Assembly: GCF_002161055.1 (NCBI RefSeq) | Contig: NZ_NFLT01000016.1 | Span: 1-35,062 of the forward strand | Source of the DNA: Tyzzerella sp. An114 | GTDB lineage: Bacteria > Bacillota > Clostridia > Lachnospirales > Anaerotignaceae | Reading direction: 5' to 3' | DNA length: 35,062 nucleotides | Shown: positions 1 to 35,062 of the stretch, piece by piece | How the letters are laid out: each line of letters starts with the position of its first letter | Position numbering within the stretch: position 1 is the first letter of the stretch | Notes under the pieces: model-generated | What the model was told of the DNA's origin: nothing | What the model saw: the letters and a program-made list of their open reading frames with translations, nothing else | The model's database searches: none | Made by a program: the position numbers and the translations under genes

Positions 1-56
1 ATATATGTCCTTTATTAATGTTATAATTATAATAAATAATAGGAGGGGACGTTAAT
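1..56 (+). promoter_or_regulatory. Possible promoter and RBS of the WYL regulator gene
   Basis: Two adjacent TATAAT hexamers lie at 22-27 and 28-33, followed by a strong AGGAGGGG Shine-Dalgarno at 41-48. The window starts too close upstream to judge a -35 element. In DNA this AT-rich, TATAAT matches are common by chance, so the promoter is tentative; the ribosome binding site is clear. Confidence 0.4.
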
Positions 57-1028
57 ATGACTTTATCAGAAAATAAGAAAACAAGACTTTTAGATATATT
101 TTTTAGAGCTATAAAAGGTGAATTTATTTCTGTTAAATCACTTGCAGTTCAATATGGTGTATCAACAAAAAGTATTTCTCGTGATATTAACGAAATAAAA
201 AATTTTTTAAGTGAAAGCAGAGAATTAGTAGGAAATACTGAACTTATATATTCTTCTTCAAACAGAGCGTATTATCTTGAATTTGATGATTTTCTTCTTA
301 ATAAAGAATTGATTGCTATAATAGAAATAATGATTGGTTGTAGAGCATTTAATAAAGAAGATACATTGAAATTAGTAGATAAATTAAAAAAATTTACAAC
401 AATTAATGATAGAAATTTATTAGAAGAATGTATTATAAAAGAATTATATCATTATAAAGAAGTTAATCATGATTGCAAAAGTGTTATAGATAATATATGG
501 CAATTAACAAAATGTATTAATAAACATATAGAAATATCTATTGATTATTATAAATCAGATCGTATATTAATAAAAAGAAAAATTAAACCTATTGCAATAA
601 CTTTTTCTGATTATTATTTTTATCTTATAGCTTATATTAGTAATAAAGATGATTGGAAACCTATTTATTACAGAATAGATAGAATAATAAATATAACTGA
701 GCATAGAAGCCGTTTTCAGTTAAAAAAAGAACATGACTTTGATGAGGGTGAGCTTAGAAATAAAATACAATATATGTTTCCAGGTATTGAAAGAAAAATT
801 AAATTTTCTTATGAAGGTCCTTCTGTACAAGCAGTATTGGATAAATTGCCAACAGCAAAAATAGTTGGTGTAGAAGGAAATAAAAAAATAATAGAAGCTG
901 AAATATATGGAAGTGGAATAAATATGTTTTTATTATCACAGGGAAGTAAGATTCAGGTATTATCACCAAAAGATTTTGTTGATGAATTTTCTAAAGAAGT
1001 AAAAAAGATGATGAATTTTTATAAATAA
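57..1028 (+). CDS. WYL-domain transcriptional regulator with N-terminal HTH
   Basis: This 323-aa protein has the usual three-part architecture and length of WYL-family regulators. Residues about 10-60 form a winged helix-turn-helix (VKSLAVQYGVSTKSISRDI). Residues about 155-225 resemble a WYL domain (FYLIAYI, then PIYYRIDRI), and a WCX-like C-terminal extension follows. WYL domains bind nucleic-acid-like or nucleotide ligands, and members such as CapW and BrxR repress anti-phage defence operons. The gene precedes three co-oriented genes, and an inverted repeat lies over the putative promoter of the next gene. I infer that it regulates that operon. The ATG is preceded by AGGAGGGG. The ligand, and whether it activates or represses, cannot be read from sequence. 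Confidence 0.85.
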   Translation: MTLSENKKTRLLDIFFRAIKGEFISVKSLAVQYGVSTKSISRDINEIKNFLSESRELVGNTELIYSSSNRAYYLEFDDFLLNKELIAIIEIMIGCRAFNKEDTLKLVDKLKKFTTINDRNLLEECIIKELYHYKEVNHDCKSVIDNIWQLTKCINKHIEISIDYYKSDRILIKRKIKPIAITFSDYYFYLIAYISNKDDWKPIYYRIDRIINITEHRSRFQLKKEHDFDEGELRNKIQYMFPGIERKIKFSYEGPSVQAVLDKLPTAKIVGVEGNKKIIEAEIYGSGINMFLLSQGSKIQVLSPKDFVDEFSKEVKKMMNFYK

Positions 1029-1045
1029 TATTATTATAAATATAT

Positions 1046-1109
1046 ATTAAATTAAATAAAATATATGTTATAATAGAACTAAATATGTAAAATAATGTTA
1101 TTTTTAGTT
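1046..1109 (+). promoter_or_regulatory. Promoter with inverted-repeat operator upstream of the HNH/glycine-zipper gene
   Basis: A TATAAT box at 1069-1074 has only a weak AT-rich -35 region (about 1046-1051). Immediately downstream, AACTAAA (1077-1083) and TTTAGTT (1103-1109) form an inverted repeat with a 19-bp spacer spanning the expected transcription start. A repressor bound here would block initiation. The adjacent WYL gene is the obvious candidate. The binding assignment is inference. Confidence 0.45.
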
Positions 1110-1128
1110 ATGGGAAGAGGTTATGTTT

Positions 1129-2544
1129 ATGATAAATGAAGAAAAAGATAAATTAAAATTAGGCATTACTGAAGAGTATAACAAAAAAAATAGAGATATT
1201 TTGTGGGACTCTACAGAGAGAAAAGCAGAATATAGAGATAAAATTTTTGGTGATAAAAAAACAATACATGACCCTATAAGTGGAAATATTTTACATAAGA
1301 GTCAAAAAGCTGCACAGAAAAAATATCACATGAAAAATTCTGATGGAGAAAATATATCTACAAAATGGGCAAACTATTCAGCTGAGGTAGACCATATACA
1401 TGCTATAAAAGATGTTCATGATAATATATTAATAAAGAATAATCCTTTTTTATCAGATGAAGATTTTAAAGAGATTATAAACTGTGATGAAAATTATCGT
1501 ATATTATCAAAAAAATATAATACATCTAAAGGTGCAAAAAATGATTTTGAAATGATAACAGATAAAGATAATAATTTATCAAATGACGCTAAAATTCAGA
1601 TGGCTAAAGATAATATAAAATCGAGTATAGTTTTAACTGGAAAGTTTACAGAGAGAACTGTTTCAAATATTGGAAAAGAGTTTGTATCAGGTGCAAAAGA
1701 TACTGTTGTTAATTCAATGATTCCTTTAACTAGTGAAGCTATAAGAAAAGCTGTAAAAGTTGCTCAAGGGGAAGAAAATATTGAAGATGCATTAAAGGAT
1801 ATGGGAAAAGTTACAGTTAATACTGCTGTATATGGTGGAGCTAACAGACTTTTAATTGATACAGTTAATAAACAACTTTTGAATAGTAATAATCCTGTAT
1901 TGATTAATATTGTAAAGAGTAATCAAGTAAGCCAAGTTATTGCAGTTGTGGCTATTGTTCAGGATTCCGCTTTGAGATATATAAATGGAGAAATAACAGG
2001 TAAAGAATTTGTAGATGAAATAGGAGAAAAAGGTGCTGTGATGGTTGCCGGAATGGTAGGGGGACAAATAGGTATAGAGATAGGAAGTATGATAGGTGCT
2101 GTTGTGGGTACAGGTGTTATTCCAGGTATTGGAACTGCTGGAGGTTATGCAGTTGGTGCAGTAGTAGGTCAAATTATAGGTACTATAATTACAACTGTTG
2201 CATGTACAAGTATTATCACTTTATTCAATACATTAAAGTCTTTGAATAATTATAAAATAAAAGAATCACAAATAAAAAAGCTTGAAAGAGAAGCATTGAA
2301 TGAAATAGAGAATCAACGAAAAAAATTTAGAGAAATTGTTGAAACTGAATATAAGCGTTGGGATAAAGAAATAGAATCTGGTTTTGATATGATTTTAAGA
2401 AATGCTTGTGAAGAAACATACAATCTTCAAGGTGTTACAGAGGGTATAGATAAAATACTTAATTTATTTGGTAAAAATGTAGCATTTAAAAACTTAGAAG
2501 AATATGAGGCTCAATTAGATATGCCTTTAAAAATAAGTTTTTAA
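1129..2544 (+). CDS. HNH-like nuclease domain fused to a glycine-zipper hydrophobic segment
   Basis: I do not recognise this protein as a named family. With the ATG at 1129 (8 nt after GGAAGAGG; the ATG at 1123 is too close to it) it is 471 aa. Residues about 40-140 look like an HNH/treble-clef nuclease: EVDHIHAIKD around D88-H89 supplies the DH pair, and NYRILSKKYNTSKG around residues 122-135 supplies the Asn and basic residues. The zinc-binding cysteines seen in many HNH proteins are absent. Residues about 300-366 are a long Gly/Ala/Val stretch with GxxxG spacing (GGQIGIEIGSMIGAVVG), typical of glycine zippers that pack in membranes or pores. A charged helical C-terminus (about 375-410) follows. 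It leads a probable three-gene operon. A nuclease joined to a membrane-active segment suggests a toxic effector, but that role is inferred. Confidence 0.6.
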   Translation: MINEEKDKLKLGITEEYNKKNRDILWDSTERKAEYRDKIFGDKKTIHDPISGNILHKSQKAAQKKYHMKNSDGENISTKWANYSAEVDHIHAIKDVHDNILIKNNPFLSDEDFKEIINCDENYRILSKKYNTSKGAKNDFEMITDKDNNLSNDAKIQMAKDNIKSSIVLTGKFTERTVSNIGKEFVSGAKDTVVNSMIPLTSEAIRKAVKVAQGEENIEDALKDMGKVTVNTAVYGGANRLLIDTVNKQLLNSNNPVLINIVKSNQVSQVIAVVAIVQDSALRYINGEITGKEFVDEIGEKGAVMVAGMVGGQIGIEIGSMIGAVVGTGVIPGIGTAGGYAVGAVVGQIIGTIITTVACTSIITLFNTLKSLNNYKIKESQIKKLEREALNEIENQRKKFREIVETEYKRWDKEIESGFDMILRNACEETYNLQGVTEGIDKILNLFGKNVAFKNLEEYEAQLDMPLKISF

Positions 2545-2573
2545 AATATAATTTTTAATATTGGAGGGATATT

Positions 2574-3380
2574 ATGATTATTCAAGGCTTACTTATAGCA
2601 GGTGTTGCTAAAACTTTTTATAGTGTAAATAAATCTAGCAATATGGATGCAAAAGCACTTGAAAAGTATGCAAAAGCATTTTCAATTAGTAAAGAGGCTG
2701 AGGTTTTAGTCCAAAAAAAAGCTGAATTTACTGAAAAAAGATTATTAAATGTTGCTAAAAAGAAAAGAGCAATAGTGGAACACACTGTTCCTAAATTTGT
2801 TGAAGTTTATGGAAAAATACAAAAAATAGAATTAGGTGAATCTTCGCTGAAAAATGATATTATGATTAAAAGTAATATTAAAAATTTAGGTGTTATTAAT
2901 TCATTATCTATAGTTTGTAAGAAAGAATTTACAGATAAAGAATTGTTATGTGGTTGGATATTTAAAGGTATAGGTGGATTAATGGAAATGGATTCACAAC
3001 AATATCTATCAGCCGCTAATAGTCAAGTAAGAGCAGCTAATGTTATATATTCACAATCAAGATCAATTATAGAAGTATATGATGCAATAGTTCAACGTGC
3101 TGATAGAATAGCTAAATTATTAGTATCTATGAATGTTTTATTTTTAGGCTCAATATCAAAGACTAATGATATAATAAATAAAAATGGATTAGATGTAAAA
3201 AAATATAGTGAATATGAAAAAGGTGTTTTAATGACTTGTGTAAATATTGCTTGTTCTATATCAGATATTATAAATGTTCCAGTAATAGATGAAAATGGAA
3301 ATATAAGTGAAGCTGCAAATGAAATGATAGCTACAGGTGAGAACTATTTGGAAAAGATGAATAAATTAATTAATTCATAA
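2574..3380 (+). CDS. Helical protein of unknown function in the HNH/ferredoxin operon
   Basis: I do not recognise this 268-aa protein. It starts with a short hydrophobic segment (MIIQGLLIAGVAKTFYS), which could be a membrane anchor or an amphipathic helix. The rest is almost entirely predicted helix, with charged stretches (residues about 25-75 are Lys/Glu-rich) and a C-terminal helical region ending in MNKLINS. A motif near the end, DIINVPVIDENGNIS, looks like a short beta-turn insertion. No catalytic signature is visible. The gene follows the HNH/glycine-zipper gene after 29 bp, with a GGAGGG site before the ATG, and precedes the ferredoxin-fusion gene by 35 bp, so it is probably cotranscribed with both. 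A structural or partner role is plausible but unproven. Confidence 0.6.
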   Translation: MIIQGLLIAGVAKTFYSVNKSSNMDAKALEKYAKAFSISKEAEVLVQKKAEFTEKRLLNVAKKKRAIVEHTVPKFVEVYGKIQKIELGESSLKNDIMIKSNIKNLGVINSLSIVCKKEFTDKELLCGWIFKGIGGLMEMDSQQYLSAANSQVRAANVIYSQSRSIIEVYDAIVQRADRIAKLLVSMNVLFLGSISKTNDIINKNGLDVKKYSEYEKGVLMTCVNIACSISDIINVPVIDENGNISEAANEMIATGENYLEKMNKLINS

Positions 3381-3415
3381 ATTTATAAATATATTGTGTG
3401 AAAGGTGGAGTTTTT

Positions 3416-4441
3416 ATGAAAAAAATAGTTGTAAATGGAAGTTGTATTGGATGTGGTTTGTGTACAGCAAGTTGTGAATACTTAGTTGAAAATGCTGAAG
3501 GTAATGCTGAAGCTGTTATAGGAAAAGTTATATCAAATGAAGATTTATCTAGAATTAAAGAAATAGTTAAAGAATGTCCAAGTTCAGCTTTGAATATAGT
3601 GGAAATAAAAAGTGATGGAAAAAAAGGCAAAGAGGCTATTAAAGATATCATTAAAATGATTGAAAATAAAGCTAATGAATTTTCTGTAAAAGAAATTACA
3701 GGAAGTGATATTCCTTTAAATGTTGATGATTATGATATTCCTGTACCTTGGTCAAGAAAAGAGTATGATAGATTTTCTTCAGAAAGAGCTGCTAGAAATG
3801 CAGCTAAAGATGAATTTTATAGTTTATGTTATTCACAAAGTGCTTATCGTCCTATGTTAAAAAAAGTATTTGTCGAATATAAAATAAATAAACTTAGACC
3901 ATTTTATACATTGGAAGATAATGATGCTAGTTTTTACTATTCATATAATCAAGAAATAAGAGAATTTTTAGCTGATATATATATTAAAATTTGCGATGCA
4001 TTAGGTGATAGTAATTCTATTTCTGAAGAATGGAAAAAATTTGATATGCCTTTATCAAAAAAAGACTTCGCTATAGAAGCTTTTGATTATTATGATAGTA
4101 GAAGTACTCAATCAGGAATAATGGAGGAATTTAAAAGTAGAGGAGAATATACATCTATTGATTGGTATGTTGACATGATGGACTTTGACTTTGATGAAAT
4201 GTATGCAGGAGAAGGACTTTTTGGAAGAACTAAAACAAAAAATGAATGGTATTTTACAGGATTTAACAGTGCAGCTAAAGATTTTGTAGATGACTTAAAG
4301 CATGCTATTAATATGGTATCAGATGAAATTGAAGAAGGAGCTGCTGGTTTTGCAAATTCAGCTATTGATTCTTATAAAAAGAGAGTTAAAGAAGAACTTA
4401 AAAATAAGGCAGCAGAACTTAAAAAATATATAAATGTATAA
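3416..4441 (+). CDS. Single [4Fe-4S] ferredoxin fused to an unknown C-terminal domain
   Basis: The start is the ATG at 3416 after AAAGGTGG, giving 341 aa. Residues 1-63 are a monocluster ferredoxin: C10-x2-C13-x2-C16 and a distant C54-P, with an additional Cys20. About 280 residues follow that I cannot assign, rich in aromatic and acidic residues (for example DWYVDMMDFDFDEMYAGEG) and ending in a Lys/Glu-rich helix. Ferredoxins of this type are normally about 60-80 aa electron carriers, so the large extension is unusual. The gene is last in the probable operon with the HNH/glycine-zipper and helical genes. The cluster could sense redox state or feed electrons to the partners. No terminator is seen immediately after the stop. 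Confidence 0.6.
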   Translation: MKKIVVNGSCIGCGLCTASCEYLVENAEGNAEAVIGKVISNEDLSRIKEIVKECPSSALNIVEIKSDGKKGKEAIKDIIKMIENKANEFSVKEITGSDIPLNVDDYDIPVPWSRKEYDRFSSERAARNAAKDEFYSLCYSQSAYRPMLKKVFVEYKINKLRPFYTLEDNDASFYYSYNQEIREFLADIYIKICDALGDSNSISEEWKKFDMPLSKKDFAIEAFDYYDSRSTQSGIMEEFKSRGEYTSIDWYVDMMDFDFDEMYAGEGLFGRTKTKNEWYFTGFNSAAKDFVDDLKHAINMVSDEIEEGAAGFANSAIDSYKKRVKEELKNKAAELKKYINV

Positions 4442-4650
4442 TAGAAGATATTTTAAGATTATAACTTATCTACAATACAAAATTAAGCATAAGAACAGAG
4501 CATATTACATAAGATTAAAGATACTATAATTGTATGTATAAATTATAATAAGTAGTACAATATAATCAAGTTTATTATACTTAAAATAGCTAGAATTTGA
4601 GTCTATATTTTAATATAATCAAATTACTATATTTAATAATCAAAAGAGAA

Positions 4651-4691
4651 AAATCTGGAATGGAAAACAAATATCCTATTTCAGATTTTTT
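4651..4691 (+). terminator. Intrinsic terminator hairpin
   Basis: The arm AAATCTGGAATGG (4651-4663) pairs with CCTATTTCAGATTT (4675-4688), with two G-U pairs and an 11-nt loop, and a run of seven Ts follows. It is far (about 200 bp) from the ferredoxin-fusion stop but in the right direction to end that operon. Flanking A and T runs would allow function on both strands. It closely resembles the hairpin at 6219-6258. Confidence 0.7.
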
Positions 4692-4768
4692 TGTTTGTAT
4701 AATTATTTCAATAAAGATATAACAAGATAAATATTATTTGACTTTATTTAAGTTAATTCACATAAAAA

Positions 4769-4870
4769 GAATATTCACTCAATGTATATGAATATTCACT
4801 TTTATAATTGAAAAAAGTGAATAAATGGTTATAATGGTAAGTAGAAATATATAAAAAAGGAGGACTTACC
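4769..4870 (+). promoter_or_regulatory. Promoter and repeated operator sites of the AlbA-type regulator
   Basis: The promoter is TTGAAA (4808-4813), 16 bp, TATAAT (4830-4835). GAATATTCACT occurs at 4769-4779 and again at 4790-4800, exactly 21 bp (two helical turns) apart. The second copy also forms an 11-bp inverted repeat with AAAAGTGAATA (4813-4823), enclosing the -35. A second inverted repeat, GGTAAGT (4836-4842) and ACTTACC (4864-4870), frames the start region and the AAGGAGG site. This is a dense regulatory region, consistent with autoregulation by the downstream winged-helix protein. Confidence 0.65.
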
Positions 4871-6184
4871 ATGATGTTTGAAAGTGAAAATATTGAATTT
4901 AAAGCTAAATTATCAGATGAAATTTATAAAGAAGTAATCGCATTTGCAAATACAGATGGTGGCACTATATATATTGGAGTAGATGACAAGGGTAATGTAA
5001 TAGGACTTGAAAATGTAGATGATAGTTATACACGTCTTACCAATGGAATAAGAGATGCAATTCAGCCTGATGTTACTATGTTTATTCGTTATGTGTTGCA
5101 AGAAGATAAAGTAATTAGAATAGAGGTAGGAGAAGGAAGTTATAAGCCTTATTATCTAAAGTCTAAAGGGTTAAAACCTAATGGAGTGTATGTTAGACAA
5201 GGAGCATCAAGTGCACCTGCTTCACAAGAATTAATTCGTAAAATGATAAAAGATACTGATGGTGATCAGTTTGAAGATATGCGTACTATGGAACAGGAAT
5301 TGACTTTTGAGGAAGCAGAAAATGCTTTTAAAAATTATGGTGTTGAATTTAGTGAAGATAAATTTATAACACTTGGATTAAGAAATCTTCATGATGACCA
5401 CTATTCAAATTTAGCACTTTTACTTTCAGACCAATGTAAACATACTGTTAAGGTAGCAGTTTTTTCAGATGAGGATAAAACTATATTTAAAGATGCAAAA
5501 GAGTTTGAAGGTTCTATATTTCGACAATTAGATGATACTTATTCATATCTCTTACTCTGTAACAGAACAATGTCTACGTTCCAAGGATTAAATCGTATAG
5601 AAAAAAAGGATTATCCTGAGGAGGCTTTGCGTGAAGCACTTTTGAATGCTATGGTACATCGAGATTATAGCTTTAGCGGAAGTATTATTATAAATGTTAA
5701 TGATTCAGAAATAGAATTTATTTCTATCGGTGGATTATTACCTGGTTTATCTGTTGAAGACATTCAAAGTGGTATTTCCCAGCCTAGAAACAGAAAACTT
5801 GCAGAAATATTCCATAGATTAAAGCTTATTGAATCATATGGTACAGGTATTCGTAGGATTTATAAGTTATATGAAAATAATTCTGTTAAACCACGTATCG
5901 AAGTAACACCAAATGCTTTTAAATTGATACTTCCTAATGCTAATTATAAAAATATAATTGAACCAATTAAAAATATCAAAGAACAAATAACTTTAAAGAT
6001 TACACCACAAATGAAAGTTGTAATAGATTATCTTTCTGAATATGGTGAAATTGGAGAAGAAGAACTACAAGAATTATTAAATGTTAAACGTACTCGTGCT
6101 TATCTTATAGCACGACAGATGATAGAACAAGGATTGATAGAGTGTTCAGGTAGAGGTACAAATAAAAGATACTATTTAAAGTAA
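4871..6184 (+). CDS. AlbA/Schlafen-domain ATP-binding transcriptional regulator
   Basis: This 437-aa protein starts with the AlbA_2 (divergent AAA/Schlafen-type) domain at residues about 1-115: FESENIEFKAK, then FANTDGGTIYIGVDDKG, then GVYVRQGAS. A HATPase_c_4 (RecG-like C-terminal) domain lies at about 245-350: REALLNAMVHRDYS, GGLLPGL, RNRKLAEIFHRL and ESYGTGIRRI. Residues about 380-437 form a winged helix (GEIGEEELQELLNVKRTRAYLIARQM). This architecture is common in Firmicutes regulators annotated as putative transcriptional regulators. It has its own promoter with repeated operator sites and a terminator on each side, so it is a stand-alone transcription unit between the HNH/ferredoxin operon and the prophage. 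Its target genes are unknown. Confidence 0.85.
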   Translation: MMFESENIEFKAKLSDEIYKEVIAFANTDGGTIYIGVDDKGNVIGLENVDDSYTRLTNGIRDAIQPDVTMFIRYVLQEDKVIRIEVGEGSYKPYYLKSKGLKPNGVYVRQGASSAPASQELIRKMIKDTDGDQFEDMRTMEQELTFEEAENAFKNYGVEFSEDKFITLGLRNLHDDHYSNLALLLSDQCKHTVKVAVFSDEDKTIFKDAKEFEGSIFRQLDDTYSYLLLCNRTMSTFQGLNRIEKKDYPEEALREALLNAMVHRDYSFSGSIIINVNDSEIEFISIGGLLPGLSVEDIQSGISQPRNRKLAEIFHRLKLIESYGTGIRRIYKLYENNSVKPRIEVTPNAFKLILPNANYKNIIEPIKNIKEQITLKITPQMKVVIDYLSEYGEIGEEELQELLNVKRTRAYLIARQMIEQGLIECSGRGTNKRYYLK

Positions 6185-6218
6185 AAAATTAATAGTTTTA
6201 TATTTAGTGAAAAGAAAA

Positions 6219-6258
6219 AAATCCGGAATGAAAAATAAAAATTCATTCTGGATTTTTT
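6219..6258 (+). terminator. Intrinsic terminator after the AlbA-type gene
   Basis: AAATCCGGAATGAA (6219-6232) pairs over 14 bp, with one G-U pair, with TTCATTCTGGATTT (6242-6255). A T run continues to 6259. It begins 35 bp after the AlbA-type stop codon and is symmetrical enough to work on both strands. Confidence 0.8.
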
Positions 6259-6395
6259 TGTTTCCATTAATGAATTTCAATAAATCAGGAAATCAAGAAA
6301 CACCGAATTTTTTGAAAAATAACCCTACACCAAGGGACAAGTGTTTCCCTATGTCATACTATTTATATCGTCATGATGGGATGAATAATTAAAAA

Positions 6396-6438
6396 AATAG
6401 CTACAAACCTTGATTTTAAAGGAATGTAGCTTTTTTTA
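6396..6438. terminator. Bidirectional terminator at the left edge of the prophage, 3' of the integrase gene
   Basis: AGCTACA (6399-6405) pairs with TGTAGCT (6425-6431). Inside, CCTT (6408-6411) pairs with AAGG (6419-6422), with a symmetrical AA/AA internal loop. A and T runs flank both sides, so it can end plus-strand transcripts and the minus-strand integrase mRNA. The attachment site (attL) is expected near here, but its core cannot be defined without the other end. Confidence 0.7.
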
Positions 6439-6443
6439 TTTTC

Positions 6444-6465
6444 AAAAACGTACTAAAAACGTACT
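6444..6465. repeat. Tandem 11-bp direct repeat next to the integrase stop
   Basis: AAAAACGTACT occurs twice head to tail (6444-6454 and 6455-6465), ending 5 bp before the integrase stop codon. Tyrosine integrases often bind short direct repeats (arm-type sites) in attachment regions, so this may be part of attL. The assignment is inferred from position. Confidence 0.45.
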
Positions 6466-6470
6466 ATTTT

Positions 6471-7526
6471 CTAAAATTTTAGTTCTTCTAATTTTTCGCA
6501 TACAGTAATTTGCTTATTAGGATAGAGGTGGCTATAAACTTCTAAAGTTGTTTTTATATTTTCGTGTCCGAGTCTATCTGCAACAACTAAAGGCTGAAAT
6601 CCCAATTCTATTAAAAGTGATGCGTGAGAGTGTCTGAAATCGTGTAGCCTGATAGCTTTAACTTTTGCCTTTTTTGCATAATTAACAAGTCGTACTCTTA
6701 AAGAAGGGCGAGACACAAGTATAAGTCTTGTTGTTTTATGCTTGTCATATAACTGGTCTATATATTCTTTTATTTCATTAGCCAAAAAATCCGGAATTTG
6801 TACTACACGTTTACTTTTTTTGGTCTTAGGTGTGAGTATAAGCTCCTGATTGTTTAGTTTAGCATAATTTTTTGTTATAGAAATTTCTTTAGCCTTTAAA
6901 TTAATATCACCTATTGTAAGAGCCAAAAGCTCACCTGACCTTATTCCTGTCCAAAACAAAATTTCATAAGCAATTTTATAAGAAATATCATCAACAACAT
7001 CTATAAATTTTTTATATTCTTTTAGTGTCCAAAACTGTATATCGGCTTTAGGTTTGCCTTTTATACCTTCATATAATTTACAAGGGTTAGATTTTAAGTT
7101 ATAAAATTTCATGGCAAAATCAAAAATGCAAGAGATTTGACCATTAATTTTTTTTATGTACAAATTGCTGTAATCATTGTCTTTTACTAAGTTATTATTA
7201 AATTCCCTTAATGTGTTTGGGGTTATTGAATTTATAGGCATATCACCTAAATCCGGCAATATTTTTGTATCTAAAAGAAGTTTTTTTATGTTTAAAGTAG
7301 TAGGCTTTAATTTATGTGTACAGTCTTCCATATAAATTTCGGCCATATTTCTAAAAGTCATATTACAGTCGCCTTCAAGTTTTTCAAGAAAGTTTCTTTC
7401 AAATGCCTTTGCTTCCCTTTGGGTTTTAAAACCCTCTTTTTTCTTTTTCTTTCTGTTTCCTTGCCAATCTGTATAGTAAAAAGAACAGAACCAAGTTTTC
7501 TTTTCTTCATTTTTGTAAACAGGCAT
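6471..7526 (-). CDS. int: Prophage tyrosine integrase
   Basis: This 351-aa site-specific tyrosine recombinase catalyses integration and excision at att sites. The N-terminal about 50 residues (WFCSFYYTDWQGNRKKKKKE, then TQREAKAFE) form an arm-DNA-binding domain. A SAM-like core-binding domain spans about 55-150, and the catalytic domain about 155-350. Catalytic features are Arg in FWTGIRSGELLAL, a Lys in the KTKKSKR beta hairpin, HDFRHSHASLL, LGHENIKTT and the nucleophile Tyr in LEVYSHLYP. I chose the ATG at 7526, 8 nt after GGAG, over the upstream ATG at 7544, which has no ribosome binding site. The gene points outward, as is usual for an integrase next to the attachment site. Confidence 0.93.
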   Translation of the reverse strand: MPVYKNEEKKTWFCSFYYTDWQGNRKKKKKEGFKTQREAKAFERNFLEKLEGDCNMTFRNMAEIYMEDCTHKLKPTTLNIKKLLLDTKILPDLGDMPINSITPNTLREFNNNLVKDNDYSNLYIKKINGQISCIFDFAMKFYNLKSNPCKLYEGIKGKPKADIQFWTLKEYKKFIDVVDDISYKIAYEILFWTGIRSGELLALTIGDINLKAKEISITKNYAKLNNQELILTPKTKKSKRVVQIPDFLANEIKEYIDQLYDKHKTTRLILVSRPSLRVRLVNYAKKAKVKAIRLHDFRHSHASLLIELGFQPLVVADRLGHENIKTTLEVYSHLYPNKQITVCEKLEELKF

Positions 7527-7612
7527 ATAATCATCTCCAATCATTTTTTTACAATAAAATAATTATTTATAACATTTAATTCCGAAAAAAGGGTATAAAA
7601 ATAACACCCATA

Positions 7613-7641
7613 TTGCAGAGTGTGTTTTAAAGTGATATAAT
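7613..7641 (+). promoter_or_regulatory. Plus-strand extended -10 promoter inside a long inverted repeat
   Basis: TTGCAG (7613-7618), 17 bp, then TATAAT (7636-7641) with the upstream TG of an extended -10 (TGATATAAT). It reads rightward, away from the integrase and against the toxin-antitoxin operon, so no coding gene is served. The only element downstream on this strand is the terminator at 7706-7737. Confidence 0.6.
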
Positions 7642-7677
7642 AGCCTTGCTTAGTGGGTATTATATCATTTTAGACAC
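7622..7677. repeat. Long inverted repeat carrying face-to-face promoters
   Basis: The arm at 7628-7642 (TAAAGTGATATAATA) matches the reverse complement of 7658-7672 at 14 of 15 positions, with a 15-bp spacer. Homology continues outward through GTGT/ACAC with one bulge, giving arms of about 20 bp. Each arm holds an extended -10 box. The minus-strand copy (7664-7659) could drive the integrase, though its -35 (TAAACA, 7687-7682) is weak. Confidence 0.65.
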
Positions 7678-7737
7678 AATGTGTTTATGGGATATAATCT
7701 TTTGGAGTCCTTGTGTTGGTAGCACAGGGGCTTTTTT
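7648..7737 (+). ncRNA. Candidate small RNA of about 90 nt between integrase and antitoxin genes
   Basis: The start is inferred about 7 bp after the extended -10 at 7633-7641, and the end is the terminator T run. There is no open reading frame of useful length and no ribosome binding site. Its 5' end would overlap the integrase mRNA start by a few bases. This is a prediction from promoter plus terminator only. Confidence 0.4.
7706..7737 (+). terminator. Intrinsic terminator of the candidate small RNA
   Basis: AGTCCTTGTG (7706-7715) pairs with CACAGGGGCT (7723-7732), with two G-U pairs and a 7-nt loop, followed by a six-T run (7732-7737). The minus strand lacks a T run on the other side, so the hairpin is directional. 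Confidence 0.75.
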
Positions 7738-7752
7738 ATTTTAAATTATATT

Positions 7753-7983
7753 TTAAGCAACATTATCACTATAATGAACAACTGCAATTTCAGTAAGTGC
7801 ATTTTTAGTTATATTTATAATTTCTTCAAGCCTTTTGGCAACATCGTTTGAATAAGAAACTTCACCGCATTGTGTACATACTTGTGAAGGTACATCTTTA
7901 ACAATAATAATACAGTTTTCTAAATCAGCTATAAAATTTGTAAGTTTATCTTCTAAAATACCTTTGCACATAAAACAAGTCAT
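7753..7983 (-). CDS. YgiT/MqsA-type zinc-finger antitoxin
   Basis: This 76-aa protein has two CxxC pairs (CFMCKG near the N-terminus and CTQCGE at about residue 37) that bind zinc in the YgiT-type (MqsA N-terminal) fold. The C-terminal HTH domain of full-length MqsA is missing, as in many short antitoxins of this class. It follows the DUF4258 toxin-like gene by 2 bp, so the two are cotranscribed. In known pairs the zinc-finger protein binds and neutralises an MqsR-like or DUF4258 ribonuclease. The toxin-first order matches mqsRA. The antitoxin role is inferred from family and pairing. Confidence 0.8.
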   Translation of the reverse strand: MTCFMCKGILEDKLTNFIADLENCIIIVKDVPSQVCTQCGEVSYSNDVAKRLEEIINITKNALTEIAVVHYSDNVA

Positions 7984-7985
7984 TG

Positions 7986-8303
7986 TTATTTCTCCTTTCT
8001 TACTTTAAAATTGTTAGACCAAAGTTCTGTACTTGGGTAATAAGCTGTTATAAGCCAAAGTTCTTCACCGTTTGAACCACATACAACATGAAGATGTTTA
8101 TTTTCTATTGTTAAACCAAGTACAAGACAGCTTGGGTAAGGATAATCAGAAGGGTATTCTTCTATAATTTCACCACTTAAAAGAGCATTTTCCACATCTG
8201 ACATACTTATATTTCTTTGTGTTAATCTTATAAATATATGATTAGTCCATCTAAGTTTTTTATTCTTACATAAATTTTTAATTATTTCTATTGTAAGTTC
8301 CAA
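7986..8303 (-). CDS. DUF4258 toxin-like protein (putative mRNA interferase)
   Basis: I place the start at the TTG at 8303, 7 nt after AAGAGG (minus strand), giving 105 aa; the longer frame would overlap the upstream nuclease gene. The core fits DUF4258: RWTNHIFIRLTQRNISMSDV, then GEIIEEYPSDYPYPSCLVLG, then LHVVCGSNGEELWLITAYYP. This family is related in fold to RelE/MqsR-type ribonucleases, and the conserved His and Arg near the N-terminus are present. It lies directly upstream of the YgiT-type antitoxin gene. The pair probably stabilises the prophage or acts in abortive infection. Confidence 0.75.
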   Translation of the reverse strand: MELTIEIIKNLCKNKKLRWTNHIFIRLTQRNISMSDVENALLSGEIIEEYPSDYPYPSCLVLGLTIENKHLHVVCGSNGEELWLITAYYPSTELWSNNFKVRKEK

Positions 8304-8341
8304 TGTATTACCTCTTTTCAAAATTAATGAAAATTTATTAT

Positions 8342-9487
8342 TTAACAACTTTCCGGAAGACCGTATTTTAAATATACTTTGTAGTTTTCCGGCTCTGGAT
8401 AGTTGCCCCATTTTGTGAATACATAATTAATATTTTTATCATCTGAAGGTTTAGGTTCTATGTATCTTTTTAATACATCAGTAAGTTCATTTTTATATTT
8501 TTCAATATCATTTATACTATCAAGTTTTATTCGTATTTCAGATTTATTTTCATCAGGTATAATCAATGTTATTTGGGAATCTCCCATAATTATTCTTGTT
8601 ATCCATTTTCGTGTATTATTTTTTAATAAAATAGCAAAGTAAGACTCTGTCTTTTTATATGTTATTTCATTCATATCAACAATATCATTTAAAAGAGATT
8701 TTACTATAATAAGTGCATCTAGTTCTTTATCCATTGGTTCGCTTTTAGGTGTAGTTTTTTCAGGTGTTGAATATCCTGTATCAGTTACAAGAGCAGAAAT
8801 ACGTTCCTTAACAATTTCATCTATACAATCATTTATTGCTTTTCTTAATACAGGTTTAAATTTATCAACAACATTTTGTGTTTTTACACCTTTATAATTA
8901 TCTTTTAAAAATAATCTTACAAGTTCATCACTTGGATTGTTACAGTTTTCTGTAAAAACATTTTTAAATATATTTGAATATTTAAGTATTGCGGCATTTT
9001 CAAATATTTTATCTTTGTCAAACTCTGATTTTGCAAATTTTTGTATTTCTTTTATATCATCATCTGTAATATTAAGAAGATTAAATTCATAAAAAGGTTC
9101 TCTGTCCATTTTATTTGTTTCATCAAGGTCAGTATATAATCTATAAATAATACCATTTGTTAATATTGCAAATTTTGCTTTTGTTGATACAAAATATCTG
9201 AAAAGTTGAGAATCGTGCTTTTCAAGACTTTTATTAATTGATTTAGCCTCTATAAGTATAACAGGCTCATTATCAATTATTATGGCATAATCTACTTTTT
9301 CACCTTTTTTTATACCAACATCAGCAACAAATTCTGGTACAAATTCGTTAGGATTAAAAATATCATATCCTATAAGCGAAAAAAAAGGCAGTATTATAGA
9401 AGTTTTAGTTGCTTCTTCTGTTGATATACTATCTTTTATTGTTTTTATTCTTATTGAAAAATTTTTTAATGATTCTTTAAAATCCAT
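8342..9487 (-). CDS. Stand-alone HsdR N-terminal-type restriction nuclease protein
   Basis: This 381-aa protein carries the type I restriction enzyme R-subunit N-terminal (HSDR_N_2) domain at residues about 20-130. A PD-(D/E)xK nuclease core is visible: EKVDYAIIIDNEPVILIEAK supplies the Asp and the E-x-K, with SQLFRYFVSTKAKFAILTNG following. The helicase/translocase domains of a true HsdR are absent, and no HsdM or HsdS gene is nearby. Residues about 260-375 form a second domain (KKTESYFAILLKN, IMGDSQITLIIPDE) of unknown role. The gene lies in the lysogeny module between the repressors and the toxin-antitoxin pair, a common place for prophage-borne anti-phage genes. Such solitary proteins are widespread in prophages, and their function is not settled. 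Confidence 0.8.
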   Translation of the reverse strand: MDFKESLKNFSIRIKTIKDSISTEEATKTSIILPFFSLIGYDIFNPNEFVPEFVADVGIKKGEKVDYAIIIDNEPVILIEAKSINKSLEKHDSQLFRYFVSTKAKFAILTNGIIYRLYTDLDETNKMDREPFYEFNLLNITDDDIKEIQKFAKSEFDKDKIFENAAILKYSNIFKNVFTENCNNPSDELVRLFLKDNYKGVKTQNVVDKFKPVLRKAINDCIDEIVKERISALVTDTGYSTPEKTTPKSEPMDKELDALIIVKSLLNDIVDMNEITYKKTESYFAILLKNNTRKWITRIIMGDSQITLIIPDENKSEIRIKLDSINDIEKYKNELTDVLKRYIEPKPSDDKNINYVFTKWGNYPEPENYKVYLKYGLPESC

Positions 9488-9539
9488 ATAAATGGCCCCC
9501 CTTAATTTAATTTAAAGTTAATAAAAATTACATTCCCCT

Positions 9540-9932
9540 TTATGCTTGTAATTTACTCTTTGTTGTTGCGTACTTTTCGGCTTTTAACATACCTTTCATA
9601 GTTCCTCTTATTTCAGCTCTGTCTTCAATGTCAAGTTCCTTGTATAGGCTTAATACCTCTTTTTCGTCTTTAGTAAGATTTTCTAAGCTATTGTTTATAG
9701 TTTTCTTAATCTCATCTTCCCAACCCATTAAATATAATGGGGATACATTAAGTGCTTTTGCAAATTCAGAAATTTTTTCTACATCAAGAGCTTTAATTTC
9801 ACCATCTTCATATCTTTTAACAGTTGTTTCATGAAGATTTATTTTTTGTCCTAATTCAGCACGACTTAATTTTAAATTTTTTCTTGATGCAAAAATTCTA
9901 TTTCCTACTTGCTTACAATATTCTTTACTCAT
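9540..9932 (-). CDS. XRE-family phage repressor-like protein (second copy)
   Basis: This 130-aa protein starts at the ATG at 9932, 7 nt after GAGG. Residues about 5-62 form an XRE helix-turn-helix (SRAELGQKINLHETTVKRYEDGE, with ALNVSPLYLMGWED closing the domain). The rest is a helical C-terminus, probably for dimerisation, without the Ser-Lys autocleavage residues of LexA/CI-type repressors. It is 23 bp downstream of the other XRE gene and cotranscribed from the leftward early promoter. The pair may act as repressor plus co-repressor or antirepressor target. Confidence 0.8.
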   Translation of the reverse strand: MSKEYCKQVGNRIFASRKNLKLSRAELGQKINLHETTVKRYEDGEIKALDVEKISEFAKALNVSPLYLMGWEDEIKKTINNSLENLTKDEKEVLSLYKELDIEDRAEIRGTMKGMLKAEKYATTKSKLQA

Positions 9933-9955
9933 TTTAAACCTCAATAATTAAAAAA

Positions 9956-10498
9956 TTAAGCCTTTTTTCTTTTTGTATCTTCTGATACTGATAATGTTTT
10001 CCCTTTAAGCTCAGCTTCAAGTTCAAGACGATAAGCCTCAAGTTCTTTTTCGATTTTATCATTATGATTAATAGTATTAGAATCTGCTATATCAATATTT
10101 TCAGATATATTATTTTGCATATCATTCGAATTGATAATTAATTGAGAAAATTTCATAAATGAATTAATTATAGTTTTTCTCTCTTCAGGTGTCATCTTTA
10201 CAAAATTTTCTAATATTAATTTATCTGTTTTACTAAGAGAATATTTATTTACCATTTCTGAAATTAAGTCTATTTCATTTTCATTAAAAATAGGCTCTAT
10301 ACCATTTCTTAGCCAATTTTCATTAACATTGAAAGTTTTGCATATTAAAGTGATATTTCTATCTGTTAATGCAACTCTACCATATTCAATATTTCCTATA
10401 TTAGCTCTTGAAATGCCTATTTCTTTGGCAAATTCCTCTTGTGTTAAACCTAATTTTTTTCTAATAGTTTTAACTCTTTCTGTAATAGTATTTTCCAT
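9956..10498 (-). CDS. XRE-family phage repressor (probable CI equivalent)
   Basis: This 180-aa protein has an N-terminal XRE helix-turn-helix (residues about 5-62: RKKLGLTQEEFAKEIGISRA, then IGNIEYGRVALTD). Residues about 70-125 are helical (KYSLSKTDKLILENFVKMTPE). The tail is charged (residues 150-180) with no peptidase motif, so derepression would need an antirepressor or proteolysis, not RecA-stimulated self-cleavage. It is the first gene leftward from the divergent promoter region, where four 11-bp palindromes lie over the -35 boxes and the rightward start. This makes it the likely master repressor of lysogeny. AAGGAGGTG precedes the ATG. Confidence 0.85.
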   Translation of the reverse strand: MENTITERVKTIRKKLGLTQEEFAKEIGISRANIGNIEYGRVALTDRNITLICKTFNVNENWLRNGIEPIFNENEIDLISEMVNKYSLSKTDKLILENFVKMTPEERKTIINSFMKFSQLIINSNDMQNNISENIDIADSNTINHNDKIEKELEAYRLELEAELKGKTLSVSEDTKRKKA

Positions 10499-10523
10499 TT
10501 ATATATTCACCTCCTTGTGTACT

Positions 10524-10552
10524 ATGATAAATTATTCAAAAATGTTTGTCAA
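10524..10552 (-). promoter_or_regulatory. Leftward (repressor) promoter
   Basis: On the minus strand: TTGACA (10552-10547), 17 bp, TATCAT (10529-10524). The transcript reads into the repressor gene starting at 10498. The -35 lies inside an operator palindrome, so repression of its own promoter is likely. Confidence 0.75.
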
Positions 10553-10668
10553 GCGTATTTTAGATATAAATAATATTAAATTATTAAAAAATATACGCTT
10601 GACAAGCTAAAATTAATATGCTAATATATGCTTAACAAACAAAAAATAAATAAAAATGTTTGTAAAAC
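10544..10668. promoter_or_regulatory. Four-copy palindromic repressor operator
   Basis: An 11-bp palindrome of consensus GYTTGWCAARC occurs as GTTTGTCAAGC (10544-10554), GCTTGACAAGC (10597-10607, perfect apart from the centre), GCTTAACAAAC (10630-10640) and GTTTGTAAAAC (10658-10668). The first two overlap the -35 boxes of the divergent promoters, and the third covers the rightward start site. Flanking bases (ATACGC, AAAAATG) are also shared between copies. This is typical phage immunity-region design. Confidence 0.75.
10599..10627 (+). promoter_or_regulatory. Rightward early promoter
   Basis: TTGACA (10599-10604), 17 bp, TAATAT (10622-10627): near-consensus spacing and -35. It reads into the early operon whose first gene starts at 10704 after AAGGAGG. 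Operator palindromes cover its -35 and its expected start. Confidence 0.8.
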
Positions 10669-10703
10669 TGATTAAAGTGTAATTTTTTAAGGAGGTAATA
10701 TTT

Positions 10704-10850
10704 ATGACTGAAGAATTAAAAAAAGATGTTGAAACATTATCAATAATTCTAAAAGATTTACCAGATGAACAAAAGATAGAAAAAGTATTTTTATTGGGAA
10801 TAACAGCAGGTGTAAACTTAGCTAAAAATTTAACTTTAGTAAATGAATAG
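10704..10850 (+). CDS. Small early phage protein of unknown function
   Basis: This 48-aa product reads MTEELKKDVETLSIILKDLP and so on, with a helical, acidic first half and a hydrophobic middle (KVFLLGITAGVNLAKNL). AAGGAGG lies 8 nt before the ATG. It is the first gene after the rightward early promoter, where phages often place Cro-like or host-takeover proteins, but no HTH is visible. The composition resembles small phage proteins that pack as helical hairpins. I do not recognise a family. Confidence 0.65.
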   Translation: MTEELKKDVETLSIILKDLPDEQKIEKVFLLGITAGVNLAKNLTLVNE

Positions 10851-10908
10851 TAATTAAGATTATATCAACAAATCAACATTAAGTTACCAACAGTAAGGGG
10901 GTGAGAGT

Positions 10909-11070
10909 GTGGAAAAAATAATCAGAAAAACTATAGATGAATATACAACTTATGAATTGATTGAGGAGTTGTATAGACGAGAAGGTGTTGAAAAGCATAT
11001 AGCAGAACCTTACAAAGATGTAAATGTTGAAGTTAATGGTCCTGCTATAATACTAATCGTTATAGATTAG
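10909..11070 (+). CDS. Small BC1881-like phage protein
   Basis: The start is a GTG at 10909 after AAGGGGG; the GTG two bases earlier hits a stop. The product is 53 aa: an N-terminal TTYELIEELYRREGVEKH segment and a C-terminal VNVEVNGPAIILIVID. This resembles the small BC1881-type phage proteins by pattern, from memory only. The function is unknown. It is in the early operon and ends against the oppositely oriented KTSC gene, sharing 4 bp. Confidence 0.6.
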   Translation: MEKIIRKTIDEYTTYELIEELYRREGVEKHIAEPYKDVNVEVNGPAIILIVID

Positions 11071-11273
11071 TATAATTTTTGATAGCTATATAGACCTTTA
11101 ATATGAGATGCCAAGTATTTACCATGAGATGATGCTGACATAAGAGCATTATAAACTTCTATTGGAACATTATTATAAGCATAAAGACTTCTAGTTTTAA
11201 ATTCAACATATAATGTTCCATTTTCATATCCTATTTTTGATATATTAGAAGAATTTACAGGTATCATATTCAT
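11067..11273 (-). CDS. KTSC-domain protein, encoded against the early operon
   Basis: This 68-aa protein fits the KTSC domain: SSNISKIGYENGTLYVEFKT, then YAYNNVPIEVYNALMSASSH, then GKYLASHIKG. The family is named for a conserved Lys-Thr-Ser-Cys-like signature and occurs in phages and near RNA-related genes; its function is not established. It is the only minus-strand gene in the early region. It has its own promoter, TTGTTA (11334-11329), 17 bp, TATAAT (11311-11306) with an extended -10, and GGAGGA before the start. It could be expressed in the lysogen and would make antisense RNA to the BC1881-like gene only at its end. Confidence 0.8.
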   Translation of the reverse strand: MNMIPVNSSNISKIGYENGTLYVEFKTRSLYAYNNVPIEVYNALMSASSHGKYLASHIKGLYSYQKLY

Positions 11274-11305
11274 ATAAACATCCTCCTTTCACATTTAATG
11301 AGAAA

Positions 11306-11334
11306 ATTATATCACAAAAAGTGAAAAATAACAA
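11306..11334 (-). promoter_or_regulatory. Promoter of the KTSC gene
   Basis: On the minus strand: TTGTTA (11334-11329), 17-bp spacer, and an extended -10 TGATATAAT ending at 11306. A short inverted repeat, TCAC...GTGA (11312-11324), lies in the spacer. It fires leftward, opposite to the early operon. Confidence 0.55.
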
Positions 11335-11351
11335 TATATAGGGGGTAAAGT

Positions 11352-11531
11352 ATGGAATTAAACAAAATATTGAAAGAACAAAATATAACAGCTCAAAGGT
11401 TAAGTAAACTTACTGGTATAGGAATTTCTACAATTCAAAAATATTCTTGTAAAAATAGAAAAATATCAGTTGATAATGCAAAGAAAATTGCAAAAGTATT
11501 AAATATTGAATGGTGGGAGCTGTTTGAATAA
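11352..11531 (+). CDS. Small XRE-family HTH protein (Cro-like)
   Basis: This 59-aa protein consists almost entirely of an XRE helix-turn-helix: LKEQNITAQRLSKLTGIGIS, then STIQKYSCKNRKISVDNA and AKVLNIEWWELFE. The ATG follows GGGGGTAAAG. Its size and early-operon position suit a Cro-like regulator that competes with the repressors at the operator. It could equally regulate only the early genes around it. No extra domain is present. Confidence 0.75.
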   Translation: MELNKILKEQNITAQRLSKLTGIGISTIQKYSCKNRKISVDNAKKIAKVLNIEWWELFE

Positions 11532-11562
11532 AAATAAATTAATTTAGAGAGGGGGTGAAAAT

Positions 11563-11742
11563 ATGAAATACCCAACTTTATTAACAGTTGATGATGTTAT
11601 GGAAATAACAAGAACATCTAGGGGAATGGCATACAAGTTAATAAGTAAAATTAATGCAGAGCTAAAAAGCCAAGGTTATATAACCGTACGTGGAAAAGTT
11701 CCTCGAAAGAAATTTTTTGAAAGATTGGGAATAGAAGAATAA
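11563..11742 (+). CDS. Small DNA-binding protein, excisionase-like
   Basis: This 59-aa protein reads PTLLTVDDVMEITRTSRGMA, then YKLISKINAELKSQGYITVR, then GKVPRKKFFERLG. This is the winged-helix (MerR/Xis-like) pattern of Firmicute phage excisionase or helix-turn-helix 17-type proteins: recognition helix first, then a Gly-Tyr-containing wing and a basic C-terminus. AGAGGGGGTG precedes the ATG. It may be the directionality factor for the integrase, but such proteins also act as early regulators. Confidence 0.65.
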   Translation: MKYPTLLTVDDVMEITRTSRGMAYKLISKINAELKSQGYITVRGKVPRKKFFERLGIEE

Positions 11743-11762
11743 ATGTAAAGAGGGTGATAAAT

Positions 11763-11930
11763 TTGAAAGAAACTTATAAAAATGAAGACCGAAAATGTGA
11801 GTGTTACAAATGTGAATTTGAAGAAATATGTGTTTATGCTTACAGGTATCAAAGATTAGGTAGAGAAAATAAGGGTGCATTAGGTAAATGTGCCAAACTT
11901 GAAGAAAATGCAGGAATTTTACAATATTAG
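11763..11930 (+). CDS. Small Cys-rich phage protein
   Basis: This 55-aa product starts at a TTG at 11763, best spaced from AAAGAGG; a GTG at 11754 is in frame but overlaps that site. It contains CECYKCEFEEICVYAY and a later GKCAKLEE, so five cysteines may bind zinc or a metal cluster. Small cysteine-rich proteins in early phage operons are common, but I do not recognise this one. The rest is basic and Tyr-rich. Confidence 0.6.
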   Translation: MKETYKNEDRKCECYKCEFEEICVYAYRYQRLGRENKGALGKCAKLEENAGILQY

Positions 11931-11941
11931 GAGTGATGTAA

Positions 11942-12175
11942 ATGATTAAATTCCATTTTGATGAAAATAATGGTGATGTAAATATAAACATCAAAAGTAC
12001 AGCAGAACTTTTAGCTGCATTAGCTATATTAAGCTATGAGTTATTGTCATATGTAAAACTAAGAACAAATGAAGAGGGAGTTCAAAGGTTTAAAAACAAT
12101 ATGATTAAAATTATTAATCTTGCAGTATCAGGTGACTTAGATGAACTTATAAGTAATACAGAGGGAGAGGTATAA
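11942..12175 (+). CDS. Small early phage protein of unknown function
   Basis: This 77-aa protein starts with a short beta-like FHFDENNGDVNINIKSTAEL, followed by helices (LAALAILSYELLSYVKLRTN, then FKNNMIKIINLAVSGDLDEL). GGAGTGATGTAA precedes the ATG. It sits between the Cys-rich gene and a coiled-coil membrane protein in the early operon. No family is recognised. Confidence 0.6.
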   Translation: MIKFHFDENNGDVNINIKSTAELLAALAILSYELLSYVKLRTNEEGVQRFKNNMIKIINLAVSGDLDELISNTEGEV

Positions 12176-12179
12176 ATCA

Positions 12180-12503
12180 ATGAGTGTTAAAAGAATAAGA
12201 AAAGAGAAAAAGCGAATTTTAGTACAAGTTGATGAGATTTTAAAATCTATGAAAGAATATGGAAAATGGTGGCTTGAGCTAGAAAAAAGGGTTTCTGATG
12301 TGGAAGATGATATTTATCAGGTTAAAACAGATTTTACGATGGATAGGGATTTAGGGTTAATCAATGAAATTAATGTTCTTAGAAAAGCCAGAAGAAAAGA
12401 CATTGCAAAATACAAAGAGCTTGAAAGTACTTGTCTTATATTATTTATTATTGTATGTGCTGAAGCTATTGTAATAGCATTTTTATCAGGATACATATTT
12501 TAA
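12180..12503 (+). CDS. Coiled-coil protein with C-terminal membrane anchor
   Basis: This 107-aa protein is basic at the N-terminus (MSVKRIRKEKKRI). It is helical and probably coiled-coil over residues about 10-80 (VDEILKSMKEYGKWWLELEK). One membrane helix follows at about 84-105 (CLILFIIVCAEAIVIAFLSG). The layout is that of a tail-anchored protein with a cytoplasmic head. It starts 4 bp after the previous stop, so translation is probably coupled. The function is unknown; membrane-anchored early phage proteins sometimes tether replication complexes or exclude superinfection. Confidence 0.6.
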   Translation: MSVKRIRKEKKRILVQVDEILKSMKEYGKWWLELEKRVSDVEDDIYQVKTDFTMDRDLGLINEINVLRKARRKDIAKYKELESTCLILFIIVCAEAIVIAFLSGYIF

Positions 12504-12511
12504 ATAAAAAA

Positions 12512-12541
12512 TCCCCCAAGGAACGGCAATTCCAAAAGGGA
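12512..12541 (+). other. Small hairpin before the YqaJ exonuclease gene
   Basis: TCCC (12512-12515) pairs with GGGA (12538-12541), and inside it GGAA (12520-12523) pairs with TTCC (12530-12533). There is no T run, so it is not a terminator. The exonuclease gene that follows lacks an obvious Shine-Dalgarno, so this element might influence its translation. Weak evidence. Confidence 0.25.
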
Positions 12542-12571
12542 AACACATCAAATAACTCAATTTAATGTTAT

Positions 12572-13234
12572 ATGAAAAATACGGTGTTGTCAATGGGAGA
12601 AATTGAAAAATTAGAGTGGTTAAAGAAAAGAAATAGTGGCATTGGTGGAAGTGATGCAGCAGCTGTGATAGGTGTTAGTAAATGGAAAACCAATGTTCAG
12701 CTTTGGGAAGAAAAAACAGGAAGACGTGAACCTGAAGATATTTCAGAAAATGAGTTTGTCAAATATGGAAAAGAAAGTGAAAAGTTTTTAAGAGAGCTTT
12801 TTAAATTGGATTTTCCGGAGTATATAGTAAATTATGATGAGTTTGGTATGAAGGCGAATATAAAGAATAAACCTTTTATATTTGCTACCCTTGACGGTGA
12901 TTTAATTGAAAAAGAAACAGGGCGAAAAGGAATTTTAGAGATAAAAACATCTTTTATAAGTAGTTCTGCTCAAATTGCTTGGTGGGATAATAGAATACCT
13001 GATACATATTATATACAAGTTATACATCAGCTTTTGGCTACTGGTTGGGAATTTGCTGTTGTAAAGGCTCAATTAAAGTACTGGTATGACAAAAATAAAA
13101 TAGATGTGCGACATTATTTTATAGAGCGTAAAGATGTTATAGATGATATTAATTTTATATTTAATAAAGAATTAGAATTTTGGGATTGTGTAGAGAAGGA
13201 TAAAAGACCTTCTCTTATACTTCCGGATATATAG
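12572..13234 (+). CDS. YqaJ-type phage recombination exonuclease
   Basis: This 220-aa protein belongs to the YqaJ/lambda-exonuclease family (PD-(D/E)xK fold). The hallmark RNSGIGGSDAAAVIGVSKW lies at residues about 20-40. The metal site is Asp in ATLDGDLIE with Glu and Lys in GILEIKTSF (about 110-130). YIQVIHQLLATGW is the conserved helix (about 145-160). It degrades one strand of double-stranded DNA ends so that RecT can anneal the other. The DUF1351 and RecT genes follow directly, the standard Firmicute phage recombination cassette. The start is uncertain: none of the in-frame candidates (12572, 12584, 12587, 12593) has a good ribosome binding site. Confidence 0.88.
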   Translation: MKNTVLSMGEIEKLEWLKKRNSGIGGSDAAAVIGVSKWKTNVQLWEEKTGRREPEDISENEFVKYGKESEKFLRELFKLDFPEYIVNYDEFGMKANIKNKPFIFATLDGDLIEKETGRKGILEIKTSFISSSAQIAWWDNRIPDTYYIQVIHQLLATGWEFAVVKAQLKYWYDKNKIDVRHYFIERKDVIDDINFIFNKELEFWDCVEKDKRPSLILPDI

Positions 13235-13243
13235 GAGGATTTT

Positions 13244-14032
13244 ATGGAAATTATAATGAAAACTGATATGGAACATAGTTTTCCAAGTTCAATAGAGTAT
13301 AATCACGAAGATATAAAAGCTGAATTATCAATGAGTCTTGAAAAGTATAACAATATTGTTGTTACTGAAGAGGGTATAAAAGAAGCTAAAGCTGATAGAG
13401 CAAAACTTAATAAATTAAAATCAGCTCTTGATAGCAAAAGAAAAGAAGTTAAAAATTTATGTCTTGCACCATACATTGAATTTGAAACTAATATAAATGA
13501 ACTTATAGAAATGGTTGATAAACCTATAAAAGCAATAGATGTACAGATAAAAGAGTTTGAAAATATTAAGAAAGAGTCTAAAAGAAAAGATATAGAAGTT
13601 GTTTATTGTGACAATATAGAAGAATTTAAAGAGCTTATACCTCTTAAAAGTATATTTAACAATAAGTGGCTTAATGCTACATATAAAATGTCTGATATAG
13701 CTTTAGAAATTGAAAGTATTGTTGTTAATGCAAGAAGTGCTTTATCTTTTATTGATAGCTTAAATACAGAGTTTAAAGCACAAATAACAGATATATATTT
13801 TCAAACACTTGATATAAATAAGGTTATTGCTGAAAATAAAAGACTTATAGAGTTTAGTAATAAGCAAAAAGAACTTGAAAATACATCAAATGTTAAAAAA
13901 GATGTTATTCAAGAACGTGAAGAATTAAAACTTATGGCTATTGAATTTAGAGTTTTTGCCACTCCTAAACAGTTTAAAGCTCTTAAAGAATTTCTTATTA
14001 GTAATGGTATAAAGTATGGAAAAATTAAATAA
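13244..14032 (+). CDS. DUF1351 phage protein
   Basis: This 262-aa, largely coiled-coil protein fits DUF1351: YNNIVVTEEGIKEAKADRAK, then LNKLKSALDSKRKEVKNLCL, then YIEFETNINELIEMVDKPIK. The family is nearly always encoded between the phage exonuclease and RecT, as here, and is thought to assist recombination or replication. Its activity is not established. The ATG follows TAGGAGG, and the gene starts 9 bp after the exonuclease stop. A Lys-rich C-terminus (FKALKEFLISNGIKYGKIK) closes it. Confidence 0.8.
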   Translation: MEIIMKTDMEHSFPSSIEYNHEDIKAELSMSLEKYNNIVVTEEGIKEAKADRAKLNKLKSALDSKRKEVKNLCLAPYIEFETNINELIEMVDKPIKAIDVQIKEFENIKKESKRKDIEVVYCDNIEEFKELIPLKSIFNNKWLNATYKMSDIALEIESIVVNARSALSFIDSLNTEFKAQITDIYFQTLDINKVIAENKRLIEFSNKQKELENTSNVKKDVIQEREELKLMAIEFRVFATPKQFKALKEFLISNGIKYGKIK

Positions 14033-14045
14033 GAGGTGAATTATT

Positions 14046-15008
14046 ATGGCAGTAGATAACAGTATTGTAGAAAAGAAAAAACAAAGTCAACCTAAATTTA
14101 GTGTAGCAATTCAAAGTAATGCATATAAAAATCTTATAAATAAAACATTAGGCGAACCGAACAGGGCAAAAAGATTTGTTGTTGCTGTATCAAGTGCTGT
14201 TGCAGTAAATCCAATGTTACAGGAATGTGATGCAGGTACTATATTATCAGCTGCATTACTTGGTGAAAGCCTTAATTTAAGTCCTTCACCACAGTTAGGA
14301 CAATATTATCTTGTACCATTCAATGATAAAAAGCGTAATTGTAAAGTAGCTACATTCCAAATAGGGTATAAAGGATATATACAGCTTGCTATAAGGTCAG
14401 GGTATTATAAGAAAATAAATGTTCTTCCTTTAAAATTCGGAGAAGTTATAAATTATGACCCATTAACTGAAGAAATAGAAGTAAGAATTATTGAAGATGA
14501 GGAAGAAAGAGAAAATGCTCCAACAGTAGGGTATTATGCTTTTTTTGAATATCTTAATGGATTTACAAAGGCTATGTATTGGTCAAAAAATAAAATGCTA
14601 AAACACGCTGATAAATATAGTCCTTCATTTAATTTGGAAGCCACTAACGGAAAATATGCTAAAGTTTCTTTTGAAGATTATTTAGCTGGAAAAGTTTCTG
14701 AAAAAGATATGTGGTTGTATTCATCATTTTGGTACAAAGACTTTGACGGAATGGCTTGTAAAACTATGTTACGTCAGCTTATAAGCAAGTGGGGAATTAT
14801 GAGTACAGAACTTCAGACAGCATTTGAAAATGATATGGGTGTAATAAATGAAAATGGACAAGTTGAGTTTGTAGATAATAAAGATGAAAATATGTTGCCT
14901 GAACAATATGAAAATACAAATGAATCTATAAACGAACCTATTCAAGAAGAAATATCATATGAAGTAGGCACAAATGATTTTATAGAAGATGATTTTTTTA
15001 ATAACTGA
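14046..15008 (+). CDS. recT: RecT-family single-strand annealing protein
   Basis: This 320-aa RecT has YKNLINKTLGEPNRAKRFVV near the N-terminus. The conserved core follows: LLGESLNLSPSPQLGQYYLV, then KRNCKVATFQIGYKGYIQLA, then SSFWYKDFDGMACKTMLRQL and ISKWGIMS. RecT coats single-stranded DNA produced by the partner exonuclease and anneals it to a complementary strand. The acidic C-terminus (NDFIEDDFFNN) resembles tips that bind SSB or partner proteins. The gene follows DUF1351 after 13 bp and ends the recombination cassette. A terminator hairpin lies at 15062. Confidence 0.93.
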   Translation: MAVDNSIVEKKKQSQPKFSVAIQSNAYKNLINKTLGEPNRAKRFVVAVSSAVAVNPMLQECDAGTILSAALLGESLNLSPSPQLGQYYLVPFNDKKRNCKVATFQIGYKGYIQLAIRSGYYKKINVLPLKFGEVINYDPLTEEIEVRIIEDEEERENAPTVGYYAFFEYLNGFTKAMYWSKNKMLKHADKYSPSFNLEATNGKYAKVSFEDYLAGKVSEKDMWLYSSFWYKDFDGMACKTMLRQLISKWGIMSTELQTAFENDMGVINENGQVEFVDNKDENMLPEQYENTNESINEPIQEEISYEVGTNDFIEDDFFNN

Positions 15009-15017
15009 TTTTTATAT

Positions 15018-15033
15018 TGGGACTTTTTTGGAC
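15018..15033. repeat. Dispersed 16-bp repeat, copy 1
   Basis: TTGGGACTTTTTTGGA here is identical to 34634-34649, about 19.6 kb away. Both copies are intergenic and near a terminator hairpin. The similarity continues for a few T-rich bases. A shared regulatory or packaging role is possible. Confidence 0.5.
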
Positions 15034-15061
15034 TTTTTAAAATTTATTATTAGTTATATAG

Positions 15062-15084
15062 AAGGGGTTTAAATACCCCTTTTT
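15062..15084 (+). terminator. Terminator after recT
   Basis: AAGGGGT (15062-15068) pairs with ACCCCTT (15075-15081), with a 6-nt loop and a T run to 15084. It ends the exonuclease-RecT operon, or attenuates read-through into the initiator gene. Confidence 0.7.
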
Positions 15085-15121
15085 ATAACAAAAAAATTGA
15101 ATATTAAGGAGGTATAGGGCA

Positions 15122-15913
15122 TTGAATTATATCTTGGAAATTAAAGCGTTTTACGATTGGCTCGAGGTAAATAAGTTGTCTACCGGTAGTATTGCTTTAT
15201 GGCACGCATTAATGCATATAGCTAATAAGACAGGGTGGCAAGAAAGTTTTACAGTAGCTATCGTGGTGCTTGAAATTAAGACAGGCTTGAAAAAGCAAGC
15301 CATAATTAATGCCAGAAATAGTTTAAAGCAAGCAGGTCTTATTGAGTTCTCAAGTAGAGGTGGAAATCAATCAGCTGTGTATAAAATAAATTCTCTTGTG
15401 TCTTTTAAACATACACAAACACATACACAAACAGATACACAAACACATACACAAACAGATACACAGACACATACACAAGGAGATACACAAACACATACCA
15501 TTAATAAACAAAACAATACTATACAAAACGAAACAAATATTATTTATGGTCATGATGATGATACGGGCGTGTGCGTAGAAAATAATAATATATTAAATAT
15601 ATATATACCAGAGGATATAAAAAGTCAGGTGTTCAGTTTTTCAAGATATTTGTTTTTAAGATATTTTGGGAGAAATCCTTCAGCACCTGATATTGAGTAT
15701 GTGTTTAGAAGAATAAAAGGTATTACAGGTGGTATTGATGAGAACTATAAAAATATGCTTGAGTATGCTTTTGAACAGGCACAAAAGGCTAATTGCTTGA
15801 ATATAAACTACATAAACGGTATTTTTTCTAATTTTGCCAAAAGAGGCATAGAAACAATAGAGGATTGTTATAGATTTGAGTATGAACAAGACAGAGCAAA
15901 TGGTCTTATGTGA
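15122..15913 (+). CDS. DnaD-like phage replication initiator with embedded origin repeats
   Basis: This 263-aa protein starts at a TTG, 9 nt after AAGGAGG. Residues about 5-90 are a winged-helix replisome-organiser domain (YDWLEVNKLSTGSIALWHAL, then VLEIKTGLKKQAIINARNSL). Residues about 98-125 are a low-complexity string of (T/H/D)TQT units. Residues about 175-255 are a DnaD/DnaB_2-like C-terminal domain (PSAPDIEYVFRRIKGITGGI, then INYINGIFSNFAKRGI). It would bind the phage origin and recruit the host helicase; no separate helicase or loader gene is seen. As with lambda O and SPP1 gp38, the binding repeats appear to lie inside the gene. A strong origin-initiator unit followed by SSB. Confidence 0.82.
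   Translation: MNYILEIKAFYDWLEVNKLSTGSIALWHALMHIANKTGWQESFTVAIVVLEIKTGLKKQAIINARNSLKQAGLIEFSSRGGNQSAVYKINSLVSFKHTQTHTQTDTQTHTQTDTQTHTQGDTQTHTINKQNNTIQNETNIIYGHDDDTGVCVENNNILNIYIPEDIKSQVFSFSRYLFLRYFGRNPSAPDIEYVFRRIKGITGGIDENYKNMLEYAFEQAQKANCLNINYINGIFSNFAKRGIETIEDCYRFEYEQDRANGLM
15413..15496 (+). repeat. Seven 12-bp iterons: putative phage replication origin
   Basis: Seven contiguous 12-mers follow ACACAAACACAT: units 1, 3 and 7 are identical, units 2 and 4 are ACACAAACAGAT, unit 5 is ACACAGACACAT and unit 6 is ACACAAGGAGAT. Alternation gives a 24-bp higher-order period. An AT-only stretch at about 15579-15607 could be the unwinding element. The repeats translate to a simple TQT-rich linker between the two domains of the initiator, so selection is likely on DNA. 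Confidence 0.7.
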
Positions 15914-15933
15914 TGATTGGAAAGGTGGTTTTA

Positions 15934-16344
15934 ATGAATAAAGTTTTATTAATGGGTAGGCTTACAAAAGAGCCGGAAGTAAGATATTCAAAAGGTCCAG
16001 AGCCTCTTGCTGTGGCAAAATATACACTTGCTGTAAACAGAAGATTTAAACATCAAGGAGAGCCAGAGGTGGACTTTATAAACTGTGTTGCCTTTGGGAA
16101 ACTTGGAGAGTTTGCAGAGAAATATTTGAAAAAAGGACAACTTATAAGCATTGTTGGTAGACTTCAAGTCAGTTCTTGGAATGACCAAAATGGACAGAAA
16201 AGATGGTCTACAGATGTAGTAGTTGAAGAGCAGTACTTTGCTGAAAGCAATAAAAATACTCAAAGTACATCTAAAGCCGAAAATATACAGGCAGACTTTT
16301 ACCCAATAGATGAAAGTATTGAAGATGAGGGTTTACCGTTTTAA
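15934..16344 (+). CDS. ssb: Single-stranded DNA-binding protein
   Basis: This 136-aa SSB has an OB-fold: MNKVLLMGRLTKEPEVRYSK, then VAKYTLAVNRRFKHQGEPEV, then DFINCVAFGKLGEFAEKYLK and GQLISIVGRLQVSSW. The acidic tip DEGLPF matches the canonical SSB C-terminus that binds partner proteins. The ATG at 15934 after AAAGGTGG is preferred to upstream in-frame GTG/ATG codons. It protects single-stranded DNA during phage replication and RecT-dependent recombination. It follows the initiator gene by 20 bp. Confidence 0.92.
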   Translation: MNKVLLMGRLTKEPEVRYSKGPEPLAVAKYTLAVNRRFKHQGEPEVDFINCVAFGKLGEFAEKYLKKGQLISIVGRLQVSSWNDQNGQKRWSTDVVVEEQYFAESNKNTQSTSKAENIQADFYPIDESIEDEGLPF

Positions 16345-16356
16345 GGAGAAGAAATA

Positions 16357-16683
16357 ATGGATAAACAAGAGAAAATGAATTTTATTGCAATTAAACTTGG
16401 AAAAGAGGAACTTTTGGCAGCTGCTGCTGAGGAAGCCACAGAGCTTGCTCAAGCGGCATTAAAGTTGAGGAGAGCATATAGTGGAACAAATTATACACCG
16501 AATACTGATTATATGTGTTTAAAAAATATAGCAGAGGAGATAGCTGATTTAGAGTTGTGTGTAGATGTTCTTAAGTTGAGTTTAACTATAAACAGCACAA
16601 TTTTTATTAACAAAGAAAAAGCTGATATAAAAGAGAAAAAGTTAGATAGATGGGTTCAAAGATTGGAGTTGAATGAGAAGTGA
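16357..16683 (+). CDS. MazG-like all-alpha NTP pyrophosphohydrolase
   Basis: This 108-aa helical protein carries the EExxE...ExxD signature of the MazG/dUTPase-2 superfamily: AAAAEEATELAQAALKLRRA, then NIAEEIADLELCVDVLKL. These acidic residues coordinate Mg for hydrolysis of (d)NTPs to the monophosphate. Phage members alter nucleotide pools or counter (p)ppGpp or toxin signals; the substrate here is unknown. The gene lies between ssb and yopX-like, in the replication operon. AAGGAGAAG precedes the ATG. Confidence 0.75.
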   Translation: MDKQEKMNFIAIKLGKEELLAAAAEEATELAQAALKLRRAYSGTNYTPNTDYMCLKNIAEEIADLELCVDVLKLSLTINSTIFINKEKADIKEKKLDRWVQRLELNEK

Positions 16684-17105
16684 GAGAAATTTTATTCAGA
16701 GCAAAAAGGCTTGATAATAACCAATGGGTTGAAGGTTATTATGTAAGACACCAAAAAAGAATGCTTTGTCCAATTTGTGATGAGCTTAAAAAAGAAGATG
16801 TAGACCATTTTATATTTTTTGATGGTTTTGCTGACTGGAATATGCCACAAGATTTAATGTATACAAAAGTAAATCCTGATACATTAGGACAATATATAGG
16901 AATGGTAGATAATAGGGGACATAAGATTTTTGAAGGTGATATTTTAAAAATTATGGGATATGAGAGTACATTAACAGTTGAATGGTGGATACTACATTGT
17001 GGATTTGGTTTTGGAAAAGGCACTCTATATTGTGATGAAACAGAAAGCAATATGATTGAAGTTGTAGGTAATATATATGATAATCCTGAATTAATGGAGG
17101 AATAA
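16680..17105 (+). CDS. YopX-family phage protein
   Basis: This 141-aa protein matches YopX: REILFRAKRLDNNQWVEGYY at the N-terminus, TLGQYIGMVDNRGHKIFEGD in the middle and VVGNIYDNPELMEE at the C-terminus. YopX proteins are very common in Firmicute phages and fold as small beta-rich proteins of unknown function. The GTG start overlaps the stop of the previous gene (4 bp). The extended loop with two cysteines (CPICDELKK) is a variable insertion. Confidence 0.88.
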   Translation: MREILFRAKRLDNNQWVEGYYVRHQKRMLCPICDELKKEDVDHFIFFDGFADWNMPQDLMYTKVNPDTLGQYIGMVDNRGHKIFEGDILKIMGYESTLTVEWWILHCGFGFGKGTLYCDETESNMIEVVGNIYDNPELMEE

Positions 17106-17162
17106 AAAAATGATATATTTCACATTACATATTAATGAGATTTAAAAAGTAAAAGGGAGCTA

Positions 17163-17220
17163 CCGCCCCCATAGAATGAACATATTTATTATACCATATT
17201 TAATTAATAACAGGGGGCGG
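17163..17220 (+). promoter_or_regulatory. GC-rich inverted repeat overlapping the late-regulator ribosome binding site
   Basis: CCGCCCCC (17163-17170) and GGGGGCGG (17213-17220) are perfect complements 42 nt apart, striking in DNA this AT-rich. The 3' arm is itself the Shine-Dalgarno of the TTG-started regulator at 17228, so pairing would hide it. The loop is AT-rich and could hold a promoter (TATTAT near 17188). Confidence 0.5.
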
Positions 17221-17227
17221 ATTTTAT

Positions 17228-17752
17228 TTGAACAATAAAGATTATAAATCTATAAAAGAAAGAATTAATAAGTATTACAAAGATAAAAAAGCCTTAAATT
17301 TAAACTACATACGACTTGAAGGACTTAACAAAAAACTTTTTGATATAGAAAAAGAAATTAATAATCCTATATTTACCGCCTCTTTAAATACAGATTTAAA
17401 AGCTGTAAATTATGATAGTATTTATGTAAAAGGTGGAAGTCCTTCAAGTCCTATTGAAAATGAAATTGAAAACATATACAGGGCATATGAAAAAGAAAAA
17501 GTAAAAATATTAAATGAAATATATTTAACCAAAAAACTTATATATGAACTTGAAACAAATACTGAAAGGTTTGATTGTTATATTGGTATGCTATCAAGTG
17601 AAGCCAAAACAATAATTGAAATGGTATTTAAAAAAGGTATGAGTATAACTGCAACTGCTTTAAATATTAATATGTCAAAGTCTTCAGTAAGTAGAAAAGT
17701 TGAGGTTATCACAAAAGATATACTTCTTTTATGTGATAACTATAATATTTAA
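17228..17752 (+). CDS. Late-gene transcriptional regulator (sigma-region-4/ArpU-like)
   Basis: This 174-aa protein starts at a TTG after GGGGGCGG. Residues about 1-110 are charged helices. Residues about 120-165 form a sigma-70-region-4-like HTH (LSSEAKTIIEMVFKKGMSIT, then ATALNINMSKSSVSRKVEVI). Proteins of this size and position, immediately before terS, are the late activators of Firmicute phages (ArpU, RinA or DUF1492-like). They turn on packaging, head and lysis genes. Directly downstream are the phased repeats, the -10 box and the terminator at 17762-17918, the natural target. Its ribosome binding site lies in a GC-rich inverted repeat, which may delay its translation. Confidence 0.75.
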   Translation: MNNKDYKSIKERINKYYKDKKALNLNYIRLEGLNKKLFDIEKEINNPIFTASLNTDLKAVNYDSIYVKGGSPSSPIENEIENIYRAYEKEKVKILNEIYLTKKLIYELETNTERFDCYIGMLSSEAKTIIEMVFKKGMSITATALNINMSKSSVSRKVEVITKDILLLCDNYNI

Positions 17753-17761
17753 AAAAAACGT

Positions 17762-17840
17762 GCAACAAAATGGAACGTTTACGGAACAATTTGGAACAAA
17801 AGTGGGAAAAAAACGCAACAAAATGGAACAAAAATGGGAA
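17762..17840 (+). repeat. Helically phased array of eight G(G/C)AAC-like motifs before terS
   Basis: Motifs start at 17762 (GCAAC), 17772, 17783 and 17793 (GGAAC), 17804 (GGGAA), 17815 (GCAAC), 17825 (GGAAC) and 17836 (GGGAA). The steps are 10, 11, 10, 11, 11, 10 and 11 bp, mean 10.6, equal to the B-DNA turn. A-rich tracts between them are phased the same way, so the DNA is probably bent. The 15-mer GCAACAAAATGGAAC occurs at 17762 and 17815, 53 bp (five turns) apart. Confidence 0.75.
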
Positions 17841-17855
17841 AAAATATATTTTAAA

Positions 17856-17866
17856 TGTAATATAAT
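17856..17866 (+). promoter_or_regulatory. Late-promoter -10 box lacking a -35
   Basis: TATAAT (17861-17866) stands 20 bp after the last phased motif. The expected -35 position (17838-17843) reads GAAAAA, with no match to TTGACA. A perfect -10 without a -35 and with repeats immediately upstream is the pattern of an activator-dependent promoter. Confidence 0.5.
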
Positions 17867-17886
17867 AGTTATTGTAAAGAATTAGG

Positions 17887-17918
17887 GAACAGGGAATTTA
17901 AAATCTCTGTTCTTTTTT
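17887..17918 (+). terminator. Intrinsic terminator between the late promoter and terS
   Basis: GAACAGGGA (17887-17895) pairs with TCTCTGTTC (17904-17912), with one G-U pair and an 8-nt loop, then six Ts (17913-17918). It lies only about 15 bp after the predicted late transcription start and 37 bp before terS. It could stop early transcripts or a short leader pending antitermination. Confidence 0.8.
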
Positions 17919-17954
17919 ATTTTGATTTACTATAAAGAAGAGAGGTGGCGGTAG

Positions 17955-18413
17955 ATGTCAAATAATAGAGGCGGTAGACCGCCTAAATATAAAAACAGAG
18001 AGGAAATACAAATTTTAATAGATAAGTATTTTGATGAATGTAATGGAATTCCTTATTTAGATGAGCAAGGAAAGCCTGTTATGACAGAGAAAGGTGATAT
18101 AGTATATAAAAAATTTCCTAAACCCCCAACTGTAACAGGATTAGCTTTAGCACTGGGGTTTAATAGTCGTCAAGGATTATTAAACTATCAGGGAAAAAGA
18201 GAGTTTAATGACACGATTACGCGAGCAAAAACATATATAGAGGAATATGTAGAACAAAGACTTTTTGACCGTGAAGGTGTACAAGGTGCTAAATTTAGTT
18301 TGATAAATAATTTTAAAGGTTGGTCAGATAAGCCTAAAGACAATTCAGAGAAAGAGGTCATTGAAAGACTTGATAATATCCTGGAGGGAATTAACAATGC
18401 AGCTAAGCAGTAA
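17955..18413 (+). CDS. terS: Terminase small subunit
   Basis: This 152-aa protein begins RGGRPPKYKNREEIQILIDK, and an HTH-like PTVTGLALALGFNSRQGLLN lies at about 55-75. YIEEYVEQRLFDREGVQGAK follows, then a C-terminal FSLINNFKGWSDK segment typical of phage small terminases. TerS recognises the packaging site and regulates the large subunit. It is the first late gene, overlaps the large-subunit start by 17 nt and is preceded by AGAGAGGTGG. The phased repeats upstream could be its binding site instead of, or as well as, an activator array. Confidence 0.85.
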   Translation: MSNNRGGRPPKYKNREEIQILIDKYFDECNGIPYLDEQGKPVMTEKGDIVYKKFPKPPTVTGLALALGFNSRQGLLNYQGKREFNDTITRAKTYIEEYVEQRLFDREGVQGAKFSLINNFKGWSDKPKDNSEKEVIERLDNILEGINNAAKQ

Positions 18414-19608
18414 ACAGAAAGAATTTTGGAATAATGCTAATAAACGTTGGAATATAAAATCAGGTGCTACACGTTCCGGAAAAACATATTTAGATTACTA
18501 TATTATACCTAAAAGAATAAGAGAAGTTTCTGGAAAAGAAGGACTTGTCGTTATAATGGGAAATACAAAAGGTACACTCCAAAGAAATATTATTGAGCCT
18601 CTACAAAATATATATGGTACTTTTTTAGTATCTGACATACATTCTGATAATACAGCTTTTTTGTTTGGTGAAAAATGCTATTGTTTGGGAGCAGATAAAA
18701 TAAACCAAGTGGATAGGATAAGAGGTAGTTCTATAAAATATTGTTATGGTGATGAGGTTGTTACATGGCACGAGGATGTTTTTAATATGCTTAAATCAAG
18801 ACTAGATAAAGAGTACAGTAAGTTTGATGGAACGTGCAACCCTGATAATCCAAATCATTGGTTTTATAAATTTTTAAAAAGTGATGCTGATATATATTTA
18901 CAGGAATATACTCTTGATGACAATATTTTTCTTCCAAAGAGTTTTATAAATAATTTAAAGAAAGAATACTTTGGAACGGTGTTATACGACAGATATATAT
19001 TAGGTAAATGGGCATTAGCTGAAGGGCTTATATATAAAATATTTGCTGATAATACTGAAAGTTTTATTATATCTAAATCTAAAATCCCAAAAAGATTTGA
19101 TAGTATAAATATAGGTCATGACTTTGGCGGTAATAAATCAAATCACGCTTTTGTTGCCACAGGTATTTCTTTTGATAATCATATGTATAAACTTAGAGCA
19201 AAAAGTATAAAGGCTACAGGAATGAGTTTTAACGAGTTGGAAATAGAGTTTATAAATTTTGTAGAGGGTATTATAAGAGATTATGGTTATCCTGATGGTA
19301 TTTACTGTGATAGTGCAGAACAAACTATGATTAACAGTTATAGACAACATACAAATTATCCTATATATAATAGTATCAAAAAACCTATAAATGACCGTAT
19401 ACGCTGTACATGTCTTCTTATGGGAAGTGGTAGATACCATATTGTTGAAAATGAATGTAATGACCTTATAAATGGATTAAAAACAGCTGTGTGGGATGAT
19501 AAAAGTTTGGATGATAAACGTCTTGATGATGGAAGTAGTGATATAGATATATTGGATGCTGATGAGTATAGTTTTGAATATAATATTTATAAACTTATAG
19601 GGAGGTGA
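18397..19608 (+). CDS. terL: Terminase large subunit
   Basis: The start is the ATG at 18397 after GGAGGG, giving 403 aa; a longer frame starting inside terS has no site. The ATPase domain has Walker A SGATRSGKT (residues 22-30) and a Walker B-like IKYCYGDEV (about 110-118). The nuclease domain has Asp242 in IGHDFGGNKS and Asp305 in YCDSAEQTM, typical RNase H-like metal ligands. It drives DNA into the prohead and cuts concatemers, in the PBSX/XtmB-like branch. The length is in the normal range of 400-450 aa. Portal follows by 8 bp. Confidence 0.93.
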   Translation: MQLSSKQKEFWNNANKRWNIKSGATRSGKTYLDYYIIPKRIREVSGKEGLVVIMGNTKGTLQRNIIEPLQNIYGTFLVSDIHSDNTAFLFGEKCYCLGADKINQVDRIRGSSIKYCYGDEVVTWHEDVFNMLKSRLDKEYSKFDGTCNPDNPNHWFYKFLKSDADIYLQEYTLDDNIFLPKSFINNLKKEYFGTVLYDRYILGKWALAEGLIYKIFADNTESFIISKSKIPKRFDSINIGHDFGGNKSNHAFVATGISFDNHMYKLRAKSIKATGMSFNELEIEFINFVEGIIRDYGYPDGIYCDSAEQTMINSYRQHTNYPIYNSIKKPINDRIRCTCLLMGSGRYHIVENECNDLINGLKTAVWDDKSLDDKRLDDGSSDIDILDADEYSFEYNIYKLIGR

Positions 19609-19615
19609 TATAACT

Positions 19616-21142
19616 GTGTTTAAAACTTTGTGGGACTTTATATTAAGATTATTTGGTAAAACTGCCTCTACTACAACCGATAAACAAATACAAATAAATT
19701 CCTGCTATACATCAAGGTATGAAGATATTAAAAATATAAATTTTACCTCTATATTTTCAAATAAATTGACTACTCTTTCTGTAACAGAAAGCTCTGTAAG
19801 TGTTGTTGGAGACAATGATAGAGCCGAATTTTTGAATTTATGTATAAGTAATGTTTGGGATAAAATTAAAAAAATAACCGGAATGGCTTTAGGTACAGGA
19901 GGGTGTGTTATTGTACCCTATGTTAATGGTGGAAGATTACTGTTTGATATAGTTTCACAGGATAGAATAATAATAAATAAAAAACAAGGTGAAATTATTA
20001 AATCTGCTACTGTACTTGCAGACAGCATAAACATAAATGATAAAATTTATTATAGATGGGTTAATTATGATGTTGTAGATAATATTGTATATATTACAAA
20101 TAAAACTACAAATGAAACAGGAAGCATAAGAGAGGTTGAACAGTGGAAAGGCATTGAAGATAGAGCAATAAATGGTGTTGATAGAGTTCTTTTTGCCTTT
20201 ATAAAATCTCCTATAGATAATAGGGTTTCAAATGACTTTTATGGTGTACCTATAACTTTTGGGTGCGACAGTATTATAAATGAAATATATGACTGTTTAA
20301 AAGATATTAAAGATGAGTTCCAACTAAAGCAAGTAAGAGTATTTGCCAATGAAAGACTTTTTAAAAAAGATCCATATACAGGAAAAATGATACTTCCTAG
20401 TAAGGCTTTTATTGCGGGAAATACAGAGGGTACAAACTCAATGCTTGAGGAGTTTAGTCCTGAAATAAGAGATAGCAGTTATTATAACAGACTTTTAAAT
20501 CTTTTTGACTTGTTTGAAAAATCAGTGGGAACAAGCAAAGGAATTTTGACATCTCCTGAAACAAGAGGAGCAACAGCAACAGAAATTAAAGCCGGATTAT
20601 ATGATACATATGCATTAATAACTGACATAAGAAAAGAAATTGAAAAAGGTATAAAAGATTATATATATTCTTGTGATATTTTGATAAATTACTATGAACT
20701 TGCTTCTCAAGGTGAATATAATTTAAATTTTGATTGGTCCTATTCATTAATAGAAAGTAGTTCAGAAAGTTGGGCACAGCTTAAAGATGCACAGGCTATG
20801 GGAATTAAGAGTAAGGCTGAGGTTAGACAATGGCTTAATCCTAATGAAAGTATTGATGAGGCACAATCAAAAATTGATGATATTAAAAAAAGTGAGCCAT
20901 CTCTTGATGATATTTTAGGCACAGATGAAGAATATAGTATTTCTTCAAAACAAAAAAATGATATAGAAGATAATATAGAAGATACTGTGGCTAAATCTTT
21001 AAATGGTGCTCAAACTCAATCTCTTATAAATATTGTTATGCAGTATAAACAAGGAACTCTTACAGAGGGCCAAGCTATAAATATAATAGCTACATCAATA
21101 GGAATTTCAAAAGATGAGGCAACAGAGCTTTTGAGAGCTTAA
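19616..21142 (+). CDS. Portal protein
   Basis: This 508-aa protein starts at a GTG after GGGAGGTG. It fits the SPP1 gp6/A118-type portal: FNLFNLFDLFEKS-like helices around NRLLNLFDLFEKSVGTSKGI, and a TSPETRGATATEIKAGLYDT motif, typical of phage portal proteins, at about 315-345. A basic N-terminal tail and a Glu/Asp-rich C-terminus are present. Twelve copies form the ring through which DNA enters and leaves the head. It lies between terL and the minor capsid gene, the standard order. Confidence 0.88.
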   Translation: MFKTLWDFILRLFGKTASTTTDKQIQINSCYTSRYEDIKNINFTSIFSNKLTTLSVTESSVSVVGDNDRAEFLNLCISNVWDKIKKITGMALGTGGCVIVPYVNGGRLLFDIVSQDRIIINKKQGEIIKSATVLADSININDKIYYRWVNYDVVDNIVYITNKTTNETGSIREVEQWKGIEDRAINGVDRVLFAFIKSPIDNRVSNDFYGVPITFGCDSIINEIYDCLKDIKDEFQLKQVRVFANERLFKKDPYTGKMILPSKAFIAGNTEGTNSMLEEFSPEIRDSSYYNRLLNLFDLFEKSVGTSKGILTSPETRGATATEIKAGLYDTYALITDIRKEIEKGIKDYIYSCDILINYYELASQGEYNLNFDWSYSLIESSSESWAQLKDAQAMGIKSKAEVRQWLNPNESIDEAQSKIDDIKKSEPSLDDILGTDEEYSISSKQKNDIEDNIEDTVAKSLNGAQTQSLINIVMQYKQGTLTEGQAINIIATSIGISKDEATELLRA

Positions 21143-21154
21143 GGCGGTGGTTCT

Positions 21155-22882
21155 ATGATTGACAATGATAAAATAGACAGCATTGCTGATGTTTTTGAAA
21201 ATCGTTTCAGTAAGATTAACAGACGTATTTTAATTGAAATAGGCACTATTTTAAATGAAATAGGAGAACTTACCCCCTCTCAAGCTAAAAAACTTCAACA
21301 AATGTATACTTACAGTTATAATTTGAATAAAATAACAAAACAATTATCAGAAGTTTCAGGTAAAAGTATTGAGGATATTAAAAAAATATATGAAAATGTA
21401 GCAAAAGAGGAATATGACTGGTCAAAACCTTTTTATGATGCTAAAGAAATTAATCAGATACCATTTAATGAGAATATACTACTACAAAATATAATTAAAA
21501 GTGGAATGGCTTTAACAAATAATACTTTTAAAAATATAAGTAGGACAACAGCAATAGGCATAAAAACATATAATGGATTTAAAGATATATGCTCTTTTTA
21601 TAATGACACAATAGATAAAGCTATTACAGCTGTTGCAACAGGTGTTGATGATTATAATAAGGTTATACGTCAATCTGTGAAGGATTTAGGTGGAAGTGGT
21701 TTGAGATTAAAATATGAAAGTGGATATACAAGAAGAATAGATAGTGCTGTGAGACAAAATATAATTGATGGTGTAGGATATATTACTCAAAATATAGCTA
21801 AACAAAACGGAATTGATTTTGGAGCTAATGGGGTTGAAATATCTGCCCACAGTCCCTCTGCTCCTGACCATTTACCATATCAGGGTAAACAATATACAAA
21901 TGAAGAATTTGATTATATACAATCAACTCTTAAAAGACCTATTGGGGAGTGGAACTGTCGCCATTTTGCATATCCAATTATAATGGGTGTAAGTATTCCG
22001 GCAAACTCTGAGTCTGAGTTAAAGAGTATGGAAAGATATTCCAATGAAATTATTTATATTGATGGTTCAAAATATACAAGATATGAATGTACTCAAATAC
22101 AAAGAAAATTAGAAAAAAAAATAAGATATGCTAGGGAGGAAAGAGAACTTTATAAAACTGTTAAAGATAATGAACTCCAAAAAAGAGTAACAGAAAAGAT
22201 AAGAATTTTGACTAATAAATATATTGATGTCAGTAAAAAAGCCGGTTTGCCCATGAGAGTAGATAGGTCAAAAATTATTGTTAGTAATATTAAAAAAATA
22301 AATAATATTCCTAAAGTAAAAACTATTGTAAATGAAAATATTAGAATATTTTCTAAAAATGAGATTGAAGAAATTGCAAAAGAAACAAATAAAATAATTG
22401 ATAAATATGTTGAAAAAGAAAGTAGATGGAGTGGCAAAATTATTGTTGATAATAATGATAAATTACAATATGGAAAACTATGGAACTGTGATATAAGGAC
22501 AATGTCAGAAACATCTCCTCATATAATACTTCATGAACAGCTTCATGCTCGTTCCATTAGCTATTTTGATAGAGAAACATATATTAAATATGGAATTATT
22601 GAAGAGGCTACTATTCAATTTTTATGTCAAGAGATAAGTAATAAAGAAAATATAGAAATAATTTCATCTCAATATGATGACTATGTTAATTCACTTCGAA
22701 AATTAAATAAGTTGTTGAAAATTTTCGATAATGATACAGACTTTGCTGTTTATCTTATAAATATTGATGTAGATAAAAGATTAGATTGGATTGAAAATAA
22801 AATAAATGATAAAATATATTTAGATGGAACAATAGAGGAATCTATGGAGTTGAATGAATTACTTGAAAGTTTAAGAGGGTGA
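21155..22882 (+). CDS. Minor capsid protein (Phage_min_cap2) with C-terminal zincin-like domain
   Basis: This 575-aa protein has two parts. Residues about 1-350 match phage minor capsid protein 2: YTRRIDSAVRQNIIDGVGYI, VEISAHSPSAPDHLPYQGKQ and RPIGEWNCRHFAYPIIMGVS. Residues about 395-575 are extra. They contain HEQLH (460-464), a zincin metallopeptidase motif HExxH, and EEAT at 483-486, the right distance for a third Glu ligand as in gluzincins. Ordinary homologues of this capsid protein end near the first part. Phages are known to attach polymorphic toxin domains to such MuF-like head proteins, delivered with the DNA. A small gene follows immediately and could be the immunity partner. Ejected protease or decoration enzyme: inferred. 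Confidence 0.85.
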   Translation: MIDNDKIDSIADVFENRFSKINRRILIEIGTILNEIGELTPSQAKKLQQMYTYSYNLNKITKQLSEVSGKSIEDIKKIYENVAKEEYDWSKPFYDAKEINQIPFNENILLQNIIKSGMALTNNTFKNISRTTAIGIKTYNGFKDICSFYNDTIDKAITAVATGVDDYNKVIRQSVKDLGGSGLRLKYESGYTRRIDSAVRQNIIDGVGYITQNIAKQNGIDFGANGVEISAHSPSAPDHLPYQGKQYTNEEFDYIQSTLKRPIGEWNCRHFAYPIIMGVSIPANSESELKSMERYSNEIIYIDGSKYTRYECTQIQRKLEKKIRYAREERELYKTVKDNELQKRVTEKIRILTNKYIDVSKKAGLPMRVDRSKIIVSNIKKINNIPKVKTIVNENIRIFSKNEIEEIAKETNKIIDKYVEKESRWSGKIIVDNNDKLQYGKLWNCDIRTMSETSPHIILHEQLHARSISYFDRETYIKYGIIEEATIQFLCQEISNKENIEIISSQYDDYVNSLRKLNKLLKIFDNDTDFAVYLINIDVDKRLDWIENKINDKIYLDGTIEESMELNELLESLRG

Positions 22883-22890
22883 TAAGTTGT

Positions 22891-23109
22891 ATGACTGCAT
22901 TAGAAATTGTTGAAAGGATAAAAAGAAAAGACAATACAGATGATGAATGGCTACAAATAATGAAAGATATTATAACATTTTTAAAAGAAAATCCTGACAG
23001 TGAGGACAGAAAATATTTTGTTCCTCTTGGTTATAGTGAAATGGTAACAATGATATGCGATGGAATATTACGAGAAAGGGGAAGTAGTTTAGAGGAGTAT
23101 TTTGATTAA
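22891..23109 (+). CDS. Small protein after the zincin-fusion gene, candidate immunity protein
   Basis: This 72-aa acidic, helical protein (TALEIVERIKRKDNTDDEWL, then FVPLGYSEMVTMICDGILRE) starts at an ATG 11 nt after AAGAGGG. An in-frame GTG at 22879 overlaps the previous stop. It is directly 3' of the minor capsid-zincin gene and before an intergenic region, the usual position of immunity genes for MuF-type toxins. No family is recognised. It could instead be an ordinary head-region hypothetical protein. Confidence 0.6.
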   Translation: MTALEIVERIKRKDNTDDEWLQIMKDIITFLKENPDSEDRKYFVPLGYSEMVTMICDGILRERGSSLEEYFD

Positions 23110-23252
23110 TAAAAAGGTGTCTTTGAGTACAGACGTTAAACAGGCTCTTTTTTTATGTAATTTTTTGAAATTTGGGCGGAACCCCGAAAAACTATCAAGG
23201 TGAGCAGAAAGAACTGTGATAACAAACTGAAAATCGAAGGGAGAGACTTTAA
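23110..23252 (+). other. Non-coding, possibly structured leader of the scaffold gene
   Basis: No gene. Short hairpins are visible: GTCT/AGAC at about 23118-23133, GGG/CCC at about 23175-23186, and TATCA/TGATA enclosing CAG/CTG over about 23193-23225. The base composition is less AT-rich than the surroundings, suggesting conserved RNA or a regulatory site. GGGAGAG is the ribosome binding site of the scaffold gene. Confidence 0.4.
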
Positions 23253-23825
23253 ATGACAAGAGAAGAAATCAAAAATATTTTTCCGGAAGCCACAAATGAA
23301 CAGCTTAAAAATATACTTGATATAAATACAAAGGATATAGGAAGGGCTAAAGGTGATTTTGATAATATAAAATCTAATTTAGATAAAGCTCAAGAAACTA
23401 TTACAGACTATGAAAAAACTATTTCTGAATTAAAAAAAGATATTGAAAGTGAAGAAAATTTCAAAGTTAAATTTCAGGAGCTTGAGAAAAGAATAGCCGA
23501 TGAAAAAGCTGAAAATGAAAGGAAGAAAAAAGAAGCTGAAATTGAAGCTGATTATAAATCACGTTTTGAGAAAATTGTAGGAGAAAACAAATGGCGTGAT
23601 GAACTAACAGAAAAAGCCGTTTATTATGAGTTTAAAAAGGCTATAAGTGATAAAGTCAATAAGGGAAAAGGTGATAAAGATATTTTTGATGAGTTGACAA
23701 AAGATAAAAATTATTATAAAAATCCCAATTCACCTTCCGATATGAGTGGAATGGGAGATATAAAAACATCAACTGTTACAGATAATCAAGCTAGAGCTGT
23801 AATGGGATTACCACCAATAAAATAA
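23253..23825 (+). CDS. Capsid scaffold protein (phage gp20-like)
   Basis: This 190-aa highly charged coiled-coil protein (AKGDFDNIKSNLDKAQETIT, then KELEKRIADEKAENERKKKE-like stretches) ends in PSDMSGMGDIKTSTVTDNQA and RAVMGLPPIK. It matches the phage minor structural GP20/scaffold family: N-terminal MTREEIKNIFPEATNEQLK and a conserved C-terminal capsid-binding tail. It shapes the prohead and leaves before DNA packaging. It sits directly before the major capsid gene, as expected. Confidence 0.88.
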   Translation: MTREEIKNIFPEATNEQLKNILDINTKDIGRAKGDFDNIKSNLDKAQETITDYEKTISELKKDIESEENFKVKFQELEKRIADEKAENERKKKEAEIEADYKSRFEKIVGENKWRDELTEKAVYYEFKKAISDKVNKGKGDKDIFDELTKDKNYYKNPNSPSDMSGMGDIKTSTVTDNQARAVMGLPPIK

Positions 23826-23846
23826 TAAGAGAGGAGAAAAAATATT

Positions 23847-24722
23847 ATGGCAAATTCAATTACTTTATTTAAAAAATATATTGACCTTTTAGATGAGGTT
23901 TATAAAGTTTCATCACTTACAGGAATTTTAGATGGAGACAATACTCTTGTTAGAATGGGAGCTAATGCTAATGAGATTATAATTCCTAAATTATCTATGG
24001 ATGGTCTTGCAGATTATTCTAGGAATGGAGGATATGTTTCTGGTAATGTAAGTCTTACAAATGAGACCGTAAAATTTAATTATGATAGAGGGCGTAAATT
24101 TTCAGTTGATAATATGGATAATGAGGAAACAGCCGGTATAGCTTTTGGTAGATTATCAGGTGAATTTATAAGAACAAAAGTAATTCCGGAAATGGATGCT
24201 TTTCGTTTTGCTATGTATGCAGGATCAGATGGAATTTCAAAAATTTCAGCAGGGGCAACGCTTTCTGATGGAGCAAGTGTTTTAACAGCTCTTATTTCTG
24301 CACAGAATAAAATGGATGAAGATGAAGTGCCACAGGAAAATAGAATTTTATTTATTACACCTACTCATTATAATGCTGTTTACAATGTAGATACAACTAA
24401 GTCAAAAGAAGTACTTAATAGTTTTAGTCAGATTGTAAAAGTACCACAGTCACGTTTTTACACAGCTATTGACCTCTTAGATGGAACAACAGATGATGAA
24501 CTTGCAGGAGGATTTAAAAAAGCTGACCTTGGAAAAGATATTAATTTTATGGTGATTCATAAACCATGTGTTTTACAGTATTCAAAACATACAGTAAATA
24601 AAGTTATTTCTCCAGAATTAAATCAGGATAGTGACGGTTGGCTTTTCTTCTATCGTGCTTATGGTTTAGCTGATGTTTACGAAAATAAATCAGCAGGAAT
24701 ATATCTTCACTACAAAGAGTGA
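23847..24722 (+). CDS. Major capsid protein
   Basis: This 291-aa protein has the order and features of an A118-type HK97-fold capsid: MANSITLFKKYIDLLDEVYK, then IIIPKLSMDGLADYSRNGGY, then FNYDRGRKFSVDNMDNEETA and IPEMDAFRFAMYAGSDG. About 415 copies would form the shell. It follows the scaffold gene by 21 bp with GAGAGGAG before the ATG. The length suits siphophage capsids that rely on a separate scaffold and lack a delta domain or protease. Confidence 0.88.
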   Translation: MANSITLFKKYIDLLDEVYKVSSLTGILDGDNTLVRMGANANEIIIPKLSMDGLADYSRNGGYVSGNVSLTNETVKFNYDRGRKFSVDNMDNEETAGIAFGRLSGEFIRTKVIPEMDAFRFAMYAGSDGISKISAGATLSDGASVLTALISAQNKMDEDEVPQENRILFITPTHYNAVYNVDTTKSKEVLNSFSQIVKVPQSRFYTAIDLLDGTTDDELAGGFKKADLGKDINFMVIHKPCVLQYSKHTVNKVISPELNQDSDGWLFFYRAYGLADVYENKSAGIYLHYKE

Positions 24723-24744
24723 GTATAAAATAGGAGGTTATTTT

Positions 24745-24894
24745 ATGGCAAAAACTGTTGGAATGGGTGTTGAAAATAAAAAAACATTAAATGAAAATAA
24801 GACAATAAAAAAATTGAGAGAAGATAATAAAAATCTAAAGACTGAAAATGAAAATTTAAAAAAAGAGATTGAGAGATTAAACTCATTAGAATAA
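24745..24894 (+). CDS. Small coiled-coil protein after the major capsid gene
   Basis: This 49-aa product starts MAKTVGMGVENKKTL and continues as a leucine-zipper-like helix (KLREDNKNLKTENENLKKEI). TAGGAGG precedes the ATG. Its position matches small head-completion or decoration proteins between capsid and connector genes. No family is recognised. Confidence 0.6.
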   Translation: MAKTVGMGVENKKTLNENKTIKKLREDNKNLKTENENLKKEIERLNSLE

Positions 24895-24911
24895 ACAGAG
24901 GAGGTGGTTTT

Positions 24912-25277
24912 GTGTATTATATTACATATTTTGAATATATTACTTTAGGTGGTTCAATCGTTGATGAAACCGTCTTTAACCGCTATCTGTTTATGTCTGA
25001 AAAAGAAATTGACAGAGAAACTTTTAACAGAATAAGAGGCATGCTAGATGTACCTAAAGCTGTTAAAATGCTTGTATTTGAACTTATAGAAATAAATTAT
25101 GTAAATGATTGTTCAAAAGAAAAAGTTTCAAGTGAGAGTGTAGGAAGTTGGTCAAAGACATATGTTAAGACAAATTTACAAAGTATTAATTCAATAAAAA
25201 AACAACTGGTACAGTCTTATTTATCAGGAATATGTGATGATAATGCTGTACCTTTGTTGTATAGAGGAGTTGATTAA
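24912..25277 (+). CDS. Head-tail connector (adaptor) protein
   Basis: This 121-aa helical protein starts at a GTG after GAGGTGG. Sequence such as TVFNRYLFMSEKEIDRETFN, then NRIRGMLDVPKAVKMLVFEL fits the gp15/YqbG-type adaptor that docks on the portal ring. It is the first of four small connector genes in canonical order after the capsid. Identification rests on order and pattern. Confidence 0.72.
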   Translation: MYYITYFEYITLGGSIVDETVFNRYLFMSEKEIDRETFNRIRGMLDVPKAVKMLVFELIEINYVNDCSKEKVSSESVGSWSKTYVKTNLQSINSIKKQLVQSYLSGICDDNAVPLLYRGVD

Positions 25278-25278
25278 T

Positions 25279-25602
25279 ATGTTCCCTCATAATTGTACAG
25301 TTTACAGAGAAGAAGAAGGAGTTTGGAAAAAATATTATGTTTATGGGGTGTTGTGGCAAGATGTAGAGGGCATAAATATATCAAAAAGTGGTTTAAAAGA
25401 TAGTAATACTTTAGAGTTATATATACCTTTTTCAAGGGATTTTAAGCCTCTTAAAAAGGATATTGTTTTAAAAGGCATATTTGATTATGAGATAAAAAAT
25501 AAACCTTCTGAGTTGTATTCTTTAGGCTCTGTAAGGGTTGTTACAACAGTAGATGTTTTTGATTTTGGAGAGTTAAAGCATTATAAGGTTGGTGGTAGAT
25601 AG
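25279..25602 (+). CDS. Head-closure/stopper-like protein (minor capsid)
   Basis: The start is the ATG at 25279 after GAGGAG, giving 107 aa; it begins MFPHNCTVYREEEGVWKKYY and is beta-rich. Second in the connector series, it matches the small minor capsid proteins of A118-like phages that close the head. It overlaps the next gene by one base (TAGTG). Confidence 0.68.
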   Translation: MFPHNCTVYREEEGVWKKYYVYGVLWQDVEGINISKSGLKDSNTLELYIPFSRDFKPLKKDIVLKGIFDYEIKNKPSELYSLGSVRVVTTVDVFDFGELKHYKVGGR

Positions 25603-26054
25603 TGAGAATAAATGTACCATTTGAACGTTTTGTAACAAATGATAATTGTACTGCAATTTTACAGTGGAACCCTAATTTCCAATCGAACTGGGAGAGAAGA
25701 TATGAGAGAGTACAAAGATTTGTTGACAGTGAAGTTATAAGACTTTGTGATCCATATACACCTTTTTATACAGGTATGTTAAAAAGAAGTGCTATTTTGG
25801 GAACTGTTATAGGAAAAGGTGAAGTTATTTGGAATATGCCTTATGCAAAATATTTATACTATGGGGTTTTAATGGTAAGCCCTACAACAGGTTCTTCTTG
25901 GGCAAAACTTGGAGAAAGAAAAATATTGACTGAAAAACATCTAAGTTTTAATGGAGCACCTAAAAGAGGAAAAATGTGGTTTGAAAGAATGAAATCGGAC
26001 CATAAAGATAAAATAATATCAGGTGCGAGAAGAGTTATGGGAGGTTTGGTATGA
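25602..26054 (+). CDS. Minor capsid/tail-completion protein (gp10-like)
   Basis: This 150-aa protein has VDSEVIRLCDPYTPFYTGML, then KRSAILGTVIGKGEVIWNMP and YAKYLYYG. This is the HK97 gp10-like or phage minor-capsid-3 pattern (xPxxTGxL, then PYAxxxxYG). It is third in the connector group, with a GTG start overlapping the previous stop. It contributes to tail joining. Confidence 0.8.
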   Translation: MRINVPFERFVTNDNCTAILQWNPNFQSNWERRYERVQRFVDSEVIRLCDPYTPFYTGMLKRSAILGTVIGKGEVIWNMPYAKYLYYGVLMVSPTTGSSWAKLGERKILTEKHLSFNGAPKRGKMWFERMKSDHKDKIISGARRVMGGLV

Positions 26055-26473
26055 ATATTATTAAAGCTATTCAAGATTACTTAAAGCAATTTGAAAAAAT
26101 GGAACTTAGACCTATTATGACTGACGGTACAGACAGTACTCCTGGAACTGTGGCTGTTGCACCTTCTGGAAATAGTAAAACTCTTGAAGATATTTGTGGC
26201 AATAGAACATATATAAATAATTATGTTTTCTATGCTAGGGAATACACTATAAGTGAAAAAGATCGTCAGGATAATTATGACTTTTTAGATGATTTTTTTG
26301 AATGGCTTGAAGATAATAATGATAAAGAAATTTATCCAGATATTGTAGGATATTATGTGGAAAATATATCGGCATCAAATGTTATGCTTTTTGATGTTGA
26401 TGATGATGGTCGTGGAACATATCAGATACAAATACAATTGAAATTAACAAAGAGGAGGAGATTAAATGGCTGA
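26051..26473 (+). CDS. Tail terminator/minor capsid protein
   Basis: This 140-aa protein reads YLKQFEKMELRPIMTDGTDS, NNYVFYAREYTISEKDRQDN, then FLDDFFEWLEDNN. It resembles the small minor capsid/tail terminator proteins immediately upstream of the tail tube gene in A118-like phages. Its ATG overlaps the previous gene by 4 bp, and it overlaps the tail tube start by 8 bp. Confidence 0.72.
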   Translation: MNIIKAIQDYLKQFEKMELRPIMTDGTDSTPGTVAVAPSGNSKTLEDICGNRTYINNYVFYAREYTISEKDRQDNYDFLDDFFEWLEDNNDKEIYPDIVGYYVENISASNVMLFDVDDDGRGTYQIQIQLKLTKRRRLNG

Positions 26474-26963
26474 GGCAACTAAAATAAAAAGAAGTAAAGT
26501 TGCAACATTTTTAAATACAGGAGGAAGCTCAGAGGCAACTTGGTCTCTTGTGGGAAATGGTGTTACAAGTATGACTATAAGTTATAATCCACAAAAAAGT
26601 GATGAAACGTATATACATCAGGATAGTGGTACAACTGATGTTGAAAGCTACAAACCTACATCAGCAGTACCAATGACAGCTTATAAAGGCGATCCTGTAT
26701 TTGATTTTGTAGATGGCTTGAGAAAGAAAAGAGCTGTTTTAGGTGATGCCAGAACAGAGGTATGTATTGTTTATTTATATGAGACTGAAGAAACAGGAGC
26801 ATATCCGGCAGAGAAAAATATTTGCTCCATACAAATTGATGACTTTGGAGGAGATGGTGGAAGTTCAGCTGTGATTAATTTTACAATTAATTTTATAGGT
26901 GACCCTATTATAGGAACTTTCAATCCAAGTACAAAGAGTTTTACTGAAAAGGGCGATGCATGA
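26466..26963 (+). CDS. Major tail tube protein
   Basis: This 165-aa protein has a beta-rich sequence typical of siphophage tail tubes: KVATFLNTGGSSEATWSLVG, then SYNPQKSDETYIHQDSGTTD, then FDFVDGLRKKRAVLGDARTE and VINFTINFIGDPIIGTFN. It polymerises into the tube around the tape measure. The AGGAGGAG site overlaps the end of the previous gene. Position before the two chaperone genes and tape measure is canonical. Confidence 0.82.
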   Translation: MAEATKIKRSKVATFLNTGGSSEATWSLVGNGVTSMTISYNPQKSDETYIHQDSGTTDVESYKPTSAVPMTAYKGDPVFDFVDGLRKKRAVLGDARTEVCIVYLYETEETGAYPAEKNICSIQIDDFGGDGGSSAVINFTINFIGDPIIGTFNPSTKSFTEKGDA

Positions 26964-26964
26964 T

Positions 26965-27390
26965 ATGAATAATATAAAAATAAGAGATACAAAAGTTAGA
27001 TTAAAAGTTAATGGTGATGAAAATATGATTATATCTTTTGATCCTGATGATGTTGGTTTTATAGAGAGATATTATAGTTTAGTTGATTTTTTAAATAAAA
27101 AGCAAAATAATTATATAACAGAAGCACAGAATATTGATAATTCTGATGAATCAAAAGAAGTTAAAACTCGTGAAGGCATAAAATTGCTCGCAAAAATGTG
27201 TAGAGAAATAAAAGAGCAGTTTGGTATAGTTTTCGGAGAGGAAATAATAAATAAAATTTTTGGAGATTCATTAAATCAGAAAATGTTTGAGGATTTTTTA
27301 TATGGTATAGCTCCATATATAAATAAAAACAGAACTGAAAAATTATCAAAATATATGTCTGATGATGAAGAAACCGGTGTTATGAAATGA
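26965..27390 (+). CDS. Tail assembly chaperone (gpG-like)
   Basis: This 141-aa acidic helical protein starts at the ATG at 26965, well placed after AAAAGGG; the ATG at 26956 overlaps the previous stop but is too close. FEDFLYGIAPYINKNRTEKL lies near the end. Two genes before the tape measure, it fits the first tail chaperone. It overlaps the next gene by ATGA, implying coupling not a frameshift: no slippery heptamer is seen at the junction. Confidence 0.75.
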   Translation: MNNIKIRDTKVRLKVNGDENMIISFDPDDVGFIERYYSLVDFLNKKQNNYITEAQNIDNSDESKEVKTREGIKLLAKMCREIKEQFGIVFGEEIINKIFGDSLNQKMFEDFLYGIAPYINKNRTEKLSKYMSDDEETGVMK

Positions 27391-27953
27391 TTGATTTGTT
27401 TATTAAAGGATACCCGACAAAAATAAAGATTGATAATAATGTTTATGACATAAATTGTGATTATAAAACAGGGATTAAAATTATTTTAGCTATGGAAGAT
27501 AAAGAACTTACTCAAAGTGAAAAAAATATAATACTCTTAAACCTCTTATACAAAGAAATACCTAAAGATTATATAAAGGCTTTGGAACAAGGTGTAAAAT
27601 TTTTAAATTGTGGTGAAGCATCTATAGAAAGTAATACAAATGGTGTTAGAGTGTATTCTTTTGTTCATGATAGTAAATATATATTTTCTGCTGTTAATAA
27701 AGTTTTAAATGGTAAACTTGGACGAGGTGAATTTATACATTGGTGGGAGTTTTTTATGGCTTTTATGGATATGCCTGAAGATTGTCAAATGAGTAGGATT
27801 ATGTCTTTTAGATTGAGATATGCTAACGGTAAATTATCAAAAGAGGAATTAAAGTTGTATAATAAATATAGATATATATATGAAATTCCTGAAGAACTTA
27901 CAGAGGTTGAAAAATATAAGTATGATATGTTTATGAAAGCCTTAAATGGATAA
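27387..27953 (+). CDS. Gp15-family tail assembly protein (second chaperone)
   Basis: This 188-aa protein fits the bacteriophage Gp15 family of A118-like phages: VYDINCDYKTGIKIILAMED near the N-terminus and FIHWWEFFMAFMDMPEDCQM, then SRIMSFRLRYANGKLSKEEL in the C-terminal half. It acts with the preceding protein to keep the tape measure soluble before tail assembly. It starts within the previous stop. Between it and the tape measure a moron has been inserted. Confidence 0.85.
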   Translation: MIDLFIKGYPTKIKIDNNVYDINCDYKTGIKIILAMEDKELTQSEKNIILLNLLYKEIPKDYIKALEQGVKFLNCGEASIESNTNGVRVYSFVHDSKYIFSAVNKVLNGKLGRGEFIHWWEFFMAFMDMPEDCQMSRIMSFRLRYANGKLSKEELKLYNKYRYIYEIPEELTEVEKYKYDMFMKALNG

Positions 27954-27956
27954 TAA

Positions 27957-28004
27957 TTGAAATATACACTTCTATATGATACTATATTTTTATAATATCA
28001 TATA
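27957..28004 (+). promoter_or_regulatory. Moron promoter with perfect inverted repeat
   Basis: TTGAAA (27957-27962), 17 bp, TACTAT (27980-27985). TATATGATA (27973-27981) and TATCATATA (27996-28004) form a perfect 9-bp inverted repeat around the -10 and start site, a probable operator. AGGGGGGG follows as ribosome binding site. Confidence 0.7.
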
Positions 28005-28017
28005 AGGGGGGGATATT

Positions 28018-28725
28018 ATGGGGGCTTACGGTTCACCAGAGCTTTATCCTTTTGATAATAATGATAATAGCTCTAAAAACAAGAAAAATATAACTAATAA
28101 AAAATCCTATATAAGCAAATCCAGTATTACAATTTTTATATTAAGTGCTTTCTTTTGGATATCTTTATTTCTTTTATCTGGAAAAAGTTTGGCATCACTA
28201 TTTTTCGGATTAGTTTTTGCTTCTGCTTTTTGTGCTTTTGGAAACTTAATATTTATATTGCTTTGTAAAATCAGAGGAGTTAAAAATGGTATATATTCAA
28301 AAACTTTTTTGATTTCTTTGATTATGATAGTAGTTTCATTTATTGGATTTGGTTTTACTGCTGTTAGTGGAACAAATAGTAAAACAGTAAATATGACTAA
28401 AGAGGAGTATATCAATTCCTATGAGTCTATTTCCTATGATGATTTAATAAGAAATCCTGACAAATATGTAGGTAAGGTTATATATGTAAATTTATATGTC
28501 ACACAGGAAATTATAGGTGGAGTTGTTACTGAATATGGTTACGTTGGAAATGACAACGGAAATGAATGGTATGTCCATTATAATTTGGCAAAGGGAGAGT
28601 CTAGAATAATAAAAGGTGATACAGTTGGATTTTATGGGGAATTTGCTGGATTAACAGAGATGAAAACAGCTGTGACAAATACTAAAGTATTAATACCTAA
28701 ACTTGAGGCTAAATACAGAGAGTAG
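28018..28725 (+). CDS. Membrane protein with C-terminal OB-like domain (phage moron)
   Basis: This 235-aa protein has an N-terminal GSPELYPFDNN tail and three membrane helices at about 36-53, 58-83 and 96-117. An external or cytoplasmic domain at about 130-235 (DDLIRNPDKYVGKVIYVNLY, then ESRIIKGDTVGFYGEFAG) resembles tRNA_anti-like OB folds found in Firmicute membrane proteins. It interrupts the otherwise strict tail gene order. It has its own promoter with an inverted-repeat operator and its own terminator, so it is probably expressed in the lysogen. Likely roles are superinfection exclusion or host-fitness modification. No signal peptidase or catalytic motif is seen. Confidence 0.75.
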   Translation: MGAYGSPELYPFDNNDNSSKNKKNITNKKSYISKSSITIFILSAFFWISLFLLSGKSLASLFFGLVFASAFCAFGNLIFILLCKIRGVKNGIYSKTFLISLIMIVVSFIGFGFTAVSGTNSKTVNMTKEEYINSYESISYDDLIRNPDKYVGKVIYVNLYVTQEIIGGVVTEYGYVGNDNGNEWYVHYNLAKGESRIIKGDTVGFYGEFAGLTEMKTAVTNTKVLIPKLEAKYRE

Positions 28726-28752
28726 ATTATTTTACAATTTAATATTTTTTAT

Positions 28753-28781
28753 AAAGCACTCACTTTTGTGGGTGCTTTTTT
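28753..28781 (+). terminator. Terminator of the moron
   Basis: AAAGCACTCAC (28753-28763) pairs with GTGGGTGCTTT (28768-28778), with one G-U pair and a TTTT loop, followed by Ts to 28781. It isolates the moron; late transcripts must read through it to reach the tape measure. Confidence 0.85.
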
Positions 28782-28807
28782 GATGCAGAAAAAGAAAGGA
28801 GGTATAA

Positions 28808-31252
28808 ATGGCACAGTATGACGGTAGTATAAGAATTGATACAAGGGTAGATACATCAGGTTTCAACACAGGTGTATCTGCTGTTTCAAGAGGTTTTTCG
28901 GCAATAATAAGTGCTGCCTCTGCTGTCGGAATTGCATTAAGTGCAGCTTTTGTTGTAGATAAAATTATTGAGTTTGGAAAAGAAGCTGTTTCTTTGGCAT
29001 CTGATATGCAAGAGGTTCAAAATGTTGTTGAAACAGCTTTTGGAAGTATGTCTTATAAATGTGAAGAATTTGCAAAGACATCTATTGAAACATTGGGTAT
29101 GAGCAAATTGGCGGCTAAACAATTTTCATCTACATACATGGCAATGGGCCGTGGCTCAGGCATGGCTTTAGAGGAAGCTGCTGACATGGCTTTAGGTGCT
29201 ACAAAAAGAATTGGAGATATAGCCTCTTTTTATAACAAATCTTTTGAAGAAGTCGACACAATGCTTAAATCTATATGGACAGGAGAGACAGAAAGTTTAA
29301 AGGAAATAGGCGTTGTTATGACACAGGCAAATCTTCAACAGTTTGCTTACACACAAGGTATAAACAAAAAAATATCCGCTATGACGCAGGCTGAACAAAT
29401 TCAACTAAGATATGCCTATGTAATGGAGCAGACAGCACTTGCAGAGGGTGATTTTGCTAAAACTTCTGACAGTTGGGCAAATCAGACAAGAATATTATCA
29501 GAGCGTTGGAAAGAGTTTTTATCAATTGTGGGAAGCGGACTTATAGAAGTTTTATTGCCTTTTGTAAAGTTTTTAAACAGAATATTAGAAATACTTATAT
29601 TGATAGCTGAGGGAATAGGGTATATTTTCTCTATTATTACAGGTAAAAACCCAAATGATGATACTGACAAACTAGGTCAATCCATAAAGGATTTATCAAA
29701 CTCTGCCGGAAGTGCTGCTGAAAATGAAAATAATTTAGCTGACGGAATTAATTCTGCTGCAAAAGCGGCAAAAAGTGCTCTTGCACAGTTTGACCAATTA
29801 GACGTTTTACAGCGGGATTTAGGTTCTTCTGGTGGTAACGGTAGTGGCAATTTTGATTATGACGGTAATGATTTTGACTTAGATTTTGGTTTTGATGATA
29901 TTGACACAGATTTAGATGAAATAGATTATAAGTTTGATAATTTTTTAATAGGATTAAAAGATAAAATTAAAGAGTTTGAAACTGTTCCTGTGTTTGTGCC
30001 ACAGCCAATATTTGCCCCTTTGCCTGACCCTATTTATAATCCTAATTGGGGATTGGATTTGCCTATAATTTTAGACCCTGTTTTTCAGCCTATACCAAGT
30101 CTTATATATAACCCAAACTGGGGACTAGAGGTGCCAAAGGTAGAAGCTCCAATTTTTCCACCTATACCAATCCCTATATATAACCCAAACTGGGGACTAG
30201 AGGTGCCAAAGGTAGAAGCTCCAATTTTTCCACCTATACCAATCCCAATATATAACCCAGATTGGGGACTAGAGGTGCCAAAGGTAGAAACACCAATTTT
30301 TCCACCTATACCAATCCCAATATATAACCCAGATTGGGGACTTAATAATTCTCTTGCTGCTGAGAGTTTATTGGTATTAACAACTTTAGGTTTGTTAAAC
30401 ACAGGGTTGCAAAATAATTTAATAGCTATGGAATTAAGTTTCCAAAATGCAGCTAAGGTTATAACCGAAGCGATAAATGGTGCTGACACAGCTATAAGTG
30501 CAGCTTTAGGAAATATATCAACTAATGTTTCTACAACAAAAGAAAATATTTCAGGATATTTTGAAAATTTATATATAGCTGTGGTTAATGATATGGAACA
30601 AATGAAAGCCTCTGTAACTACATCTGTATATGAGACCTGTTCAAATATTATGTCGAATATGGGAATTGCCTTGGAAGGAATTGATGAGACCGTTGTAAAT
30701 TGGGTTAATTCAACAGCCTCTAATTTTGTTATATGGGGAACTGGTGTTGTTAATACTGTTTATGAAGCGGCTGTTGGAGTTAGAGATACATTTGTCAGTG
30801 GTTTAAAATCTGCCTGGGAAAGTTTTGTAAGTTTTATAGAGGCTACTGGCGAAAAAGCCGAAAATGTTTGGAGTGAGCATAAAACAGCAATTATAACAGC
30901 TGCTGCTATAACGGGAGCTGTTGCAGTTACTGCTGCTGTTATAGCTTCAGGAGGTTCTCTTTTACCTGCATTAGCTGCCGTTCCTATGCTTGCTGAGGGA
31001 GCTGTTATACCACCAAACCAAGAATTTTTAGCTATTCTGGGTGACCAAAAATCAGGAAGAAATATTGAAACACCTGAAAGTCTTATACGTCAGATTATGA
31101 GAGAGGAAATGGAAGGTTTTATGGGGGTTGGAAGTGATTTTACGGTTGATATGCCTGTATATTTAGACGGAGAGGTTATTTATAGAAATGTGCAGAGGAT
31201 AAGCAGAAGACGTGGAAAAAGCCTTATAACGGGAGGTGTTATTGATGATTAA
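28808..31252 (+). CDS. Tape measure protein with proline-rich tandem repeats
   Basis: This 814-aa tail length protein has the TMP start GSIRIDTRVDTSGFNTGVSA. A conserved region at about 60-220 follows (MGRGSGMALEEAADMALGAT, then WANQTRILSERWKEFLSIVG), with hydrophobic segments at about 250-280 and 695-735. Residues about 395-513 hold five 24-aa proline-rich units (IYNPNWGLEVPKVE, then PIFPPIPIP) in place of the usual coiled coil. The C-terminus ends near MGVGSDFTVDMPVYLDGEVI. AAAGGAGG precedes the ATG. At about 814 aa it predicts a tail somewhat over 100 nm by the usual 0.15 nm per residue rule, if the repeats are extended. Confidence 0.9.
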   Translation: MAQYDGSIRIDTRVDTSGFNTGVSAVSRGFSAIISAASAVGIALSAAFVVDKIIEFGKEAVSLASDMQEVQNVVETAFGSMSYKCEEFAKTSIETLGMSKLAAKQFSSTYMAMGRGSGMALEEAADMALGATKRIGDIASFYNKSFEEVDTMLKSIWTGETESLKEIGVVMTQANLQQFAYTQGINKKISAMTQAEQIQLRYAYVMEQTALAEGDFAKTSDSWANQTRILSERWKEFLSIVGSGLIEVLLPFVKFLNRILEILILIAEGIGYIFSIITGKNPNDDTDKLGQSIKDLSNSAGSAAENENNLADGINSAAKAAKSALAQFDQLDVLQRDLGSSGGNGSGNFDYDGNDFDLDFGFDDIDTDLDEIDYKFDNFLIGLKDKIKEFETVPVFVPQPIFAPLPDPIYNPNWGLDLPIILDPVFQPIPSLIYNPNWGLEVPKVEAPIFPPIPIPIYNPNWGLEVPKVEAPIFPPIPIPIYNPDWGLEVPKVETPIFPPIPIPIYNPDWGLNNSLAAESLLVLTTLGLLNTGLQNNLIAMELSFQNAAKVITEAINGADTAISAALGNISTNVSTTKENISGYFENLYIAVVNDMEQMKASVTTSVYETCSNIMSNMGIALEGIDETVVNWVNSTASNFVIWGTGVVNTVYEAAVGVRDTFVSGLKSAWESFVSFIEATGEKAENVWSEHKTAIITAAAITGAVAVTAAVIASGGSLLPALAAVPMLAEGAVIPPNQEFLAILGDQKSGRNIETPESLIRQIMREEMEGFMGVGSDFTVDMPVYLDGEVIYRNVQRISRRRGKSLITGGVIDD
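30003..30345 (+). repeat. 72-bp tandem repeats inside the tape measure gene
   Basis: The TTGGGGA/CTGGGGA landmark recurs at 30047, 30119, 30191, 30263 and 30335, exactly 72 bp apart. Copies 2 to 4 are nearly identical in DNA, including silent sites, so duplication is recent. The unit encodes 24 aa, keeping frame and changing tail length in fixed steps. Confidence 0.85.
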
Positions 31253-31622
31253 AATTGATGGGGAGATTTATAATGTTCCTGTTATAAATATTAAAAGAAC
31301 AGCTGATTTTTTAGATAAATTCGCAACAAGAGTGGAAAGTGGCGACCTTTATAGAGAGCTTATAGGAGTATATTTTAATTATCAGCTTCAAATAGGCTCA
31401 ACTCTTGATGTTTATGAATATGGTAGGCTGTGGAAAAAACTTACCGAAAAGAAAGAATTTCATGAAGTGACTGTGCCTGACGAAGAAGGAGAGTATACTT
31501 TTACAGCATATTTCGCCTCTATATCTGATGAGCTTAGAAAATGTTGTGGTAAAACTAATTATTGGAAAAACTTGACTGTAAACTTTATAGCAAAGTCGCC
31601 TGTTGGGAGTGATGTAATTTGA
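31245..31622 (+). CDS. Small distal-tail protein (Dit position)
   Basis: The start is the ATG at 31245 after GGGAGGTG, overlapping the tape measure stop by 8 bp; 125 aa. It begins MIKIDGEIYNVPVINIKRTA and includes YRELIGVYFNYQLQIGSTLD, beta-rich. It lies where the distal tail protein is expected, but it is shorter than typical Dit proteins (about 250 aa), so it may be only the hub-ring domain. No specific family is recognised. Confidence 0.65.
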   Translation: MIKIDGEIYNVPVINIKRTADFLDKFATRVESGDLYRELIGVYFNYQLQIGSTLDVYEYGRLWKKLTEKKEFHEVTVPDEEGEYTFTAYFASISDELRKCCGKTNYWKNLTVNFIAKSPVGSDVI

Positions 31623-33295
31623 GTAGTTCGATATCAGTAGCCTTTGGTCTTGTAGATGTATCAGCAAAAGAGGACACAACAGCAGAAATTGATGATAAGC
31701 AAGATTTTATAAACCCTCAAGATTTAGCTCTTGAGGGTGTTTTTGCACCTAAGGTTTGTACATTGGAGAAAGATTACTGGAAACTTGATGGGACATTTAA
31801 AACATTTCCCGATAATCCAGAGGATATAACTTGGGGTGTTTGGAGTAAAAGCATGACATTGGAAAATGGAGCTTTTGAAGTACCACCAGTTCTTGTTTTA
31901 AACTATAAAGAAAATCATAGTAGTATAGGTCTGACATTTGAGTTTAATCCATATGGAAATGATTACTGTAATAATCTAAATATAAAATGGTATAAGGACA
32001 CAAATATTTTATCGGAACAAAATTTTAATCCTGATAATTGGCGTTTTAGCTGTATAAATAAGGTCGAAAACTATAACAAAATTATAATTACATTTAATTC
32101 AATGAACAGAGGATATAGATATTTAAAAATACAAAATATTATGCACGGGGTTGTAAAAACCTTTGATAGTATCGACATTAAAGATGCTAAATTACTTGAG
32201 GAGATAGATTTGACATCTACCCAGTTAAGTATAAATACATTTGATTTTACTGTATATTCTGATAGTGATGATTTTAATATTTTTAACCCTAAAGGTGTTT
32301 ATGATTTATTACAGAAAAAACAGCAGATAAGTGTTGATGGTAGTATAAATGGAAATATCAAAAATTTAGGTACATTTTATCTTGATAAGTGGGAGAGTCA
32401 AGGAAATAGACTTATGAGTATTAAAACTGTGGATGGAATAGGTGTAATGGACGGTACGTATTTTAAGGGAGATATATATTTTGATATTTCGGCTAAAGAT
32501 TTGATTGAAATTATCATGAATGATGCAGGCTTTGGATATTCTTTAGACAACAGTTTAAAGGATATTCAGTTAAGTGGTTGGATACCAAAATGTACACACA
32601 GAGAGGCTTTGCAGCAGGTTGCTTTTGCCATAGGGGGATATGTTGATACAAGTCGAAGTGGAGCAATAGCTATAAGACAACAGCCTGATATTAAAAATAT
32701 GAACCCTGTTGTCATAGATATGAATAGAAAGTTTATAGGTACGAAAGTTAAATTAAAAACCTATGTAACTGGCGTAAGTGTTACGGAGCATAATTATATT
32801 TTAAGTTCTGATGTGAAAGAATTGTTTAATGGTGAATTAGATGTAGGAGATAACATTATATCCTTCTCTTCTCCTTCAGCTGACTTGACTGTTACAGGAG
32901 GTAATATTGTAGAAAAAAGTGCTAATTACTGTATTATTTCGGTTTCTGAAAAAGGTAATGTTATTTTAAGAGGTAAAAATTATGATGATAATACTAAAAT
33001 AATAACTAAAAAAATTGAAAATTTACCTGCTGGAGAAAAGGAAAATATTATTGAGGTTCAAAGTGCAACTCTTGTGACCTCTACAAATAGCTTTAATGTT
33101 GCAGAAAGGTTTTTTAATTATTATCAAAATCGTATTGAGCAAAATATTTCATTTGTAGTTGAAAATGAAACAGTGGGAGCCAGAGCTAGTATTGAAGTTG
33201 AAAAGGGAAATTTTAAAGATACTGTTATAGAAAGATTGGAGACAAATCTAACAGGAGGATTTGTTACAAAGGCGGTGGTTGTAGGTGCTCAGTGA
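31619..33295 (+). CDS. Baseplate/tail-tip hub protein
   Basis: This 558-aa protein begins at a TTG overlapping the previous stop. The middle (LISGWIPKCTHREALQQVAF-like: KDIQLSGWIPKCTHREALQQ, then VAFAIGGYVDTSRSGAIAIR) is typical of Firmicute phage tail proteins of the gp37/minor structural hub type. The N-terminal 220 residues resemble a carbohydrate-binding or galactose-binding fold (NGAFEVPPVLVLNYKENHSS). The order after TMP and Dit supports the hub (Tal-like) role without a peptidase domain. Receptor-binding or structural role: inferred. Confidence 0.75.
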   Translation: MSSSISVAFGLVDVSAKEDTTAEIDDKQDFINPQDLALEGVFAPKVCTLEKDYWKLDGTFKTFPDNPEDITWGVWSKSMTLENGAFEVPPVLVLNYKENHSSIGLTFEFNPYGNDYCNNLNIKWYKDTNILSEQNFNPDNWRFSCINKVENYNKIIITFNSMNRGYRYLKIQNIMHGVVKTFDSIDIKDAKLLEEIDLTSTQLSINTFDFTVYSDSDDFNIFNPKGVYDLLQKKQQISVDGSINGNIKNLGTFYLDKWESQGNRLMSIKTVDGIGVMDGTYFKGDIYFDISAKDLIEIIMNDAGFGYSLDNSLKDIQLSGWIPKCTHREALQQVAFAIGGYVDTSRSGAIAIRQQPDIKNMNPVVIDMNRKFIGTKVKLKTYVTGVSVTEHNYILSSDVKELFNGELDVGDNIISFSSPSADLTVTGGNIVEKSANYCIISVSEKGNVILRGKNYDDNTKIITKKIENLPAGEKENIIEVQSATLVTSTNSFNVAERFFNYYQNRIEQNISFVVENETVGARASIEVEKGNFKDTVIERLETNLTGGFVTKAVVVGAQ

Positions 33296-33680
33296 TTTGA
33301 TTACAGACAGAGGAAATGACGATACATATTATAACTATAATGATTTGAATAGAGTTGAAAAAGCTGTTGAATATATAGCTTCGTTACTAAATGATTGTGG
33401 CTATTACATTACCCTTGAAACGAAAACAGACTGGACTATGAAAGATTTTTCAAATAAAAGTCAAATGAATAGATATATAGGAAATATAAGAGAGTGTATA
33501 AATCAGTTTTGTAAAGTTCCTAGTTCAAAATATGTGCCTACAAGTATTGATGATTTGGATTATATGGGTGCTAATTATATAGAAAAGGTTTTGCAGGACA
33601 TAGAATTTTTTATAGCTAATATGAAAAAAGAATACATATATGCAGGCACATTCAGTGCAGGAGAGGGGGTTGTGTTGTGA
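33285..33680 (+). CDS. Tail-associated protein of unknown function
   Basis: This 131-aa protein starts at a GTG 8 bp before the previous stop. Motifs YNYNDLNRVEKAVEYIASLL and KTDWTMKDFSNKSQMNRYIG, NIRECI recur in Clostridia prophages just after the hub gene, from memory. It ends GTFSAGEGVVL. It is probably a baseplate or tail-fibre adaptor. No enzymatic motif is present. Confidence 0.65.
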   Translation: MLSDLITDRGNDDTYYNYNDLNRVEKAVEYIASLLNDCGYYITLETKTDWTMKDFSNKSQMNRYIGNIRECINQFCKVPSSKYVPTSIDDLDYMGANYIEKVLQDIEFFIANMKKEYIYAGTFSAGEGVVL

Positions 33681-34021
33681 TTGAGATAGAAAACAGAGTT
33701 CCAGAAAATCCTAATATGTTTCAAATAGAGGAACAGCCTGATGGTAAATTTTTAATTACAAGAGATGATACTCCTATTAAAGAAGGTACACCTATAAATC
33801 GTAAAACATTAATGGCAATGCAAGGCTTTATGTCCTCTAATACAATATATGAAAATGGAGTATATATAACCACCACAGAGGAAGGCGGAGTAAATAGAGT
33901 TACTGTTTCTGAAAATGTTATAACATCTGAGTTTACAGGTCCTTCCGGCTCAAAAATAAGAAAGACAACAATAGTTAATACTGATGGAAGTATAACAACT
34001 GTATCAGAGGAGGTAGGTTGA
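33677..34021 (+). CDS. Tail-fibre connector-like protein
   Basis: This 114-aa protein starts ENRVPENPNMFQIEEQPDGK, continues FLITRDDTPIKEGTPINRKT, then LMAMQGF. This pattern recurs at the N-termini of phage tail-fibre proteins in Clostridia. The second half is Ser/Thr/Val beta strand (TVSENVITSEFTGPSGSKIR). The GTG start overlaps the previous stop by 4 bp. It probably joins the baseplate to receptor-binding proteins. Confidence 0.65.
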   Translation: MIEIENRVPENPNMFQIEEQPDGKFLITRDDTPIKEGTPINRKTLMAMQGFMSSNTIYENGVYITTTEEGGVNRVTVSENVITSEFTGPSGSKIRKTTIVNTDGSITTVSEEVG

Positions 34022-34024
34022 TTT

Positions 34025-34396
34025 ATGGATTTAAGCGAATTTTTAGCAGGTATAATGCAGTCGGTTAATAGTACGTTGGGAAAACCAAATTTTAAACCAC
34101 TAGACCAAATTATGACTGGTGGTTATGTTAAATTAATAAAAAGTATACAAAGAGGTTATACAGAAAGCTCAAAGGTTACAATCTCAAATGTAAATCCGGA
34201 TAAATGTATTGTTTTGTTAAATCCAACATCTTATACAACTTATAACACTACGGATTATAGTGGTGGTCAAGACGGTAATTATTATGCATATGGCTGGGCA
34301 TACAATGGTTGGTCTGCTTTGAAAACATTAACTGCTACAAATTTTACTGTTGATTATAATAAACCATATTCGTGGCAAATAATCGAATTTTATTAA
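34025..34396 (+). CDS. Putative receptor-region tail protein
   Basis: This 123-aa protein begins MDLSEFLAGIMQSVNSTLGK, and its C-terminal half is beta-rich and aromatic (YNTTDYSGGQDGNYYAYGWA). This suits a small fibre-tip or carbohydrate-binding protein. It lies between fibre-connector genes. No family is assigned. Confidence 0.6.
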   Translation: MDLSEFLAGIMQSVNSTLGKPNFKPLDQIMTGGYVKLIKSIQRGYTESSKVTISNVNPDKCIVLLNPTSYTTYNTTDYSGGQDGNYYAYGWAYNGWSALKTLTATNFTVDYNKPYSWQIIEFY

Positions 34397-34409
34397 TTGG
34401 AGGGATAAA

Positions 34410-34595
34410 ATGTTTTATTATGCTCAAATAAATGAAGAAAATATTTGTGTTGGTGTTAGTAATTTATCCAGTGAAGTCGTTGCGGACAATATGATAATAA
34501 TTGATACTATGGATACAAATTTGCTTGGAAAAAAATATAATAATGGCAATTGGGAGGCTGTTGAACCTTTAAAAAATAAGTTTGAATCTGAATAA
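34410..34595 (+). CDS. Small XkdW-like tail protein
   Basis: This 61-aa protein reads MFYYAQINEENICVGVSNLS, then TNLLGKKYNNGNWEAVE. The 'Y(A)xI(N/D)exx(V/I)CVGVS' start and 'LLGKKYxNGxW' motif recur in small tail-region proteins of Firmicute prophages. Its role is unknown. A strong GGAGGG precedes the ATG, and a terminator follows. Confidence 0.7.
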   Translation: MFYYAQINEENICVGVSNLSSEVVADNMIIIDTMDTNLLGKKYNNGNWEAVEPLKNKFESE

Positions 34596-34606
34596 TATAT
34601 TATATT

Positions 34607-34630
34607 AAACACAGTTTAGATGTGTTTTTT
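34607..34630 (+). terminator. Terminator within the tail-fibre region
   Basis: AAACACA (34607-34613) pairs with TGTGTTT (34621-34627), loop 7 nt, then a T run to 34630. It is moderate in strength because the stem is mostly A-T. Confidence 0.6.
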
Positions 34631-34633
34631 ATT

Positions 34634-34649
34634 TTGGGACTTTTTTGGA
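34634..34649. repeat. Dispersed 16-bp repeat, copy 2
   Basis: Identical to TTGGGACTTTTTTGGA at 15018-15033 and, like that copy, intergenic and beside a terminator hairpin. Confidence 0.5.
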
Positions 34650-34693
34650 TTTTATTTGTATTAAATTAATTTAATTGAGAGGAGGGAAAAAAT

Positions 34694-35062
34694 ATGGATT
34701 TGTATTTCACTGTAAAAAACACAATTATAGAACCTGTAAATCCACAACCTGTTATTATAGCGGATAGTTATAAATATATAAATGTACACTTTGAATTTAC
34801 AACAGATGAGTGGAATGAAGGCGAAAGGACAGCTTATTTTACAGGTCAACCTATTATATTAAATGATGATAATACTTGTTATTTACCAATTGTACCTAAA
34901 GGTATAATATCCGTTGGTGTTGGTTGTGTAAAGTCTGATGGGGCTGTGTTTTATACTAATAAATTAATGATTAGTATTACTGAGTCAGCAAAGCCAAGAA
35001 GTTTGCAAGCTATTTGTCTTCCGGGAATATATGAGCAAATCATGCAGAAGTTTGCTGAATTA
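34694..35062 (+). CDS. Partial tail-fibre/baseplate protein, cut by the window end
   Basis: An open frame of 123 codons from an ATG after AGGAGGG runs to the end without a stop. The visible part, MDLYFTVKNTIIEPVNPQPV, then YKYINVHFEFTTDEWNEGER, TAYFTGQPIILNDDNTCYLP, is beta-rich. It fits the N-terminal domain of Firmicute phage baseplate-upper or fibre proteins (BppU-like 'FxTxxWxxxxKxAxF' pattern). The rest, and hence any receptor-binding or lytic domain, is outside the window. Confidence 0.7.
   Translation, partial: MDLYFTVKNTIIEPVNPQPVIIADSYKYINVHFEFTTDEWNEGERTAYFTGQPIILNDDNTCYLPIVPKGIISVGVGCVKSDGAVFYTNKLMISITESAKPRSLQAICLPGIYEQIMQKFAEL

Follow-up and report, generated by a model that had tools for sequence, protein, structure and literature searches.

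A helically phased array of −35-like motifs between a late-gene regulator candidate and terS in a Tyzzerella prophage

Phage late-gene activators that bind direct repeats placed right after their own genes are already known, with Alt, Ltr and RinA as examples (PMC13123087, PMC9867676). Alt of phage TP901-1 binds four imperfect direct repeats between −76 and −32, and four imperfect repeats are given as the target of Ltr proteins in general (PMC13123087). In phage phi13, promoter activity is abolished by deletion of the repeats, by mutation of the TATA box or by loss of ltr (PMC13123087). RinA binds a DNA repeat region 5' of terS (PMC9867676), and BldC of Streptomyces is reported to form cooperative multimers on direct repeats (PMC5859096). 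These accounts follow excerpts of the three articles. The locus described here carries eight direct repeats between the regulator gene and the −10 element, against a published norm of four for Ltr and Alt (PMC13123087, in part), and is a long, very regular variant of these known repeat promoters. The original prediction, which knew of no described array of this form, was wrong in this respect, since repeat-binding late activators have been published and the repeats of TP901-1 lie one helical turn apart.

The window, i.e. the whole stretch of 35,062 nucleotides of Tyzzerella sp. An114 DNA that we analysed, belongs to a prophage-bearing contig. It encodes a tyrosine-recombinase-like integrase, RecT, a DnaD-like loader, YopX and, as judged by eye, a probable SSB. 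The regulator gene (17228-17752) follows these genes and lies directly 5' of the promoter and terS; after it come terS, terL, the portal and head genes. In the interval from the regulator stop at 17752 to terS at 17955, the array of eight motifs comes first, TATAAT second and a hairpin followed by a T run third (Table 1). Transcription from the late promoter would start near 17873. Elsewhere in the window, a 12/24-bp repeat at 15409-15498 encodes a run of Thr-His-Thr-Gln within the DnaD-like protein, and a 72-bp tandem repeat at 30081-30342 (3.6 copies) encodes a proline-rich run in a protein of 814 aa, probably the tape measure protein from its position and size.

Table 1 Features of the late-promoter region in the window.
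Feature	Coordinates	Strand	Evidence
Late-gene activator candidate, 174 aa, TTG start	17228..17752	+	phrog_36, 4.4e-11; model pLDDT 82.7
Eight-motif array (TGGAAC-like), one unit per helical turn	17762..17840	+	sequence, chain score, relatives
Last motif, GGGAA, at the usual −35 position	17836..17840	+	motif start to −10 start = 25 bp
−10 element TATAAT, late promoter	17861..17866	+	sequence; −10 elements of relatives
Leader terminator: hairpin 17888-17911, −7.6 kcal/mol, then C and six T	17888..17918	+	folding; common to L011 through the T run
terS, first late gene, GP3_package family	17955..18413	+	PF16677, 6.5e-16; phrog_606
terL, PBSX-type large terminase	18397..19608	+	TIGR01547, 3.6e-34; phrog_2

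The motifs start at 17762 (GCAAC), 17772 (GGAAC), 17783 (GGAAC), 17793 (GGAAC), 17804 (GGGAA), 17815 (GCAAC), 17825 (GGAAC) and 17836 (GGGAA). Our reading is identical to the eight GGAAC-like motifs first proposed, with steps of 10, 11, 10, 11, 11, 10 and 11 bp; as aligned 11-mers, the units are TGCAACAAAAT, TGGAACGTTTA, CGGAACAATTT, TGGAACAAAAG, TGGGAAAAAAA, CGCAACAAAAT, TGGAACAAAAA and TGGGAAAAAAT. A motif-blind chain score (6-mer seed, steps of 10/11 bp), applied to the intergenic stretch, gives 17 for the array, compared with a mean of 5.8 and a maximum of 10 in 1,500 dinucleotide shuffles. With the remaining step pairs (7/8 to 16/17) the same stretch reaches 5-9. Both strands of the window supplied 684 further 202-bp tiles, of which only the one with the coding repeat at 15409-15498 comes near, with a score of 16. 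The array ends where a −35 element is expected. As foreseen, TATAAT comes next and no hexamer resembles TTGACA, the best match at spacers of 15-19 being 3/6.

Runs of at least four A occur in six of the eight units, in agreement with the phased A tracts noted initially. Such tracts could bend the DNA and activate the promoter by themselves, the motif being unread by any protein. We consider this highly unlikely. Three GC-richer relatives (L036, L053 and L060) have phased arrays that, by eye, contain no A runs, so what the relatives conserve is not the bending, which was rejected in this role; moreover, the motifs change with the recognition helix of the regulator, as detailed below.

In TP901-1, as in the window, the regulator gene (alt, phrog_2198) is directly 5' of the late promoter, and each helical turn has, by eye, a G-rich motif and an A/T run: TGGGTCAAATT, TGGGATAAAAA, CGACACGAAAA, AGGCACGAAAT and TGGAGTGTTGC, at steps of 10, 11, 11 and 11 bp. 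Whereas the window has eight regular units, those of TP901-1 are four or five and degenerate, with a score of 8 that equals the shuffle maximum of 8. Alt also belongs to a different PHROG, with weak similarity to phrog_36 (0.005). Since this published Alt site fails the chain score, some true arrays are probably missed by it. The TP901-1 leader differs as well: past the late promoter and ahead of terS it carries one gene for tRNA-Lys and one resembling tRNA-Ala (L064, 2135-2376), and terminator-like hairpins are found only after these genes, about 400 bp or more past the −10 element.

RinA of phi11 is a phrog_36 protein like the window regulator (1.9e-38 and 4.4e-11, respectively). Right after rinA, phi11 has the repeats TTGGCAGTAA/AGTGGCAGTT 10 bp apart, then TATGAT, a leader hairpin with a T run and terS. 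It differs from the window in having just two clear repeats, with a score of 6 against a shuffle maximum of 7, and the two regulators are far apart; the RinA and ArpU models of NCBIfam do not match that of the window.

Promoter P23 of phi13, served by Ltr, shares with the window a leader hairpin and repeats, which in phi13 are needed for activity (PMC13123087, in part). We took phi13_25 as Ltr because its gene ends in the described 18-bp repeats. Unlike the window regulator, it belongs to phrog_1058, with no phrog_36 match, and its TCGGAC chain has 9-bp steps within the 18-bp repeats and is not helically phased. The unphased copies that were to speak against the array are present at the gene of this regulator of another family. 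BldC resembles the proposed binder in being a small helix-turn-helix protein reported to act cooperatively on direct repeats (PMC5859096, in part); it differs in being MerR-like, not sigma-4-like, and is not a phage late activator.

The window regulator matches the phrog_36 profile over residues 1-171 with an E-value of 4.4e-11. This weak profile match suggests a distant activator of the phrog_36 (RinA-type) family. No NCBIfam family is matched above its cut-off, RinA (TIGR01636) and ArpU (TIGR01637) included; the only model listed is TIGR02937 (1.2e-4, 21.8 bits against a cut-off of 42.9). Annotated phages, searched with this regulator and with that of L004, yielded no match.

The structural model of the regulator (pLDDT 82.7) consists of an N-terminal long helical hairpin and a C-terminal helix-turn-helix at residues ~124-171. 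Compared with the PDB by Foldseek, it has sigma-factor domains that bind the −35 element among its best matches (E 0.26-1.4, target TM 0.67-0.80): the C-terminal domain aligns with the sigma-4 chains 8jzt, 3hug, 3vfz and 2o8x, with an rmsd of 0.6-0.8 for SigF (8jzt). None of the PDB matches reaches an E-value of 0.001, the best being 0.26, and coiled-coil proteins are matched too. Some of the viral structures matched carry the annotation 'Sigma-70, region 4' (E 5.5e-4), and in a profile search of the PDB the best match is again SigF (E 0.0059). The relatives L036 and L053 match sigma70-ECF with 1e-6 and 8.8e-8, both below the cut-off. Altogether, the predicted fold of the C-terminal domain is sigma-region-4-like, i.e. 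of the −35-binding type. No ECF sigma region 2 is seen in the regulator, whose N-terminus is modelled as the helical hairpin and whose sigma70-ECF score stays below the cut-off.

GGAAC and TGAAAC are core sequences of the −35 elements that ECF sigma factors recognise. We compared the motifs with the eight residues of the recognition helix at 25 loci, selected as array-bearing or array-like and thus not random; they include L035, L038, L040 and L151, whose chains do not exceed the shuffles. With similarity in the remainder of the protein corrected for, motif similarity tracks helix similarity at a partial r of 0.37, and none of 5,000 permutations is as high, with relatedness among the loci only partly removed. 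For instance, helices of the type DR(T/V)T(V/I)YR pair with TGCAA: L034 (DRTTVYRW) and L028 (DRTTIYRK) both have TGCAA repeats beside them, in proteins that are only ~11% identical elsewhere. L038 is 60% identical to L034 outside the helix, which reads DARTVRRW, and lies beside TGTCC. The arrays of L034 and L038 are short, at or below the shuffle limit.

Candidatus Fimicola merdigallinarum carries a sister prophage (L002/L011) whose contig starts inside the regulator gene; the last 92 residues of the regulator are 99% identical. The array of this prophage has ten motifs, owing to a 21-bp insertion equal to two units and two turns, and the phase is kept. Other differences in unit number, seen by eye, are of two units between L006 and L030 and of one 10-bp unit between L036 and L090. 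They keep the phase as well, an outcome that whole-unit duplication alone would give.

The DNA identity between the window and L011, broken by few substitutions, spans the −10 element and the leader hairpin and ends right after the T run. Beyond this point, TerS of L011 is of the Terminase_2 family (PF03592, 6.3e-42), compared with GP3_package (PF16677) in the window; the best Pfam match of terL also differs, Terminase_3 being matched by both. Thus the packaging genes changed, and regulator, array, promoter and hairpin stayed together. This bears on the alternative raised in the original prediction, that the array is the pac or cosB packaging site bound by TerS. The array does adjoin terS, and packaging sites can be phased repeats. 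The same array next to a TerS of another family contradicts this reading, however, which we hold to be extremely improbable: the site does not keep to one TerS type (PF03592 and PF16677), in L030, L031 and L032 the array precedes differing first late genes (ParB-like in L031 and L032, by eye), and the motif follows the recognition helix of the regulator. The packaging-site candidate was rejected on these grounds.

Regulators 37-40% identical to that of the window have their own arrays, located after the gene or at its end, with the motifs GGGAC/GGGAA (L004), GAAAC/GCAAC/GAGAC (L006, L030/L031) and GGGAC/GGGAA (L032/L033). Regulators found by family profile have arrays of TGCAA (L022/L028) and GCGAC (L029). 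In L030 and L031 (2995-3615), the array is inside the regulator frame: the C-terminus reads ..KQNETKLQQNETILQQNETKLG, and a 21-bp unit pair makes seven codons. An array scoring above all 40 shuffles is present in 10 of the 19 nearer-relative loci and not in the other nine; the 19 include the close pairs L030/L031 and L032/L033, and exclude L008, L010, L024 and L026 (regulators truncated or disrupted) as well as L009, L014-L017 and L019 (duplicate places).

Of 291 genomes taken as a sample of the class, 107 have a phrog_36 match at a threshold of E 1e-12. We scored 89 loci, made up of 30 given ones and the next 60 places among the matches listed, minus L037 (a near copy of L036); G662:C44, a listed place with no locus, was not taken. 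As the set was chosen by phrog_36 match, some members may not be late regulators. Chains exceed all 40 shuffles in 23 loci at steps of 10/11 bp, in 14 at 9/10 and in four at 11/12, and in one to three for each other pair from 6/7 to 17/18, exact 10-bp steps being counted under both 9/10 and 10/11. L145, for example, has eight units with steps of exactly 10 bp. The phasing anticipated at related regulator loci was accordingly found in 23 of 89, the other 66 having no array above shuffles. As a control, we took other open frames of at least 110 codons from either strand at these loci: they have 10/11 chains at 5 of 157 ends, with a flat step spectrum, as opposed to 10 of 29 regulator ends. Among 21 loci tested of viral relatives of L036, the 15 that are 25-33% identical have no array above shuffles; the rest of these 46 viral loci are 24 with 88-100% identity to L036 and one fragment of 21 residues. 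Either the phased layout is common without being universal, or the chain score misses short and degenerate arrays.

Altogether, the array is very probably a late-promoter operator, its binder being the phrog_36 regulator whose gene lies just ahead of it. The arrays after related regulators and the correlation between helix and motif support the regulator as the binder, as had been suggested from the gene order. In the mechanism that we propose, the sigma-region-4-like helix-turn-helix would read one TGGAAC-like, −35-like motif per turn, so that copies of the regulator would line up next to one another along a single face of the DNA. With the last copy in place of the missing −35 element, the regulator would hand a TATAAT-only promoter to the host RNA polymerase, and the number of units would set the cooperativity and hence a sharp switch from early to late transcription. 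The leader terminator, ~15 nt past the probable start, would be a second gate: as it lies between the promoter and terS, late polymerases must pass it.

An intrinsic terminator, called from sequence, follows the regulator stop within 300 bp in 63 of the 89 loci on the sense strand and in 16 on the antisense strand, compared with 11.2 in shuffles; 26 loci have none within this distance. Among 33 array-bearing loci, a terminator within 130 bp after the array is found in 24 in the sense orientation and in three in the antisense orientation, and is missing from nine. These 33 are the 23 array positives, L001, L002, L004, L006, L022, L028, L029, L030 and L032, and L112. Terminators also occur at 22 of 29 regulator ends, against 32 of 157 ends of other frames. 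In a listing of 33 loci, the hairpin starts 23-33 nt past the −10 start in 14, which would give an RNA of ~45-60 nt; five of these 33 have no hairpin within 200 nt, and in the rest the distance is 17-108 nt. A hairpin with a T run lies 38 nt past the −10 element in phi13 and 70 nt past it in phi11. Of the leader hairpins, 13 were aligned and 19 folded; most were picked because they fold, so folding in itself proves nothing. At the gathering threshold, no known RNA family is matched in the leaders of 14 loci, except for a tRNA in TP901-1. L022 and L027-L029 have tRNA-like GGTTCGATTCCC stretches, not called as tRNAs, in their leaders at a place similar to that of the TP901-1 tRNAs.

In phage lambda, the regulator gene Q, the promoter pR', the promoter-proximal terminator tR' and the late genes follow in this order, and by sequence the window has the same order of elements. 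It is possible, if rather doubtful, that the window regulator works additionally or mainly as a Q-like antiterminator, loaded at the array and carrying RNA polymerase through the leader terminator to the late genes. The recurrence of the order of regulator, promoter, terminator and late genes, with the excess of sense terminators just described, is consistent with this, and so are the leader hairpins of phi13 and phi11. L030 and L031, whose promoters are near-identical, have different hairpins at nearly the same position. Late expression of phi13 needs its promoter (PMC13123087, in part) despite the hairpin and T run downstream, so polymerases do get past the hairpin. The window regulator nevertheless differs from Q in that its Pfam, PHROGs and NCBIfam matches contain no Q family, and to our knowledge lambda Q uses no upstream phased array. 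Read-through of the weak hairpin in the window (−7.6 kcal/mol) may be passive, and the terminator is not universal, given the 26 of 89 and nine of 33 loci that lack it and the distant hairpins of TP901-1.

No −10-like pause element stood out at the lambda spacing either. We searched for a second −10-like TANNNT hexamer in 28 chosen loci, array-bearing or array-like, including L035, L038, L040, L151, L046, L122, L127 and L142, which do not exceed the shuffles. Pairs at offsets 11-19 are not raised, and a lambda-like sigma-dependent pause after the −10 element was rejected. Pairs at offsets 5 (16/28, null mean 4.1) and 8 (10/28, null mean 1.2) exceed each of 300 shuffles, and those at offset 10 amount to 6/28 (null mean 1.2, maximum 5).

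The hairpin could instead be the terminator of the early operon, sited 3' of the late promoter, with strong late transcription leaking past it; we give this an even chance. No early gene follows that of the regulator, and the array often begins ~10 bases or less past its stop, leaving no room for a terminator 5' of the promoter. The weakness of the window hairpin also fits. On the other hand, hairpins of −16 kcal/mol or stronger, present in 21 of the 89 loci, should block the late operon too.

Two further features concern the regulator transcript. The leaders of L004, L006, L030 and L032 contain GCCCCC, complementary to the GGGGGC Shine-Dalgarno sequence of the regulator and absent from the window leader; this complementarity hints that the short leader RNA may exert feedback on the regulator. 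At 17164-17221 of the window, CCGCCCCC and, ~40 nt on, GGGGGCGG at the Shine-Dalgarno sequence of the regulator form an inverted repeat, which may control translation of the regulator. The first arm, CCGCCCCC, can instead pair locally upstream, and this local pairing is at the same time an antisense-strand terminator (17155-17170). Inverted-repeat arms of 6-10 bp recur 5' of the regulator start in L012, L030, L032, L004, L006, L022 and L028, and the same form is not seen in L036, L060 and L053.

Taken further, operator binding and terminator passage could be one process: phrog_36 regulators would be sigma-4-only proteins forming a one-face filament on phased −35-like sites and travelling with RNA polymerase through the leader terminator, as a Q-like late switch of Firmicutes phages with no detectable similarity to Q. 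We think this unlikely. Such a switch could be missed by the published reporter: that of phi13 reaches +50, which would be about the T run of the hairpin, so read-through of the intact terminator was probably not tested there.

Our literature search found no paper on a helical-phase rule, on a correspondence with the recognition helix or, for promoters of this kind, on a leader terminator; part of this may already be contained in the primary articles on RinA, Ltr and Alt. The words terminator, antitermin, hairpin, stem-loop and helical do not occur in the main text of PMC13123087, and the excerpt of PMC9867676 used here has no mention of terminator, direct repeat or helical. As far as searched, the length of the array, the phasing rule and the frequent intrinsic terminator after the promoter are new.

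The leader terminator, found in phi11 and phi13 as well, raises the question of whether these activators are initiation factors only or antiterminators too. For part of a large family of phage regulators, a rule emerges by which −35-like motifs, one per helical turn, stand straight after the regulator gene. As the motif varies with the recognition helix, the operators of uncharacterised phages and their helix-motif pairs would be readable from sequence.
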